Of a stretch of DNA of 64,000 nt, positions 1 through 64,000 are shown piece by piece. Source of the DNA: Bacteroidota bacterium (GTDB lineage Bacteria > Bacteroidota > Bacteroidia > 2-12-FULL-35-15); assembly GCA_947449315.1 (NCBI GenBank), contig CANFRC010000002.1, positions 124,001 to 188,000 on the forward strand, read 5' to 3'. Numbering within the stretch: position 1 is the stretch's first letter; every line of letters starts with the position of its first letter. Position numbers and translations under genes: made by a program. The notes beneath the pieces were generated by a model. It was not told the DNA's origin, did not search any database, and saw only the letters and a list, made by a program, of their open reading frames with translations.

Positions 1-2087
1 ATATGAACAAACAGATAGATGCAGCACATCCAAATTATTCTAATCTTGCTTTGTATTATCATTGTGATGATGGCAATTATTCCACATTTACCGATGCCGC
101 TCCAGGAGCTCATCCTGTGGCGAGCTTAAACAGTGTGGATAACCCTTTAAGAAATGCAGAGGAATTAACGACCAACTTCTCCCAAACATCCTTGCGACCT
201 AATATTACTTTTGAACAAGGTGTTTTTACAACACATCTAGATTCAATATTAATTGTTGATTCAGTCGCAAATGCTCCCGTACAAATTATTACCTATACCG
301 ATTCCGTTTCCAATCCTGGAGTTGCTATTGATACGATGTCAGTATGGTCATCGTATTACAATCACTATGTTTACAATGCTTCTGGTGTTGCCATCGATTC
401 GACCTTGGTTCCTGCTGATAGCACCCTGACGGAAGTATACTATGATTATTATAAAAAATTTCCGCAGGTCGTTCGTTATGAATTAGCGCGATACATTACT
501 CCTTATGGAAATGGATTAAGTTTGGGAACTGGTTGGACCTGGACCTTTGATGTAAGTGATTATCGCACATTACTTGCAGATAGCGTTCATCTCGAAGCAG
601 GAAATTGGCAAGAATTATTAGATGTGAAATTTTTAATGATCAAAGGAACTCCTCCGCGTGATATTATAGGAATAAGAAATTTATGGAATGGTGGATTTAA
701 TTTCGGACAACCAAGTGATCCGATTGAAAGTCATTTGCAACCTTTGAATGCGAATATTCCAATCAATGCTTTTAACACACGTTGGAAATCACGTATCACA
801 GGCCATGGAATGGATACCCCAGAAAATTGTGCTGAGTTTTGTGCCAAGACCCATAGCTTCAAAGTAGATGGTGTACAACAGTTTTCGAAGGCAGTATGGA
901 GAGACAACTGTGGCTTAAATCCGTTATATCCGCAAGGTGGCACTTGGGTGTATGACCGTGCAAACTGGTGTCCAGGGGCTGAAGTGTGGACCTACGATTG
1001 GGAATTAACACCATTTACAACTCCAGGAACAACTGTTAGCTTAGATCACGATGTGCAAGCATACACGCACACAGGTGGTTGGGATTACTATCAAATCGAG
1101 GATCAGTTGGTAACTTATGGCGCACCAAATTTCACGTTGGATGCAGCAATAGAAGACATCTTGTCACCCAGCAAAGATCAGATGTTTGCTCGCTACAATC
1201 CGGTTTGTACCAGTCCGATCATAAGAATTAAAAATACGGGTTCAACAACGTTAACTTCTTTAACCATCACCTATGGAATTAATGGTGCAACACCTTCAGT
1301 ATACACTTGGACTGGAAGTTTGAAATTTATGGAGATTGCTGAAGTTACCTTAGGTACATTTAACTGGGCGCCTGGTGCAACTGATTTTTCAGTCACTCTG
1401 AGCAATCCGAATGGTGGAGCCGATCAGTATCCATACAATAATTCTAAGATCACAAAATTTACATATCCTCCTGTAATGCCATCTCAGTTTGTAATTGAAT
1501 TCAAAACGAACTTGTTTAATACGGAAGATTCATACACGTTAAAAAATGATGCAGGAACTATTATCGCTTCTCGTGATGGCGCAATGTTATTGCCTAACAC
1601 GCTTTATAAAGACACCGTTACACTTGCAGATGGTTGTTATACGTATGAATTGAATGATACTGGTGGTGATGGATTATCGTTCTGGGCGAATCCCGATCAG
1701 GGAAGTGGATATACACGATTCAGAAAAGTATCGCCGGCATCCTTGTTAAAAACATTCAATGCGGATTTCGGTCGACAAATCTATCAGCAATTCACTGTAG
1801 GTCTAACCAGCGGAATCAATGATTATATTATGTCAGATAACAGCACATTGGGAGTTTATCCTAATCCTTCTGATGGACATGTATATATTGATATAAATTT
1901 AAATGAAAAGAAGGATGGTATCGTTGAAATTTATAATATACTAGGTGAAAAGGTGTATACGTATGAATTTAAAAATATAACAGCAACAAGTTTAGAGGCA
2001 GACCTTTCTGACTTTGGCAAAGGAGTTTATTTTGTGATCTTGAATTCAGGTAAAGATTTAATCACCAAGAAATTGGTTGTGCAATAA
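1..2087 (+). CDS. PNGase F-like secreted protein with T9SS sorting domain (5' partial)
   Basis: About 694 residues are visible and the reading frame is open to the window edge. No signal peptide is seen, so the true start is probably upstream and the ATG at position 3 is likely internal. Residues about 145-345 look like peptide-N4-(N-acetyl-beta-glucosaminyl)asparagine amidase F: a beta-rich jelly-roll stretch, a GHG motif followed by paired cysteines, then WRDNC, PQGGTW and WCPG. The last 77 residues form a type A T9SS domain (VYPNPSDG ... GKGVYFVI ... KKLVVQ), so the protein should be exported and attached to or released from the outer membrane. Known members of the family cleave N-glycans from glycoproteins. 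That this one is active is inference, because the catalytic acids were not aligned. A strong hairpin terminator follows the stop. Confidence 0.75.
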   Translation, partial: MNKQIDAAHPNYSNLALYYHCDDGNYSTFTDAAPGAHPVASLNSVDNPLRNAEELTTNFSQTSLRPNITFEQGVFTTHLDSILIVDSVANAPVQIITYTDSVSNPGVAIDTMSVWSSYYNHYVYNASGVAIDSTLVPADSTLTEVYYDYYKKFPQVVRYELARYITPYGNGLSLGTGWTWTFDVSDYRTLLADSVHLEAGNWQELLDVKFLMIKGTPPRDIIGIRNLWNGGFNFGQPSDPIESHLQPLNANIPINAFNTRWKSRITGHGMDTPENCAEFCAKTHSFKVDGVQQFSKAVWRDNCGLNPLYPQGGTWVYDRANWCPGAEVWTYDWELTPFTTPGTTVSLDHDVQAYTHTGGWDYYQIEDQLVTYGAPNFTLDAAIEDILSPSKDQMFARYNPVCTSPIIRIKNTGSTTLTSLTITYGINGATPSVYTWTGSLKFMEIAEVTLGTFNWAPGATDFSVTLSNPNGGADQYPYNNSKITKFTYPPVMPSQFVIEFKTNLFNTEDSYTLKNDAGTIIASRDGAMLLPNTLYKDTVTLADGCYTYELNDTGGDGLSFWANPDQGSGYTRFRKVSPASLLKTFNADFGRQIYQQFTVGLTSGINDYIMSDNSTLGVYPNPSDGHVYIDINLNEKKDGIVEIYNILGEKVYTYEFKNITATSLEADLSDFGKGVYFVILNSGKDLITKKLVVQ

Positions 2088-2109
2088 AGCAATCTATATG
2101 TTGTTATAA

Positions 2110-2142
2110 AAAATGCCCTTTCGAAAGAAAGGGCATTTTTTA
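2110..2142. terminator. Bidirectional rho-independent terminator
   Basis: A perfect 13-bp stem (2110-2122 with 2127-2139) closes a GAAA loop. It has an A run on the left and a T run on the right, so it can work on both strands. It lies between the convergent PNGase-like gene and the lipoprotein gene. Confidence 0.9.
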
Positions 2143-2184
2143 TATTTATAACATCGTAACATCTATTTGCTGTATTGTATTTAA

Positions 2185-3027
2185 TTAATGTAACGTAAAC
2201 GTGTATAGATTTCCATTAATTGTAACCGTTACAATATTGTCACAAGTTCCAGAACCAAAATTGACATAACGGGTATATTTCCCAGTAGGCGTTACCTCTA
2301 ATGCTCCGCTAACAATATTGTGGCAGCTTAATTCTTTTCTTAGCGGACTTGTAATAACCATTGTAAACGAATTGCCTGATGCGCTTGTTCCATTTGCTGA
2401 ACCTGTGATTAAGTATACATCATCACTCCATACCATTGTGCTTTCTCCAATGATCCATTCGCGTGTTCTTGTTGAAGTCCATGTTATTGTTCCGCCACCG
2501 CTCGCTTTTATTATCTGACCGTTCACAACAATAGAAAATGTTAAATGGCCTAAAGCATTGTGTCCGTTATTAGTAATTGTTTTTGTGCCTAATATCTGGT
2601 TGTCATCAACAAAATAGTTTGTAAATGTAATTGTGTGCACAGATGCAGAATCTTTGTAACGGCCAGAATAAGAAACATTGATCTTACCTCTTCTGTTTCT
2701 TCCGTCCATACACATGCAATTAACTGTTCCGAAATCGATGGTTAATAAATGAGGAGTAACAGTAGTGTCATTGGTCACGGTTGCGCAGCTACTTAAATAA
2801 GCTTTATCATTAGAATTGTTAGCAGCCAAATAGGAAGTTAATGTGCCATTTGCCGCTTCATCAGCAATGTTGTGAACATCATTGTATGTTCCTTCAGCGA
2901 GAGAATTGTCTGCTGCCACAGAGGTGTCATTGTCTGATATGTTGTTGCGGTCTTTACGGCAGGAAGTTAATAATATACCAACAGTAGCTACTACTGTTAA
3001 GTATTTTAGAACATTTTTCGTTTCCAT
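2185..3027 (-). CDS. Hypothetical lipoprotein
   Basis: This is a 280-residue protein with a lipoprotein signal: Lys-containing n-region, hydrophobic stretch, and lipobox LLTSC with the acceptor Cys at about residue 23. The mature part is Ser/Thr/Asn-rich and looks like beta-sandwich sequence. It includes a CMCMDGRNRRGKI segment and late cysteines (ELSCHN, GTCDN) that could pair. No enzymatic motif is visible. Homologous lipoproteins of unknown role occur in Bacteroidota. It should be anchored to the outer or inner membrane. It is transcribed alone, convergent with the PNGase-like gene, and shares the bidirectional terminator. I assign no function. Confidence 0.75.
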   Translation of the reverse strand: METKNVLKYLTVVATVGILLTSCRKDRNNISDNDTSVAADNSLAEGTYNDVHNIADEAANGTLTSYLAANNSNDKAYLSSCATVTNDTTVTPHLLTIDFGTVNCMCMDGRNRRGKINVSYSGRYKDSASVHTITFTNYFVDDNQILGTKTITNNGHNALGHLTFSIVVNGQIIKASGGGTITWTSTRTREWIIGESTMVWSDDVYLITGSANGTSASGNSFTMVITSPLRKELSCHNIVSGALEVTPTGKYTRYVNFGSGTCDNIVTVTINGNLYTFTLH

Positions 3028-3122
3028 TTTTATAAGGGTTTTGAGTTTTTATACTTCATTATACGCCTATGACGCGCGAAAAGGATGAAAGTTTAATCAA
3101 AAAGAAAAAAATGAATCAATTC

Positions 3123-4424
3123 CTATATTGCTGGTAAAACTTTACCTTTTGCTTCACCAAAACCTATTCTAATACCAGCTTTTTCGCAATATCCTCTCAT
3201 GATAACAGTATCATTGTCATTAATAAATTTACGTTCGCTTCCGTCCTTCAGTGTGACAGGTTTTGTTCCTCGCCAAGTAATTTCCATCATTGAACCATAT
3301 GAATCAGGCGTAGGTCCGCTGATTGTTCCGGAGCCCATCATATCGCCAATATTAATATTGCATCCATTCACAGTATGGTGAGCCAATTGCTGTTCAATGG
3401 TCCAATACATAAATTTGTAGTTAGAATGTGAAACAGAAGTTTCTTCTCCGTTTTCTGGTTGAATAAAAACATCCAAATGAATATCAATATTTTTGTCTCC
3501 GGCATATTCCAGATAAGGTAAAACTTTAGGATCTTGTTTGTAACCAGCTACACGGAATGGCTCTAAAGCATCCATTGTTACCACCCAAGGCGAAACTGTT
3601 GAAGCAAAATTCTTTGAAAGAAATGGTCCAAGGGGCACATATTCCCATGTTTGGATATCTCGAGCACTCCAATCATTGAATAAAACCATTCCAAAAACAT
3701 GATCCTCGGCTTGGTCTGTTGAAACACGTTCTCCTAGATGGGTTCCTTTGCCAATGATAAATGCCGTTTCTAATTCAAAATCCAATAAACGACAAGGTCC
3801 GAAAACAGGCTGTTGTTCTTCCGCAGGCTTCCCTACTTGATCTGCTGGTAGACTTTGTCCTTTTGGTCTGTGGAAATCAGTCCCTGAAACAATAATGGAA
3901 GAAGCTCTGCCATGGTATCCAACAGGTAAATGTTTCCAATTGGACATTAATGCATTTTTGGGGTCACGAATCATGGTTCCGATATTTGTTGCATGATCGA
4001 TACTTGAATAAAAATCGGTATAGTCGCCCACTTTTACTGGCATTTGCATCTGAACGTTGCTAATGTATTGTAATACTTTTGCCTGAGCTTCTTTGTTGTC
4101 ACGTAGTTCTGGAGTGTTGATATCCAGTAAATGTGAAATGCGTTCTCTTACATTGCTGGTAGTTGATTTACCTAAGGCAATAAAATCATTCAGATATTGG
4201 TTAGTAAATACAGCATTATCAATCTTTAAGTTATCTAGGAAACCTAGCTTATTTAAAATGGCAAGATCTAGCACGTAATCGCCAATAGCCACGCCAATTC
4301 GTGGACTAGAACTTTGTGTTTTGAATATTCCGAAAGGTAAATTTTGTATCGGGAAATCACTGTTTTTATCTACTTTAATCCAAGAAGTTAAAGAAGGATC
4401 ATTTGCTTTTATCATAGTTGTCAT
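3123..4424 (-). CDS. fahA: Fumarylacetoacetase
   Basis: Cleaves 4-fumarylacetoacetate to fumarate and acetoacetate, the last step of tyrosine/phenylalanine catabolism through homogentisate. The family's metal and catalytic residues are visible: FYSSIDHAT (Asp and His), LLDFELETAF (two Glu ligands) and FNDWSARDIQ (Asp). The conserved LGPFLSKNF and GSGTISGP segments are also present. The open frame runs back to 4583, but the extra residues are unlike the family. I therefore start at ATG 4424 (MTTMIKAND), giving 433 residues, close to the usual length; ATG 4415 is also possible. A TATTTTTG -7 element lies just upstream at 4438-4445 on this strand. No other homogentisate-pathway gene is adjacent. 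Confidence 0.93.
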   Translation of the reverse strand: MTTMIKANDPSLTSWIKVDKNSDFPIQNLPFGIFKTQSSSPRIGVAIGDYVLDLAILNKLGFLDNLKIDNAVFTNQYLNDFIALGKSTTSNVRERISHLLDINTPELRDNKEAQAKVLQYISNVQMQMPVKVGDYTDFYSSIDHATNIGTMIRDPKNALMSNWKHLPVGYHGRASSIIVSGTDFHRPKGQSLPADQVGKPAEEQQPVFGPCRLLDFELETAFIIGKGTHLGERVSTDQAEDHVFGMVLFNDWSARDIQTWEYVPLGPFLSKNFASTVSPWVVTMDALEPFRVAGYKQDPKVLPYLEYAGDKNIDIHLDVFIQPENGEETSVSHSNYKFMYWTIEQQLAHHTVNGCNINIGDMMGSGTISGPTPDSYGSMMEITWRGTKPVTLKDGSERKFINDNDTVIMRGYCEKAGIRIGFGEAKGKVLPAI

Positions 4425-4437
4425 TGATTGATAGCAA

Positions 4438-4445
4438 CAAAAATA
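4438..4445 (-). promoter_or_regulatory. Bacteroidota -7 element for fahA
   Basis: Read on the minus strand this is TATTTTTG, a full match to TAnnTTTG, 13 bases before the chosen fahA start. No TTTG is found at the expected -33 distance, so the call is partial. The rest of the fahA-sigma spacer (4446-4697) is AT-rich with no other recognisable element. Confidence 0.4.
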
Positions 4446-4697
4446 GTGTTTTTTACCGTAGTCGTATCTTTTGTTTAATTTTACTATGATCAGCACTATT
4501 TGGTACGAAACTTCTTCTTTTTGTTTGCGAATACTTTCTGTTTCTTGTTTGGCAGAAAAGAATGAAAAACTGGGCGCCTTCAAAATAAAAAAGAACGGAT
4601 GAATAGAAAGGAGAACAGTTTTCGATAAAATGGGTCAACAAATAACTGTATCTTTTTTAAAACGCCTTGTTATAAGGTTGAATTCAGGAACTGCTCT

Positions 4698-5264
4698 ATG
4701 ATAGAAACATCTAAATATCACGCAACACAAACCGATCTGGCCAATGAACAGGCTGAGGTGGAAGCTGCGAAAAAGGATCCTGCCAAGTTTGCTCCCTTGT
4801 ACGAAAAGTATTATGAGCAGATATTCAGGTACATCTATCAGCGCTCGGATGACAAAGAACAAGCATTTGATGCTACACAGCAAGTGTTTATTAAAGCAAT
4901 GGAAAGTTTATATAAATATGAATTCAGAGGTGTGCCATTTGCTTCTTGGTTATATCGGATTGCATCCAACGAAGTGAATAATTTATACCGGGCACAAAAT
5001 GCAAAACGAACGGTGAATATCGATTCTGTTGGCGTGTATGGAATGATGGAAGAAATGGAAGAAACAAAGATTGATAAGTATCATGATATGATTGTTACGA
5101 TTATTTCCGATGAACTTCCTGAAGAAGAATTGCAACTCATCGAAATGCGTTTTTTTGAAAAACGTTCGTTCAAAGAAATAGGAGAGATATTGAATATTAC
5201 AGAAAACTATGCGAAGGTTAAGACCTATCGAATTTTAGAAAAATTAAAAAAAGTGATGAAGTAA
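4698..5264 (+). CDS. RNA polymerase sigma factor, ECF type
   Basis: A 188-residue sigma-70 family protein. Residues about 30-100 are region 2 (FAPLYEKYYEQIFRYIYQR, then a DATQQVFIKA helix and SWLYRIASNEVNNLYR). Residues about 130-185 are region 4, with a helix-turn-helix around FKEIGEILNITENYAKVKTY. There is no region 1 or 3, as in extracytoplasmic-function factors. The next gene (109 bp downstream, same strand) encodes a protein with one N-terminal membrane segment, the arrangement often seen for a sigma factor and its membrane partner or regulator, although no classical anti-sigma zinc motif is visible. It is divergent from fahA. Its target promoters are unknown. Confidence 0.9.
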   Translation: MIETSKYHATQTDLANEQAEVEAAKKDPAKFAPLYEKYYEQIFRYIYQRSDDKEQAFDATQQVFIKAMESLYKYEFRGVPFASWLYRIASNEVNNLYRAQNAKRTVNIDSVGVYGMMEEMEETKIDKYHDMIVTIISDELPEEELQLIEMRFFEKRSFKEIGEILNITENYAKVKTYRILEKLKKVMK

Positions 5265-5373
5265 GATGAAATAAATTTTCGAGCTTGTTCTAAATTGAAA
5301 GTCATAGAGGATGAAAACAGGTGTCATCAAAAAAATAAAATACCATAAAATATCGAATAGATAGCTACTACAA

Positions 5374-7092
5374 ATGAAAAGAAAAATTAATTTAAACCGA
5401 CCAGAGATCAGTTCCGAAGAAATTCAGAGCCGAAAGAATTTCGATTCGGTGTTTAAAAGCCATGTAAAGGTGAGTGGAAAGCCTTTGTTAAAGAAGCCTT
5501 GGTTTCTTTCTAGTTTAGTTGTTGCCACTGTTGCTATAGTTGTTACAGCAGTGTTGCTGAATAAGAATTCTAAAGGAGATAACCAGAAAAGTAATCCACA
5601 AAGTAATATTTCTGCTATAGCTGATAGCATGACTTTACAAGCTTTTTACAAGATCGAAGAATCAAAACCATGTATCAGTCCGCCCATAAAAGGATTAAAT
5701 GTACCGTATGCCACGTATACAGTTGTTGCGGAAACAGGCGCTAGCCTTGATTTTAAAACAGGTTCTAAATTGACCATTCCCAAAAATGCTTTTGTTGATG
5801 ACAACGGAAAATTGTTGAAAGGAGAAGTAGAATTGCGCTATCGAGAGTTTCATGATGCGGCCGATTTTTTTGTGTCTGGAATTCCTATGACCTTTGACAG
5901 TGCCGGTGTGAAGTATCAGTTTGAATCTGCAGGGATGATGGAAATGGTAGCATTTCAAAATGGAAAACAAGTAAACATGGCTCAGCAAAAATCAATCAAT
6001 GTTGAATTGGCGTCTAACTACAAAGGCACCGAATACAATTTATATAAGTTGGATACCTTAAAAAACAATTGGTCTTGTTTAGGCAAAGATCGAGTAAAGG
6101 CTATTCAACCGGAAGATCCGATACCTCAAATAAAAACTAATGTTGTGAAAGAAACCCCAGAATATAAAACACTCGAAACTAAAAAAATAGAGTTGCAAAA
6201 TGACAAAGCAGTTCAGATCGCGGCCTTGCCAAAACCTACCGCAGAACCTAAAAAACCGAAACAGGTGAAAAAAGGGACATACACATTCAATTTAGATGTG
6301 GATTCAAAAGAGTTTCCTGAATTAGCCGTTTATGAAGGGGTGCTGTTCGAAGTAGGTGACGAGAATGTGAGTTTTAATAAATCAATGTATGACATCACAT
6401 GGGATGAAGCAATCATAAAGGACGGAACTAAAAAAGGAGAAAATTACAATCTGACCTTGAAAAAATTATCAAAAAAATACGACTTAATTGTTTACCCCGT
6501 ATTTGAAGGCAAAAATTTAGAAACCGCACTGAAAACATTTCAGGATAAATTTGAAAAATATAAAACAACACTTGATAAACGGATTGCTTCAGAAAAACGT
6601 ATTGAAGCTGATTACCAAACAAAGTTGGCGATGGTGAAAAAGCAACAACAGGATTTGGAAGCACGTTGGAAAAAACAAATGGATGACCAGTTCAGAAATA
6701 TGAGCACAGAAGAAAAGGTGAGTCGAATGTTTGCTATTAACAGTTTTGGTGTTTTTAATTGTGATAATCCTTCTGTTTATCCGCAAGGCGTTAAATGTTC
6801 CGTTGTTATAAAAGGGGATAAGGACAGAAACCTGAAATGTTATGATGTATATCTCGTTGATAAACAAAAAAACGCATTGTTTACCTTTTCTAAAAATCCG
6901 ATTGCCACTTTTTCCTTCAATCCTCAATCCGTCAATATGCTTTGGACAGTTGAAGATGGCGTTTTATACTGGTTGAAACCGGAGCAGTTTGAAAACATTA
7001 AAGGTACTGGAGGAACATGCAATATTGTGATGAACAGAGTCAATCAGAAATTTACCACTGTAGATGAATTGAAAACGTATTTTAATTTTTAA
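5374..7092 (+). CDS. Large membrane-anchored protein of unknown function downstream of ECF sigma factor
   Basis: 572 residues. A basic, Asn/Glu-rich cytoplasmic head of about 45 residues is followed by one transmembrane helix (about 47-63). Next comes a beta-rich domain (about 105-215) with the segments LTIPKNAFVDDNGKL and ELRYREFHDAADFFVSGIPM, a module I associate with Bacteroidota surface proteins and which resembles a ZU5-type fold by eye. After a Lys/Pro-rich linker (about 285-305) and a second globular part comes a charged coiled coil (about 390-445), then a C-terminal beta domain beginning FGVFNCDNPSVYPQG. The one-membrane-segment layout behind a sigma gene suggests a role in envelope sensing or anti-sigma function, but no anti-sigma motif is recognised. 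Function unknown. Confidence 0.8.
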   Translation: MKRKINLNRPEISSEEIQSRKNFDSVFKSHVKVSGKPLLKKPWFLSSLVVATVAIVVTAVLLNKNSKGDNQKSNPQSNISAIADSMTLQAFYKIEESKPCISPPIKGLNVPYATYTVVAETGASLDFKTGSKLTIPKNAFVDDNGKLLKGEVELRYREFHDAADFFVSGIPMTFDSAGVKYQFESAGMMEMVAFQNGKQVNMAQQKSINVELASNYKGTEYNLYKLDTLKNNWSCLGKDRVKAIQPEDPIPQIKTNVVKETPEYKTLETKKIELQNDKAVQIAALPKPTAEPKKPKQVKKGTYTFNLDVDSKEFPELAVYEGVLFEVGDENVSFNKSMYDITWDEAIIKDGTKKGENYNLTLKKLSKKYDLIVYPVFEGKNLETALKTFQDKFEKYKTTLDKRIASEKRIEADYQTKLAMVKKQQQDLEARWKKQMDDQFRNMSTEEKVSRMFAINSFGVFNCDNPSVYPQGVKCSVVIKGDKDRNLKCYDVYLVDKQKNALFTFSKNPIATFSFNPQSVNMLWTVEDGVLYWLKPEQFENIKGTGGTCNIVMNRVNQKFTTVDELKTYFNF

Positions 7093-7169
7093 AAAAAAGT
7101 TTGCTGCAAGAGTGCAAATTTTTTCTTTGTGTTCTTTCAGGTATTTGTAAATAAAAGCGATCATTTATT

Positions 7170-7829
7170 TTGAAACAATTATATCTGACATACCTATTTC
7201 TGTTAAGCGCTTGTTTTTCATTTGCTCAGATCGATTCTTCTGAACACCGCGGAACGATAAGAATAGCGAAGATGCAGGATTCAACATCTATATCTGCTAA
7301 AGCCAGTTTTGTAGTGTATAATCATACAAAATCAAATGTATCAGATACGTATTTCGAAAATCCAAAATGGATTGAATCTTCCATCCCAGTAAATACATCG
7401 GATAGAATAAAAATAATACCACCTAACCCTTTCGGCAGCTTTCAGAATTTTGATTATACGGAATACTTCAGGGGAAATGCTTATACGAAAGGTGTTAAGA
7501 TGAGGCATGGAGAATGCGATACGGTTACCTTTATTGTTTTTGTTGATAATTTCGGCAATGTGAAATTTAATGATGCTGCTCCTGTCGAGGTTTTGGGTGA
7601 TGCAACTGTTGTTTTCACTGATTATAGAAAGATCAAATACAAAATGGATGTATCACATATACGAACAAGAAAGGCGTTTGATGCATTGGTAATTGAAAAA
7701 TGGACACCTGCAAAGATTCTTCTTTTAAAAAAACATCCTTCCAAACATAAAGAAAAATATACAAGTTCAAACGGTTATGCTCAGGGAACCATTCAAATAA
7801 TTTACACTTCCGTCTCTTATAGAAACTAG
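7170..7829 (+). CDS. Hypothetical secreted protein, TTG start
   Basis: 219 residues with a clear signal peptide (YLTYLFLLSACFSFAQ, cleavage after Ala-Gln). The mature protein is beta-rich and contains no motif I recognise. The only start placed correctly for the signal peptide is TTG at 7170; no in-frame ATG lies near it. It begins 77 bp after the sigma-linked membrane protein and may be co-transcribed with it. Predicted location is the periplasm. No T9SS domain or lipobox is visible. Confidence 0.7.
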   Translation: MKQLYLTYLFLLSACFSFAQIDSSEHRGTIRIAKMQDSTSISAKASFVVYNHTKSNVSDTYFENPKWIESSIPVNTSDRIKIIPPNPFGSFQNFDYTEYFRGNAYTKGVKMRHGECDTVTFIVFVDNFGNVKFNDAAPVEVLGDATVVFTDYRKIKYKMDVSHIRTRKAFDALVIEKWTPAKILLLKKHPSKHKEKYTSSNGYAQGTIQIIYTSVSYRN

Positions 7830-7944
7830 CTGAATTGAAAAAATATGTTAGGTGTTTTCAGTTGAAAGGTTTTAGTAAGTCAATTGGAAGTAATATTTCT
7901 AAAACTAAAATACTTGCTTATCTTTAGGCTTTGAAAAAAATCAT

Positions 7945-9477
7945 ATGCAGCTGCTTAAAAATAAGAATTTTTATTTCCTTCTATCCTTCTTAGAAGGTGC
8001 ATCTGTAATGGCTGCCGAATTACTCGGCGCGAAAATGTTAGCTCCTTATTTTGGTTCTTCTTTGTATGTTTGGGCCTCTGTTCTTGCAATTACCTTGTTA
8101 GGTTTAGCTGTTGGTTATTTTATAGGAGGCGTTTTGTCCTATAAAAGTAAGAATCCCTTGTCTTTATTTTACGTCCTTTTGGCCGCCGCAACATTTACTA
8201 TAATGATGCCGTTCACTTCCAAAATGATTTTATGGATGGTGGGTATGCATAGCTTAATACCTTCCGTCATCGTTTCTGCAACATGTATATTATTTCCACC
8301 GGTATTTATGATGGGGATGGTATCTCCATTAATAATCCGAGCCATTACCACCGATGTTGAACAAGTAGGGCAGTCGGCAGGAGTAATTTATGCAATATCA
8401 ACAGTAGGAGGGATAGGAGCAACATTTGCATTTGGGTTTTATATTATTCCGAATTTTGGGCTAACATTGCCGTCCATCATTACTGGAATTATTTTAGGCT
8501 TTATTCCGTGTGTCATCATCATCTCTCAAAAACAAATTGGAAAAGCGACAGGTTTTTTTTTGCTCTGTGCTTGGGCTTTTTCAACATCTACCTTTAGTTT
8601 CGCTTCCAATGTTAAACTAGTTTACAGTGCCGAAGGATTGTTAGGGCAAATTATTGTTTTGGATTACCCTCACTACAACAAAAATTCCATTGTAGATGGC
8701 CATAGTCGATGGTTGTTTGTAAATCGTATTTCACAAACCATGTTTGACTCCTTAGCAGATGAATCACAAAATGAAGAAAAGTATTTTACGTATGTGTATC
8801 GCATCTCCGATTATGTAGATTCATTTCCTAAAACTTCGAATGCACTTCTAATTGGTTTGGGTGGTGGCAGCATTGCAAAGAAACTTTCTGAAAAAGGTTT
8901 TGCTGTTGATGTTTGTGAATTGGACCAGCGTATTGCTGATGTTGCCCGTAATTATTTTTATCTGAGTCAGAAGGTGAATATTACAGTAGATGACGGTCGG
9001 CATTTTATTAGAACGTGTTCAAAAAAATACGATGTAATTGTGTTGGATATGTTCCGAGGGGAAGACCCACCTAACCATGTTTTTACCCAAGAGTCGTTGG
9101 GAGAATTTAAGAACATGTTGAATCCGGGTGGGATTGTTTTCGTGAATAGTTTAGGCTATTTTGAAGGAAACATTGGTAAGTCGATGCGCTCTGTTTATAA
9201 AACCTTAAAAATGGTAGGCTTTCAGGTTAAGGCGTTAACGACTGATCCCAATCCCGATCAACGGAATATTTTATTTTATGCGTCTTTAGGGGAAATAAAA
9301 CCACAGAAAGATTTTATTGATGAACGTAAGATTGATCTGAATGATGCTGTCGTTTTAAAGGATGAGTATCCTGTTCTAGATATTTTAAATGCAGAAGCAG
9401 CTAAGCGATGGAGAGTGATGGCAATCAAAAGTTTTGTTTCTGATCCGAACCAAAGTGCTTTGCCGGTTTTTAAGTGA
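7945..9477 (+). CDS. Fused membrane transporter-like / spermidine synthase-like protein
   Basis: 510 residues. The first ~215 hold about six or seven hydrophobic helices, starting with FYFLLSFLEGASVMAAELLGA, the conserved opening of the fused MFS/spermidine synthase family. The C-terminal part is a class I methyltransferase-like fold resembling spermidine synthase: GLGGGSIAKKL at about 304-314, the acidic VCELD loop, DDGRHFI, and YDVIVLDMFRGEDPP at about 361-375. The GGGD and DxxDP aspartates that bind substrate in true spermidine synthases are replaced (GGGS; LDMFRGEDP). Polyamine synthesis is therefore uncertain and the substrate unknown. It ends one base before the stop of the convergent beta-barrel gene. 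Confidence 0.85.
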   Translation: MQLLKNKNFYFLLSFLEGASVMAAELLGAKMLAPYFGSSLYVWASVLAITLLGLAVGYFIGGVLSYKSKNPLSLFYVLLAAATFTIMMPFTSKMILWMVGMHSLIPSVIVSATCILFPPVFMMGMVSPLIIRAITTDVEQVGQSAGVIYAISTVGGIGATFAFGFYIIPNFGLTLPSIITGIILGFIPCVIIISQKQIGKATGFFLLCAWAFSTSTFSFASNVKLVYSAEGLLGQIIVLDYPHYNKNSIVDGHSRWLFVNRISQTMFDSLADESQNEEKYFTYVYRISDYVDSFPKTSNALLIGLGGGSIAKKLSEKGFAVDVCELDQRIADVARNYFYLSQKVNITVDDGRHFIRTCSKKYDVIVLDMFRGEDPPNHVFTQESLGEFKNMLNPGGIVFVNSLGYFEGNIGKSMRSVYKTLKMVGFQVKALTTDPNPDQRNILFYASLGEIKPQKDFIDERKIDLNDAVVLKDEYPVLDILNAEAAKRWRVMAIKSFVSDPNQSALPVFK

Positions 9478-9478
9478 T

Positions 9479-10024
9479 CTAAAAACCGACCACAAATCCA
9501 ACTCTGAAGATCGGGTTACTATAAGGCGTATAAGCACTCTCTGTAAAATTATACAAGACCATTGCCATAATTCCAGAATTTCTCCCGAAATGTTGCATGT
9601 AGCCAACACCACCCAATAAACTTCCTACATCTATTCGTTTGCCTGGAAAGTCAAATGTTTCCAGATTCAAGTATTCATATTCAAGATGAGCGAAAAAACT
9701 TTCCGTAAAATTGTATCTTCCAAATACTCGGCCCCCATAAACATTCGTTTCAAAATTAATGTATCTGTCTTTGTAATGATAGTATTGATAGGTAACACCA
9801 ACGCCTGCAGAAATTTTATCGGTAAATCGGTAGCCTACCAAAGGGGAAATATCGGCAAATGTTACCGTACCGAATTGAAGTCCCAAATTCCCTCCAAAAA
9901 ATATTTTATCGCTTAGATCTTTTTTAGGGGGATGTTTGCGGATCATTGTGCTATCTTGTGCAACAACTGTTGCGCAAAAAGTACTACACAGAAAAAAGCT
10001 GATATATAAAAATGATTTGCGCAT
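9479..10024 (-). CDS. Small outer-membrane beta-barrel protein
   Basis: 181 residues. A signal peptide (KSFLYISFFLCSTFCATVVAQ) is followed by a short basic region and then alternating hydrophobic/polar strands typical of an eight-stranded barrel: GGNLGLQFG, GYRFTDKISAGVGVTYQYY, VYGGRVFGRYNF, FFAHLEYEYLNL, GGVGYMQHFG. It ends in FRVGFVVGF, with the terminal aromatic that the BAM machinery recognises. Function is unknown; it could be structural or adhesive. It is monocistronic and divergent from the dehydrogenase gene. Confidence 0.8.
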   Translation of the reverse strand: MRKSFLYISFFLCSTFCATVVAQDSTMIRKHPPKKDLSDKIFFGGNLGLQFGTVTFADISPLVGYRFTDKISAGVGVTYQYYHYKDRYINFETNVYGGRVFGRYNFTESFFAHLEYEYLNLETFDFPGKRIDVGSLLGGVGYMQHFGRNSGIMAMVLYNFTESAYTPYSNPIFRVGFVVGF

Positions 10025-10087
10025 AATGTCTTAGGTAAAGTTAACAAAAAAATGCTTTTCTTTGAATATTACTAAAACGAATTGAAA

Positions 10088-10786
10088 ATGAATATTATTG
10101 TAACAGGTGCAAGCAGAGGTATTGGTTATGAATTGGTAAAACAATTCAGTGCAAATTCACAGGCGACTATTTTTGCTGTTTCCAGAAACCTTCAAAAGCT
10201 GGAACAATTGAAAAAAGAATGTGTGCATTCAAATGTAATTCCATTAGTTTGCGACATAAGTAAGGAGGATGATATTAAAAAAATGGTGTCCGAAATAAAA
10301 AAACATACTGGAGCCATACATTTTTTTGTAAATAATGCAGGAGCAATTGTCAATAAACCTTTCTTAGAGCTTACGTTAGCCGATCAGGAATATGTCTACA
10401 AGGTAAATGTATTTTCCGTGATGAGCCTTATTCAACGGTTACTTCCTATGATGGATGAAAACAGCAGATCGCATATTGTTAATATTAGCAGTATGGGCGG
10501 ATTTCAAGGCAGCGCAAAATTTGCAGGATTGTCGGCATATAGTTCCAGTAAGGCTGCTTTAGCATGCCTAACAGAATGTTTGGCTGAAGAGTTTAAAGAT
10601 AAAAATATTTCTTTTAATTGTTTGGCATTGGGTGCTGTTCAAACGGAGATGTTAAATGAAGCATTCCCGGGATACCAAGCCCCCGTATCTGCACCCGAAA
10701 TGGCTAGCTATATTTCTGATTTTGTTTTGAATGCGCATAAAATAATGAATGGTAAAATAGTGCCTGTTTCGTTAAGTACACCTTAA
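10088..10786 (+). CDS. Short-chain dehydrogenase/reductase
   Basis: A 232-residue NAD(P)-dependent oxidoreductase of the classical SDR type. The TGASRGIG cofactor motif begins at residue 6, NNAG is at 82-85, the catalytic Ser is in VNISSMGG, and Tyr151-x3-Lys155 is in AYSSSKAAL. A basic residue in the cofactor loop (VSRNLQKL) suggests NADP. I use ATG 10088 rather than TTG 10082 because it places the first strand (MNIIVTG) as is usual. The substrate cannot be read from sequence. It is a single gene with no functional neighbours. An AU-rich hairpin lies downstream. Confidence 0.88.
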   Translation: MNIIVTGASRGIGYELVKQFSANSQATIFAVSRNLQKLEQLKKECVHSNVIPLVCDISKEDDIKKMVSEIKKHTGAIHFFVNNAGAIVNKPFLELTLADQEYVYKVNVFSVMSLIQRLLPMMDENSRSHIVNISSMGGFQGSAKFAGLSAYSSSKAALACLTECLAEEFKDKNISFNCLALGAVQTEMLNEAFPGYQAPVSAPEMASYISDFVLNAHKIMNGKIVPVSLSTP

Positions 10787-10823
10787 AATACATTCATCAT
10801 TTTATTCTCAGCCACTTTTATTT

Positions 10824-10859
10824 AATAAACAAAAAAATAATAATTTGTTTATTATTTTT
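10824..10859 (+). terminator. Possible AU-rich terminator
   Basis: A 10-bp perfect inverted repeat (10824-10833 with 10844-10853) is followed by ATTTTTA. It lacks G-C pairs apart from one, so it would be weak. The remainder of the spacer up to 11078 is very AT-rich and shows no other clear element. Confidence 0.35.
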
Positions 10860-11078
10860 AGAGAACTACATTCACTCCTTTGCCTCTTTCTTATTGGTAA
10901 TTTTAAGGGTAGCACATAATTTTTTTTTTATCGCGATCACTGTTGTCGTTTACTGGTTATTCATTAACGGCATTCTTAATCGATTGTTAAAAATGAAAGA
11001 TCAATGATGTTAACAATTTATTTTTTAGTTTTTTTGTCGGTCATTTTTTATATCTTTAATTGATAAAAACAATTACAA

Positions 11079-12662
11079 ATGAAAAAACTTTTATTTATTT
11101 CTGCTATTTTATTTTCCACTTTTGGTGTTGCTCAGACCAATATTAATATTTCAAATACTGCTGGGTGGGATACAGAACCATACATTGCAATAAATCCTAC
11201 AAATTCCAACAATTTGATAGCCGCCTGGATGCGTTTGTCAGGCTTTACACTTGCTGCTGGAACAAGTTATTCAATGGATGCAGGATTAACTTGGAGCGCT
11301 CCCACAACGATCCCTCATTTGCATACAAATTTTACGTCTGCTGATGTATCCATCGCATTCAATAATTCGGGCGATGCTTTTCTTTCATTTATTGATGCTG
11401 CTATTTCGAATGATTCTGGATATGTGATGGTTGCCAAATCAATGACAGGTGGTGCAACTTGGCAGACTCCTGTAAAAGTGTTCAGTGCCATAGCAACACC
11501 TGATTTTCCTGTTGACAGGCCTTGGATTGCTATAGATAATAGTGGCGGTGCATTTAACGGAAGATTATATGTTGTATCCAAAAGTGTTGAAACAGGAGCT
11601 TTGCCCCATCATGTGTGGATGAAATATTCTGCTGATAATGGTGCAACATGGAGTTCTCAGACAATGGTGGATGATAGCATACCAAGTAATCTGATCACAA
11701 ACTCGATGGGCGTTCCAACAGTTGGTGCTGATGGAAGTTTATATATCGCTTATATGTCGTATGATCCCGGATCGAGCCCTTTTCCTCGCATTATCTGCAT
11801 GAAATCAACAGATGGAGGTGTTACACTCACTCCGAAAATTATTGGATATCCTGTTGTTGGTTCTGGAATTACAGATACTCTTTATCAAGGCAGTTATGTG
11901 TTGAGTGCAAATCCTGTTCTTGCAGGAAATATTGTGTTCACATTTACAGATCAGCGGAATGGAGACCCTGATATTTTAAGCGTGCATTCAACAAATGGAG
12001 GAGTAACATGGACAAGCACTCCTGTGCGTGTAAATGATGATGCAATTTCAAATGGGGTAGGGCAAGATATGTGTTGGGCAGGATTTTCTGCTACCGGAAA
12101 ATATGCTGTTTCTTGGCGCGACAGAAGAAACACAGGAGGTACTTCTTCTTCTCCCTTTGAAGTGTTCACAACCGTTTCAACAGATGGAGGTGTTTCTTTT
12201 AAGACCAATCACAATATGAATTCAACCCCTTCACCATTTATTAATATTCAAAAAGGAAATGATTTTATTGGTGTTTGCCTGGACGATAATTTTGTATACA
12301 ATAATTGGTGCGACTTGAGAACGGGGAATACAGAAATTTTTATCAATAAGACAGCCATGGCAGTATTTACTGATATTTCTGAAAATGAAAATATGAATGT
12401 CATGCAGTTAAATGTGTTTCCGAATCCAACATCAGAAAATGCAACAATGACTTTTCATGTAATAAAAAAACAATATTTACAAATTGGTTTGTTTGATGTT
12501 CAAGGTAAACTTGTAAAAATAATCGCCTCACAAAATTATACCGAAGGAGAGCAACAAATAAAAGTTAATACTTCCGATATTAAGGAAGGATCTTATTTGG
12601 TAAGGATCCAAACGGAGGATCAGCAGGTTGTTAGTGCGACCTTATTAAAAATTGAGCGATAG
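11079..12662 (+). CDS. Asp-box (sialidase-like) beta-propeller protein with T9SS domain
   Basis: 527 residues with signal peptide (KLLFISAILFSTFGVAQ). The body holds several Asp boxes (SxDxGxxW type): SMDAGLTWSAP, SADNGATWSSQ, STNGGVTWTST and STDGGVSFKTN, which mark propeller blades. The last ~90 residues are a T9SS domain (LNVFPNPTSENATMTF ... EGSYLVRIQT). The FRIP arginine motif of true sialidases is not seen, so a binding or hydrolase role on other glycans is possible. It is a paralogue in layout of the protein at 28117-29697. It ends one base before the convergent HD-domain gene. Confidence 0.85.
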   Translation: MKKLLFISAILFSTFGVAQTNINISNTAGWDTEPYIAINPTNSNNLIAAWMRLSGFTLAAGTSYSMDAGLTWSAPTTIPHLHTNFTSADVSIAFNNSGDAFLSFIDAAISNDSGYVMVAKSMTGGATWQTPVKVFSAIATPDFPVDRPWIAIDNSGGAFNGRLYVVSKSVETGALPHHVWMKYSADNGATWSSQTMVDDSIPSNLITNSMGVPTVGADGSLYIAYMSYDPGSSPFPRIICMKSTDGGVTLTPKIIGYPVVGSGITDTLYQGSYVLSANPVLAGNIVFTFTDQRNGDPDILSVHSTNGGVTWTSTPVRVNDDAISNGVGQDMCWAGFSATGKYAVSWRDRRNTGGTSSSPFEVFTTVSTDGGVSFKTNHNMNSTPSPFINIQKGNDFIGVCLDDNFVYNNWCDLRTGNTEIFINKTAMAVFTDISENENMNVMQLNVFPNPTSENATMTFHVIKKQYLQIGLFDVQGKLVKIIASQNYTEGEQQIKVNTSDIKEGSYLVRIQTEDQQVVSATLLKIER

Positions 12663-12663
12663 T

Positions 12664-14730
12664 TTATCTTGGGTATTCCACTCTTACATGATACACATTC
12701 ATTAATTTTTTCTTGAAGATTTTTTTCAAGGTATTGATGTCTTTAAATGTGATGTCAGAATTCATAAATTGGTTTTGTTCAATTTGTGTTGTGATGATCT
12801 TCTCAACTAAATTGTCGATACTTTCTGCATCGTATTTCTTTAAACTACGTGAAGCAGCTTCCACTGAGTCTGCCATCATTAATACAGCAGTTTCCTTTGA
12901 GAAAGGTATTGGTCCAGGGTAATGAAATTTCGATTCGTCAATTTGTTGTTCCGGGAATGCATTTTGGAAGGAACGGAAGAAATAAGCGGTGATGGTTGTT
13001 CCGTGGTGTGTGCGAATAAAATCAATGATCTGCTCCGGAAGATTGTTTTTCTTAGCGATTTCTATTCCTTTAATTACATGACTGATGATCATTGCAGCAC
13101 TTTCATCAAAACTCATTTCATCATGCGGATTCATTCCGTTTGCCTGATTTTCTATAAAATACATCGGCATTTCCATTTTTCCAATATCGTGGTATAATGC
13201 CCCTGTTCTTACCAATAGTGCATTTCCACCAATATTGTAGATAGCTTCTTCCGCAAGGTTTGCTACTTGTAATGAATGTTGAAATGTACCCGGTGCGCGA
13301 GATGCTAATTCACGCAACAGTTTTCCGTTTGTATCGGAAAGTTCTAATAGTGATACATCAGAAATAAATCCAAATAGTTTTTCGAAAACAAAAATGAAAG
13401 GATACGAAAATAGAGTGAGTAAAGCACTTATTCCGAACCATGCAAAATCTTGCCAGGTAAGAACATCGCTTCCACCTTCCTGAATGATTGTCATTCCAAC
13501 ATATGCCGCACTATAGGTTAAGAATATAATTGCAGATGAAATAAATATTTGAGAACGGTTGCGCATGTTTACGATGCTGAAAATAGCAACCATGCCACCA
13601 AGCAATTGAATGAATGCAAACTCGAATCGGTTGGGTGCCATGAAAGAAATGATAAGCACTGTTACTAAGTGCACAAATAATGCTACGCGTGTATCATAAA
13701 ATGCCCGTGTGATGATAGGTAATATGCAGAAAGGCAATATGTAAATGCTGAACGAAGGCGAGTCAACAGCCATTCTGGCCATTAACACTTGGAGTATGAT
13801 CAATATTAAAATGAAAGTAATCTTTGCATTATCTAAAAAGATCTCTTTTCGGAAAAAGGCTAGAAATACTATCAATATTGACAAGCAAAGCGATATAATC
13901 AATAATTGTCCAAGTATAATAAATAAATAGTCCCCGGAACTACTTGATTGACCTTCGTATTCCGATTTTAAAGATTCGAGAATCTGGAATTTTTTTGCAT
14001 CGATTAGTTCACCTTTCGAGATGATACTTTGTTCTTTTAAAATGATGTCGCGAGACGGTGAAATGTCTTCTAACGCCTGTTTTAATAATTTTTCAGAGGT
14101 TGTGTTGTCGTAAAAAATGGTGTGAGCAATGCTGTTTTCGAGTAAGGGTAAAATAAATTTAGAATCAACTAGCTTGTTTTTATCAGTAATTTGTTGTTGA
14201 ACATATTGAAATACTGTTGTTATGGTGAAGAAGTCTTTCAGCTCATGATCCTCGGCTACATTGTTATTCAAAACATACATTGAAAAATCGGAAGGCTTGT
14301 TCTCAATTTGAGGGCAAGATTCAATAATTCCTTTTTTGTAAATAGTATCAATAATTTTGTTGGCAAGAGAAAACGTTTTTTCTTTTTCTGCTCTACTCTT
14401 TTTAGGATCCCACTTCGCTTCGAACTCATTGGCGAATTGAGATTTCTTTTCAATTGCAATTCTGTTATTATATTTAAAGTAAGGTTTGAAATTTAGAATG
14501 GCTTCCGTTTTTTCTTTTTTCAGTTCTTCGGATGTTTTTTTTATTGCAAAATCAAAAGGGGCAACAAGGTCTTCATGAAACCATGGTTTTCCTTTTAGGC
14601 TTTGAAATTCGTATTTGAATTTTCCTTGCTTCGGAAAGATGTAAACAATAAGTACAATAGCAAAAAGTAGAAGGATGCCCTTGTATATTTCAGGATGGCT
14701 ATGGCGAATGAAAGAGATGAATTTTTTCAT
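12664..14730 (-). CDS. 7TM-HD family membrane phosphohydrolase (PgpH-like)
   Basis: 688 residues. An N-terminal membrane helix (KGILLLFAIVLIVYIFP) is followed by an extracytoplasmic domain (about 45-265), then seven membrane helices (about 268-455), and a C-terminal HD domain with LVRTGALYHDIGKMEMPMYF, a downstream HH..H pattern (SHVIKGIE, IRTHHGT) and ADSVEAASR. This is the order of the 7TM-HD family. The best-known member, PgpH of Firmicutes, hydrolyses the second messenger cyclic di-AMP; the same activity here is inference from the family. It is transcribed alone, convergent with the Asp-box gene. Confidence 0.9.
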   Translation of the reverse strand: MKKFISFIRHSHPEIYKGILLLFAIVLIVYIFPKQGKFKYEFQSLKGKPWFHEDLVAPFDFAIKKTSEELKKEKTEAILNFKPYFKYNNRIAIEKKSQFANEFEAKWDPKKSRAEKEKTFSLANKIIDTIYKKGIIESCPQIENKPSDFSMYVLNNNVAEDHELKDFFTITTVFQYVQQQITDKNKLVDSKFILPLLENSIAHTIFYDNTTSEKLLKQALEDISPSRDIILKEQSIISKGELIDAKKFQILESLKSEYEGQSSSSGDYLFIILGQLLIISLCLSILIVFLAFFRKEIFLDNAKITFILILIILQVLMARMAVDSPSFSIYILPFCILPIITRAFYDTRVALFVHLVTVLIISFMAPNRFEFAFIQLLGGMVAIFSIVNMRNRSQIFISSAIIFLTYSAAYVGMTIIQEGGSDVLTWQDFAWFGISALLTLFSYPFIFVFEKLFGFISDVSLLELSDTNGKLLRELASRAPGTFQHSLQVANLAEEAIYNIGGNALLVRTGALYHDIGKMEMPMYFIENQANGMNPHDEMSFDESAAMIISHVIKGIEIAKKNNLPEQIIDFIRTHHGTTITAYFFRSFQNAFPEQQIDESKFHYPGPIPFSKETAVLMMADSVEAASRSLKKYDAESIDNLVEKIITTQIEQNQFMNSDITFKDINTLKKIFKKKLMNVYHVRVEYPR

Positions 14731-14922
14731 ACACGAAAATAACCAATAATTAAATAGTTTAAAAGAGGCTTTTGAAGTTGTTTGTACACATGTTTATTCA
14801 CAATTTCGGATATCTGATTGTTGGTAGCGTGGAAGATGCTTTTGAAGAGATTGTTTATTAGGGCTCTTATTTTAGCAGCATAAATACCCTTAACAAGCAT
14901 GTTCTGCTCACTATCCCTTTCA

Positions 14923-14954
14923 TTTGTAAAAAGCACGAATAATGCTTAAATTTG
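14923..14954 (+). promoter_or_regulatory. Bacteroidota-type promoter of thiolase gene
   Basis: TTTG at 14923-14926 and TAAATTTG at 14947-14954 are separated by 20 bases, close to the TTTG-N19-TAnnTTTG consensus of the phylum's main sigma factor. The expected transcription start is about 14961, giving a leader of about 33 bases before ATG 14994. Confidence 0.7.
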
Positions 14955-14993
14955 TCGGGTTATTTATAAATTTCAAAATCACAACAAATTATT

Positions 14994-16172
14994 ATGAAAG
15001 AAGTATACATTATATCCGCAGTACGAACACCATTAGGAAGTTTTGGTGGTTCATTAGCAAGTGTTCCTGCAACAAAATTAGGGGCGATAGCAATAAAAGG
15101 GGCTTTAGCAAAAGCAGGACTAGATCCGAAAGAAGTTCAGGAAGTATATATGGGGAGTGTTTTACAAGCTAATTTAGGACAAGCGCCTGCTCGTCAGGCG
15201 GCTATTTTTGCAGGATTACCAAATACGGTTGCTTGTACCACTGTAAATAAAGTATGTGCTTCCGGTATGAAAGCTATCATGATTGGTGCACAAAGCATTC
15301 TCTGCGGTGATGCGGATGTTGTTGTTGCTGGTGGAATGGAAAACATGAGTCAGGTTCCATTTTATTCTGAAAACATGCGTTGGGGAAATAAATATGGAAA
15401 TGTAAGTATGATAGATGGTTTAGCAAAAGATGGTTTGACAGATGTTTATAATAATTATGCCATGGGAAACGCAGCAGACCTTTGTGCGAAAGAATGTAAT
15501 ATATCTCGCGAAGATCAAGATGCTTTTGCTATTGAATCATATACGCGTTCTAAGAATGCTTGGGCTGCCGGTAAATTTAATGATGAGATCGTTCCAGTAG
15601 AAATTCCTCAAAGAAAAGGCGATCCTATTATTTTCAAAGAAGATGAAGAATATAAAAATGTTCGTTTTGATAAGATACCTGAATTAAAAGGGGCTTTTTC
15701 AAAAGATGGAACAGCAACTGCAGCCAATTCTTCAACAATGAATGATGGTGCAGCAGCTTTAGTATTGATGAGTAAAGAAAAAGCTGAAAAATTGGGATTG
15801 AAACCTATTGCAATCCTTCGAGGATATGCAGATGCAGCGCATGCTCCTGAATGGTTCACTACAGCTCCGTCTTTAGCTGTTCCTTTGGCGGTATCAAAAG
15901 CAGGTTTGACATTAGGTGATATTAATTATTTCGAATTGAACGAAGCGTTTTCTGTTGTTGGATTAGTGAACATGCAAAAAATGAAATTGGATGCATCGAA
16001 AGTAAATGTGAATGGAGGAGCTGTTTCATTGGGGCATCCTCTTGGTTGCTCTGGTGCAAGGGTCGTTGTTACATTGATCCATGTTTTGAAACAAAATAAA
16101 GCTAAATATGGTGCAGCCGGAATTTGTAATGGTGGCGGTGGAGCATCAGCAGTTGTTGTTGAAGCGATATAA
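14994..16172 (+). CDS. Acetyl-CoA C-acetyltransferase (thiolase)
   Basis: 392 residues, the normal thiolase length. It reversibly condenses two acetyl-CoA to acetoacetyl-CoA or cleaves 3-ketoacyl-CoA. The nucleophile is Cys88 in NKVCASGMKA. The NEAFS motif, GGAVSLGHPLGCSGAR (His) and C-terminal Cys378 in CNGGGGAS complete the active site. Closest in pattern to biosynthetic/degradative acetoacetyl-CoA thiolases, and distinct from the PaaJ thiolase at 51406. Acetoacetate from fumarylacetoacetase could feed this step after activation. It has its own promoter; a long palindrome follows the stop. Confidence 0.92.
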   Translation: MKEVYIISAVRTPLGSFGGSLASVPATKLGAIAIKGALAKAGLDPKEVQEVYMGSVLQANLGQAPARQAAIFAGLPNTVACTTVNKVCASGMKAIMIGAQSILCGDADVVVAGGMENMSQVPFYSENMRWGNKYGNVSMIDGLAKDGLTDVYNNYAMGNAADLCAKECNISREDQDAFAIESYTRSKNAWAAGKFNDEIVPVEIPQRKGDPIIFKEDEEYKNVRFDKIPELKGAFSKDGTATAANSSTMNDGAAALVLMSKEKAEKLGLKPIAILRGYADAAHAPEWFTTAPSLAVPLAVSKAGLTLGDINYFELNEAFSVVGLVNMQKMKLDASKVNVNGGAVSLGHPLGCSGARVVVTLIHVLKQNKAKYGAAGICNGGGGASAVVVEAI

Positions 16173-16181
16173 GAGTACAAC

Positions 16182-16221
16182 TTGTCAAATATTGGATGTT
16201 CTAAATTCCAGTATTTGACAA
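16182..16221. other. Long palindrome between thiolase and C40 peptidase genes
   Basis: Two 15-base arms (16182-16196 and 16207-16221) are inverted repeats with a single G-T wobble, around a 10-base loop. There is no T run on the plus side, so it is not a standard terminator. It starts 9 bases after the thiolase stop and ends 13 bases before the next ATG. It may be a transcript-end structure, a processing site or an operator. Confidence 0.6.
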
Positions 16222-16234
16222 TTAATACACAAAT

Positions 16235-17011
16235 ATGTTCGGAATTTGTAATTTATGCATAGTGCCTTGTAGAAAAGAGCCTTCTGACAGAAGTGAGATG
16301 GTCACTCAACTTTTGTTTGGAGACCATTTTCAAATTTTAGAAACACAAGGCAGCTGGTGCAGGATCAAGATCACTTACGATGAGTATGAATGCTGGATTG
16401 ATAAAAAACAATTTCTCCCAATTCAACAACATTCATTTGATCTATTAAATACCGGTGATTTTTTTTGTGTAAATGAATTGATACAAATTATCTCAGATAA
16501 AAAAACAGGACAATTATTTCCTATTGTGATTGGAAGTACGCTTCCTAACTTCGATGACGGAGAATGTGCGGTTGAAAATTCTACCTTTGGTTATGATAGT
16601 GCATACATAAATGGTCATCTTCCTTTTACAAAAGGAGGATTGGTTGAAACTGCCATGTTGTATTTGCATTCTCCCTATTTATGGGGTGGAAAAACTCCAT
16701 TTGGTATCGACTGCTCTGGATTTACTCAAATGGTATATAAATTAAATGGAATCAAAATTAAACGCGATGCCTATCAGCAAGCAGAGCAAGGTGAAACATT
16801 AAGTTTTGTAGAAGAAGCTGAAGCAGGAGATCTAGCATTCTTTGATAATGATGAAGGTAAAATTGTTCATGTAGGAATTGTGATGGACAGCAATAAAATT
16901 ATTCACGCCTCAGGTAAAGTTCGTATTGATGGTTTTGATCACCAGGGTATTTTTAATAACGATAAAAAAGATTATTCTCACCGTTTAAGATTGTTGAAGA
17001 GGATCGTTTAA
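16235..17011 (+). CDS. C40 (NlpC/P60) peptidase with SH3-like N-terminus
   Basis: 258 residues. Residues 1-~65 look like a bacterial SH3 module (SEMVTQLLFGDHFQIL ... WCRIKI), with a second such segment to ~125. The catalytic domain follows: Cys160 in FGIDCSGFTQ, His212 in VHVGIVMD and His224 as the third polar residue. NlpC/P60 enzymes cut peptidoglycan stem peptides, typically gamma-D-Glu-meso-Dap bonds. No signal peptide is present, so a cytoplasmic role in recycling imported muropeptides is more likely than cell-wall lysis in the periplasm. It ends 17 bases from a convergent prenyltransferase stop. Confidence 0.88.
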   Translation: MFGICNLCIVPCRKEPSDRSEMVTQLLFGDHFQILETQGSWCRIKITYDEYECWIDKKQFLPIQQHSFDLLNTGDFFCVNELIQIISDKKTGQLFPIVIGSTLPNFDDGECAVENSTFGYDSAYINGHLPFTKGGLVETAMLYLHSPYLWGGKTPFGIDCSGFTQMVYKLNGIKIKRDAYQQAEQGETLSFVEEAEAGDLAFFDNDEGKIVHVGIVMDSNKIIHASGKVRIDGFDHQGIFNNDKKDYSHRLRLLKRIV

Positions 17012-17028
17012 TATCCTCCGAACTATTT

Positions 17029-17901
17029 CTAAAAGTAAAGGTCGAGCAAAACAAATACTGCAAAGACAACACTTGCAATTCCATTCGTAGTAAAAAAAGC
17101 AATATTAACTTTACTTAAATCATTTGGTTTTACTAATGTGTGTTGGTAAAACAGCAATAGGCAATAGAAGCTCGTGCCTATCCAATACCATACTTCAAAT
17201 TTAGCATATACGCCTGCATAAATAATAAAAAGTCCACTGATAACGTGGAGAATATTTGATAACATCAAAGCGCCTTTTTTTCCTAACCAAACAGGAATCG
17301 ATTTTAAGTTTTTTGACCGGTCAAATTCTTCATCTTGCAACGCATAAATAATATCAAAGCCGCTTACCCAAAATAAAACAGCAAATGAAAAGAACAACGG
17401 CAGCCAGTTGAATTCACCTGTTACGGCAAGGTATGCACCAATTGGAGCAAGTGATAATCCCAGTCCTAAAATCAGATGACACAATGCGGTAAATCTTTTT
17501 GTTAGGCTATATCCTAAAACAACTATTAATGCTACCGGTGATAAATAAAAACAAAGCGGATTGATGAAGTAGGTGGTCGTAATAAATAAGATACAATTAG
17601 TAATCACGAAAATTAATGCAGCTGTAGGCCTAACAATTCCTGCAGGAATTTCTCGCACAGCTGTTCTTGCATTTTGTTCATCAATCTTTCTGTCGATATA
17701 GCGATTGAATCCCATTGCCGCACTTCTGGCAAATATCATACACAGTATTACAAAGGCAAAAAGTTGGAGATCGAATTTGGCTTCTGTAAAAGTGATTGCT
17801 AAAAAATAGCCGATGATGGCAAATGGCAATGCGAAAATTGTATGACTGAATTTTACCAGTGATAAATAATTGCTAATGGTATTCGGAGAATTCTGTTGCA
17901 T
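17029..17901 (-). CDS. UbiA-like polyprenyltransferase
   Basis: 290 residues with about eight membrane helices. The first Asp-rich motif is FNRYIDRKIDEQNARTA and the second is YALQDEEFDRSKNLKSIP; both bind Mg-diphosphate in the UbiA family. The motif spacing and the AVREIPAG segment fit the subgroup annotated as 4-hydroxybenzoate polyprenyltransferase-like in menaquinone-using bacteria, thought to act in the futalosine pathway (MqnP). Its role in quinone prenylation is inference, since no mqn gene is in the window. The small membrane protein gene lies 14 bp upstream on the same strand and is probably co-transcribed. Confidence 0.88.
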   Translation of the reverse strand: MQQNSPNTISNYLSLVKFSHTIFALPFAIIGYFLAITFTEAKFDLQLFAFVILCMIFARSAAMGFNRYIDRKIDEQNARTAVREIPAGIVRPTAALIFVITNCILFITTTYFINPLCFYLSPVALIVVLGYSLTKRFTALCHLILGLGLSLAPIGAYLAVTGEFNWLPLFFSFAVLFWVSGFDIIYALQDEEFDRSKNLKSIPVWLGKKGALMLSNILHVISGLFIIYAGVYAKFEVWYWIGTSFYCLLLFYQHTLVKPNDLSKVNIAFFTTNGIASVVFAVFVLLDLYF

Positions 17902-17915
17902 TAAAAATGATTGTA

Positions 17916-18185
17916 TCAGTGTTTGCCTTTGTTTAAAAATACAAGCACCATGATCAATAGAATAGGAATGGAGTTTAAAATAACTCCTATAACACCGGCC
18001 GTAAATTTATTTTTATTGATGCTGTGTTTCGAATCAAGAAAAATATAAATACAGGAACAAACCATTCCTAAAAATCCAACAGGAAGAGATAAAAATAAAC
18101 CCTTCATGCCGAAAAAAATAAGCGCTGCTGATAGGAATCCAATTCCAATTGATAAGATCCCTAAAATTTTAATTTTTTGTTGCAT
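17916..18185 (-). CDS. Small hypothetical membrane protein
   Basis: 89 residues, almost entirely three hydrophobic helices (ILGILSIGIGFLSAALIFFG, FLSLPVGFLGMVCSCIYIF, GVIGVILNSIPILLIMVLVFL) with short charged loops. It starts MQQKIKI, similar to the opening of the following prenyltransferase (MQQNS), which may be chance. It lies between the subtilase and UbiA genes with gaps of 13-14 bases, so it is likely in one transcript with them. Function unknown. Confidence 0.65.
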   Translation of the reverse strand: MQQKIKILGILSIGIGFLSAALIFFGMKGLFLSLPVGFLGMVCSCIYIFLDSKHSINKNKFTAGVIGVILNSIPILLIMVLVFLNKGKH

Positions 18186-18198
18186 AACTTATATTATA

Positions 18199-20325
18199 CT
18201 ACAAAACTATCATTTTTTCGGTAGTGACGGTCGTTCCATTTACCAATAATTTGAAAAAGTAAATCCCTGATGGAAGTCCATCTAATTGTATTTTAGTGTC
18301 AGATATAGATTTGTATTTTATCTCTTGGCCCATATCGTTATATATTTTCAATTCAACATTTTTTTTGGGTTGGATCCCCGAAATGTTTATAGAAATGATT
18401 GTTCCTTGCAAAGAAGGGTTGGGATAGATTAAAAGGGAATATTGATTTGTCGGATCTGCTACTGGAGTGATATCACATCCTATTAATGCAGTAAATGCAT
18501 TTGCTTTTCCGTATCCATAAAAATTATTTGGAACCGTTCCTGTAAAAGCATCAAGTGTGGTACAGCTGGTAATGGCCTGTTTCACTATTGTTGCAGATGC
18601 TGTAGGGTTCTTTTGAAGATAAAGGGCTGCTATTCCTGCTACTCCTGGACTTGCAGCAGAGGTTCCACCACCTAGTGTATGATATCCTCCTGGATCATAA
18701 TAATCAGGGTATGTTTCAGCATCAAGTGGTAAATTGGATAATAAGGAACACGACATAACAAAATCTCCGGGAGCTGCAATATCAGGTTTTATTCTTCCAT
18801 CTCGGGTTGGTCCTGCACTAGAATTTGGATGACGTTTTCCGGGAGTTCTGGTTGGGTCAACAAATAAAACGGAATTGTAATTCAACATGCTCATCCTGTT
18901 GGTGTAATTCCCTACGGTTATTACGTTATCAAGACATTGAAAGCTTGACACAATGGTTTGGTTTAAATCTGGAAATTTGTAATAAGCACTATCGGACATC
19001 AATGAACTAGAAGGAAGTCCTGAATTGACAAGATCAAAATTCCAAAGGTCGAATTTCCCCGCTCCGGTTGTGATTAAACGCCAATTATAAGCAGTGGAAT
19101 CTGGAATAATATTATATTCCATCGAATAGGTGCCTCCAATCAAATCACCATAACTTTGTATAATTCCAATTCTATTTCCAGCATTGTATAACGTGTCACT
19201 TTGAATTATTCCCAAATGTGTTGAAATGTCAGAAAATGGCAACCTTCCTCTAAAAGAATAAGGACTGATCTCATCTGCTCCGACAGAAAATTGAACATTC
19301 TTTAAATCGTTAGTGTCAGCCCACATAACAAAATCAATACTTCCACCAGATAAAGAAAAGAAAGTAAAGTTGGTATCGGTTGTTACATTGTATCCAAGGT
19401 GAATGGGCACATCGCCTGCATTTCCCGCTGCTGCTACAAAGGCCGTTCCTGTGCTTTGAGCATTTATCATATTACTTATCAGTTGTGCTTGCAAATCTTG
19501 TCCATCATGAGAGCCCAAGTAATCACCTAGACTTGCATTAATAACACATGGTTTACCTAACAGATTCGCTTTACTATAAATGTAATTGACTGCATCTGTT
19601 ATCAATGTTGCGTTGGTGCTGGCAAAATCAAGTGCAACAAATACGATATCAGATTTAGGAGCAACACCTTTGTACGTTCCGTTCGCTAATCCATTGCCCG
19701 CAGCTATGCCAGATACATGTGTGCCATGGCCGTTAAAGGTAATATCTGTATGTGCAGCTGCAAGACCTCCGTCAATTTCAGTATTGTTCCATTCTTGTCC
19801 ATACCCATAGGAAGGTGTATTTGTAGCAATTGGTTGTGTCTGATCCCATAAAAACTTGACCCTTGTATTACCAATGCTGTCTTGCAGGTCGGGATGCGTA
19901 AAATCGATCCCAGAATCAATGATCCCCATTATGATTCCCTCCCCATTATATGCTTGCGTTAATGGACTTTGCCCAGATTGAACAGGAATTACGTTATTGT
20001 TGAGAAGCATTGTGTCATTCATCAATTGAAAATGTGGTGGGTAGGCTTCAATACGCAGAATGTTTTTATTACTAATAAATGTTGTAATATTTGATGTAGG
20101 AATCCGAATAGCAGCAATATCTCCGGCAGAATATTTAAACACACCATTTATATTCGCTGTTAAAAGTTTTATGGTAGAAATATCTCCTTTTACAAAAACA
20201 TCGATCAGCTCTAGGCTACCTGGTGATTGACTTTTTTTTGCCAAAGCAAAATTCATTTTGCTTTGGGCAATGCTGTTCATTGACAAAATGATCAATAGAT
20301 AAAAGATGTATAATTTTTTTCTCAT
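18199..20325 (-). CDS. S8 subtilisin-like serine protease with T9SS domain
   Basis: 708 residues with signal peptide (LYIFYLLIILSMNSIAQ). The catalytic triad is complete: Asp137 in GIIDSGIDFTHPDL, His200 in FNGHGTHVSGIAAG, and Ser near residue 557 in GGGTSAASPGVAG. An inserted beta-rich region of about 200 residues splits the catalytic domain, as in many secreted Bacteroidota subtilases. The C-terminal ~80 residues are a T9SS domain (LLIYPNPSLQG ... PSGIYFFKLLVNG). It should digest external protein. It heads a possible transcript with the small membrane protein and UbiA genes. Confidence 0.92.
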   Translation of the reverse strand: MRKKLYIFYLLIILSMNSIAQSKMNFALAKKSQSPGSLELIDVFVKGDISTIKLLTANINGVFKYSAGDIAAIRIPTSNITTFISNKNILRIEAYPPHFQLMNDTMLLNNNVIPVQSGQSPLTQAYNGEGIIMGIIDSGIDFTHPDLQDSIGNTRVKFLWDQTQPIATNTPSYGYGQEWNNTEIDGGLAAAHTDITFNGHGTHVSGIAAGNGLANGTYKGVAPKSDIVFVALDFASTNATLITDAVNYIYSKANLLGKPCVINASLGDYLGSHDGQDLQAQLISNMINAQSTGTAFVAAAGNAGDVPIHLGYNVTTDTNFTFFSLSGGSIDFVMWADTNDLKNVQFSVGADEISPYSFRGRLPFSDISTHLGIIQSDTLYNAGNRIGIIQSYGDLIGGTYSMEYNIIPDSTAYNWRLITTGAGKFDLWNFDLVNSGLPSSSLMSDSAYYKFPDLNQTIVSSFQCLDNVITVGNYTNRMSMLNYNSVLFVDPTRTPGKRHPNSSAGPTRDGRIKPDIAAPGDFVMSCSLLSNLPLDAETYPDYYDPGGYHTLGGGTSAASPGVAGIAALYLQKNPTASATIVKQAITSCTTLDAFTGTVPNNFYGYGKANAFTALIGCDITPVADPTNQYSLLIYPNPSLQGTIISINISGIQPKKNVELKIYNDMGQEIKYKSISDTKIQLDGLPSGIYFFKLLVNGTTVTTEKMIVL

Positions 20326-20979
20326 TTTTTTTGTATTTAGTTACGAAATTTACGATTCAAATGCCAATTTTACTAATTTTTTTAGGGTGAATTATAGTTT
20401 TAGCGCTATCTTTTTATTTTTCTTTTCTATCCATTTCATGCAAACAATCCTTCACTTCGTCACGTTTTTAACTTACTTAATAGTAATGGATAGACGAATA
20501 ATTAATTCTACAGCGTGAATATGAATCTATCTCATTCAATAAACAAAACATAAAAAAAGTAAAAATAAGACTTCGTCAGCAAAATTAGTGGAAAAACAAG
20601 GTTTTAATAAGATATAAAAACACTTTATAATTCATTAAAACAAATGAGATTAAAATTTTAATTGGTTTAAAAAGGTAGTTCGCGTCTTAAGTTTTCGTGT
20701 TTAATTTTTTCATTGAAAAATAATCTAAATCAAATCTATATTCCTTAAAAATAGTCCTTATTTCTAATTTGAAATACTATTGCTGCACATTAAAAGTCAA
20801 ATAGAATCTGCTGCCGCTTAAGAGGGAATAGTCAATTCTGCTTTCTTTCATCTACTTAAATACAATGAAAAGCACCCGCTTCATTTACCTAAAAATTAAG
20901 GTTCATATTCTCCCAATAATTTACGATATTTGCGCTCCAATATTTTTCCAATCAAGTATTAATTTTTTAATTCAAAGAA
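20326..20979. other. Long divergent intergenic region, subtilase / ettA
   Basis: 654 bases of AT-rich DNA between divergent genes. The only element I can point to is TACGATATTTGCG at 20922-20934, which resembles the -7 region of the phylum's promoters and sits 45 bases before the ettA start. No tRNA, hairpin terminator, repeat or credible gene is seen in the remainder. Confidence 0.5.
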
Positions 20980-22656
20980 ATGTCAGAAGGCAGACAAATT
21001 ATTTTTTCGATGGTGAACGTGAGTCGCACGTTACCTGCAGGTAAAACTATATTAAAAGATATTTATTTATCATTTTATTATGGTGCTAAGATTGGTATCC
21101 TAGGATTAAACGGTTCAGGTAAATCTACTTTGTTAAAGATCATTGCTGGTGTTGAAAAAAACTATCAGGGAGAGATTCATTTTTCTCCAGGTTATAAGAT
21201 TGGCATGTTGGAGCAAGAACCGCATTTGGATGATTCAAAAACCGTAATTGAAATAGTTCGCGAAGGTGCTCAGGAACATGTTAACATTTTAAATGAATAC
21301 GAAGAAGTAAACAATAAGTTTGCAGAAGAAATGAGTGCGGAGGATATGGATAAGCTGATCAATCGTCAGGCGAGATTGCAGGATTTGATCGATCAGTATG
21401 ATCTTTGGAATTTAGATAATCGTTTGGAGCAAGCCATGGAGGCGTTGCGATGTCCTGAAAGTAATGCAAGTGTTAAAAATCTTTCTGGTGGTGAACGCAG
21501 ACGTGTGGCGTTGTGTCGTTTGTTGATTCAAGAGCCTGAGATCTTATTATTAGATGAGCCAACCAATCACTTGGATGCTGAATCGGTGGATTGGTTAGAG
21601 CAACATTTAAAAAATTACAAAGGGACAGTTATTGCTGTTACCCATGATCGTTATTTCTTAGATAATGTAGCAGGTTGGATCTTGGAGTTGGACAGAGGTG
21701 AAGGTATACCTTGGAAAGGAAATTATTCTGAATGGTTGGATCAAAAACAAAAACGTTTAGCACAAGAAGAAAAAACAGAAAGTAAACGTCAGAAAACATT
21801 GATGCGCGAGTTGGATTGGGTGCGTCAAGGAGCCAAAGGCCGTCAAACGAAATCGAAAGCCCGTTTAGAAAATTATGAAAAAATGTTGGGTGTTGATGCA
21901 AAAACATCCGAAGAAAAATTGGAATTATTCATTCCGAATGGTCCGCGTTTAGGAAACGAAGTGATTGAAGCGATAGATGTTTCAAAAGCATTTGGAGATA
22001 AATTATTGTATGAGCATTTAAATTTTAAATTACCTCCTGCAGGAATTGTTGGAATTATCGGACCCAATGGTGCGGGTAAAACCACCTTGTTCCGTATGAT
22101 CATGGGAGAAGAAAAACCGGATCATGGTGAATTTAAAGTGGGCTCCACCGTGAAGATCGCTTATGTTGATCAATCCCACACAGAGATTGACCCGGAGAAA
22201 ACAATTTATGAAGTGTTGACAGGTGGAAGCGAAAATATTGTGATCGGTGGTCAAACGTTAAATTCCAGAGCCTATGTTTCTAAATTTAATTTTAATGGTT
22301 CTGATCAAGGTAAAAAAACAGGAATCCTTTCCGGTGGTGAACGTAATCGATTGCATTTAGCATTAACCTTAAAGAAAGAAGCGAATGTTTTACTGCTCGA
22401 TGAGCCTACCAATGATTTGGATGTGAACACACTTCGCGCCTTGGAAGAAGGGTTGGAAAATTATGCAGGATGCGCTGTAATTATTTCCCATGATAGATGG
22501 TTCTTGGATAGGGTTTGTACGCATATCCTTGCATTCGAGGGAGATTCAACTGTTTATTATTTTGAAGGTGGTTATTCAGAATATGAAGAGAATAAAAAGA
22601 AACGTCTTGGGAATGTGGAACCGAAACGTGTAAGATATAAGAAACTGACGGTTTAA
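20980..22656 (+). CDS. ettA: ABC-F translation factor EttA
   Basis: 558 residues with two ABC ATPase domains and no membrane segment. The first has GLNGSGKST, LSGGERRRVALCRLL and LLLDEPTNHLD. The inter-domain linker (about 245-310) is charged and helical. The second has GPNGAGKTT, LSGGERNRLHLALTL and VLLLDEPTNDLD. Length and an arm-type insertion in domain 1 (about 95-140) match energy-dependent translational throttle A, which binds the ribosomal E site and gates the first peptide bond according to ATP level. It is a single gene with its own terminator. Confidence 0.92.
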   Translation: MSEGRQIIFSMVNVSRTLPAGKTILKDIYLSFYYGAKIGILGLNGSGKSTLLKIIAGVEKNYQGEIHFSPGYKIGMLEQEPHLDDSKTVIEIVREGAQEHVNILNEYEEVNNKFAEEMSAEDMDKLINRQARLQDLIDQYDLWNLDNRLEQAMEALRCPESNASVKNLSGGERRRVALCRLLIQEPEILLLDEPTNHLDAESVDWLEQHLKNYKGTVIAVTHDRYFLDNVAGWILELDRGEGIPWKGNYSEWLDQKQKRLAQEEKTESKRQKTLMRELDWVRQGAKGRQTKSKARLENYEKMLGVDAKTSEEKLELFIPNGPRLGNEVIEAIDVSKAFGDKLLYEHLNFKLPPAGIVGIIGPNGAGKTTLFRMIMGEEKPDHGEFKVGSTVKIAYVDQSHTEIDPEKTIYEVLTGGSENIVIGGQTLNSRAYVSKFNFNGSDQGKKTGILSGGERNRLHLALTLKKEANVLLLDEPTNDLDVNTLRALEEGLENYAGCAVIISHDRWFLDRVCTHILAFEGDSTVYYFEGGYSEYEENKKKRLGNVEPKRVRYKKLTV

Positions 22657-22675
22657 TAGATCCTTATTTAAATCA

Positions 22676-22714
22676 AAAAAGCCTTGTTCTGTTATAAGAA
22701 CAAGGCTTTTTGTT
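22676..22714. terminator. Bidirectional rho-independent terminator after ettA
   Basis: A 15-bp perfect stem (22676-22690 with 22697-22711) with a six-base loop. An A run leads in on the left and a T run ends the right arm. It serves ettA and the convergent S46 peptidase gene. Confidence 0.9.
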
Positions 22715-22740
22715 TATGCCGTATTTATTTATTTTGAAAA

Positions 22741-24891
22741 TTACTTAATGATTTTCATTTCATTAATTAAATTCTGAGCTCCTCCGAATTTGTCGATAAG
22801 GAATAAAACATAACGGATATCAACACTGATAGTCCGTTTGTATTTACTATCAAAAAATATATCACCACTCATTGCTTCCCAGTTGCCATCGAATGCCAAT
22901 CCAACTAATTCACCATTCGCATTCATGACCGGGCTACCTGAATTTCCACCGGTAATATCGTTGTTGCTGATAAAGTCGGTATGCATTTCGCCGTTAGCAT
23001 CGGCATACTGTCCGAAATCTTTTTTATTGAAAAGGTCTTTTAATTTTGCAGGAACAGTGAACTCGAAATCTTTTGGATTTTCTTTTTCCATAACACCAGC
23101 AAGTGTTGTGTAATATTTGTAATCAACACCATCTTTTGGTTTGTATGATTTAACGTTTCCGTATGATAATCGCAAAGTGCCGTTTGCATCAGGGTAAAAG
23201 TTTTTTGTTGGCTGCATTTCCATCAATGCTTTAACATATAAAACACCTTGTGTGTTATTGATTGCGTTGAAACTATCAATATGTGGTTTGATCTTATCTG
23301 AATAGTTCGTGTAAAAAGCTTTTGCATACTCAAATGCAGGATCTTTCTGAAGTTTTTTCAAATCAGGTTTGTCTAGAAATGCAAATGCATTTGTTTTACT
23401 CACTAAAAAACTTTTTTTGAAAATAGAAGCCGCCAACTTTTCGAATGTTTCTTTGGTCGTTTTCCCTTTGTATTTCTTCATCATCTTTGCAAGAAATTCC
23501 GGTTGTTGATCTAAAGGAATGTTTTCGAAGAACATTTGTGTTAATTGAGCTAGTATTTTTTCTTCAGAGATCACATTGAAAGATTTATAAAAATCTTCTC
23601 CATCTTTTTTTAATATATCCACCGCCTTTTTAACATCTTCGGGCTTTTGCGGATTTGCGCTCAACGCTTTTTCAAGTCCGATAAATTTCATGGCATCACC
23701 AATTAAGGATGATCCTGAAATGCCTTCACGCATATAAGTTTGATGTAAAGCATACTTGTTGTAATCTTCGTATGCTTTTTGGTAGGTAGGAAGAATAGAT
23801 GAATAGAGAGGTTTGTCTTTCGCCCAATCAGTAAATTGTTTTTCCAGGGCCTCTTTTTCGTCTACAACTTTTAAATGTTTCAATTGCTCCGTCTGACCGA
23901 TATAATATTTCCAGTAGTTTGCAATTTGAGCATATTTAGATGACAATAACAAACGAACGCTGTCACTTTTATCCATTTGCTCTTTCCACATGGAAAGACG
24001 AACATCACGAAGAGCAACAATTGCAGGATTCACTCTGTCAATCGCTAATTTAATTCCGAATGAGTTTTCGTAGCGGTTTGTTCTGCCAGGGAAACCGTAG
24101 ATCATTGTGTAATCTCCATCGTTCACTCCTTTGATAGAAACATTTAAAAATTGTTTTGGTTTGTAGGGGATATTGTCTGCCGAATAAGGAGCAGGCTCGT
24201 TATTTTTATTTGCATAGATGCGGAACATCGAAAAATCGGCGTTGTGGCGAGGCCACATCCAGTTGTCTGTATCGCCACCGAATTTACCTACCGACTGAGG
24301 AGGCGCAGCTACTAAACGGATGTCGGTGAATTTTTCGAAGATAAATAAATAGAACGCATTGTCTTTGAAAAAAGAGCGAACCATTGCTTCATAATGGGTG
24401 TCTTTTGTAGCTTCTTTTTCTATTGCTTTGAATACTTCTGCTTTTTTAGCATCCAGGTCTTTAGCTGCTACTCCAGCAAGTTCTTTATTCACTCTGTCAG
24501 AAACATCATCCATACGTACAAGAACAGAAGCCCACATGTTGTTATTTACTTTTTCTTCAGCAAATGATTTTGCCCAGAAACCGTTGTCAAGAATATTATC
24601 TGAAGTAGTGCTGTGGGTTGCAATCGCATCATAACCGCAATGGTGGTTGGTTAATAATAAACCTTGCTCAGAAATTATTTCAGAAGTACAACCTCCGTTG
24701 AACCAAACAATAGCATCTTTTAAACTTGCATGGTTAATGTCGTAAAGTTGGTCCGCAGTAAGTTTTAGACCATCTTTTACCATTTGATCATAGTTGTTTT
24801 TTAGAAGCATTGGAAGCCACATACCTTCATCAGCGTTGCTTTTAAAAGAAATGGATGCGAAAATGACAATTGATAGGAGTATTTTTTTCAT
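22741..24891 (-). CDS. S46 family dipeptidyl peptidase (DPP7-like)
   Basis: 716 residues with signal peptide (KKILLSIVIFASISFKSNA). The protein starts DEGMWLPM, the conserved N-terminus of S46 enzymes. The catalytic His is about 84 in LLTNHHCGYDAI, with GGDTDNWMWPRH around the Asp, and the catalytic Ser is about 649 in ITGGNSGSPVMN. In this family the residue 18 after the Ser sets P1 preference: Gly in DPP7 (hydrophobic), Arg in DPP11 (acidic). Here it is Gly (LAFDGNWE), so DPP7-type specificity is expected. It removes dipeptides from peptides in the periplasm and would act after the secreted subtilase. A TAGATTTG -7 element lies upstream. Confidence 0.92.
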   Translation of the reverse strand: MKKILLSIVIFASISFKSNADEGMWLPMLLKNNYDQMVKDGLKLTADQLYDINHASLKDAIVWFNGGCTSEIISEQGLLLTNHHCGYDAIATHSTTSDNILDNGFWAKSFAEEKVNNNMWASVLVRMDDVSDRVNKELAGVAAKDLDAKKAEVFKAIEKEATKDTHYEAMVRSFFKDNAFYLFIFEKFTDIRLVAAPPQSVGKFGGDTDNWMWPRHNADFSMFRIYANKNNEPAPYSADNIPYKPKQFLNVSIKGVNDGDYTMIYGFPGRTNRYENSFGIKLAIDRVNPAIVALRDVRLSMWKEQMDKSDSVRLLLSSKYAQIANYWKYYIGQTEQLKHLKVVDEKEALEKQFTDWAKDKPLYSSILPTYQKAYEDYNKYALHQTYMREGISGSSLIGDAMKFIGLEKALSANPQKPEDVKKAVDILKKDGEDFYKSFNVISEEKILAQLTQMFFENIPLDQQPEFLAKMMKKYKGKTTKETFEKLAASIFKKSFLVSKTNAFAFLDKPDLKKLQKDPAFEYAKAFYTNYSDKIKPHIDSFNAINNTQGVLYVKALMEMQPTKNFYPDANGTLRLSYGNVKSYKPKDGVDYKYYTTLAGVMEKENPKDFEFTVPAKLKDLFNKKDFGQYADANGEMHTDFISNNDITGGNSGSPVMNANGELVGLAFDGNWEAMSGDIFFDSKYKRTISVDIRYVLFLIDKFGGAQNLINEMKIIK

Positions 24892-24912
24892 AGGTTATAA
24901 GTTTAGATGATG

Positions 24913-24920
24913 CAAATCTA
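24913..24920 (-). promoter_or_regulatory. -7 element of the S46 peptidase gene
   Basis: On the minus strand this reads TAGATTTG, a full TAnnTTTG match, 21 bases before the start codon. A matching TTTG at -33 is not seen. Confidence 0.4.
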
Positions 24921-25074
24921 TAAATATTAATGAAATACCTTATCTGTAAAAGGCGAAGGCCTAAAAAAATGTTATTAATGCCGAATATATTATGATGAAT
25001 GGTAAGCTGGTTATTTAGGGAAAAATCACGATATTCGTACTGAAAATTTAAGGAAATAGAGGTTCAGGAAAGAT

Positions 25075-26433
25075 ATGGCACAAAAACCAAGCATACCAAA
25101 AGGTACCCGCGATTTTTCACCACAGGAAATGGTGAGACGGAATTATATATTTGATACGATCAAAAAAGTGTTTCAACGATATGGCTATTTGCCGATTGAA
25201 ACACCAGCTATGGAAAACCTTTCCACATTGATGGGAAAATATGGTGATGAAGGTGATAAGCTGATCTTTAAAATTTTGAATAGTGGTGATTTTAAAGAAG
25301 GTGTTGATGTTAGTCTAGATTCAAAGCAATTAGTCAATAAGATTTCCGAAAAAGCCCTTAAATACGACCTTACCGTTCCTTTTGCACGTTATGTTGTTCA
25401 GCATCAGCATGAAATTACTTTTCCATTTAAGCGGTATCAGATACAACCAGTTTGGAGAGCAGATCGTCCGCAAAAAGGCCGTTACCGTGAATTCTATCAG
25501 TGTGATGCCGATGTGATTGGAAGTAATTCCTTGATCAACGAAGTGGAATTGACACAAATGATTGATGATGTATTCACAACACTAAAAGTTCCTGTCCTCA
25601 TAAAAATAAATAACCGTAAAATATTAAGTGGAATAGCTGAAGTGATTGGAGAAAAAGAAAAAATAGTTACGATCACGGTTGCAATAGATAAATTGGATAA
25701 GATTGGTGCGGATGGTGTAAATAAAGAATTGATTGAGAATGGTGTTAGTGAGAAGGCAATTGAAAAGCTTCAGCCATTAATTCAATTTAAAGGAACAACA
25801 TTAGAAAAGGTCAATTTCTTAAAAACACTTTTAGCAAGTTCTGAAATTGGAATGAAAGGAATTGAAGAAGTTGAATATATTTTTAAAACAGTTGACAAGC
25901 TTAAATTAAATTCTGCAACTACGGAATTGGATATAACTCTTGCTCGTGGTTTGAATTACTATACTGGAGCAATTTTCGAAGTAAAAGCAAATGTTGGAAC
26001 ATTAACAAGTAGCATTTGTGGGGGTGGACGTTACGATGATTTAACAGGAATATTTGGATTGCCAAATATGAGTGGAGTAGGTATTTCATTTGGTGCCGAT
26101 AGAATTTATGATGTATTGAACGAATTGAATTTATATCCTGAATCCGTTTCTTCATCAACACAATTGTTATTTGTAACATTCGGAGAAAATGAACAGGAGT
26201 TTTGTTTGCCATTATTAGCAGATGCTCGCAAAGTAGGAATCAACGCTGAGGTTTACCCCGACGCTTCAGCTAAAATGAAAAAACAAATGAGCTATGCGGA
26301 TGACAAAAAAATTCCATTCGTAGTAATTGTTGGCGGCGATGAAATGCAAAGCGGTCAATTGACCTTGAAAAATATGGAGAGCGGGGAGCAAGAGAAGTTG
26401 AGCATTGAAAATATAATTAATAAACTAAAATAA
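25075..26433 (+). CDS. hisS: Histidyl-tRNA synthetase
   Basis: 452 residues, class II aminoacyl-tRNA synthetase charging tRNA-His in the cytoplasm. It starts with [13 protein letters not shown]. Motif 2 is [23 protein letters not shown], whose arginine contacts ATP. The histidine-specific loop is [14 protein letters not shown], and motif 3 is [15 protein letters not shown]. The C-terminal ~95 residues are the anticodon-binding domain. An AGGAAAG sequence 5 bases before the ATG is an unusually good ribosome-binding site for this phylum. A dispersed repeat begins 8 bases after the stop. Confidence 0.96.
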
Positions 26434-26441
26434 TTGAATGA

Positions 26442-26520
26442 CGTCATTGCTAGCAACGAATCAATTTCTTGCTAATCATCTTCGTCGATACGAAGGATTG
26501 ATTCGTTCTTTACAATGACG
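26442..26520. repeat. Imperfect palindromic dispersed repeat
   Basis: The ends CGTCATTG (26442-26449) and CAATGACG (26513-26520) are exact inverted repeats, and AACGAATCAAT / ATTGATTCGTT pair inside them. This matches a type of dispersed intergenic repeat common in Bacteroidota genomes. Its right end contains the ATG at 26515, so that codon belongs to the repeat and is unlikely to be the start of hutH. Confidence 0.75.
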
Positions 26521-26538
26521 GTACAACATAAATCCATT

Positions 26539-28026
26539 ATGCATAACATAACTACTTCCATATTAGATTTCAATACAATTGCTGAGATCTTTTCTTCAAA
26601 CAAAAAACTTGTTTTGTCAGAAGATGCAAAAAATAATATTACTCGTTGTCGTGAATATTTAGATAAAAAAATGGCAACACACCAAGGTCCGATTTATGGT
26701 ATCAATACTGGTTTCGGATCATTATGCGATGTAGTGATTCCGGATTCTGATCTTGAAAAATTGCAACAAAATTTAGTGATGTCGCATGCCTGCGGAACGG
26801 GTGATGAAGTTCCTGCGGTTGTTGTGAAGCTGATGTTACTTCTTAAAATTCAAGCGTTGTCGTATGGTAAATCGGGCGTGCAATTAGTAACTGTAGAACG
26901 TTTGATTGATTTTTTTAATAATGATATTTTACCTGTTGTTTATCAACAAGGTTCATTAGGTGCTTCCGGAGATCTTTCACCATTAGCGCATATGTGTTTG
27001 CCATTGTTGGGGTTGGGTGAAGTTTTTTATAAAGGAAAGAAACAACCGGCTGCAGATGTTTTGAAACAATTTAATTTTGAAGCGATTAAATTAAGGTCGA
27101 AAGAAGGATTAGCTTTGTTGAATGGTACTCAATTTATGAGTGCGTATGGTGTTTGGTGTTTGTTACAAACGAAAAGATTAACGATTGCTGCTGATATTAT
27201 TGGTGCAGTTTCATTAGAAGGATTTGATGGTCGTTTGGATCCTTTCAAGCCACATCTTCACAGTATCCGTCCGCACAAAGGACAAATACAAACAGCTGAA
27301 AATATGCGTAAGTTGTTGGAAGGAAGTGAAATTATTAAAAGAAATAAAACACATGTTCAGGATCCGTATTCATTTCGTTGCATTCCGCAGGTACATGGCG
27401 CATCCAAAGATGCAATTGCATATGTAGAGCATGTTTTTCTTACGGAGATAAATTCTGTTACCGATAACCCTACTGTTTTTCCCGAAGAAGATGAAATACT
27501 TTCCGGTGGAAATTTTCACGGACAGCCTCTTGCCTTGGCTTTGGATTTTTTAGCAATCGCGTTAGCCGAACTGGGAAGTATTTCCGAAAGACGGACGTAT
27601 CAGCTGATTGCTGGATTGCGCGGATTACCTTCTTTTCTAGTTGCAACACCCGGATTGAACTCCGGTTTAATGATTCCACAATATACGGCAGCAAGTATCG
27701 TTAGTCAGAACAAGCAATTGTGTTCACCTGCATCTGTGGATTCTATTGTCAGCTCGAACGGACAAGAAGATCATGTTTCTATGGGCTCGAATGCTGCTAC
27801 TAAATGTTATAAAGTTGTGGAAAATTTGCAACGCATTCTTGCAATTGAATTGTTGAATGGTTCGCAGGCATTGGAATTCAGAAGACCATTAAAATCATCT
27901 GCAATCATTGAGAACCTTGTTTCCGATTATCGTAAACATGTTCCGTTTGTGGAAGCAGATAAAATTATGTTCACCGAAATTGAAAAAAGTGTACAGTTTT
28001 TGAAGCATACTCCTTTTGTTATTTAA
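26539..28026 (+). CDS. hutH: Histidine ammonia-lyase (aromatic amino acid lyase family)
   Basis: 495 residues. It deaminates L-histidine to urocanate. The Ala-Ser-Gly triad that self-cyclises to the MIO cofactor is in GSLGASGDLSPLAHM. YGINTGFGSL supplies the catalytic Tyr, and NGTQFM, SVTDNPTVFP and QEDHVSMGS are further family signatures. The NLVMSHACG segment has Ser-His at the substrate-selectivity position, as in histidine rather than tyrosine/phenylalanine lyases. I start at ATG 26539 (MHNITTS) because the upstream ATG lies in a dispersed repeat. No hutU, hutI or hutG is nearby. The gene is flanked on both sides by copies of the repeat. Confidence 0.9.
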   Translation: MHNITTSILDFNTIAEIFSSNKKLVLSEDAKNNITRCREYLDKKMATHQGPIYGINTGFGSLCDVVIPDSDLEKLQQNLVMSHACGTGDEVPAVVVKLMLLLKIQALSYGKSGVQLVTVERLIDFFNNDILPVVYQQGSLGASGDLSPLAHMCLPLLGLGEVFYKGKKQPAADVLKQFNFEAIKLRSKEGLALLNGTQFMSAYGVWCLLQTKRLTIAADIIGAVSLEGFDGRLDPFKPHLHSIRPHKGQIQTAENMRKLLEGSEIIKRNKTHVQDPYSFRCIPQVHGASKDAIAYVEHVFLTEINSVTDNPTVFPEEDEILSGGNFHGQPLALALDFLAIALAELGSISERRTYQLIAGLRGLPSFLVATPGLNSGLMIPQYTAASIVSQNKQLCSPASVDSIVSSNGQEDHVSMGSNAATKCYKVVENLQRILAIELLNGSQALEFRRPLKSSAIIENLVSDYRKHVPFVEADKIMFTEIEKSVQFLKHTPFVI

Positions 28027-28038
28027 GTTTGAATAGTT

Positions 28039-28055
28039 TCATTGCGAGCAGCGCC
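28039..28055. repeat. Partial copy of the dispersed repeat
   Basis: TCATTGCGAGCAGCG matches the left end of the repeat at 26442 (TCATTGCTAGCAACG) with two differences. It lies 13 bases after the hutH stop and appears truncated. Confidence 0.45.
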
Positions 28056-28116
28056 TTGAAGAATGTTACGAATTTGAATCGTGATTTTTTAGAATACGTA
28101 TTGTAAATATTCCCAA

Positions 28117-29697
28117 ATGAAAAAGTATATTTTTTCTTACCTGACGATTTCTCTTTTAACTGTGTTTTATGCATCAGCACAGTATACCAATGTGATGATC
28201 AGTAATACCAATAGCCCGGAAGAAGTAACTATTCGGATCAATCCTAAAAATACGAATCAAGTGGTTGCCGGAGCAAATATAAATAATGTGTTCCATTCCA
28301 ATAATGGTGGATTAACATGGTCGTCATCCATCATAACCGATACAGTAAATGGCGTGTGGGGAGATCCCATTGTTTTTACAGATACTACTGGAAATTTTTT
28401 TTATTCTCATTTGTCAAATCCCCCTTCGGCTGGAACATGGGTAGATAGGATTGTCTTTCAAAAGTCCATAGATGGCGGTATTACTTGGTCCACTCCTGGA
28501 ACATACACAGGGCATAATGGAACAAAAGTGCAAGACAAAGAAGGAATTGTTGTCAATAAAAATACCAATGAAATTTATGTGACTTGGACACAATTTGATT
28601 CTTATGGAACTACCAATCCTTTGGATAGCTCGGTCATACTTTTTTCAAAATCTGTTGATGCAGGTGCTACATGGACCATTCCATTGCGAATTAGTAAGGA
28701 AGCTGGAAATTGTGTGGATAGTGATAGTACAATGGAAGGTGCGATTCCCATGGTAGGCCCTGCCGGTGAAATTTATGTAATATGGACGGGTCCTAACGGT
28801 TTGGTTTTTAATAAAAGTTTAGATGATGGTTTGACATGGTTGCCTCATGAAACAGTGATTACTTCCATGCCCGGTGGTTGGGATTACAACATAGCAGGAT
28901 TACAACGCTGTAATGGTTTACCACAAGCTATGTGCGATTTATCAGGAGGTCCGAATAATGGAACGATTTATATCAATTGGACCGATCAACACAATGGCTC
29001 TTTAGATACAGATGTATGGTTAATCAAATCAACCGATGGTGGAACAACTTGGTCTTCACCTGTAAGGGTTAATGATGATGTTGCAGGCAAACAGCAATTT
29101 TTATCATGGATGGATGTTGATCAATCTAATGGTAATATTTATTGTGTTTTTTATGATAGAAGAAATTTTGCTACGTCATCCCAATTAACAGATGTGTATT
29201 TAGCTCGATCTGTTGATGGAGGAACAACATTCAAGAATTATAAAATAAATCAAACAAGTTTTACGCCTAGCCCTTCAATCTTCTTTGGGGATTATATTGG
29301 CATATCTGCTGTCAATAATATGGTTCGCCCCATCTGGATGGCCTACGGAGCCGGAACGTTAAGTGTTTGGACAGCTTTAATTGATGGAACTACTTTAAGT
29401 ATTGATGAATCTAATTTAAATGCGTTCTCACCTGTTGATCTGCAACAAAACGAACCGAATCCTTTTTCTCAAACGACTTGGATAAAATTTAATCTAAAAA
29501 AATCTGCAAAAGTAAATCTGTTTGTGTATGATGTGCTTGGAAATAAAGTTGCATCACTTTACCACTATGAACAATTTAACGAAGGGAATTACGATTATAT
29601 TTTTAATGCATCTGCTTATAATTTAAAACCAGGAGTTTACTATTACACCATTGATTGCGATGAATATCAACGCACTAAAAAAATGATTGTTTATTGA
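28117..29697 (+). CDS. Asp-box (sialidase-like) beta-propeller protein with T9SS domain
   Basis: 526 residues with signal peptide (FSYLTISLLTVFYASAQ). Asp boxes are regularly spaced: HSNNGGLTWSSS, SIDGGITWSTP, SVDAGATWTIP, SLDDGLTWLPH, STDGGTTWSSP and SVDGGTTFKNY, indicating a six-bladed propeller. The C-terminal ~85 residues are a T9SS domain (NEPNPFSQTTWIKFNL ... PGVYYYTIDCDEYQRTKKM). The sialidase arginine motif FRIP is not seen, so glycan binding or a different hydrolysis is as likely. Similar in size and layout to 11079-12662. Its stop overlaps the next start (TGATG). Confidence 0.87.
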   Translation: MKKYIFSYLTISLLTVFYASAQYTNVMISNTNSPEEVTIRINPKNTNQVVAGANINNVFHSNNGGLTWSSSIITDTVNGVWGDPIVFTDTTGNFFYSHLSNPPSAGTWVDRIVFQKSIDGGITWSTPGTYTGHNGTKVQDKEGIVVNKNTNEIYVTWTQFDSYGTTNPLDSSVILFSKSVDAGATWTIPLRISKEAGNCVDSDSTMEGAIPMVGPAGEIYVIWTGPNGLVFNKSLDDGLTWLPHETVITSMPGGWDYNIAGLQRCNGLPQAMCDLSGGPNNGTIYINWTDQHNGSLDTDVWLIKSTDGGTTWSSPVRVNDDVAGKQQFLSWMDVDQSNGNIYCVFYDRRNFATSSQLTDVYLARSVDGGTTFKNYKINQTSFTPSPSIFFGDYIGISAVNNMVRPIWMAYGAGTLSVWTALIDGTTLSIDESNLNAFSPVDLQQNEPNPFSQTTWIKFNLKKSAKVNLFVYDVLGNKVASLYHYEQFNEGNYDYIFNASAYNLKPGVYYYTIDCDEYQRTKKMIVY

Positions 29698-30287
29698 TGC
29701 GTATTCTATTTGTATATTTCCTTCTGCTATACTCAGGTGTTTTGTTCGCTTGTGAATGCAAGCCATTGAATCCAATTTCAAAAGAAACTTTCAAAACATA
29801 CAATGTTATTTTTTATGGAGAAGTAGATTCTGTTGGAATGTGCAGACCGGATGGCATTGCAACAGCCTATTTTACCATTATTGAATTATATAAAGGGCCC
29901 GTAGCAAAACATGTGAAGATTGATTACGATTGCTCTTCATCTTGTATGATGAGCTTTTCGAAAGGGGATGACTGGTTAATGTACACTACATTTCAACACT
30001 TTGATCTGATAACAGTCAATATCTGTGATCATAGCCGAAAATATTTCAGTGATCAAAGTGAGGATGTATACCTTTTGGCAGCACATCGCAGTTTTGAAGA
30101 AGAAAAATTATTTTTGAAAACGACTTTAGGAGTTCAGGAATTTGTGAAATACAATGAATTGAATATGATACATCAACAACTGGGGCCTCGCAATGAGCAA
30201 CCATCCGTAATGAATAAATTTTGGCTTTTGCTAATCTCGTTTTCTGTTATGGCACTTGTATATTATATAACTCGAAAAAAGAAATAA
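29697..30287 (+). CDS. Hypothetical secreted protein with NTR/TIMP-like cysteines and C-terminal membrane helix
   Basis: 196 residues. The signal peptide (FVYFLLLYSGVLFA) is followed at once by CECKPLNPISKETF. A mature end starting Cys-x-Cys is the pattern of netrin/TIMP-like modules, and the following GEVDSV, FTIIELYKG and DYDCSSSCMM segments fit that fold. A C-terminal helix (FWLLLISFSVMALVYYI) with a KKK tail should anchor it in the inner membrane, facing the periplasm. I use ATG 29697 rather than TTG 29694; the A of this ATG is the last base of the upstream TGA, so translation is probably coupled. Function unknown. Confidence 0.75.
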   Translation: MRILFVYFLLLYSGVLFACECKPLNPISKETFKTYNVIFYGEVDSVGMCRPDGIATAYFTIIELYKGPVAKHVKIDYDCSSSCMMSFSKGDDWLMYTTFQHFDLITVNICDHSRKYFSDQSEDVYLLAAHRSFEEEKLFLKTTLGVQEFVKYNELNMIHQQLGPRNEQPSVMNKFWLLLISFSVMALVYYITRKKK

Positions 30288-30288
30288 A

Positions 30289-30903
30289 ATGAATAAATTC
30301 AAATCACATCCATGGCACGGAATTTCTATTGGAGAAAATGCTCCTCAAGTGATTACTGCATTTATTGAAATAGTTCCTACAGATACTGTTAAATATGAGA
30401 TTGATAAAGAGACAGGGTATTTAAAAATTGATCGGCCTCAAAAATTTTCAAATGTTGTTCCCACATTGTATGGATTTGTTCCACAAACTTATTGTGATCT
30501 TAAAATCGCTGAATTTGCTGCATTGAAGTCTGGAAAAAATGTTATAAAAGGTGATGGAGACCCATTGGATATTTGTGTGTTGAGTGAAAAAACAATCACA
30601 CATGGTGATATTATTTTGCAGGCAATACCTATCGGTGGATTAAGGTTGATCGATAAAGGTGAAGCTGACGATAAAATTATTGCTGTGATGAAAGGGGATG
30701 AAGTGTTTGAAGAATGGAAAGATATCAGCGATTGCACCCAAGCAGTGATTGACCGGCTGAAACATTATTTTTTGACTTACAAAAATTTACCCGGTGCTGA
30801 AAATCCTACATGTGAAATCACACATGTTTACGGTAGGGAAGAGGCATATGAAGTTATAAAAATAAGTATGGAAGATTATAAAAATAAGTTTTTGACAAAG
30901 TAA
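30289..30903 (+). CDS. ppa: Inorganic pyrophosphatase (family I)
   Basis: 204 residues. Hydrolyses pyrophosphate to phosphate in the cytoplasm, driving biosynthetic reactions. Signatures are KYEIDKETGYLKIDRP, YGFVPQTYC and the metal-binding GDGDPLDICVL; further Asp and Lys residues follow in DKGEADDKIIAV. It starts one base after the preceding stop, so it is read from the same mRNA as the two secreted-protein genes. This is an odd pairing for a housekeeping enzyme. No terminator is seen; short direct repeats follow. Confidence 0.94.
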   Translation: MNKFKSHPWHGISIGENAPQVITAFIEIVPTDTVKYEIDKETGYLKIDRPQKFSNVVPTLYGFVPQTYCDLKIAEFAALKSGKNVIKGDGDPLDICVLSEKTITHGDIILQAIPIGGLRLIDKGEADDKIIAVMKGDEVFEEWKDISDCTQAVIDRLKHYFLTYKNLPGAENPTCEITHVYGREEAYEVIKISMEDYKNKFLTK

Positions 30904-30931
30904 ATTTAGGAAAGAAAAATGCTTGTCGCCA

Positions 30932-30971
30932 GTCAGTTCGAGCGGAGTCTATTGTCAGTTCGAGCGGAGTC
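30932..30971 (+). repeat. Tandem 18-bp direct repeat
   Basis: Two identical copies of GTCAGTTCGAGCGGAGTC (30932-30949 and 30954-30971) are separated by four bases, with GAGAAAC after the second. This word is a frequent dispersed intergenic repeat in Bacteroidota genomes. The rest of the spacer to 31105 shows nothing else. Confidence 0.8.
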
Positions 30972-31105
30972 GAGAAACATTATTTAATATATTAGTATTC
31001 AACACATTATAAATAAAATAATTTATTGGTTGAAACATAGTTAAAACATATTTGTATTAGAGTATTATAATGTTCTTGTACGAAGATACTAAATCTTCAG
31101 TTAAT

Positions 31106-31468
31106 CTATTTCATATAATCCTGCCACATAATAAACATGTATTTGCCATTGTCATCTAAGTCCCGGAAACCGAATTCGTAACAAAAATGATAGATGTTGC
31201 TATTTTTTGCTTTCCAAATATGAGTAAAATAGTTGAAGTCGAATCCTTCTTTTATGAGAATGCTTTTTTTAATTTGTAACTGGCCTGACACGTTGTATGA
31301 TTTTAATATTCTGCGGTTATGTTTTAGTTGGTTATCAATTTTAACATAAGTACTTGGTTGATTTTCCTTGTAGTTCTTGTAATGAAAAGAGGATTTACAA
31401 TAAACCGAACAGAATTTTTGCCCTAACCTTCCTGTTAACTTTTCTCCGCACTCCTTACACTTCTCCAT
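31106..31468 (-). CDS. Hypothetical protein with N-terminal zinc ribbon
   Basis: 120 residues when started at MEKCKECG; an upstream in-frame ATG at 31480 adds four residues. The first ~25 residues hold CKECGEKLTGRLGQKFCSVYC, a four-cysteine zinc ribbon resembling DUF2116-type modules. The remainder is basic and aromatic, ending in FRDLDDNGKYMFIMWQDYMK. Similar small proteins are widespread and uncharacterised in Bacteroidota. It is probably cytoplasmic and possibly nucleic-acid binding, but this is only inference from the ribbon. Confidence 0.7.
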   Translation of the reverse strand: MEKCKECGEKLTGRLGQKFCSVYCKSSFHYKNYKENQPSTYVKIDNQLKHNRRILKSYNVSGQLQIKKSILIKEGFDFNYFTHIWKAKNSNIYHFCYEFGFRDLDDNGKYMFIMWQDYMK

Positions 31469-31501
31469 ATCAGATACCAACGAAACGCTAACAGCACCTA
31501 A

Positions 31502-31678
31502 AAATTCCTAAAAGATATCCAATGGAAAACGAAAAACAATAATTTTCATGAAATTGAATTAACAAATTTCATAGTTGACAAGGTGGTAAAAACGACCGAA
31601 ATAAAAAACACTTCCTCTGCAAATATTTATTCCGTGAGCGGTAGTGATGTCAAAAAGGAATATAATTATGTACTCTAA
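31502..31678 (+). pseudogene. Possible gene remnant without a start codon
   Basis: A 58-codon open stretch has no ATG, GTG or TTG near its left end and ends at TAA 31676-31678. Its translation has a protein-like composition (ending SGSDVKKEYNYVL). It could be the 3' end of a decayed gene or chance openness in AT-rich DNA. Nothing else is seen in 31481-31731. Confidence 0.15.
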
Positions 31679-31731
31679 GATTTGTGCCGATTTTTTTGAC
31701 TTGCTCATAACTTTGCAGACTAGTAAGTTTA

Positions 31732-33069
31732 TTATTGTTTTATAAATTTTCTGCTGATTATATTACTATCATTTTGCAGTTGTACAAAGTACAATCCATT
31801 TGAAAATTCGTTTAAGTCAATTTCAATTTTATTTGTTCCTTTTAAAAATTCCATATTATCAAATGTTTTAATCGTCTGACCTAACACATTTTTAATTTCA
31901 ATTATTGTATTGTTAGTTCTTGTTAATTCAAACTCAATTGTAATATGGCTTGTAGCAGGGTTTGGATAGATGTTTAATGTTTCATTATTAATTTGTGATT
32001 CATTAATTCCTGTTGTGTTTCCGCAAATACTTGTAAAACTTCCTCCTATCCATTTTGATACATAATTCATAGTATCTCCATTAATATCTTTAAAGCCTCC
32101 ACCAAGATATAACTCATTATTTAAAACATCTAAAGTACAAACTCTCCGTCCTGACAATACATTACCAAAACCAAGTCCACACCAATTAGTGCCATTCCAT
32201 TTTGCAATATCTTGAATAGCTTTTCCTCCTGCAACATCAAATATCCCTGACGCATACAATTCGCCATTAAAAACTTTTAGATCATCAATTGTAGGATTTA
32301 TACCCGTAAATCCCCCACCTACATCTAGCCACTGAGTTCCATCCCATCTAGCTATACTATTTCCGGGACATCCACTAGAAACAGAAAAACTTCCTCCTAC
32401 ATAGAGGTCATTATTATATATTTCAAGACAATTGACTACAGACGTCCCTCCAGGCATTCCACTGCCTAATGACTGCCATTGAGTGCCATTCCATTTTGCA
32501 ATTTTGTTTATTGTTCCAGCATTGTTCCAAAAATTTCCTCCAACATATAATTCTCCTTTGTATATTATTGAACAAATCGAAGCTCCTCCAGTTGACCAAT
32601 TGCTTGTATCAATTGCGCTCCAAGTTGTACCATTCCATTTAGCTATTCTGCTTGCAGGCACTCCACCAATAGTATCAAACCATCCAGTTGCGTATAAGTT
32701 ATTGTCATTGTCATTATACAATCCGAGCACAGGACCCGTTATTCCCGTTCCTAATTGAACCCAGTTTGCGCCATTCCATTTTCGAATATAACCATTAGCA
32801 ACTATTATATCCCCCTGAAATTTATTGATGGAACGAACGCAAGTTGCAACATAACCTAAAGTATCCCAGCTACTACCATTCCAAATATCTAAACCATTAG
32901 GCACACCCATAAAATCTTTGCCTGTATATAGTTTATTAGTAAGTGTATCTGCATACATAGAAAAGACAGTCCGAGTTAAGGGACTTGCCATAGATTGCCA
33001 GTTTTGCGATTTCAATAAAGTAGGAATAAGCAAAATGCTTATTCCTACAATTAATCTTAATTTAATCAT
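31732..33069 (-). CDS. Kelch-like repeat secreted protein with T9SS domain
   Basis: 445 residues with signal peptide (LRLIVGISILLIPTLLKSQ). The body is seven or so degenerate repeats of about 45 residues with the pattern KWNGTxWxxLGxG ... ELYVGGxF, which resembles kelch/galactose-oxidase-type propeller blades. The end is a T9SS domain (LNIYPNPATSHITIEFEL ... SNGLYFVQLQND). No catalytic residues are recognised; a surface-binding role is plausible. Its start overlaps by 8 bases the 3' end of a truncated T9SS gene upstream on the same strand. Confidence 0.8.
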   Translation of the reverse strand: MIKLRLIVGISILLIPTLLKSQNWQSMASPLTRTVFSMYADTLTNKLYTGKDFMGVPNGLDIWNGSSWDTLGYVATCVRSINKFQGDIIVANGYIRKWNGANWVQLGTGITGPVLGLYNDNDNNLYATGWFDTIGGVPASRIAKWNGTTWSAIDTSNWSTGGASICSIIYKGELYVGGNFWNNAGTINKIAKWNGTQWQSLGSGMPGGTSVVNCLEIYNNDLYVGGSFSVSSGCPGNSIARWDGTQWLDVGGGFTGINPTIDDLKVFNGELYASGIFDVAGGKAIQDIAKWNGTNWCGLGFGNVLSGRRVCTLDVLNNELYLGGGFKDINGDTMNYVSKWIGGSFTSICGNTTGINESQINNETLNIYPNPATSHITIEFELTRTNNTIIEIKNVLGQTIKTFDNMEFLKGTNKIEIDLNEFSNGLYFVQLQNDSNIISRKFIKQ

Positions 33070-33559
33070 GTTTGATTATTTTCTTAGAAACCATTTTTGA
33101 ATCCGTTTTCACTTGCAATATGTATACGCCATTTGAAAAATTTGAAAAATCAATTTGCTTTGATACCTCTCCTTGCTGTTTTCCCATATTGTCCGAATGT
33201 AATAATTGTCCCGAAATCGAATATACATCAATGGTTAAACTTTCTCTTTCAGTTAAAGTTACATTTACTGTTACATTATATGTAGCAGGATTAGGATAAA
33301 CTAACGCATCAAAGTTAGTTGTATTGCCTAAATCTTCAACGCCTAACATGTACATTCCCCAATTGTTATAACGAAGAACTGTCGCATCTGTACCTCCTCC
33401 ATTAAACCATTGCATAAATGCATTCGGACAACACTCCACTGGAGCCGTAGTAGAGCTAAAAGCCATAGTATTGTAATCGCTGCTATTAGTTGCTCCTGTA
33501 GTGTACCAATACTTATTATTTACCGAAGTTGAATATAGTGATATACTATTAGTGGAAGG
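33062..33559 (-). pseudogene. 3' remnant of a T9SS-secreted protein gene
   Basis: The first ATG gives only 134 residues, but the frame stays open upstream to 33559 and reads plausible ectodomain sequence (SLYSTSVNNKYWYTTGATN) before meeting TAA at 33560-33562. There is no signal peptide. What survives is a short Cys-containing piece (ECCPNAFMQWFNGGG) and a complete type A sorting domain (LVYPNPATYNVTVNVTL ... SNGVYILQVKTD). A sorting domain without a signal peptide cannot be exported. This is best read as the tail of a larger gene whose 5' part was lost; the break lies between 33560 and the next gene's stop at 33574. Confidence 0.65.
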
Positions 33560-33573
33560 TTATTGTTGATGAT

Positions 33574-34254
33574 TTATTTCTTTACACTGTTCTCACCACC
33601 CATCAAAACATATTGTAGCATGTTTGCTCCCATTTTTAAAGCTTTTAAATGTGCCTCGGGCGAATCTTTGTGAACTTCGAAGCTTTCCCAACCATCTCCT
33701 AAGTCACATTCGTAATCATAAAAACAAATCAATCGGCCTTGATAAATCAGTCCAAATCCTTGTGGTGCCTTGCCATCGTGCTCGTGTATTTTTGGTAAGC
33801 CATTTGGGAAATCATATTTCTGATGATAGATTGGATGCGAAAATGGAAGTTCAATAAAATCTAGTTCAGGAAACACCTTTTTCATCTGTGTACGAATGAA
33901 TTTATCTATTCCGTAATTGTCAGAGATGTGTAAAAATCCTCCACCAATTAAATAATTACGTAGGTTATCTGTTTCCTGTGAATTAAATAAAACATTGCCA
34001 TGACCTGTGATGTGAACAAAAGGATAATTGTAAATATCAGGACTTCCAACTTCAACAGTTGCTTGTTCGGGATTTATATTCGTTTTTAAATTTTCATTGC
34101 TAAATTGAATCAGGTTGGGTAATGATGTTTCAAGGTTGGCATACCAATCACCTCCGCCCCCATACTTTAGCAATGCAATTTGATAAGTAGGTGCGGGGCT
34201 AAAAGCAAAAATGCTTGTTAATAATGTAAGTACTATGATTGTTTTTTTTATCAT
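33574..34254 (-). CDS. DUF4159 domain protein, secreted
   Basis: 226 residues from ATG 34254 (MIKKTIIVLTLLTSIFAFSPAP, a signal peptide); the longer frame to 34308 overlaps the upstream gene and lacks export features at its front. The body matches DUF4159: IALLKYGGGGDWYANLET, FVHITGHGNV, LRNYLIGGGFLHISDNYG and the late FYDYECDLGDGWE. It resembles a class I glutamine amidotransferase-like/ThuA-like fold, but the nucleophile cannot be confirmed. In other Bacteroidota such proteins occur near MoxR/DUF58 loci, which are not seen here. The small gene upstream ends 7 bases before this start. Confidence 0.82.
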   Translation of the reverse strand: MIKKTIIVLTLLTSIFAFSPAPTYQIALLKYGGGGDWYANLETSLPNLIQFSNENLKTNINPEQATVEVGSPDIYNYPFVHITGHGNVLFNSQETDNLRNYLIGGGFLHISDNYGIDKFIRTQMKKVFPELDFIELPFSHPIYHQKYDFPNGLPKIHEHDGKAPQGFGLIYQGRLICFYDYECDLGDGWESFEVHKDSPEAHLKALKMGANMLQYVLMGGENSVKK

Positions 34255-34261
34255 TCCTCTT

Positions 34262-34504
34262 TTATGCGTTTCGTTCCTTTGCTGCTGTGAAAGATAAAAA
34301 CATTTCATTGAATCGCTCCAATATCTTTTCTAGAAAAGCGTCGTCTACCAATTTCTGAATTCCTTCGATCCCATTTACTTCGTTGTGAGCGATTTTAAAA
34401 ATTTGTTCCATTGGACCTGCTTCAAATTTAATTTGATATTTATCATTCATCGAAAAAATACTGATTGTAATTCTCGGATGTGGTATATTTCCTATAACTC
34501 GCAT
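34262..34504 (-). CDS. Small conserved hypothetical protein
   Basis: 80 residues, mixed alpha/beta and acidic, without signal or membrane segment: an N-terminal strand pair (PRITISIFSMNDKYQIKFEAG) then helices (GIQKLVDDAFLEKILERFNEMFLSF). It is followed closely by the DUF4159 gene, suggesting a shared mRNA. Probably cytoplasmic. Function unknown. Confidence 0.65.
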   Translation of the reverse strand: MRVIGNIPHPRITISIFSMNDKYQIKFEAGPMEQIFKIAHNEVNGIEGIQKLVDDAFLEKILERFNEMFLSFTAAKERNA

Positions 34505-34594
34505 TTGTTCAGTTTTTAATTCGTATGGTCGTAATAATTTTTGATTATTTCAATTTAGCCTATTTTTAAAAGTTTTTAGTAGTCTAATTTCAAA

Positions 34595-35014
34595 TTATTT
34601 TTCTACTCTGAATGGTCCGCTACTGAAGAAGTTGGTGCCTTCATCGCCTTCTCTTTGTATTTTTGTTTTTATTTTGTGAGCCAATTCTGCATAGTGTTCC
34701 AGTTTGTTTTTCTTAAGAAATAACAAGGCGTTGTCGTCACCGTTGATATAATTTGCCATAGCAGCCCATTGAAAAGCTTTTTGATCCATCAATAATTTAA
34801 AAGCTTTTTTGTCGTCCCATACGGCATTAACAAAAGCTGCCAAAACAAGAAATTTTTTTACCAATAGAAATTCAAAGGCTTTCGGATGTCTGCTAGCAGC
34901 ATCTTTTAGCTGAACAAGTTCTTCATAGTTATGATCGAGGAGCCACTGTTTTGCTCGTGTATCTCCTTCTACCCATGCACTTGTCATATTAATTGCTTCT
35001 TTTGGATAATTCAT
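34595..35014 (-). CDS. Conserved hypothetical helical protein
   Basis: 139 residues, mostly helical, with repeated Trp/Leu/Ala-rich pairs of about 30 residues (AFEFLLVKKFLVLAAFVNAVWDDKKAF; AFQWAAMANYINGDDNALLFL) that resemble tandem ankyrin- or TPR-like helix pairs. No signal peptide. Its last residues SSGPFRVEK are unstructured. It lies 90 bp upstream of the small hypothetical on the same strand. Function unknown; a protein-protein interaction role is a guess. Confidence 0.65.
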   Translation of the reverse strand: MNYPKEAINMTSAWVEGDTRAKQWLLDHNYEELVQLKDAASRHPKAFEFLLVKKFLVLAAFVNAVWDDKKAFKLLMDQKAFQWAAMANYINGDDNALLFLKKNKLEHYAELAHKIKTKIQREGDEGTNFFSSGPFRVEK

Positions 35015-35207
35015 TCGTGCTCAATTTATAAAAACAAAGTTATTACTATTTATATCATTTTACCATTTACATCCGCCACCATCGCCACCCAAACCTCTGC
35101 TCCCAAAGTCTATGAATAGCTTATTCATAAGTTGATTGACAATAAATAATTTTCAATTAAAAAATTTAAGAGGATTGATTTTTGTGATATTGTCATTTTA
35201 GGAAATG

Positions 35208-37730
35208 CTAAAACTTTACGATCATCCTCAGGTTTAATTGCCTTTGCGTTAGGTAATTCGGTACAGCATATTGACGGTTTGTAACGTCTTCCACCCAGAT
35301 ATAAGAAACGGTATTGTTGGTTCCCAATAAATTAAATACTTCAAAACTTATCCACACAGATTTAAGAAAACGTCCAACACTTTTTGGTTTTATAGTCCTT
35401 GTTTCTTTTAACGCTTGGTATGAAAATCCGATATCAACTCTTCTGTAGGATGGCATTCGTAATACTTGCTGATAGCGCTGTGATCCTGGAGGTCCAAAAG
35501 GGACACCCGTACCGAATAATAAATTCAGGTGCATTTTTAAGTCGGGATATTTTGGCATTTTATCCTGAAAGAATAACCCGAAACTAACCCGCTGGTCTGT
35601 AGGTCTGGGTAAGTAACCGGGGTTAAATCTAACGCTGTCCGCTTTTACACTATTGGTGGTATATCCTGGAATAATTTTTTCTCCCGAACTGTTATAGTAT
35701 TCATAATAATAATCGTCCTTTATATCTTCTTGTGTTTGCATAAAAGATAAGGAGGCCCATGATTCTAGTCCTTTTACAAATTCTCCATTTACCTTCATAT
35801 CAATACCTGTTGCATATCCTTTGGCATTGTTTTTTGCCGAATAAGTGATCTTAACATTATCAACTTCGTAGGGAATCAGATTATCTAAATATTTATAATA
35901 AGCTTCAGCAACAAACTTAAAGGGGCGTTTCCACGATCTGAAATTGTAATCACTAGTTAAAACAAAATGTATAGAGGTTTGTGCTTTGATATTTGTATTT
36001 AAGATTCCGTCAGGACCTCTTAATTCGCGATAGAAAGCTGGTTGGTAATAATAACCTGACGAAAATTTAAAGAGGAAATCGCTTTTCCAGTTTGGCTTTA
36101 TCCCAAATGTTCCTCTTGGTCCTACTAAAGCTTGATTGTTTAAGTCCCAGTAATTAGCTCGGATTCCAATCGTTGCTGATAAAAGTGACGTGTCTTTTGT
36201 TTCTTTGCTCCAAATTCCTTCGGTGTATCCAGATATTCTGTTGGATGAAATATTTATTTTTTGTTTTATGACACGCTGTAATTCGATTGGTTGTGGGTTT
36301 AAAATTGGAGCAGGAGTGAGTGGTATCGAAAACCCTGCGCTGTCAACATAATTCCATTCGCTCAATTTATCTGCAATCATTTCATTGGAGTATTTTACAC
36401 CCCACAATACTTGTTTGCCTCCTTCCGTATAACTTCCTTTGTGTTCAGCACTGAAAACATAGGCTGTTAAATTTGTTCTTGCATGTTCGATATGAGTTCC
36501 TATTCCTCGCTCGGCAATTTCATCACCAAAGTTTGGTTTCCCGAAATCTGTTTCTAGGTCGCCTATAAAATATTGTCCCTGAATATCTATAGCTTCACTT
36601 TCTTTACTTCTGAATGCAGAACCAATAAATTTCAAATTTAATTTATCGTTGTCGCTGTGATACATTGTTGATAATGCACCCATCATGGTGTTGAATTGGT
36701 CGATCTCTTGACCGTCAAAATATATTTTTAAACGCAATGCCTGCGTGACTGTTCCAAAATCTGTCTCACGGTTTTTAGGAACAAACTGGTATTTATTACT
36801 TGCAAAGTTTCCTAAAAAGTCAAGTTGCCAATTTGTGGTCAGGTCATAAGTGGTATAAAGTTGTACATCAGCAAAAAATGGTTTGTAGTCACCCTTTGAA
36901 TCTGTTTTTCCTAATAAATATTTATTTGTTTTATAACGAGCGCCAAATAACCAGGTAAATCGGTAGTTTTTAGAAGCTCCTTCCAAATGTAAATTACTAC
37001 CTAATAAACTTCCAGAGACAGTCCCTGCAAATTTTCTTGGTCTTCGATACTGAACATCTAGAACACTAGACATTTTATCTCCATACTTAGCTTCAAATCC
37101 TCCTGCTGAAAACAAAACAGAAGAAACAAGATCAGGGTTTATAAAGCTTAATCCTTCCTGTTGGCCAGAACGAGTTAGAAAAGGACGGTAAACTTCAATT
37201 CCATTTACATAGACTAAATTCTCGTCAAAATTTCCACCACGGACAGAGTAGGAGGAACTTAATTCATTGCGACTGGAAACTCCAGGAAGCGTAAATAATA
37301 TAGCGTTAAAATCTTCACTGGCGGTTGGAATATGCGTAAAATTTATTGGGTCGAGGCGTGTTAACTCTTTAAATCGGTTTTGGTCGGTTACTACAACGAT
37401 ATCAAAAATATTTTTGAACTCCATCGCTCTGCCGATATTGAGTTTTTCACCTGGAGCTAATTTTACAGTACGTTGAACTTGTTTGTAATTGATATGATTA
37501 AAAACAATGATCACTTCTTTGTCGGCAGGAATTGTATAGTTGAATTCACCCGTTGGACTTGTAATTGCCAGTGCCTGGGAGGAACCAAGAATAGAAATGC
37601 TCACACCTTCAACTGGACCTCCTTCGCCATCGGTTATCTTGCCAAAAACGGAAGCCGTATTTTGAGAATAAGACGACAACGCAAGTAGAAAAAAAAGATT
37701 TGAGAGGATGTATTTTAAATGATGGATCAC
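35208..37730 (-). CDS. TonB-dependent receptor with carboxypeptidase-regulatory-like domain
   Basis: 840 residues with signal peptide (LSNLFFLLALSSYSQ). Residues ~25-105 are a carboxypeptidase regulatory-like Ig fold (VFGKITDGEGGPVEGVSISI). The plug domain follows (TASEDFNAILFTLPGVSSRNELSSSYSVRGGNFDENLVYVNGIEVYRP), then a 22-strand-type barrel ending RQLNLRMIVKF with the terminal Phe used for membrane insertion. It should move a ligand across the outer membrane with TonB energy. No SusD partner is adjacent, so a glycan-uptake pair is not indicated. The regulatory-domain protein 66 bp upstream is probably in the same transcript. Confidence 0.92.
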   Translation of the reverse strand: MIHHLKYILSNLFFLLALSSYSQNTASVFGKITDGEGGPVEGVSISILGSSQALAITSPTGEFNYTIPADKEVIIVFNHINYKQVQRTVKLAPGEKLNIGRAMEFKNIFDIVVVTDQNRFKELTRLDPINFTHIPTASEDFNAILFTLPGVSSRNELSSSYSVRGGNFDENLVYVNGIEVYRPFLTRSGQQEGLSFINPDLVSSVLFSAGGFEAKYGDKMSSVLDVQYRRPRKFAGTVSGSLLGSNLHLEGASKNYRFTWLFGARYKTNKYLLGKTDSKGDYKPFFADVQLYTTYDLTTNWQLDFLGNFASNKYQFVPKNRETDFGTVTQALRLKIYFDGQEIDQFNTMMGALSTMYHSDNDKLNLKFIGSAFRSKESEAIDIQGQYFIGDLETDFGKPNFGDEIAERGIGTHIEHARTNLTAYVFSAEHKGSYTEGGKQVLWGVKYSNEMIADKLSEWNYVDSAGFSIPLTPAPILNPQPIELQRVIKQKINISSNRISGYTEGIWSKETKDTSLLSATIGIRANYWDLNNQALVGPRGTFGIKPNWKSDFLFKFSSGYYYQPAFYRELRGPDGILNTNIKAQTSIHFVLTSDYNFRSWKRPFKFVAEAYYKYLDNLIPYEVDNVKITYSAKNNAKGYATGIDMKVNGEFVKGLESWASLSFMQTQEDIKDDYYYEYYNSSGEKIIPGYTTNSVKADSVRFNPGYLPRPTDQRVSFGLFFQDKMPKYPDLKMHLNLLFGTGVPFGPPGSQRYQQVLRMPSYRRVDIGFSYQALKETRTIKPKSVGRFLKSVWISFEVFNLLGTNNTVSYIWVEDVTNRQYAVPNYLTQRQLNLRMIVKF

Positions 37731-37796
37731 TAAAACGGTTTTTCAGAGTTATTTTTATTGTACTACTTTTTTAAATTTTCTTATCCAACCATTCAA

Positions 37797-38447
37797 TTAG
37801 TTTTTCTTCTTAAAGTCCCCGTTTTTCCATGCCTTAATAAATTTTGCCCAAGCGATAGGATTCAATAAATTATTTGGAGGTAGTTGTCCTGCGTAGTATA
37901 ATTTGCTTTGATATTGCTGCATGCTGTATTTGTAATTCAAGCTGGCATCCATTGCCATTCCTGTCATTTGTTCCTTTTGATCGGCTCTTGCCATATTCCT
38001 GTCTGCGCGTACCATGTCATCTTCTGGTAAGCTTAATTTTAAAAATGCTTTTTTGAATTGCTCTTTCGTTGGCCAAGGATAAACGCCAACCAATGCCAAA
38101 TTAATTGTATCCATTCTCAAAACCTGTATAAGTGAATATTTGTTGTTCGTAAGTGTATCAGGTATAATAAATAAGGCTGAGTTAAAGCCAATCGCACTGA
38201 ATTCTATGGTATCACTTTCTTGAGCAACAAAAGAAAAATAACCGAAATAATCACTTACGGTTCCTCTGCTGCTGTTTTTTACGATAATACTTGTATACGG
38301 TATCGGACGCAGACTGTCTCCTTCAACAACGATCCCTGAAAATTGAACCAAATCATGTTTCCCATCTTGCCAAGCAACTCTTTTTTGTCCATTACTTATT
38401 AAAGGAAATAAAAAGACAACCAGAGTTATAAAAAGTAATCGTTTCAT
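37797..38447 (-). CDS. Carboxypeptidase-regulatory-like domain protein
   Basis: 216 residues from ATG 38447 (MKRLLFITLVVFLFPLISNGQ, a signal peptide); an upstream ATG at 38471 would spoil it. Residues ~30-115 form the same regulatory-like Ig fold as the receptor downstream (FSGIVVEGDSLRPIPYTSIIVKNSSRGTVSDYFGYFSF). The C-terminal ~95 residues are helical and charged, ending in a Lys-rich tail. No enzyme motif. Its position just before the receptor, and the shared module, suggest a periplasmic partner. Function unknown. Confidence 0.75.
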   Translation of the reverse strand: MKRLLFITLVVFLFPLISNGQKRVAWQDGKHDLVQFSGIVVEGDSLRPIPYTSIIVKNSSRGTVSDYFGYFSFVAQESDTIEFSAIGFNSALFIIPDTLTNNKYSLIQVLRMDTINLALVGVYPWPTKEQFKKAFLKLSLPEDDMVRADRNMARADQKEQMTGMAMDASLNYKYSMQQYQSKLYYAGQLPPNNLLNPIAWAKFIKAWKNGDFKKKN

Positions 38448-38671
38448 AGGACTATATTTTGTGAACCTCAAATTTAAGCATTTATTAGCCTATTTAGGCA
38501 CAATATTATTTAACTCATAAAAATCATTTTTATTGCCTCATCGTTGATTTTTTGAATGTTTTGATTTTAAACGTTCTTCATCGTTTTTTTTTAGTTTTTT
38601 TAAAATATAATGCTAACAAGATCAGGTATGTGGGAATTTTTTCTGATATTTAATCACTAAAAAAAATTAAC

Positions 38672-39769
38672 ATGATAAAAAAATTACTTTTTCCTTCGCT
38701 TGTTATTTTCTCTGCTGCATTATCGGCTCAAATAACTATTTCATCTTCCGATATGCCGAATGCAGGAGATTCAATTTTGATAAGTGTTACCAATACAATT
38801 GGTTCATTGGATCCTGCATTAACAGGGCCTTCCTATACTTGGGATTATTCGACCCTAACGCCTAATTTGCAACGTTATGAGGTATTCGATTCCCCATTCA
38901 CTTTTCCTACTCCGTTCAACTTGATCTTTAATATATTCAATACCACATACGGAAGAGATAATAACACGATCACCAGTATTCCTATACCAGGTGTTAGTTT
39001 TGATGCTGCCTACGACTTTATTAAGGAATCAACTTCTAAGTTAAGGCAGATTGGTGCCGGATATACGATCAATGGTACACCACTTCCTTTTTTATATGCT
39101 GCTGACGATATTATCTATAATTTTCCAATGAATTATCTGAATGTTGATTCCTGTGATTTTAAGTTTGGATTACCTATTCCAACGGTAGGTTATTACGGAC
39201 AAACAGGTCATCGTGTAAATGTTGTTGATGGCTGGGGAGCGGTTACTACTCCTTTCGGAACTTTCAATGCATTGAGAGTAAAATCTACCATTGCTGCTAT
39301 CGATACAATTAACATTTTTTCTTTTGGAACAAATATTCCTCGTCCTTTAAAATACGAATACAAATGGTTGGCCACTGCAAAACAAATTCCTGTATTGGAA
39401 ATTGATGCAAATGATGTTGCAGGAACGGTTACGGTTACCAATGTTCAATATATTGATAGTATCATCCCAGGGGTTCCATCTTTAGGTATCGCAGAAAATT
39501 TTAATGCTGTTAATTCTTCTGTTTATCCAAATCCTTTTGTTGATAATGTTACTGTTCAATACACATTGTTAGCTAAGACGCACTTAACAATGACTCTGAC
39601 GGATATTTATGGAAAGAACATTGCTGTATTGGTTGATGAAAATCAAGTAACAGGGGCTCATCAGGAAACGTTAAGTGTTTCTGACCTTGGCCTTTCATCT
39701 GGAGTATATTTCTTTATTATTCAAACCGATTCGAGCAGAGAAGTTCACAAGATCGTGGTGTCCAACTAA
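38672..39769 (+). CDS. Hypothetical secreted protein with T9SS domain
   Basis: 365 residues with signal peptide (KLLFPSLVIFSAALSAQ). The middle (about 20-265) is beta-rich with features such as YTWDYSTLTPNLQ, DSCDFKFGLPIPTVGYYGQ and VVDGWGAVTTPFGTFNALRVKS, a pattern recurrent in uncharacterised Bacteroidota surface proteins. The last ~85 residues are a T9SS domain (SVYPNPFVDNVTVQYTL ... SSGVYFFIIQTDSS). It is a single gene with a strong terminator. Function unknown. Confidence 0.82.
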   Translation: MIKKLLFPSLVIFSAALSAQITISSSDMPNAGDSILISVTNTIGSLDPALTGPSYTWDYSTLTPNLQRYEVFDSPFTFPTPFNLIFNIFNTTYGRDNNTITSIPIPGVSFDAAYDFIKESTSKLRQIGAGYTINGTPLPFLYAADDIIYNFPMNYLNVDSCDFKFGLPIPTVGYYGQTGHRVNVVDGWGAVTTPFGTFNALRVKSTIAAIDTINIFSFGTNIPRPLKYEYKWLATAKQIPVLEIDANDVAGTVTVTNVQYIDSIIPGVPSLGIAENFNAVNSSVYPNPFVDNVTVQYTLLAKTHLTMTLTDIYGKNIAVLVDENQVTGAHQETLSVSDLGLSSGVYFFIIQTDSSREVHKIVVSN

Positions 39770-39783
39770 CCTCAAATAGTAAT

Positions 39784-39820
39784 AAAAAGCCCCGTTCGGA
39801 TAAAGAACGGGGCTTTTTAT
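39784..39820. terminator. Bidirectional rho-independent terminator
   Basis: A 14-bp perfect stem (39784-39797 with 39805-39818), with A run, GCCCCG core and T run, around a seven-base loop. It separates the convergent T9SS gene and acyltransferase gene. Confidence 0.92.
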
Positions 39821-39845
39821 TTTCTTATAATTTGTGTTGCGATCC

Positions 39846-41009
39846 TCACTCTTTGTGGATCAATGCATACTTGTTTTTTAATTTCATAAAGAAGGATTCA
39901 AAGTAAGTAAAACTTAATTCAGAAATAAGTATCGTTAAAAAGAAAGAGGTAAAAACGCTAAACAAGAAGGTGGATAAGCCCATGTTTAGAATTTTAATTC
40001 CCATTAAGTTGAAAGTAAATAATACAATAAAGAATGAGATCATATGGTAGCAATACATGCCATAAGTGTACTTGCCGAATGAAGAGATCAGCTTAGAATT
40101 GCTGATTTTATAAAATGAATTGTTTGCATAGTTCTGCTCCAAGATGATGAATGCGAAGATGAAAGAAAAAATTACCGGAGCTACGGAAGCCAGGTGAACA
40201 TAATGAGAACCTAGTTTCCACATATAAAATCTTAGTGGGATTAGAATTAGCAAAATGCAATAAATAAGGACGATTACAAATCTTGGAATTTTTTTTATCC
40301 TTTCAATAAAATGTTCGTTGCACGATAAATAGGCAATTACAGCTCCCATAGCTAAATCCGACATACAGGATAAGGAATGGTATTTAATAATCATAGCGTT
40401 TCCTCCTTGTGTGCAAAAGAAACGAAATGTAATGGCTCCTAAAATGATTGCAATAAAAGTTTTTAAAAGATGTTTTTTAGGAACGAATGCTATAATAAGC
40501 GGCCAGAATAAATAGAATTGTTCTTCAATGGATACTGACCATAATACACCAATCATTACATTAGAAATGCCATTTACTAGATAGTCGAAATTGCCTGTGA
40601 AAGTTAGGTAAAACAAGGGATTCAGACTGGAGGTGTCAACACTAATAGGAAACCATCCTGGAACGAGATTGCCGAGTCGGGGAAAAACAATCAAACACAA
40701 GGCAACAACTAGAAAATACACTGGCCAAATTCTTAAGATACGTCTTAGATAAAAATTTTTAATATTTATCTTACCACTCAGCTCTTTTTCCTTCAATAAT
40801 AGATAAGTGATCAGAAAGCCACTCAGAACAAAGAAAAAACTGACACCAAGATCACCATTTTTGAAAAAATGTAAATTTATGAATGCATATTTATTAGAAT
40901 GATTAAAATAACCTAAACTATGTGTTGCGTGATTGACAAATACAACAAAGAAAGCGAAAAAGCGTAAGCCTTCTAAATTCGGGAAAAATACTTTGTTGGA
41001 TTCTGTCAT
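39846..41009 (-). CDS. Acyltransferase 3 family membrane protein (OafA/YrhL-like)
   Basis: 387 residues from ATG 41009 (MTESNKVFFPNLEGLRFFAF); an in-frame ATG at 41033 adds eight residues. About ten membrane helices. The family signature is at the front: NLEGLRFFAFFVVFVNHATH, with the catalytic His in the NH pair, followed by GVSFFFVLSGFLITYLL and LRRILRIWPVYF. VLWSVSIEEQFYLFWPL is the second conserved block. Such proteins O-acetylate surface sugars or lipids. The substrate cannot be told, since no polysaccharide genes are adjacent. It is divergent from paaE. Confidence 0.9.
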   Translation of the reverse strand: MTESNKVFFPNLEGLRFFAFFVVFVNHATHSLGYFNHSNKYAFINLHFFKNGDLGVSFFFVLSGFLITYLLLKEKELSGKINIKNFYLRRILRIWPVYFLVVALCLIVFPRLGNLVPGWFPISVDTSSLNPLFYLTFTGNFDYLVNGISNVMIGVLWSVSIEEQFYLFWPLIIAFVPKKHLLKTFIAIILGAITFRFFCTQGGNAMIIKYHSLSCMSDLAMGAVIAYLSCNEHFIERIKKIPRFVIVLIYCILLILIPLRFYMWKLGSHYVHLASVAPVIFSFIFAFIILEQNYANNSFYKISNSKLISSFGKYTYGMYCYHMISFFIVLFTFNLMGIKILNMGLSTFLFSVFTSFFLTILISELSFTYFESFFMKLKNKYALIHKE

Positions 41010-41074
41010 GGCCTGTTTAAATAATTGCCGCAATTTATATATTTTATGCTTCTGAAATACTGCTGACTTTAAAC

Positions 41075-41105
41075 TTTGTCTGTTTATATATTAATTGTAA
41101 ATTTG
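41075..41105 (+). promoter_or_regulatory. Bacteroidota consensus promoter of paaE
   Basis: TTTG at 41075-41078 and TAAATTTG at 41098-41105 are separated by exactly 19 bases: a full match to TTTG-N19-TAnnTTTG. Transcription should start near 41112, leaving a 17-base leader before ATG 41129. Confidence 0.8.
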
Positions 41106-41128
41106 CGACCACAATTAAATTGAAAAAT

Positions 41129-42199
41129 ATGTCTAGATTCCATTCCTTAAAAGTTATTGATGTGGTGCGCGAAACGGCAGATGCTGTTTCTGTTGCCTTT
41201 GAAGTGCCGGCAAGTATTCAACAAGATTTTAAATATAAACAAGGTCAATACTTAACACTGAAATTTAATGTGAAAGGGGAAGAGCTTAGACGTTCATACT
41301 CTATTTGCAGCAGTCCTGTTGATGAAACTGAATTACGTGTTGCTGTTAAAAAAGTAAAAGATGGCCGTGTTTCTTCATTTATCAATGATAATGTTAAGGT
41401 AGGTGATGTTGTTGATGTTATGCCACCGATGGGTAATTTCTTTACAGAAATGAACCCGAATAACAAAAAACATTATGTGTTGTTTGGAGGAGGAAGTGGT
41501 ATCACACCCATGTTCTCGATTTTGAAAACGGTTTTAAAATCAGAGCCCCAAAGTAGAATCACTTTGTTTTATGGTAACAATGATGAGTCATCTATTATTT
41601 TTAGTAAACAAATCGAACAATTATCAATTACCAATTCCGATAGATTAAATGTCGTACATGTTTTAAATGCTGCCCCTGCTGGTCATCCTGAAAAGTTGAA
41701 AGGCTTGATGACAAAAGAAAAAGATATTGAGTTGATGAATGATTATGTTGACAAATCAGGGGATAATGAATATTTTATTTGTGGTCCGGGGCCAATGATG
41801 GAGAATGTAGTAAATGCATTAAAAGAATTAAAAATTAATGAAGCACAAGTTCATATAGAATACTTTACAGCTCCCGTTAGTGCGGATGATCTTAAACCTT
41901 CAGTTAATGCAGCTGCAGGAGCTTCAGCTACTATTATTATTGATGGTGATGAACATAGTGTTGTCTTAGAAAAGAACGAAACTGTTTTAGAAGCGGCATT
42001 GCGTATTGGTTTAGATGCGCCTTACGCTTGTCAGGGTGGTTCTTGTTGTACTTGTCGTGCCTTGTTGCAAGATGGTAAAGTAGAAATGGCTGTGAATTAT
42101 GCTTTGTCTGCATCGGAAGTTAAACAAGGATTTATTTTAACCTGCCAAAGTCGTCCTACAACAGCTAGTATTGTTGTTAATTATGATAAAGGGTTGTAG
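41129..42199 (+). CDS. paaE: Phenylacetyl-CoA epoxidase reductase subunit PaaE
   Basis: 356 residues from ATG 41129 (MSRFHSLKV). It passes electrons from NADPH through FAD and a 2Fe-2S centre to the di-iron PaaA. Domain order is ferredoxin-reductase FAD domain (~1-105, with RRSYSICSSP), NAD(P) domain (~110-240, GGGSGITPMFS and YFICGPGPMM), then a plant-type ferredoxin domain with cysteines in DAPYACQGGSCCTCRALL and LTCQSRP. The family and the nearby paa operon make the assignment firm. It is separated from paaABCD by a terminator and two genes on the other strand and has its own consensus promoter, so it is transcribed separately. Confidence 0.92.
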   Translation: MSRFHSLKVIDVVRETADAVSVAFEVPASIQQDFKYKQGQYLTLKFNVKGEELRRSYSICSSPVDETELRVAVKKVKDGRVSSFINDNVKVGDVVDVMPPMGNFFTEMNPNNKKHYVLFGGGSGITPMFSILKTVLKSEPQSRITLFYGNNDESSIIFSKQIEQLSITNSDRLNVVHVLNAAPAGHPEKLKGLMTKEKDIELMNDYVDKSGDNEYFICGPGPMMENVVNALKELKINEAQVHIEYFTAPVSADDLKPSVNAAAGASATIIIDGDEHSVVLEKNETVLEAALRIGLDAPYACQGGSCCTCRALLQDGKVEMAVNYALSASEVKQGFILTCQSRPTTASIVVNYDKGL

Positions 42200-42222
42200 A
42201 CATTTAGTTGTTCTGCAAACAT

Positions 42223-42256
42223 AAAGGTCGCAAAGTTAATTCTTTGCGACCTTTTA
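42223..42256. terminator. Rho-independent terminator after paaE
   Basis: A 13-bp perfect stem (42223-42235 with 42242-42254) around a six-base loop, ending in CCTTTTAC. It ends the paaE transcript and may also serve the convergent T9SS gene. Confidence 0.85.
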
Positions 42257-42289
42257 CTTTTAGACAGTATTTTTTTTCAGCAGATTCAT

Positions 42290-45200
42290 CTACTCGATGC
42301 AAATCTTCCTACTACTTATTTTTTTACTGTTCCTTACATTCAAAAAATAAATCCCTTTGCTTAATTCAGAAATGTTTACTTGTTGACTATACTTTCCTTT
42401 GAATTGATTTAGCTTCTCTACATAAACAATCTCTCCCAAAGAATTATACATTTCTAATGAGTAATTATCAATGGCATCTGTTGTAAAGTCAATAGTAAAC
42501 ATTCCGTTATTCGGATTCGGGAATGCGTTGAAATTAATAATGGAATTATTTTCTGAAATACCTAAAGGACTTGAAATATTAATATTATCAACATAAATAG
42601 CTTGTCCGTAATGTCCTCGATTTTGAAATGCGATCATAATATTAGTTTGCCCTGCATAAGAAATCAGATCTACGGTATCTTTTTTCCATTCGGTAGAAGT
42701 AGGGATAAACATAGATCCGGAATTATCGGGAGCGGTTGCTAAGTCGCTAAATCCTTTGATGTATAGTAAATTAAATGTGAGTCCGCAATCGGTAGAAGCA
42801 AGTACTGCTAATGAATCAAAATATCCACCGCTCCATCGCGCATAGGCTCTGTCGAATATTAATAGTGGATGTGTGCAAAAACTAAAATCGTATTGTGGTG
42901 TTCTCAACTCATCATATTGTCCACTTACATCATAATTGTAATTGTCAAAATAGGCCGATTCCGAGCTTGTTCCAAATCCACCTGCAACGGTGCTTTGTTG
43001 CCAAACAATTCCATTAAGCAATGCATCATAATTGCTCCAGTTTGGAGGAGTGACAGCACTTGTAAATCCTTCTGCAAAAGGTAGCGATTGTGTCGTACTC
43101 ACAATGATATAAGCTGTTTGTGTTGTGGAACTGCTTCCGTTGATATTCGTAACAGACAATGTGACATTATATAATCCAGAAACAGGGTAAGTTACAACTG
43201 GATTTTGTAAAGTGGAGGAGGAAGGTATTCCTCCTGGGAACGACCAGCTCCAGCTGGTTGGACTTCCTACGCTCCTATCTGTAAAGTTGATCGTTTGCCC
43301 TGGACAAATTGTTGTAACATTCGCAGTAAAATCGGGTGCAGGTGGTAAGCTCGTGTTGATAGGTAATCCCCATACACCTCTTCCATAATAGGCCACTCTT
43401 AAAACACTCGCTGAAGTTCCTGGATTGTAGATCATAAAATCCTGAATATCTGCTACAGTTGGTAAATTGTAAGAGATGTTTGTCCATAAAGTGGAACTCA
43501 GATCTTTATAATAAACACCTTTTGCGGTGCCAACATACATCGCTTCATTGGTACTATAAATATCATGATAGATTTTAATGATGTTTATACCCGTAGGAAG
43601 ATTGGATGTAATATTTGTCCATGTAGCACCCTTATTAATTGAACGGTATATTTTACTTCCGCAAGACATGTATACAATATTCGGATCACTTTTTATTCCA
43701 GCAATGTCTGCATATAAAGAGGTAGATGCAGGTGTAGTGTATACATTAAATGTTGGAGTAATCGCCAATGCATTATCACTTCTATAAATTTTATTATTCC
43801 CTGCTACAAAATAAAGCAGATTGGAATCGGCAGGAGAAGAGTTGATCGATTTTATGTTTTGATTGATAGTCGATAATTGAGACCAAACAGGAGTTGATGC
43901 ATTTAAATTGGAAGTTCTCCAAACATCTTTTTTCCCTGCAAATGCAAGTGTATTTATTTTTTTTGGAAATTCTATCACATAAAAACTGGAATCGGGTAAT
44001 CCGAAATAGGTATCTCCACCGTTTACCGGACGTCTGTTTCCATTCTGTCCGTAATAAACAACATTGTTAGTTAAGTAATCAAATGCAGATGAAGTTCCCC
44101 AGTCACCACCGCGATTGGTTTTCCATTCTGCCGCCTCAAAATAGAGCTCTCCATTATCTTGTGTGCCAATGCTCACCATGTCGCGTTTGATCGGACTTTG
44201 TGAAGCATGGTATACTTCCGTTGCACCAATGCCATCGCTTCTTGGAATCCAATTGTCGCCTCCATCAATGCTTAACCAAACTCCGCCATCATTCACATTA
44301 AATAACTTATTTGTAAACGTAGGGTGAAAACGAATTCCATGCATATCCGTATGAAGTTGTGCGTACCAATCCGTCAGCTCATTCCAAGTAACACCTCCAT
44401 CCGTGCTTCTCCAAACAACATGAGAAACTAAGTATACCGTATTTGCATTTAACGGATCTGCTGTCATACTGAAATTGTAATTTCCTTGTCCACCACCAAT
44501 ATCAGTAGAATCGTATCCGACAATACTTTTTGTTGAACTAGAGTAAACCGTAGAAAAATTAAATCCTCCATCCAACGATTTTAAAATAGTTCCATTACTT
44601 GCAACCATTCCAAGATAAACAATGTTTGGATCTGCATTGCTAACTGCAATGCGCATCCCATTTCCACTGCCACCTCCTGGAATTACTACACCACTGGTTA
44701 TTTGATTCCATGTATTTCCAAAATCTGTCGACCTCCAGAATTCAGAAGAATTAGTAGCATATAATATGGTAGAGCTTCCAGGTTGAAATTGCATGTCTTC
44801 AAAATCACCACCTGTCTTTACAATATTCCAAGTGCCTCCTGCATCGGTCGATTTATAAATCCCATTATTAGTAGCAGTAACAAGCACATTGTGGTCTGCG
44901 GGGTCCATTAATATTTCTATTGGCAATAAATTTCCTAACCCTGTTGTCGATTGTGTCCATGTTGCTCCTGCATCCGTACTTTTCCAAATTCCGAAACTTC
45001 CGCCATAATAATTCGGATCGCCTGTTCCTAAATACAGAATATTTGTATTGGTATAATCGATGCAGAGAGATGCGCAGGGTGTTGCAGGTAAATTATCTGT
45101 TCCTGTTTTTATCCAGGTATGAGCACTGTCGCTGCTGATCCACAATCCACCGGAAGCGCTCACAGCATACATTTTTAATGGATCTACAGGGTCGAATTTT

Positions 45201-45358
45201 AATTGACATACTCTACCGATCCCGTTTACTTGTCCGCTTGCGTTTGTTGGAAATAGATCAGGTCCTGTTAACTGCCAGGATGTTCCTGGTTGAGCGTAAG
45301 TAATAGATGTAGAAATAAATAATAGCGTAGAAAGAATAATTAATTTTATGAATCTCAT
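42290..45358 (-). CDS. Large Asp-box (VPS10/sortilin-like) protein with PKD and T9SS domains
   Basis: 1022 residues with signal peptide (LIILSTLLFISTSITYAQ). About residues 25-660 form a many-bladed propeller with at least eight Asp boxes (STDAGATWTQS, STDAGGTWNIV, STDFGNTWNQI, STDGGVTWNEL, SIDGGDNWIPR, SINKGATWTNI), like the VPS10/sortilin ectodomain. A PKD domain (~670-755; FTDRSVGSPTSWSWSFPGG) and a MAM-like jelly-roll (~760-930) follow, then a T9SS domain (FNAFPNPNNGMFTIDF ... SKGIYFLNVRNS). It should be a large surface-displayed binding protein; no catalytic motif is seen. The next gene upstream (48 bp) is probably co-transcribed. The pair is inserted between paaE and paaA. Confidence 0.88.
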   Translation of the reverse strand: MRFIKLIILSTLLFISTSITYAQPGTSWQLTGPDLFPTNASGQVNGIGRVCQLKFDPVDPLKMYAVSASGGLWISSDSAHTWIKTGTDNLPATPCASLCIDYTNTNILYLGTGDPNYYGGSFGIWKSTDAGATWTQSTTGLGNLLPIEILMDPADHNVLVTATNNGIYKSTDAGGTWNIVKTGGDFEDMQFQPGSSTILYATNSSEFWRSTDFGNTWNQITSGVVIPGGGSGNGMRIAVSNADPNIVYLGMVASNGTILKSLDGGFNFSTVYSSSTKSIVGYDSTDIGGGQGNYNFSMTADPLNANTVYLVSHVVWRSTDGGVTWNELTDWYAQLHTDMHGIRFHPTFTNKLFNVNDGGVWLSIDGGDNWIPRSDGIGATEVYHASQSPIKRDMVSIGTQDNGELYFEAAEWKTNRGGDWGTSSAFDYLTNNVVYYGQNGNRRPVNGGDTYFGLPDSSFYVIEFPKKINTLAFAGKKDVWRTSNLNASTPVWSQLSTINQNIKSINSSPADSNLLYFVAGNNKIYRSDNALAITPTFNVYTTPASTSLYADIAGIKSDPNIVYMSCGSKIYRSINKGATWTNITSNLPTGINIIKIYHDIYSTNEAMYVGTAKGVYYKDLSSTLWTNISYNLPTVADIQDFMIYNPGTSASVLRVAYYGRGVWGLPINTSLPPAPDFTANVTTICPGQTINFTDRSVGSPTSWSWSFPGGIPSSSTLQNPVVTYPVSGLYNVTLSVTNINGSSSTTQTAYIIVSTTQSLPFAEGFTSAVTPPNWSNYDALLNGIVWQQSTVAGGFGTSSESAYFDNYNYDVSGQYDELRTPQYDFSFCTHPLLIFDRAYARWSGGYFDSLAVLASTDCGLTFNLLYIKGFSDLATAPDNSGSMFIPTSTEWKKDTVDLISYAGQTNIMIAFQNRGHYGQAIYVDNINISSPLGISENNSIINFNAFPNPNNGMFTIDFTTDAIDNYSLEMYNSLGEIVYVEKLNQFKGKYSQQVNISELSKGIYFLNVRNSKKISSRKICIE

Positions 45359-45405
45359 TTTTTTGGGAATTGAATTTGGAAGATTTTAAATTTCTTTTTT
45401 CTGAA

Positions 45406-45834
45406 TTATTGTTGCTTTTGTTGTTGCCACAATTTCAATTTTTCATCGGCAGTTAATATGCTGCCATCTTCCTGTACATAAGGTTTTACCTGCATTTTCC
45501 AATGCTCGAATTTTTTAACTTCTAATGCGTATTTACGTCTCTCTGCTTCTTCACGTTGCTCGCGTGTTTTAAACAATCGATGTTTGATGGCACCCGTTTT
45601 TTTTTGCCCTATGATATCATCTTCCTGTTCCGGTTTTTTACGGTCTTTCCAAAATTCATCATACGCTTTGACAGCTTCAAAGTAATTCACATTCGGATCC
45701 TTTATCATATCAATCCAATAGGGATGTTTGGAATAGTTAGGTGTTTTGCTTTTTGTTTGAGCAAAAGCATGAATACTAAAAAATAGTATCATTGAGAATG
45801 CAATTAAAACTTTTCCCTGGAATTTCATTTTCAT
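45406..45834 (-). CDS. Small secreted hypothetical protein linked to VPS10-like T9SS protein
   Basis: 142 residues with signal peptide (KVLIAFSMILFFSIHAFAQ). The mature protein is highly charged and helical: KHPYWIDMIKDPNVNYFEAVKAYDEFW then TREQREEAERRKYALEVKKFEHWK, ending with a Gln/Lys-rich tail (LWQQQKQQ). Many Asp-box T9SS proteins in the phylum appear to have such a neighbour, from memory, so a paired function is possible but unproven. It is the first gene of a two-gene transcript with 42290-45358. No T9SS domain, so it should stay in the periplasm. Confidence 0.7.
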   Translation of the reverse strand: MKMKFQGKVLIAFSMILFFSIHAFAQTKSKTPNYSKHPYWIDMIKDPNVNYFEAVKAYDEFWKDRKKPEQEDDIIGQKKTGAIKHRLFKTREQREEAERRKYALEVKKFEHWKMQVKPYVQEDGSILTADEKLKLWQQQKQQ

Positions 45835-46018
45835 AATTAATTATTTAATTAGACAAATGTAAATGTTAGGTGGTCTTTTTCAAAGCATAACATATAGGAA
45901 TTATTAGGTTTCGTTTCGAGGCTTTGTTGGAAATCATCAAATGATTGTCTTTTTTTATCTCATTTTCTCAACAAATACCCACTAAAACTGTTGTATTCAT
46001 TGAAATTTTGTACACGAT

Positions 46019-46049
46019 TTTGTAAAAACTGATTTAATCCGTATTTTTA
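46019..46049 (+). promoter_or_regulatory. Promoter of the paaA operon
   Basis: TTTG at 46019-46022 and TATTTTTA at 46042-46049, with a 19-base spacer, match the phylum consensus with one change (last G to A). The start would be near 46056, 16 bases before paaA. No obvious operator palindrome is seen in 45835-46071. Confidence 0.6.
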
Positions 46050-46071
46050 TAGCATATAAAGAACAATCATA

Positions 46072-47013
46072 ATGGAAGACGCGAAACAATTAGAAGCCTT
46101 TGAAGCAAAAATTGCGGCAGGCCAAAAAATAGAACCCAAAGATTGGATGCCCGAAGCATACCGCAAACAATTGGTGCGTATGATGAGTCAGCATGCTCAT
46201 TCCGAAATTGTTGGAATGTTGCCGGAAGGAAACTGGATCACCCGTGCTCCAAGTTTAAGAAGAAAAGCAATCTTGCTGGCTAAGGTCCAAGATGAAGCAG
46301 GACATGGCTTATACTTATACAGTGCAGTTGAAACGTTAGGTGTGGATCGTACCGAATTATTAAAACAATTACATAACGGAACAGCAAAATATTCAAGCAT
46401 CTTTAATTATCCAACCTTGAGCTGGGCCGATATCGGAGCAATTGGTTGGTTAGTGGATGGTGCAGCCATTATGAATCAAACAGCATTGGCGCGTGGTTCT
46501 TATGGGCCTTATTCCCGTGCCATGGTTCGCATCTGTAAAGAAGAAAGTTTTCACAACCGTCAAGGATATGAGATCATGATGACATTGGCGCAAGGCACAC
46601 CTGAGCAAAAAGCATTGGCACAAGATGCATTGAATCGCTGGTGGTGGCCGGCAGTAATGATGTTAGGTCCAAGTGATGATCAATCTCCAAATACCGATCA
46701 GTTGATGCGCTGGAAAGTGAAAATGGAAAGTAATGATGCCATTCGTGAACGTTTTATTGACAGAACGGTTCCTCAGGCAGAATTTATTGGTTTATCTGTT
46801 CCAGATAAGGATATGAAATTCAATAAAGAAACAGGTCATTATACGCACGGTCCAATTAATTGGGATGAATTTTTTCAAGTGATAAAAGGGAATGGCCCTT
46901 GTAATGCAAATCGATTGAAAGCGCGAGCGGACGCTGATAAGAATGGTGCATGGGTGCGCGAAGCCGCAATGGCTTATGCTGCCAAGCAAATGAAAGAGAA
47001 AGAAGTAGCATAG
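46072..47013 (+). CDS. paaA: Phenylacetyl-CoA epoxidase catalytic subunit PaaA
   Basis: 313 residues. The di-iron subunit that epoxidises the ring of phenylacetyl-CoA using O2. Ferritin-like ligands are visible in two ExxH motifs: [13 protein letters not shown] and [13 protein letters not shown], with supporting Glu residues in the paired helices. Length and sequence ([40 protein letters not shown]) match the family closely. It is the first gene of the paa operon and is preceded by a near-consensus promoter. It acts with PaaB, PaaC, PaaD and PaaE in the cytoplasm. Confidence 0.96.
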
Positions 47014-47071
47014 AAAGTGTAGGGACTTTGCATCACATAGCAAGATAATAGTAAATATAAAAAATAAAATC

Positions 47072-47362
47072 ATGAGTCAAGATTCACAATGGCCAGTATG
47101 GGAAGTGTTTTTACAAGCAAATCCGGGAATATCACATAAACATGTAGGCAATGTGCATGCTGCCGATGCAGAAATGGCAATACAAAACGCACGTGATGTG
47201 TATACACGAAGAAGCGAAGGAATCAGTATATGGGTAGTTCCTGCAAATGCAATTGCTGCATCTAGCCCGGAAGACCAGGGAGCATTCTTTGAACCTTCAA
47301 ATGATAAGCCCTACCGTCATCCTACATTTTATAAAATTCCTGACGGAGTTAAGTATTTATAA
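47072..47362 (+). CDS. paaB: Phenylacetyl-CoA epoxidase subunit PaaB
   Basis: 96 residues, the normal length. It starts SQDSQWPVWEVFLQANPGISHKHVGNVHAADAEMAIQNARDVYTRRSEG, which is the family's recognised pattern. PaaB is a structural subunit bridging PaaAC heterodimers in the epoxidase. It lies 58 bp after paaA and 65 bp before paaC in the same direction. Confidence 0.95.
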   Translation: MSQDSQWPVWEVFLQANPGISHKHVGNVHAADAEMAIQNARDVYTRRSEGISIWVVPANAIAASSPEDQGAFFEPSNDKPYRHPTFYKIPDGVKYL

Positions 47363-47427
47363 ATTTCAGATTGTAAAATGGAAACACTAAAATTTTCCAT
47401 TTTTCCAATTTTTTAATATTTTTTTTA

Positions 47428-48186
47428 ATGAATATACAAGAAGCAAAATTTGAATACTTACTTCGACTTGGAGATAGCAGTTTAATCATCGGCCATCGTT
47501 TATCAGAATGGTGCGGACATGGACCTATCTTGGAAGAAGATATCGCATTGATAAATATCGCATTGGATTTTGTAGGTAATGCAACATCTATTTTGGCCTA
47601 TGCTGGACAAACAGAGGGAAATGGGCGTGATGAAGATGCATTGGCCTATTTACGAAGTGAACGTGAATTCAGAAATTTATTGATCACAGAACAACCGAAT
47701 GGTGATTATGCAAATACGATTGCTCGTCAGTTTTTATTTGATACCTATATGTTTTTTCTTTACGAAGAATTGAAAAATAGTAAAGACGAAACCTTAGCTG
47801 CTATAGCAGTAAAATCCCATAAAGAGATTACCTATCATCTGCGACATACCACAGAATGGATGTATCGCTTGGGCGATGGCACTGCAGAAAGTCATGAGCG
47901 CTTGCAAAACGGATTAAATGATCTGTGGATGTTTACTCCTGAAATGTTTGATATGGATGAGGTGGATGCACTTTTAATTAAGGAAGGAATAGTTCCTGAT
48001 TTAAATAAAGTAAAAGCTTCTTGGGAAAAACGTGTGAAAGAAGTGATTGCTGAGGCAACATTGAAATTACCTGAAACTACCTTCAAACAAAAGGGAAGTC
48101 GCGAAGGAAAACATAGCGAGCACTTAGGATTCTTGTTAGCTGAAATGCAATATGTTCATCGTTCTTTTCCCGATTCTAATTGGTAA
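47428..48186 (+). CDS. paaC: Phenylacetyl-CoA epoxidase structural subunit PaaC
   Basis: 252 residues, ferritin-like helical protein that pairs with PaaA. Recognised by LLRLGDSSLIIGHRLSEWCGHGPILEEDIALINIALDFVG, YEELKNSKDETLAAIAVKSHKEITYHLRHTTEWMYRLGDGT and the C-terminal EHLGFLLAEMQYVHRSFP. In known PaaC the metal ligands are degenerate and the subunit is structural; the same is assumed here. It is followed after 89 bp by paaD, with an imperfect short inverted repeat (around 48253-48273) in the gap. Confidence 0.95.
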   Translation: MNIQEAKFEYLLRLGDSSLIIGHRLSEWCGHGPILEEDIALINIALDFVGNATSILAYAGQTEGNGRDEDALAYLRSEREFRNLLITEQPNGDYANTIARQFLFDTYMFFLYEELKNSKDETLAAIAVKSHKEITYHLRHTTEWMYRLGDGTAESHERLQNGLNDLWMFTPEMFDMDEVDALLIKEGIVPDLNKVKASWEKRVKEVIAEATLKLPETTFKQKGSREGKHSEHLGFLLAEMQYVHRSFPDSNW

Positions 48187-48275
48187 TAGCAGCATTGCTA
48201 ATCATTCACGTTTCGAAACAGTCTTAGTCTAAAAGGAAATTATTGATATAAAATGCCCTTTTCAATAAGGGACAG

Positions 48276-48779
48276 ATGGATTTCATAATGACAACGTATT
48301 CCAAAGATCAAATTTTTAATCTCCTATCAGAAATTCCTGATCCAGAAATCCCTGTGATTAACATTATTGATTTGGGTATTTTGCGTGATGTGAAATTTGA
48401 AAACAATCTGTGCACTGTCGTGATTACCCCAACTTATACAGGTTGCCCCGCAATGAAAGTGATAGAGGATGATATTCGTTGCAAACTAAAAGAAATCGGA
48501 ATTGAGAATATAAAAGTAGAATTAGTGTTTTCTCCTGCCTGGACAACGGATTGGATAAGTGAAGAGGCGAAAGAAAAATTAAGAGCGTATGGTATTGCAC
48601 CACCGGATCATTCAACAGTAGATAAGAAAGTATTATTAGGTAAAGCGCGCGAATTAAAATGTCCTCTTTGTGGCTCTATACATACCGAAATGATCTCGCA
48701 ATTCGGGTCAACGGCTTGTAAGGCACTTTATCGTTGTCTCGATTGCAAAGAGCCTTTCGATTATTTTAAGTGCTTGTAA
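48276..48779 (+). CDS. paaD: Phenylacetyl-CoA epoxidase maturation protein PaaD
   Basis: 167 residues. The N-terminal ~100 residues are a MIP18/DUF59 domain (LLSEIPDPEIPVINIIDLGILRDV, TYTGCPAMKVIEDDI), which takes part in metal-centre assembly. The C-terminal ~40 residues are a zinc-binding segment (CPLCGS ... CKALYRCLDCKEPF). PaaD is needed for an active epoxidase but is not a core subunit. The start could instead be ATG 48288 (MTTYSKDQ), which aligns better with the family's usual N-terminus. Confidence 0.93.
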   Translation: MDFIMTTYSKDQIFNLLSEIPDPEIPVINIIDLGILRDVKFENNLCTVVITPTYTGCPAMKVIEDDIRCKLKEIGIENIKVELVFSPAWTTDWISEEAKEKLRAYGIAPPDHSTVDKKVLLGKARELKCPLCGSIHTEMISQFGSTACKALYRCLDCKEPFDYFKCL

Positions 48780-48790
48780 TTTTTTAACAT

Positions 48791-48820
48791 TTTAAATTTC
48801 TTCTCAAAACACTATATTTG
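48791..48820 (+). promoter_or_regulatory. Possible internal promoter before paaG
   Basis: TATATTTG at 48813-48820 fully matches the -7 element. A TTTA at 48791-48794, 18 bases upstream, is a weak -33. It would allow separate transcription of paaG onward. Confidence 0.35.
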
Positions 48821-48839
48821 ATTATTCAAATCTACTATT

Positions 48840-49616
48840 ATGAAATTTATTCAATCAGAAAATGAAGGCAGTGTATTGAAAATTACATTGAACCGTCCCG
48901 ATAAATTCAACAGTTTTAACCGCGAAATGGCTTTGGAATTGCAATTAGCGTTGGATAAAGGTGCTGTTGACAAAACAATCCGCGCTATTTATATTACAGG
49001 TGAAGGGAAGGCATTTTGTGCAGGACAAGATCTGTCGGAAGCGATGGATGCAAATGGTCCTGGCATAGAAAGAATTGTGCGGGAGCATTACAATCCCATT
49101 ATTTTAAAGATCAGAAATATGGATAAGCCAGTTGTTTGTGGAGTGAATGGAGTTGCTGCCGGAGCAGGAGCAAACATTGCATTGGCTTGCGATATAGTTA
49201 TCGCATCTACATCAGCATTATTCATTCAGGCATTCAGCAAAATAGGATTAATTCCCGACAGCGGAGGTACATTCTTTTTACCAAGATTGATTGGTTTTGG
49301 AAAAGCATCTGCGTTGATGATGTTAGGCGATAAAGTTTCAGCAAACGATGCTGAAAAAATGGGTATGATATATAAAGTAGTAGAAGATGAAAAATTACAA
49401 ATTGAAGGATTTGAAACTGCAAAAAAACTAGCAGACATGCCGACAAAAGGAATCGGTTTTACAAAAAAATTATTGAACCAATCGATGCACAATCCATTAC
49501 TTGAGCAATTAGAGTACGAAGCCGATATGCAAGTGCATGCAGCATCTACCTATGATTACAATGAAGGTGTAAGTGCATTTTTGGAGAAAAGAAAACCAAA
49601 TTTTAAAGGGGAGTAG
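48840..49616 (+). CDS. paaG: Enoyl-CoA hydratase/isomerase PaaG
   Basis: 258-residue crotonase-fold protein. In the pathway PaaG converts ring-1,2-epoxyphenylacetyl-CoA to the oxepin-CoA form. Oxyanion-hole segments are FCAGQDLSEAMDANGP and GVNGVAAGAGANIALACD; the catalytic Asp of this subgroup is in LIPDSGGTFFLPRLIG. It starts 60 bp after paaD, after a TATATTTG element. Only one crotonase is in this cluster; a second (PaaF, 2,3-dehydroadipyl-CoA hydratase) is not seen in the window. Confidence 0.92.
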   Translation: MKFIQSENEGSVLKITLNRPDKFNSFNREMALELQLALDKGAVDKTIRAIYITGEGKAFCAGQDLSEAMDANGPGIERIVREHYNPIILKIRNMDKPVVCGVNGVAAGAGANIALACDIVIASTSALFIQAFSKIGLIPDSGGTFFLPRLIGFGKASALMMLGDKVSANDAEKMGMIYKVVEDEKLQIEGFETAKKLADMPTKGIGFTKKLLNQSMHNPLLEQLEYEADMQVHAASTYDYNEGVSAFLEKRKPNFKGE

Positions 49617-49621
49617 ATTTT

Positions 49622-50779
49622 ATGAAACAAATCGGAATAATAGGTTCAGGCGCTATGGGTGCAGGAATTGCTCAAGTAGCAGCAACTGCTGGTCATCATG
49701 TAATAGTGTATGACAATAATCAAACCGCATTAGATCAAGCAAAAACAAATCTAGATGCTACTCTGAAAAAATTAGTTGAGAAACAAAAATTGACAGATGA
49801 AAAAGCGAAATCTATTTTATCAAATACTCAATTTGCAAACGATTTAAATCAATTTAAAAATTGCGGGTTGATCATTGAAGCCATTATTGAAAATATTGAT
49901 GTGAAGCAAAAATTGTTTTCCGACCTAGAAGCAATTGTTTCTGCTACTTGTATTTTGGCGAGTAATACCTCTTCTTTATCCATCGCTTCTATTGCATCAG
50001 CATGTAAAAAAGCGGAACGCGTAATCGGAATTCATTTTTTCAATCCAGCACCCTTAATGCCATTGGTGGAAATTATCCCGGGAATTTTAACAGACGAGAA
50101 CGTTGCAAATGATGCCAGAGCATTAATTGATAGCTGGGGGAAAGTGACTGTGCTTACAAAAGATACTCCAGGATTTATTGTCAATCGTGTGGCTCGCTCT
50201 TTTTATGGGGAAGCGATTCGTATCTATGAAGAAGGAATGGCCGATTTTTCAACCATCGACTGGGCAATGAAAACATATGGTGGATTTAAAATGGGCCCTT
50301 TCGAATTAATGGATTTCATTGGTAACGATATCAATTACAAAGTTACAGAAAGTGTATGGACACAGTTTTTCTTTGAACCTCGTTTCAAACCTTCATTGAC
50401 ACAAAAACGTTTATATGAAGCAAAATTATTTGGAAGAAAATCTGGAAGAGGCTATTATAATTATGCGGAAGGCACAGCAATGCCTCAACCAAAGCAAGAT
50501 GAAGAATTAGGAAAATATATTTTTAATCGAGTGATTACAATGTTAATCAATGAAGCCATTGATTCTTTGTATTTGCAATTGGCAACAAAAGAAGATCTTG
50601 ATCTGGCAATGACTAAAGGGGTGAACTATCCGAAAGGGTTATTGAAATGGGCTGATGAAATAGGCTTGAAGAATGTTTATACTTCATTAGATGTGATGTA
50701 TGAATTGTACAATGAAGATCGTTATCGTCCTTCTATCCTTTTGAAAATGATGGTGCGTGATGAAAAGAAATTTTATTAG
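49622..50779 (+). CDS. paaH: 3-Hydroxyacyl-CoA dehydrogenase PaaH
   Basis: 385 residues. Oxidises 3-hydroxyadipyl-CoA to 3-oxoadipyl-CoA with NAD. The Rossmann motif GSGAMGAGIAQVAATAGH starts at residue 7, SNTSSLSI and the catalytic His-containing IGIHFFNPAPLMPLVEII follow, and two C-terminal dehydrogenase modules follow (about 185-285 and 295-385), as in the duplicated family members. It is five bases after paaG, hence the same mRNA. Shorter than the E. coli protein of the same name, by my recollection of that protein's size. Confidence 0.93.
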   Translation: MKQIGIIGSGAMGAGIAQVAATAGHHVIVYDNNQTALDQAKTNLDATLKKLVEKQKLTDEKAKSILSNTQFANDLNQFKNCGLIIEAIIENIDVKQKLFSDLEAIVSATCILASNTSSLSIASIASACKKAERVIGIHFFNPAPLMPLVEIIPGILTDENVANDARALIDSWGKVTVLTKDTPGFIVNRVARSFYGEAIRIYEEGMADFSTIDWAMKTYGGFKMGPFELMDFIGNDINYKVTESVWTQFFFEPRFKPSLTQKRLYEAKLFGRKSGRGYYNYAEGTAMPQPKQDEELGKYIFNRVITMLINEAIDSLYLQLATKEDLDLAMTKGVNYPKGLLKWADEIGLKNVYTSLDVMYELYNEDRYRPSILLKMMVRDEKKFY

Positions 50780-50946
50780 CAGTTAAAGTAATTAGTATAT
50801 TTTTATATATGCAAAAAATGAACAATACTTATTACTATTATATGAGCCCTTTGTTCGGAATTTTAATTCATCTTTATAGTTTAAGAATGTTCTAAACAAT
50901 ACTGTATATGCCCATTTCGAAGTGACATAAAACTCATTTCTTTTGG

Positions 50947-50954
50947 TAACTTTG
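50947..50954 (+). promoter_or_regulatory. -7 element upstream of paaI
   Basis: TAACTTTG is a full match to TAnnTTTG, 20 bases before the paaI start, but no TTTG lies at the right distance. The 194-base gap between paaH and paaI is the widest in the operon and could hold a second promoter. It otherwise contains only a 28-codon open frame of doubtful status at 50809-50895. Confidence 0.35.
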
Positions 50955-50973
50955 TAAGGCTAAATCAATAGGT

Positions 50974-51396
50974 ATGGAAAATAGTTTATCTGCGAAAACG
51001 ATTGTCGGTAAAATGATGGCTGAGGATAAATTCAGTCAATGGCTGGGTATAGAAACAATTCTTACGGAACAAGGTCATTGTATCTTAAAGATGAAGATTC
51101 GTGAAGAAATGGTAAATGGTTTTGGTATCGCTCATGGCGGAATCGCTTTTTCATTTGCTGATAGTGCTTTAGCCTTTGCTTCCAATGCATACGGTCGATT
51201 AAGTGTTGCGCTGGAATGTTCTATATCATTCTCGGTTGCGGTAAATGTGAACGATGAATTGACTTGCGAAGCGAGAGAATTAAGTTTGACAAATAAAACA
51301 GGGACGTATCATATTGAAATTTCAAATCAGAAAAAAGAAAAAGTAGCGTTCTTTAAAGGTACTGTTTATCGTACAAGTAAAAATTGGGAAGTTTAA
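50974..51396 (+). CDS. paaI: Hydroxyphenylacetyl-CoA thioesterase PaaI
   Basis: 140 residues, hotdog fold. The signature MVNGFGIAHGGIAFSFADSALAFASNAYG contains the HGG oxyanion motif and the catalytic Asp on the central helix. It frees CoA from dead-end phenylacetyl-CoA derivatives, protecting the CoA pool. It is nine bases before paaJ and clearly co-transcribed with it. Confidence 0.93.
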   Translation: MENSLSAKTIVGKMMAEDKFSQWLGIETILTEQGHCILKMKIREEMVNGFGIAHGGIAFSFADSALAFASNAYGRLSVALECSISFSVAVNVNDELTCEARELSLTNKTGTYHIEISNQKKEKVAFFKGTVYRTSKNWEV

Positions 51397-51405
51397 AATA
51401 ATATT

Positions 51406-52614
51406 ATGAAAAACGCATACATAATTGATGGGGTTCGTACTCCAATCGGAAATTTCGGTGGAACATTATCAGCAATTCGAACAGATGACTTGGCTGCAAT
51501 TGTTTTGAAAGAATTAATAAAACGCAATCCAACTATTGACCCGAAGCAAATTGGTGATGTATTGTTAGGTTGTGCTAATCAAGCAGGTGAAGACAATCGT
51601 AACGTAGCGCGGATGGCATTGTTGTTAGCCGGTTTGCCCTATCAGGTTCCTGGTGAAACAGTGAATCGTTTGTGTGCTTCTGGATTATCTGCATCAATGG
51701 CTGCTGCCAGAAGTATTATGATCGGTGAAACTGATCTAATGATAGCTGGTGGGGTTGAAAATATGACGCGTGGACCTTTGGTAATTTCCAAAGCTTCTTC
51801 AGCTTTTGGTCGCGATCAACAAATGTTTGACTCAAGTTTTGGTTGGAGATTCATCAATCCGAAAATGAAAGAATTATATGGTGTGGATGGAATGGGGGAG
51901 ACTGCAGAAAATTTAGCTGACAGGGATAACATTTCGAGAGAAGATCAGGATAAGTTTGCTGTGTGGTCTCAACAAAAAGCAACAGCTGCTCAAAATAAAG
52001 GGCGATTTGAAAAAGAGATTGTTGTTGTTCAAATTCCACAAAAGAAAGGTGATCCGAAGATCTTTGATAAAGACGAATTCATTCGTCCTGAAACAAGTAT
52101 GGAAGGATTATCGAAATTAAAAGGCGCATTTAAAAAAGATGGTGGAACGGTTACCGCAGGAAATGCATCCGGTTTAAATGACGGAGCTGCGGCAATTTTG
52201 TTCGCATCCGATGAAGGAATAAAAAAATACGGACTTGTTCCAAAAGCAAGAATTGTTTCAAGCGGCGTTGCAGGTGTTGAGCCACGAATCATGGGTATTG
52301 GCCCTGTAGAAGCCAGTAACATGGCTTTGAAACGAGCAGGATTGACAATGAAAGATATTGATATCATTGAATTAAATGAAGCATTTGCTGCTCAATCATT
52401 GGCTTGTACAAGAGCGTTTGGTATTGCGGATAATGATTCAAGAATTAATCCAAATGGCGGAGCAATTGCATTAGGGCATCCTTTAGGGATGAGTGGTGCA
52501 AGAATTTTGAATTCTGCAGCCATTGAATTGCAGGAACAAAATAAACGTTATGCGCTTGTCACAATGTGTATTGGTGTTGGACAAGGGTATGCAGTAATTA
52601 TTGAAAAAGCATAA
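51406..52614 (+). CDS. paaJ: 3-Oxoadipyl-CoA thiolase PaaJ
   Basis: 402 residues. Cleaves 3-oxoadipyl-CoA to succinyl-CoA and acetyl-CoA, the last step of phenylacetate degradation. Cys90 in NRLCASGLSA is the nucleophile. ELNEAFAAQ, GGAIALGHPLGMSGAR and Cys388 in CIGVGQGYAVII complete the active site. The ALLLAGLPYQVPGETVNRLC and VENMTRGP segments are those of the beta-ketoadipyl thiolase group. Two bases separate it from paaY. Confidence 0.94.
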   Translation: MKNAYIIDGVRTPIGNFGGTLSAIRTDDLAAIVLKELIKRNPTIDPKQIGDVLLGCANQAGEDNRNVARMALLLAGLPYQVPGETVNRLCASGLSASMAAARSIMIGETDLMIAGGVENMTRGPLVISKASSAFGRDQQMFDSSFGWRFINPKMKELYGVDGMGETAENLADRDNISREDQDKFAVWSQQKATAAQNKGRFEKEIVVVQIPQKKGDPKIFDKDEFIRPETSMEGLSKLKGAFKKDGGTVTAGNASGLNDGAAAILFASDEGIKKYGLVPKARIVSSGVAGVEPRIMGIGPVEASNMALKRAGLTMKDIDIIELNEAFAAQSLACTRAFGIADNDSRINPNGGAIALGHPLGMSGARILNSAAIELQEQNKRYALVTMCIGVGQGYAVIIEKA

Positions 52615-52616
52615 AA

Positions 52617-53207
52617 ATGATATACGAATTCAACGGTTACAAACCAGTCATTCACGAAACTGCATTCATTCATCCGAATGCATGTGTTACAGGAAATGTG
52701 ATCATCGGAAAAAATGTATATGTTGGTCCCGGTGCTGCAATCCGAGGCGATTGGGGGCAAATCATTATTGAGGATGGATGTAATATTCAGGAAAATTGTA
52801 CGATACATATGTTTCCTGGTACAACCGTTTTGTTAAAAGAAGCAGCGCATATAGGTCACGGTGCAATTATTCACGGTGGAACAATTGGTAAAAATGTGTT
52901 GGTAGGAATGAATGCTGTTGTAATGGACAATGTAGTGATTGGTGATAATTGTATCATCGGTGCTTTGTGTTTTGTTCCCGCAGATACAATTGTTGAAAAC
53001 AGAAAAGTTGTCGTGGGTAATCCTGCAAAAGTGGTGAAAGAAGTAAGTGATGAAATGATCGAATGGAAAACACAAGGAACAAAATTATATCAACAACTGC
53101 CGGATGATTGTAGAGCAACGTTAAAAGAATGCGAACCATTAAGAGAAGTAGAAGCAAACAGACCAAAGCAACAGGATATTTATAAAACCTGGAAGCAAAC
53201 AAAATAA
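52617..53207 (+). CDS. paaY: PaaY gamma-carbonic-anhydrase-like hexapeptide protein
   Basis: 196 residues forming a left-handed beta helix of hexapeptide repeats (NACVTGNVIIGKNVYVGPGAAIRGDWGQI) with a C-terminal helix. Zinc ligands are the His of IHMFPG and the two in HIGHGAIIHGG. PaaY is reported as a thioesterase that helps recycle CoA in phenylacetate degradation. The spacing (2 bases after paaJ and 2 before the next gene) shows tight coupling in the operon. Confidence 0.9.
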   Translation: MIYEFNGYKPVIHETAFIHPNACVTGNVIIGKNVYVGPGAAIRGDWGQIIIEDGCNIQENCTIHMFPGTTVLLKEAAHIGHGAIIHGGTIGKNVLVGMNAVVMDNVVIGDNCIIGALCFVPADTIVENRKVVVGNPAKVVKEVSDEMIEWKTQGTKLYQQLPDDCRATLKECEPLREVEANRPKQQDIYKTWKQTK

Positions 53208-53209
53208 CT

Positions 53210-53665
53210 ATGAACTTACATTTACATTTTATATTAGTCAATTCAGAATTCAATCAAGGATTGGCAGCCGATCTATATGAAGGTCAAGAGTCGGAAGATA
53301 ACATCAAGCACTTATGGGAAGATGAATTTAAGGTGTCTGAGCCAATCAAAGAATTCAAGATAAAAAATAATGCTACTTATACATTAGCAGGGTATTTTCC
53401 TGATGACAAACCTTTTAGTTTCGAAATTTGGGATATGACTGTAGTTGATTGTGTTACTGAAAGTGATAAAAAAATGCAATTTGCAGTCTCCAAAAAATTA
53501 GTTAAAAAAACGGAAAAAGTAGTGCATGAAAAATCAAATGAAACACATATGTTTTTTTATTTGAAGGATGTAATGCCTATGGAAAATCCAATGAACGGGG
53601 TTTATATTTTAAAATCAGATTTTCCTAAAGAATTAAAAAAACAAAAAAGTCCTTCTAATGAATAA
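53210..53665 (+). CDS. Unknown protein in the paa operon
   Basis: 151 residues, acidic-to-basic mixed, no signal peptide, no membrane segment. It begins with a strand-rich portion (NLHLHFILVNSEFNQGLAADLYEG) followed by PDDKPFSFEIWDMTVVDCVTES and a Lys-rich helix. I do not recognise a family. It starts 2 bases after paaY and overlaps the next gene by 8, so it is co-translated with the pathway genes, which is the only hint of function. Not a known PAA enzyme. Confidence 0.75.
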   Translation: MNLHLHFILVNSEFNQGLAADLYEGQESEDNIKHLWEDEFKVSEPIKEFKIKNNATYTLAGYFPDDKPFSFEIWDMTVVDCVTESDKKMQFAVSKKLVKKTEKVVHEKSNETHMFFYLKDVMPMENPMNGVYILKSDFPKELKKQKSPSNE

Positions 53666-54125
53666 TAGCACAGATAAATTAAATTTTATTAGTGTCGTCT
53701 TTCCGAAATTATTACAAAATTTAGATGCCGATGCTAAAGGGGGTTGGGGTGTTTTAAACGGCCAACAAATGGTAGAGCATATGGCAGATTCAGTAAGAAT
53801 GGCTTCAGGTAAGAACAATCAAAAATTACATACAGCTCCTGATTTGGTTGGCAGATATAAGGATTTTGCAATGAGCGATAAAGAATTTAAGCCGAATACT
53901 CCTAATGCTTTAATGCCGGATATCCCTGCGCCAAAAGTAAACGCTACGATGCAGGAAGCGATCAATGAATACAATGATCAGATAGCTGCATTTATCCACT
54001 ATTTTGAAAAGAACACAGAAGCTATCATTACTAATCCGTTCTTTGGTGATCTGAATTTTGAAGAGTGGACGCATTTATTGCATAAGCATGCTTTACATCA
54101 TTCAAAACAATTCGGATTGTTATAA
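53658..54125 (+). CDS. DinB-like/DUF1569-type helical protein in the paa operon
   Basis: 155 residues. VLNGQQMVEHMADSVRMA near residue 35 and EEWTHLLHKHALHHSKQFGLL at the C-terminus place histidines as in DinB-like four-helix bundles that bind metal and sometimes a thiol. The family is DUF1569-like by pattern. From memory, some Bacteroidota PaaZ-type proteins carry a similar segment at their C-terminus, so this may be a stand-alone version; this needs a search. It overlaps the preceding gene by 8 bases and ends one base before a convergent gene, with no terminator. Possible roles are thiol transfer or CoA handling. Confidence 0.75.
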   Translation: MNNSTDKLNFISVVFPKLLQNLDADAKGGWGVLNGQQMVEHMADSVRMASGKNNQKLHTAPDLVGRYKDFAMSDKEFKPNTPNALMPDIPAPKVNATMQEAINEYNDQIAAFIHYFEKNTEAIITNPFFGDLNFEEWTHLLHKHALHHSKQFGLL

Positions 54126-54126
54126 C

Positions 54127-54636
54127 TTAATCCCAATGAAAACAATCGGAAGTTTTTATTCTAAATTTCTTAATTTTTGAATGCTTAATTCTAAAGATGT
54201 TTCTCTTCCTTTCTATCAACTCAAAAAGATTCTTTTTCTTTTGCATTGCTCCAGAACCGAAGAATCTGTAAGTTATTTTTTGTGATTCCGCTCCGGAATT
54301 ATCATTTCCTATGTTTGTTTGTTTCTCATTTCCATTAGCGTCATTGCGGTTATTGCCTTCGTTGGAGACATTTTTTTTGTCCATATTAATAGCCACCTTA
54401 TTACTGATGTTGTCATCCATGTGTAATTGTTTGTACTCATTTTCTGCTTGCTTTTGTAATTTGTGACAAGGACAATCAGGATTGCGCGGATCATATAGAT
54501 CGTAATGCTGATTATTAGTTTGTGAAAATACGACTGTACTTACTACCATCAATAAAACTGTTAAGCGCAAAGACATCGCAGAGAATGAATCTCTGCGATG
54601 CTTTTTAATTACTCTCTTTACGCTACTGTTGAACAT
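54127..54636 (-). CDS. Hypothetical exported protein downstream of alpha-2-macroglobulin
   Basis: 169 residues from ATG 54636, or 149 from ATG 54576 (MSLRLTVLLMVVSTVVFSQ, a clean signal peptide). The longer form has a basic n-region of 20 extra residues. The mature protein is Asn/Lys-rich with one CPCH motif (RNPDCPCHKLQ), a low-complexity Asn region (about 80-120) and a basic C-terminus. No family recognised. It starts 8 bases after the alpha-2-macroglobulin stop, so it is on the same mRNA. A perfect hairpin covers the second ATG. Confidence 0.65.
   Translation of the reverse strand: MFNSSVKRVIKKHRRDSFSAMSLRLTVLLMVVSTVVFSQTNNQHYDLYDPRNPDCPCHKLQKQAENEYKQLHMDDNISNKVAINMDKKNVSNEGNNRNDANGNEKQTNIGNDNSGAESQKITYRFFGSGAMQKKKNLFELIERKRNIFRIKHSKIKKFRIKTSDCFHWD
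54574..54600 (-). other. Perfect hairpin over a possible start codon
   Basis: Arms 54574-54584 and 54590-54600 are exact 11-base inverted repeats with a 5-base loop. On the transcribed strand the hairpin includes ATG 54576. It could block or time translation of the exported protein, mark an mRNA processing site, or be a repeat element. No T run follows, so it is not a standard terminator. Confidence 0.7.
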
Positions 54637-54644
54637 TTTTGAAA

Positions 54645-57600
54645 TTAGATTTGTGATTTTGTGATCGTTACTTTATTTAATCCACTCCATGTTTTGAATT
54701 CGTTTGTGTAATACAAGTATGCCGAAGAAGCAGGTGCATCATATACTCCCGGCATTTCTGCTTTCAGATCGAGGTGAATCTCTTTCACTGCTTTAGCATC
54801 CAATCCACGATAATAAATTGCAATATTATTTCCAACAATTTCATAATAGTCGAACACTTTTTTCTCCTGCAATTCTTTTAATTGCCAAGGTTGAACTGTA
54901 AATCCCGCTGGTATTCCAATGATAGCCATTGTACTAGGAACCTCTTCATTTTTTCTATTCGTGATGGTTGCAGTCATACGAACTGTTTCTCCAACATTAG
55001 CTGTTTGAGTTGCTAATTTTGTTTTCAGGTCGATGGCACATGCTACATCATTTACTGGAAGAGTTGTGTTCCAGGTCATAGAAACTGAATATGGAAGAGG
55101 GTTTTTTACACCGACATACTTTACTTTTACTTCATGTTTTCCATCTCCTTTGATAAATTCTTCCATTCCATCAACTACAATCGCACCTTTTTCTCCAGCT
55201 TTGTAAGATCTGTTTGCAGCTTTTTTACCATCTACATAAATTTCAACGGTGCCACTTTCATTTGTCTTTTTACTTGCTTTTGCATATTCTGTTAATGCTT
55301 TCAGCGCAAGAATAGTTCCTTGTGTGCTACTAAATACACCTGAGCCTCCACGTGAACCAACTAGGTATTGGACTGCATTAGAAAGTGCATTTGCATTTTT
55401 GCCTTGTGTTTTTAAAATAGCAAGAATGCTAAGGGATGTTGTTTCTATTGTTAATGATTGTCCTTGTGAATAAGTGATTGTATGCGTTAAACCTGTCCAG
55501 CTTCCATTTTTATCTTGTTTAGAAAGTAAAGCTGTCATTACTACATCCGCTTTTTGTGGTTCATTTAATTTGAAAGCCGCATTTGCCATCATTGCCAACA
55601 AATATGGATCTTTTGTATCCATTGCTTTTTTATACGAACTTTCAAATTCTTTTTTTACATCTGTAAAACCGGCTTCAGCAAGAGCATAAACAGTGTAAGC
55701 ATTTAAAATGTCATCACTGATTCTTCCAAAATCATGGTATGCATGTCCTTCACGTTGAAAGCCACCTTTGCCATCTTTGTGACTCATCAACCATTCTGCT
55801 GTGCGATCAATCATTTTTTGATCAACGTCAGCGCCTGCTTTTTTCATATCTACAAATTCCATGATCCCGTATGCTGTTAAACCTTCGTGAGCAGGAGACG
55901 CTCCAAACCATTCGTATCCTTTCGTTTTTGTTTCGAATGTTGTTAGGCGTTTGTATCCTCTGTTTAATAAATCACTTGCATAGGTTAGTGTTTTTGTATC
56001 TTTACTATCTGTTGAATTTAAATAATCCAATACCATAGCATTCGGATATGCAGTGCAAGATGTTTGTTCGAAACAACCATAAGGCTCAGATAAAATTCCT
56101 TCTAGCCCTTTCATTAAGTCGCTTACTACGTTTGGATAAGCCGTGAAGCTCGCTTTTAAAGAACCTGTCACTACTTTATTCATATCAAAAGAAAAACTTT
56201 TTTCAATCTCTTGTCCAGAAAAAGAAGCTGATACAGGAAATCCTTTTGGTGCTATTTTTATTTTTTGAGTGAATGCATCACCTAATCCACATGATTTAAA
56301 AGAGATTGTGAAGTCACCATATCCTATTTTGTCAAGTACAGCATAATCTAAATAAATTGTTTTAGCTTTTCGTGGCATGATGGTTTGAACTGATGGTACT
56401 TCAATCAATGATTTTAGACCATCTGGTGAAATGATTGTCAATACGCCACCAAGTGGTTTATCGGTGTTGTTTTTTAAGGTTAAAGGAATAGAAACACGGT
56501 CTTCAGTTGCTACTTCAACTGGGATTTTTGTCGACATCGCAAAAGGTAATTGTGTAAAGAAGTTCTTTTCTGTTCTTCCGATTGAACCATCTGTTGCAAT
56601 ACCTTCCACAGTGGTGCGAAATGATGTTATATCATCAGAAGTATAAAACTCAAGCGTTTTTGTTCCTGTTCTATCAATTTCAATATTTGGATTCCAATAA
56701 ATTGTATTTCTGAAATCAGTTCGTGTCTCAACTGTTTCTTGTTTATTATATAGCGGTGCTGCAAATTCCCTTGCCCTGTAATATAACATTCCATTTGCTT
56801 GTTGAGCAATTTGTTTTGCGTCGGGCTCTTCCATCTTAAATCTGTCAGCTCTGAAATCACCATTTTTAGATGCTATTACGTCTGACTTTTTATTGCTTTT
56901 TTCATTTCCAAATTTTGATACATCAGCAAGCGCCTTTCTTTTTTCTATATCCGCAGGTTTCCCTTTTTTATTTTCTTTTTTTTCCACGTTATCGAATTTC
57001 ATTTGGATTTCATTATTTGCAACCATTTCTGCACCACCTCTCATTGCTGCCTGAGGGATTGCCATTTCTTCATCCATTGCTTCTCTTGAAGATAGTCTCG
57101 GAACATTGTAGTAGCGTTTGTAATAATTTTGATCATATAAATACACTACCAAACCTTGATCATAATTTAGAATATTTTGAGAGGAAGTTGAATACCCGCT
57201 TGCTGCATACGATAGAGTGATTGGATTTGATAGATCCAATTTATTAAAGATAAACTTGCCATATTCATCCGTTTGATATTCCGCCCCATTGTTTATTTTA
57301 ATTTTTGCACTTGTAATCGGTTTACCAGTTGAAGCATCCATTACTGTTCCCGCAATAATAGCTCGTTCACCCTGGTAGGCAACAGGTGGTAAATTATCAT
57401 TGATCATTTTCTCCCAGGTAAATCTTCTCCAGCCTGCGGTCATTAATAAATAATCCAATGCTAAATCAGATGATGGTTCTTCCGAATTAAAATAGAAAGC
57501 TGGTTCTTCAATTTTTTCTTTAATATCTTGTTGCAATAAAAGTTGGGAAAGAATAGTTCCTGATTTATCATCAGCAAAAGAGATTAGCTGATCGTTTACT

Positions 57601-59054
57601 ACAGATAACGCCAGATTAGCAGGCATCGGAATGCCTCTGTCATCTTTTACACTTACTGTCATTTTTACTTTTTCTCTTGGCAGATATTTTTCTTTATCAG
57701 TTTCTACAGTGATGTTTAATCTTTTCGCTTTATTTACAAAAGCTAAGCGTTCGGAGCGTGGAATTCCTTTAGAATCGAATAGCGTAATTTGAGAAACCCC
57801 AATAGGGAAATTAGTAGTAGGAAAAACAATTTTATTTATTCCTTTTTTTGCATTAATAACAGTGGAGTAATACATTTTCCCTCTTACTTGTGCAATTAAT
57901 GAAAGTTCTTCATTTTCTGTCGTAATTATTTTCGCAGCGATTTCACCTGCTATTGTATTATCGATATTCAAAACATAACCTCTATACAACGCTTTAGGTA
58001 GTTTAAATATTTCTGTTACACCTTGAGGTTTTGTAATTTTAACCGAATATTTTTCTGAAGCAGAAGGAGTTATTTGAAATGCACCCATTCCCATATGAAA
58101 ACTGCTGAAAGAATTTACTAAAGTTCCTTTTTCGTCAACAACAACACCTTCCACATCTGCCGGTTTTCCAAATTCATTCAATGCTCGAAATGCAACAGTG
58201 CTTTCCAAGCCATCAACCAAGTCGCCACCTTCGGGGTAAAGATTCAATTTAATTGTATTTAAAACGATTGGGATAGATCGGGAAATACTTTCTGTACTTC
58301 CATTATAATCGATCATCACATTGAGAAGACCATCATTGGTTTTCAAATCTTTTGGTAGATCGAATTTTAGATATTTTATTCCTTCCTCATCGGTAATGTC
58401 CGATTTTGTTAGTATCTGTTGGCCATTAAGGTTAGCAACAATCTTTATTTTGTAGTTGCTTAAAGGTTTATTTTCGTTCGTATTTAGTTCGAGTTTAGCC
58501 ACAACTTCATCACCCGCGCCGAATGCTTTTTTCTCGAAATCTAATTTCATTTTTAAATTAGGAAGAACAATTTCTTGTACTTGTATTTCTTTTTCAAAAG
58601 CATTATCAATACCTTCATTTTTCATCCAATTGGTGTAGGCACGAACTTTATACATTCCGCCTAGTGCATCTGCATCCAATGCAAAGTCGCCTGCTGCAAC
58701 CCCATTTTTAGCGATCAGATTGATACTTTTTTCAATTGTGCCTTTTGGATTTAAAAATTCTACATGAACAATATCGCTCTTTTGTGAAGCTTTCATTGTT
58801 TGACCTTCTCTTACGAAAGTGGAAAACCAAATATTATCTCCTGGCTCATAAAAAGGCTTATCAAACTGAACATAGATTCTGTCTTCTGGAATTTGTTCGT
58901 GATAAGCGGTAAGTTTATTTTTTATGGATCGGATAAGGTCATTATCCATTGCGAGTTGGTAATAATTGCTTGGACTGATCCAAGCTACTAATGCCAATAA
59001 TACAAAGCTGATGCTTGCTATGGGCACGATTTTGTTTGATTTTGTGATTCTCAT
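54645..59054 (-). CDS. Alpha-2-macroglobulin family protein
   Basis: 1469 residues from ATG 59054 (MRITKSNKIVPIASISFVLLALVAWIS, an uncleaved or cleaved signal); an upstream ATG at 59093 adds 13 residues. The order is MG1/MG2 domains (RIYVQFDKPFYEPGDNIWFST, typical MG2), a carboxypeptidase-regulatory-like insert (~residues 530-610, IIAGTVMDASTGKPITSAKIKI), bait-region-like linker, A2M domain (YWNPNIEIDRTGTKTLEFYTSDDITSFR), and the thioester domain with YGCFEQTS near residue 994. The intact CxEQ indicates it can form the internal thioester that traps proteases. Such proteins protect the periplasm or surface. No PBP1C partner, unlike in Proteobacteria. The exported unknown downstream is in the same operon. 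Confidence 0.92.
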   Translation of the reverse strand: MRITKSNKIVPIASISFVLLALVAWISPSNYYQLAMDNDLIRSIKNKLTAYHEQIPEDRIYVQFDKPFYEPGDNIWFSTFVREGQTMKASQKSDIVHVEFLNPKGTIEKSINLIAKNGVAAGDFALDADALGGMYKVRAYTNWMKNEGIDNAFEKEIQVQEIVLPNLKMKLDFEKKAFGAGDEVVAKLELNTNENKPLSNYKIKIVANLNGQQILTKSDITDEEGIKYLKFDLPKDLKTNDGLLNVMIDYNGSTESISRSIPIVLNTIKLNLYPEGGDLVDGLESTVAFRALNEFGKPADVEGVVVDEKGTLVNSFSSFHMGMGAFQITPSASEKYSVKITKPQGVTEIFKLPKALYRGYVLNIDNTIAGEIAAKIITTENEELSLIAQVRGKMYYSTVINAKKGINKIVFPTTNFPIGVSQITLFDSKGIPRSERLAFVNKAKRLNITVETDKEKYLPREKVKMTVSVKDDRGIPMPANLALSVVNDQLISFADDKSGTILSQLLLQQDIKEKIEEPAFYFNSEEPSSDLALDYLLMTAGWRRFTWEKMINDNLPPVAYQGERAIIAGTVMDASTGKPITSAKIKINNGAEYQTDEYGKFIFNKLDLSNPITLSYAASGYSTSSQNILNYDQGLVVYLYDQNYYKRYYNVPRLSSREAMDEEMAIPQAAMRGGAEMVANNEIQMKFDNVEKKENKKGKPADIEKRKALADVSKFGNEKSNKKSDVIASKNGDFRADRFKMEEPDAKQIAQQANGMLYYRAREFAAPLYNKQETVETRTDFRNTIYWNPNIEIDRTGTKTLEFYTSDDITSFRTTVEGIATDGSIGRTEKNFFTQLPFAMSTKIPVEVATEDRVSIPLTLKNNTDKPLGGVLTIISPDGLKSLIEVPSVQTIMPRKAKTIYLDYAVLDKIGYGDFTISFKSCGLGDAFTQKIKIAPKGFPVSASFSGQEIEKSFSFDMNKVVTGSLKASFTAYPNVVSDLMKGLEGILSEPYGCFEQTSCTAYPNAMVLDYLNSTDSKDTKTLTYASDLLNRGYKRLTTFETKTKGYEWFGASPAHEGLTAYGIMEFVDMKKAGADVDQKMIDRTAEWLMSHKDGKGGFQREGHAYHDFGRISDDILNAYTVYALAEAGFTDVKKEFESSYKKAMDTKDPYLLAMMANAAFKLNEPQKADVVMTALLSKQDKNGSWTGLTHTITYSQGQSLTIETTSLSILAILKTQGKNANALSNAVQYLVGSRGGSGVFSSTQGTILALKALTEYAKASKKTNESGTVEIYVDGKKAANRSYKAGEKGAIVVDGMEEFIKGDGKHEVKVKYVGVKNPLPYSVSMTWNTTLPVNDVACAIDLKTKLATQTANVGETVRMTATITNRKNEEVPSTMAIIGIPAGFTVQPWQLKELQEKKVFDYYEIVGNNIAIYYRGLDAKAVKEIHLDLKAEMPGVYDAPASSAYLYYTNEFKTWSGLNKVTITKSQI

Positions 59055-59234
59055 GGCTATTTTTTTTAGGGTTTCTTCGCCTAGAGGATGCATTGATTTT
59101 TAATATTCCATAAAAGGAGGAGTGTTTTAGGATATTATTATTTAGGAGTGTAAGTTTATTTCAAGCAATTGGCTTATATCGCTTTTAATTGTAGGATGTG
59201 ACGCTCCTAAGTTTATACCATTAAGCCTTACTAT

Positions 59235-59456
59235 TTATTCTTCAGAAATAGAAACATATAAATCTTCTACTTTTTTGCGGGCCCAAGGAGTTGCTCGGAG
59301 AAATTTTAAGCTTGATTTTATACTAGGGTCATTGCTGAAACATTTAATATTTATGTGATAGGCTAAATTCTCCCAGCCATAGAATGCGACCAAATGGTTC
59401 AGAACCATTTCTAAGGTTTTGCCGTGCAGTGGATTATTTTTTTGTGGAACAGCCAT
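59235..59456 (-). CDS. VF530 family protein (DUF2132)
   Basis: 73 residues matching the VF530 family: [61 protein letters not shown]. The structure of a Vibrio member is a small helical fold proposed to bind DNA; biological function is unknown. It is 8 bases downstream of the helicase gene on the same strand, so probably co-transcribed. The pairing with a DEAD-box helicase would fit a nucleic-acid role. Confidence 0.9.
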
Positions 59457-59464
59457 TCAAAAAA

Positions 59465-60793
59465 TTAATTTCTTCGGAAGGTTCTTATTTTAGCATCTTT
59501 CCCTTTTAACTTCTCTTTTCTGCCAGGACCACCTAAATTCACTTTTTTGTTTTTTTCTTTTTTCTCGTGGAATGCAGGGCCAGGTACATAGGTATCTTTA
59601 CCTTTTTTCTGCTTTATTCTATCTGCTATTTTTGGCATTTCATCATCGGTAAGCATTTTTGAAATGACTACATCTTTTGGTAATGCTTCGTAAGGGATAG
59701 CTTTGTTCATCATTGTTTCAATAGCAACTTGAAATTCTTGTTCGCTTTCATTGATGAATGTGATTGCAACCCCATCTTTATTAGCACGTCCTGTTCGTCC
59801 AATGCGATGAATGTAATCTTCAGGAGTATCTGGAGTATCGAAATTGATCACATGGGTGACATCAGAAATATCTAATCCACGCGCAACAATATCTGTTGCT
59901 ACTAAAATGCGTTTGCTTCCATCATGGAATTGTTTTAACGCATTGATACGAGCAGTTTGTGCTAAGTTAGAGTGGATAACAGATACATCATCAGGGAATC
60001 TTAATTTCAAGGAATCAAATAAAGCATCCGCTAATTTTTTTGTTCCAACGAATACCAATACTTTACTGATGCTTTCATCATTCTTTAATAAATATTCCAA
60101 CAAATTTACTTTGGTGTTGAAATTCGGAACATGATAGCATAACTGAATAATTTTTTCCAACGGCGTGCCATGAGGTGTTACCTCGATCTTTTGTGGTTGG
60201 TAAAAATATTTTGTTATCACAGCTTCAATCTCCTCATTCATGGTGGCTGAGAACATCAAGTTTTGACGTTTAGATGGTAATGTTTCTAAGAAACTTAGTA
60301 ATTGTTGTCTGAAACCCAGGCTAAGCATTTGATCCACTTCATCAATCACTAATTGTTTTATGTCTTTTAAGCGCAACAATCCTGTCAATGCAAGATCGAC
60401 CAATCTGCCTGGTGTTGCCACAATAATATCAACCCCGTTATACACCAATTGTTTTTGTGTTCGGATATTCGTTCCTCCGTATACTGCAAGAAATCGAATG
60501 CTAGTATAACTACTTAGTTTTTCAATTTCTTTTACAATTTGTAACACTAGCTCACGCGTTGGAACTATTATGAGCACGCGAGGGTGTTTTTGCTCCGAAT
60601 ATTTTAATTGTCGAAGGATGGGCAATAAATAAGCAAATGTTTTACCAGTGCCGGTTTGAGCAATGCCAATAACATCTTTACCTGACATGATAATAGGAAA
60701 TGCTTTTTCCTGAATAGGAGTAGGCTGAATATACCCAAGGTCATCCAAAGATGAAATCAAGGCTTTGTTTAAGTTTAATTCTTCGAAAGTCAC
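59465..60793 (-). CDS. DEAD-box family RNA helicase (DEVD variant), GTG start
   Basis: 442 residues, RhlE-like. Q motif FEELNLNKALISSLDDLGYIQPTPIQ, Walker A AQTGTGKT at 45-52, PTRELVLQ, TPGR, motif II reads VIDEVDQML (DEVD at 151-154, in place of DEAD), SAT at 182-184, and HRIGRTGR near 340. A basic C-terminal tail rich in Lys follows (~385-442), suited to RNA binding. It unwinds short RNA duplexes, e.g. in ribosome assembly or cold adaptation. The start is GTG at 60793; no ATG fits the Q motif. Confidence 0.92.
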   Translation of the reverse strand: MTFEELNLNKALISSLDDLGYIQPTPIQEKAFPIIMSGKDVIGIAQTGTGKTFAYLLPILRQLKYSEQKHPRVLIIVPTRELVLQIVKEIEKLSSYTSIRFLAVYGGTNIRTQKQLVYNGVDIIVATPGRLVDLALTGLLRLKDIKQLVIDEVDQMLSLGFRQQLLSFLETLPSKRQNLMFSATMNEEIEAVITKYFYQPQKIEVTPHGTPLEKIIQLCYHVPNFNTKVNLLEYLLKNDESISKVLVFVGTKKLADALFDSLKLRFPDDVSVIHSNLAQTARINALKQFHDGSKRILVATDIVARGLDISDVTHVINFDTPDTPEDYIHRIGRTGRANKDGVAITFINESEQEFQVAIETMMNKAIPYEALPKDVVISKMLTDDEMPKIADRIKQKKGKDTYVPGPAFHEKKEKNKKVNLGGPGRKEKLKGKDAKIRTFRRN

Positions 60794-61113
60794 GGTAGTT
60801 GTTTAAAATAGGCTGTAAAGATAGCTAATAATACGCCAACTTTCGTTCTAAAATGTAGGTTGCTTTTTTATCAATAAAATCTGTCCGTTTTGCCCAATTG
60901 CTTGTTTTATCAAGTTTGTATTGATAGGTAAAAGATTGTAAGCATTTTTATCTCTTTCACCTTTCTTTTTTAATTTAATATTGGGTGAATTCATACCCTA
61001 CATTATTAGCCACTTTTTTTATCTTTTCTCCTTTTAACGCATCATCATATTTATGACGTATATCACATTTAATTTGAAGAAATGATTTGAACTATTTATT
61101 AACTTTGTTCCCT
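60794..61113. other. Divergent intergenic region, helicase / ABC export operon
   Basis: AT-rich spacer of about 320 bases. At its right end TAACTTTG (61100-61107) matches the -7 element; a TTTG at 61073-61076 is 23 bases upstream, somewhat long. Transcription from it would start almost at ATG 61114, implying a very short leader. On the left, TATCTTTA (minus strand, 60816-60823) is a weak -7 for the helicase gene. Nothing else is recognised. Confidence 0.5.
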
Positions 61114-62193
61114 ATGAAAAAACTATCTTTTTTTATTCTAATCCTTTTCATTTTTTCCTGTAAAAGCAAAGTAGAAAAGGTCAAGCCAGAAATTTCATCT
61201 ATTTCGGAATCTATTTATGCATCAGGTATTATTAAAAGCAAAGACCAATATGAAGCTTTTGCCACAGTAAATGGTATTATTGAAAATATTTATGTTTCAG
61301 AAGGTGATACTGTTAAAAAGGGTACTCCTTTACTTTCTATTTCTAACGAAACTCAAAAGTTGAATAAAGACAATGCTGAATTAGCAGCTCATTTTTCTGA
61401 TTTTAACCTTAATCAAGGAAAGTTAAACGAGGCAAAATTGCTTATTGATTTGTCGAATAATAAGTTGAAGAACGATTCGGTATTGTTCTTTAGGCAGAAA
61501 GCTCTTTGGGATAAGCAAGTGGGATCTAAAGTGGAGTTGGAGCAGAGGGAACTTGCCTATCAGAATTCAAAAACTGCTTACTATTCATCTGTTGTCAGGT
61601 ATGATGATCTAAAACGTCAGTTGAGTTTTTCATCCTCACAATCTCAGAAGAATTTGCAGATTTCGAGTGAGCAGGAAGGCGACTTTACCCTGAAAAGTGA
61701 GATAGAAGGAGTTGTTTATGATCTTTATAAATCAAAAGGTGAGATGGTAGGTATACAAACTCCATTAGCAGTTATTGGAGACAGCAAACATTTTATTTTA
61801 GAAATGCAGGTTGATGAATATGATATTTTTAGGATACGAAGAGGTTTCAGAGTTTTAGTTACCATGGATAGTTACAAAGGCAAAGTTTTTGGTGCGCAAG
61901 TAACAAAGATTTATCCTATCATGAACGAGCGTAGCAAAACTTTTTTAGTAGAAGCCGAATTTATTGATTCACCAGAAATACTATACCCCAATATAACATT
62001 TGAAGCAAATATTGTATTGAAAATAAAAGATAAAGCGATTCTCATTCCACGTTCTTTTTTGTTGAATGATTCTATTGTAGTAAAAAGTAATGGTGATAAA
62101 GTGATTGTTAAAACCGGTTTAAAAGATTACCAGAAAGTTGAGATTATTTCCGGGATTAGTGCCGATGATGAATTGATAAAACCTACCGAATGA
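61114..62193 (+). CDS. HlyD-like periplasmic adaptor lipoprotein of an ABC exporter
   Basis: 359 residues from ATG 61114 (KKLSFFILILFIFSCKSK, lipobox FIFSC); the open frame has a TTG 27 bases earlier that would spoil the signal. Order: barrel-sandwich half (YEAFATVNGIIENIYVSEGDTVKKG), a coiled-coil hairpin (~85-185, SKVELEQRELAYQNS), the second lipoyl half (LKSEIEGVVYDLYKSKGEMV), and beta-barrel/membrane-proximal domains. It is the membrane-fusion partner for the permease with which it overlaps by four bases (ATGA). It links an FtsX-type inner-membrane pump to an outer-membrane channel, not seen here. Substrate unknown. Confidence 0.88.
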   Translation: MKKLSFFILILFIFSCKSKVEKVKPEISSISESIYASGIIKSKDQYEAFATVNGIIENIYVSEGDTVKKGTPLLSISNETQKLNKDNAELAAHFSDFNLNQGKLNEAKLLIDLSNNKLKNDSVLFFRQKALWDKQVGSKVELEQRELAYQNSKTAYYSSVVRYDDLKRQLSFSSSQSQKNLQISSEQEGDFTLKSEIEGVVYDLYKSKGEMVGIQTPLAVIGDSKHFILEMQVDEYDIFRIRRGFRVLVTMDSYKGKVFGAQVTKIYPIMNERSKTFLVEAEFIDSPEILYPNITFEANIVLKIKDKAILIPRSFLLNDSIVVKSNGDKVIVKTGLKDYQKVEIISGISADDELIKPTE

Positions 62194-63449
62194 ATTTCAA
62201 ACTGATCATTGATGTATCCGTTTCATTATTGCTTGCGCGCTGGAAACAAACACTAGTTGCTGCAATCGGTGTAACATTCAGTATAACTATGTTCATTGCT
62301 TTGTTGGGTTTTATGTCGGGTTTAAACGATCTGCTTGATGGGTTAGTTGTTAATAGAACTCCGCACGTTCGATTATACAACGAAATAGAACCTACAAAGG
62401 ATCAACCAATTTCCCTTTCCAGAAAATATAGTAAAGATTATAATTTTATCAGTTCTGTAAAGCCAAAAAATGAACGATTGGAGATATACAATAACGGAGC
62501 AATAATGAATGCTTTGAAAAAAGATGATAGAGTGTTGGGTTTTGCTCCTAAAATTACAGCTCAGGTTTTTTATAATGTCGGCGCTATTGATCTCACGGGT
62601 GTAATTAATGGTGTTGATGTTGAGGCGGAAAATAAATTGTTTTTTTTTAAAGATTATGTTACAACAGGTAATTACATTGATCTGAAAAATATTCCTAATA
62701 GTATTATATTAGGAAAAGGAGCTGCGCAAAAAATGATGGCAAATTTAGGTGATGTTATTCAAGTGACTACAACAAAAGGTGAGCGGATGCAATTGAAGGT
62801 TGTTGGTTATTTTGAATCAGGTTTGCAGGATATTGATAAAGTTCAAAGTTATGCATCAATAGGAACTGCTCAAAAATTATTGGGTGAATCAAATAGTTAT
62901 ATAACGGATATTCAAATTAAATTGAAAGATATACTAATGGCTCCTTCAGTTGCTAAAGAATACGCACATTTATTTGATCTAGAAGCTGTGGATATTCAAA
63001 CTGCGAATTCTCAATTTGAAACGGGTAGTTCGGTTAGGACTTTGATCTCCTATGCTGTTGGTATTACATTGTTGATAGTAGCTGGTTTTGGTATTTACAA
63101 CATACTAAACATGATGATATACGAAAAAATGGATTCTATTGCGATTTTGAAGGCTACAGGGTTTTCGGGTGCTGATGTAAATCGCATATTCATTACTATT
63201 GCACTAACAATTGGTGTCTTTGGTGGTCTGTTAGGATTGATTTTTGGTTTCGGATTGTCTGCCTTAATTGATCAGATACCTTTTAATACGGCCGCATTGC
63301 CAACTATTAAAACGTATCCTATTAATTATAATCCAAAGTTTTATATGATAGGTAGTATTTTTTCTATCGTTACAACTTATTTAGCAGGTTATTTTCCTTC
63401 GCGCAAAGCAAGTAAAATTGATCCAGTAATTATTATTAGAGGGAAATAA
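62190..63449 (+). CDS. FtsX-type ABC transporter permease
   Basis: 419 residues. One N-terminal helix (ATGTTAG-free start; LLARWKQTLVAAIGVTFSITMFIALLGF), a large periplasmic domain (~50-275), then three helices at the C-terminus (AVGITLLIVAGFGIYNIL, FITIALTIGVFGGLLGLIFGF, IGSIFSIVTTYLAGYFPS). This is the MacB/LolC four-helix layout. YNILNMMIYEKMDSIAILKATGFSGADV and PSRKASKIDPVIIIRG are the FtsX-family signatures. It would use the ATPase encoded just after it and the adaptor before it to export or extract a substrate from the inner membrane or periplasm. Confidence 0.92.
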   Translation: MNFKLIIDVSVSLLLARWKQTLVAAIGVTFSITMFIALLGFMSGLNDLLDGLVVNRTPHVRLYNEIEPTKDQPISLSRKYSKDYNFISSVKPKNERLEIYNNGAIMNALKKDDRVLGFAPKITAQVFYNVGAIDLTGVINGVDVEAENKLFFFKDYVTTGNYIDLKNIPNSIILGKGAAQKMMANLGDVIQVTTTKGERMQLKVVGYFESGLQDIDKVQSYASIGTAQKLLGESNSYITDIQIKLKDILMAPSVAKEYAHLFDLEAVDIQTANSQFETGSSVRTLISYAVGITLLIVAGFGIYNILNMMIYEKMDSIAILKATGFSGADVNRIFITIALTIGVFGGLLGLIFGFGLSALIDQIPFNTAALPTIKTYPINYNPKFYMIGSIFSIVTTYLAGYFPSRKASKIDPVIIIRGK

Positions 63450-63451
63450 GA

Positions 63452-64000
63452 TGAATAATAAAATTCTGGAATCAATTCAAGTGTCGAAATTTTTTCATGA
63501 TCCTGTTGATATACAAGTATTAAAGGACATCAATTTTTCACTCGAGAAAGGTGAGTTTGTTTCTGTTATAGGAAAATCGGGTTGTGGGAAATCAACTTTG
63601 CTATATATACTATCTACTATGGATACGGATTATACTGGTAATGTTTTGATTGATGGTATAGCCATGCGCGGAAAAAAAGAAGCAGATCTTGCAAAAATTA
63701 GAAATCAAAAAATAGGATTTGTTTTTCAATTTCATTATTTATTAAATGAATTTTCAGTTCTTAAAAATGTGATGTTGCCTGGATTAAAATGGGGTAATTA
63801 TTCTGAAAAGGAAGTGGAGCATAGGGCCTATGAAAAATTGAAAATATTGGGTATTGAAAATGAAGCATTCAAAAAACCAAATCAATTGTCTGGTGGCCAA
63901 AAACAACGCGTTGCAATAGCAAGAGCGCTAATTAACGATCCACTTATTATAATGGGTGATGAGCCGACAGGGAATTTGGATAAGAAAAATAGTGAGATTG
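63452..64000 (+). CDS. ABC transporter ATP-binding protein, LolD/MacB type (3' partial)
   Basis: 183 codons are visible before the window end. Translation from ATG 63452 (2 bases after the permease stop) gives MNNKILESIQVSKFF, Walker A IGKSGCGKSTLLYIL at about 40, the Q loop GFVFQFHYLLNEFSVLKNV, signature QLSGGQKQRVAIARAL, and Walker B LIIMGDEPTGNLD. The FQFHxLL and LSGGQ forms are those of LolD/MacB ATPases that power FtsX-type permeases. It completes the three-gene exporter. Confidence 0.9.

Follow-up and report, generated by a model that had tools for sequence, protein, structure and literature searches.

The window analysed here is a 64,000-nucleotide stretch from a Bacteroidota bacterium and belongs to a draft genome of 2.6 Mb. 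It contains four consecutive genes, paaJ, paaY and two uncharacterised genes whose products are referred to as P1 and P2 (Table 1). All four lie on the forward strand with gaps of 2, 2 and -8 bases, as a previous sequence-only reading of the window had reported, and judging from this spacing they are probably co-translated. A promoter and terminator scan gave results at chance level. The frame after P2 (54127-54636) is on the opposite strand, and therefore P2 is the final gene of the cluster. The region after P2 (54127-60793) contains genes for a 169-aa protein, a 1482-aa protein that is alpha-2-macroglobulin-like by eye and, also by eye, a DEAD-box-like helicase. The gene order 3' of P2 is repeated in several loci of the genus (e.g. 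L067, L070, L072, L073, L075, and L076).

Table 1 Features of the paaJ-paaY-P1-P2 cluster in the window
Feature	Position	Strand	Remarks
paaJ, thiolase gene	51406-52614	+	assigned by frame and spacing; name taken from the sequence-only reading; 2 bases 5' of paaY
paaY	52617-53207	+	NCBIfam PaaY, 241.5 bits, E 5e-72, below the cut-off of 319.6
P1, 151 aa, unnamed nearly all-beta family	53210-53665	+	no Pfam or NCBIfam match over cut-off
P2, 155 aa, DinB/YfiT (STL) superfamily	53658-54125	+	Pfam DinB_2, 27.6 bits (cut-off 24.8)
P2 H41, first predicted metal ligand, second helix	53778-53780	+	position from the translation; ligand role predicted from BstA
P2 H144xxxH148, HxxxH of the last helix	54087-54101	+	present in 88/88 domains; ligand role predicted from BstA

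The same reading placed paaZ outside the window, and the genome agrees: PaaZ is encoded ~45 kb away from P2 on the contig that carries the window (G000:C2:221783-223807). This PaaZ has 681 residues, spans the whole two-domain model and is unfused, with no additional domain. Its gene adjoins a gene of the enoyl-CoA hydratase family.

Both P1 and P2 recur in the order, which comprises 36 genomes of one genus. P1 is present in 34 of them and in all 26 of the better ones. PaaA and PaaZ (E up to 1e-80) are present in 31 genomes each, and a close P2, defined as E < 1e-40 and counted from the match table, in 22. We read 33 loci of the genus (the window and L067-L098), excluding from the counts matches below 50% identity as well as the L091 and L097 matches to paaA, paaC, paaH, and paaJ. 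The commonest neighbour of P1 is paaY (29 of 33 loci). P2 is found in 19 of the 33 and its place in the operon is conserved, since no gene intervenes between P1 and P2 in 16 of these 19. In the other three (L067, L072, and L081), one gene encoding 522-541 aa lies between them, the L067 copy of which has a TonB C-terminus as well as MORN repeats. Compared with the window copy, mean identity is 88% for paaY, 77% for P1, and 65% for P2. Among the 11 ordinary pairs tried, the ratio of nonsynonymous to synonymous changes is 0.012-0.054 for P1 (eight pairs) and 0.045-0.154 for P2 (six pairs with defined dS), indicating purifying selection on both, with P2 the less constrained of the two. The genus-wide recurrence and the purifying selection together indicate that P1 and P2 are real genes.

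The presence of P2 changes six times on the tree of P1 and PaaY, and some of the absences are contig ends (L071 and L090). Nine of the 36 genomes carry PaaA and PaaZ without a close P2 (G395, G400, G402, G404, G412, and G417-G420), and seven of the nine are at least 96% complete. Neither PaaA nor PaaZ was detected in the genome search of G396 (76% complete) and G424. These two genomes keep P1 near paaE and paaG, at L091 and L097, respectively, and G396 keeps P2 as well. The P1 ratio for this single pair, one member of which is the incomplete G396, is 0.138, which is above the eight other pairs and still purifying. A second full-length PaaA is encoded in G397, G404, G425, and G428, each on another contig or at a distant place.

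P2 is a protein of the DinB/YfiT (STL) superfamily with a DinB-type four-helix bundle. It exceeds the curated cut-off of Pfam DinB_2 and matches Pfam DUF1569 at 15.9 bits, below the cut-off of 21; neither an aldehyde dehydrogenase nor a MaoC domain was found in P2 by the family scan. The sole match in a sequence-profile search of solved structures is TTHA0303/TT2238 (2yqy; E 0.012). The predicted model is a helical bundle (pLDDT 88.8, pTM 0.86). A Foldseek search with this model returns a YfiT-like protein at the top (E 8.4e-3, probability 1.00; no match below 1e-3), and the 14 top-ranked entries are YfiT/DinB-like proteins, mycothiol enzymes or related helical bundles. In a second structural comparison, 2nsf scores highest (Z 9.5, rmsd 2.7, 117 aligned), TT2238 (Z 8.9) and ClbS (Z 8.4) come within about 1 Z unit of it, and mycothiol S-transferase (6.9), BstA (6.5) and further DinB proteins score lower; the higher rows are DinB-fold, and Z below about 13 is weak for helical bundles and can reflect shared arrangement only.

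Residues H41, H144, H147, H148, and Q151 are invariant in 88 of 88 P2-type domains and K143 is conserved in 87; E40 is variable among the unlinked relatives. The HLLHKHALHH end of P2, which had been singled out from the sequence as a possible metal site, indeed includes the HxxxH motif known from a superfamily of metal-binding proteins. P2 is a probable metal-binding helper protein.

To place P2 in a wider context, we searched a sample of 395 genomes of the phylum. A P2 relative is present in 123 of them, PaaZ in 85, and both in 41 (odds ratio 2.6, p 2e-4, kinship ignored). In 13 of the 85 PaaZ-bearing genomes, the P2 relative is fused to PaaZ itself as its C-terminal domain. The 13 fused frames encode 833-856 aa, belong to two families only (f4 and f5), and match P2 over the last ~140 residues. 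Two of them, scanned whole, contain Aldedh and MaoC, and in one DUF1569 is just below the cut-off. When the third domains are scanned alone, DUF1569 is matched by nine of the 13 with E no higher than 0.1, and at least one of them exceeds the cut-off. In a profile comparison, genus P2 and the fused domains match with a probability of 99.7%. Homology to the C-terminus of PaaZ-type proteins, which the sequence-only reading had named as support for a PAA link, is thus found for P2 in 13 genomes, and in two more a P2 copy directly precedes paaZ on the same strand (G033, gap of ~150 bases; G383, ~55 bases). In G126, a P2 copy is divergent from paaG-paaI-paaY. Fusion or adjacency of P2 and PaaZ is observed in 15 genomes versus ~0.18 expected from random placement (with 1.5 P2 relatives assumed for each genome, a target of 12 kb and a genome size of 4 Mb), a figure that overstates independence because the 13 fusions may represent one event.

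A tree was built from 88 domains, including 19 of the 22 close genus copies and leaving out weaker matches, five loci encountered in duplicate, and additional distant copies from genus genomes (L128-L135). In this tree, the genus copies of P2 fall together with the three PAA-adjacent ones plus an unlinked copy from the same family (G300; support 99/83). The PaaZ-fused domains form one group with weak support (60/96). A single origin for all PAA-linked P2 copies is neither shown nor rejected (AU p 0.107). No description of a PaaZ-DinB or PaaZ-DUF1569 link was found among open-licence papers and, as far as that literature shows, the link of PaaZ to a DinB-type domain is not described in print. 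The fold family of P2 is a known one, its pathway setting a new one.

P2-type domains have another partner as well. In G088 (L106:9078-10811) and G312 (L020:1498-3231), HMG-CoA reductase carries one at its C-terminus. The fusion protein has 577 aa (Pfam E 4e-95 for the reductase of the G088 copy), and its DUF1569/DinB-like domain has the same histidines, indicating that PaaZ is not an obligatory partner.

We tentatively propose that P2 is an accessory of the PaaZ ring-opening step, a metal- and thiol-dependent member of the STL superfamily whose chemistry we infer. P2 would be the free-standing counterpart of the third domain that is fused to PaaZ in two other families of the same class. It would use a low-molecular-weight thiol, in Bacteroidota likely bacillithiol, and would act as a trap or an isomerase for the reactive intermediate at the PaaG-PaaZ step, a CoA-bound epoxide, oxepin or semialdehyde. 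The substrate site of the PaaZ-DinB fusions would be supplied by PaaZ. The DinB_2 match, the confident model and its DinB-fold structural matches, the histidines of the predicted metal triad in 88 of 88 domains, which follow the BstA-H pattern, the fusion or adjacency to PaaZ, the profile and tree ties of genus P2 to PAA-linked copies, and the bacillithiol genes of Bacteroidetes count in favour of this proposal; the relatives in PaaZ-less genomes, the PAA genomes lacking P2, G396, the unfused PaaZ 45 kb away, the HMG-CoA reductase fusions, the possibility that the PaaZ fusions are one event, and the modest Z values count against it. The metal, the thiol, the substrate and the reaction are all predictions. 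An excerpt of PMC5815605 describes two-domain STL enzymes in which thiol transfer falls to the DinB domain and the choice of substrate probably to its partner domain, and an excerpt of PMC6282198 reports that bacillithiol genes occur in Bacteroidetes, with mycothiol genes only in Actinobacteria. Taken with the placement of P2 downstream of paaY and of its relatives at PaaZ, this precedent and this distribution make P2 a likely user of bacillithiol or a similar thiol.

The PaaZ step is a branching point. The intermediate at this step is able to undergo rearrangement to a CoA compound with a seven-membered ring, and this compound inhibits PaaZ, according to portions of PMC13186573 and PMC6739347; tropone natural products are fed by a shunt product of the pathway, according to a portion of PMC8283759. 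If the proposal is correct, Bacteroidota would possess a so far unrecognised means of protection or control, namely a dedicated metal- and thiol-dependent domain at the PaaZ step, and a concrete role would be available for a DinB/DUF1569-like domain of unknown function. The natural PaaZ fusion makes the accessory-domain idea directly testable. The alternative oxepin-CoA hydrolase of PMC9007349 was considered and set aside, being an enoyl-CoA hydratase unrelated to P2. Of the roles suggested in the sequence-only reading, handling of reactive intermediates is a plausible one for P2, and no result here speaks to recovery of CoA.

It is possible, if doubtful, that P2 is not an enzyme at all and instead serves as a structural or regulatory module, a metal-stabilised bundle that aids the assembly or stability of PaaZ or of another CoA enzyme such as HMG-CoA reductase. 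Such a module would account for fusion of the P2-type domain to two unrelated CoA-thioester enzymes, and P2 is dispensable in part of the genus. However, the metal triad and Q151 are retained in every one of the 88 domains, which is beyond the needs of a purely structural part.

The sequence-only reading held that homologues found mostly away from paa genes would speak against a PAA link. Taken literally this is the case for P2, as 82 of the 123 genomes with a P2 relative have no PaaZ; the PaaZ fusions and adjacent copies stand on the other side. The same wide distribution raises the possibility, which we regard as unlikely, that P2 is a general detoxifying STL enzyme and owes its operon place to chance or to convenient expression. 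Consistent with such a role, even the commonest neighbour family is seen in no more than 7 of the 69 P2 loci outside the genus. However, 15 genomes with fusion or adjacency against the ~0.18 expected, and the correlated presence of P2 and PaaZ (kinship again ignored), argue for a tie to PaaZ. In three genomes of one family (L101, L103, and L105), a gene near P2 encodes a 189-aa protein that we take to be methionine sulfoxide reductase B-like.

P1 is a separate conserved protein, found in two unrelated kinds of neighbourhood, that the genus keeps beside paaY. None of the 44 members has a convincing match in Pfam (best E 0.017), and a search of PHROGs gave nothing useful. The predicted model is nearly all beta (pLDDT 89.3, pTM 0.79). 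The best Foldseek match among solved structures has E 0.47, and the best in a second structural look, CooT (Z 4.9, rmsd 2.2, 59 aligned), is too weak to use. The fold searches of solved and viral libraries gave nothing convincing, the rows near Z 2 being unrelated folds.

A scan of species genomes yielded 53 P1 loci, of which 33 are of the genus type (66-85% identity), 17 have 44-50% identity, and two from Flavobacteriales have 35-37%. In the 17, P1 lies directly 5' of one group of large-protein genes. The large proteins are GH92 and GH20 in the two examples scanned, where MFS, asparaginase, and GH2 mannosidase are also present, and the other 15 loci were assigned by similarity to these two. 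A similar MFS gene is upstream of P1 in 14 of the 17. At L267-L282 and L284, the P1 relatives immediately precede genes of GH92 or GH20 type, usually with an MFS permease gene ahead of them, and in some of these loci genes for asparaginase, a protein that is presumably CutC-like, and GH2 mannosidase follow; the loci look like clusters for N-glycan use. In total, 17 of the 21 distant P1 loci are in glycan-degradation-like clusters. In the two Flavobacteriales, P1 is directly 3' of a paaY-like gene, no other paa gene is recognised in the locus, and PaaA is encoded elsewhere in both genomes. In L265, P1 has 64% identity and no paa gene is seen nearby, and in G041 it lies between a LETM1-like gene and what is by eye an ABC transporter gene. 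Within the phylum sample, P1 is found in 2 of 395 genomes by profile search and in 3 of 395 by single-sequence search, one of the three being a weak match with three internal stops.

Co-occurrence of P1 with the pathway was considered and set aside. PaaA is present in 20 of 20 distant-P1 genomes tested (covering all of the 21 loci but L269), yet it is also present in 83 of the 87 genomes of the order to which one of them belongs (81 over the cut-off). Since PaaA is near-universal in this control order, its co-occurrence with P1 carries no weight. P1 is not dedicated to the PAA pathway and is probably an accessory protein rather than a PAA-specific enzyme. The link to the pathway that had been suggested for both genes is a good guess in the case of P2 and a poor one in the case of P1, whose relatives outside the genus are largely in glycan-degradation-like surroundings, although the two Flavobacteriales again have P1 behind a paaY-like gene. 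That P1 and P2 form one dedicated two-gene PAA unit, as the sequence-only reading implied, is very unlikely: the two are adjacent in 16 of 33 genus loci and one gene apart in three more, and P1 follows the paaY-like gene in two Flavobacteriales, but P1 occurs without P2 in 14 of the 33 (contig ends in some cases), genomes in which no P1 was found have P2 relatives that are fused to PaaZ or adjoin it, the distant P1 loci have their glycan-related setting, and G396 and G424 keep P1 with PaaA and PaaZ undetected.

Returning to P2 as an accessory of PaaZ, a broader picture can be drawn, more speculatively. The PAA pathway of Bacteroidota might include an extra, undescribed thiol-dependent enzyme of the STL fold, either as free P2 or as the third domain of PaaZ, that handles ring-opening intermediates, and P1 might found a new all-beta family common to glycan-degradation clusters.

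Compared with known systems, P2 resembles the third domain of PaaZ in 13 genomes and differs from PaaZ in having no aldehyde dehydrogenase or MaoC domain. The PaaZ-fused domains match Pfam DUF1569, whereas P2 itself is below the cut-off of this family. The top structural match, the mycothiol-dependent maleylpyruvate isomerase 2nsf, also serves aromatic degradation, and the isomerase option for P2 is modelled on it, the trap being the alternative. However, P2 has 8% identity to 2nsf and 155 residues versus 240, and its host belongs to Bacteroidota, whereas mycothiol genes are reported only from Actinobacteria in the excerpt of PMC6282198. The STL bacillithiol transferase BstA (5wk0) has a fold like that of P2 (Z 6.5, rmsd 3.6, 121 aligned, a Z at which helical bundles may share arrangement only). 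In the excerpt of PMC5815605, the only fully conserved residues of BstA-H from B. subtilis are three histidines (H67, H160, and H164), and EDTA abolishes the activity, indicating metal dependence. P2 has the same three-histidine pattern, with HxxxH spacing in both cases. Unlike BstA-H, P2 has relatives fused to or beside PaaZ, its identity to 5wk0 is 7%, and its thiol transfer is a prediction. The PaaZ-DinB and HMG-CoA reductase-DinB fusions fit the two-domain STL enzymes described in that excerpt.
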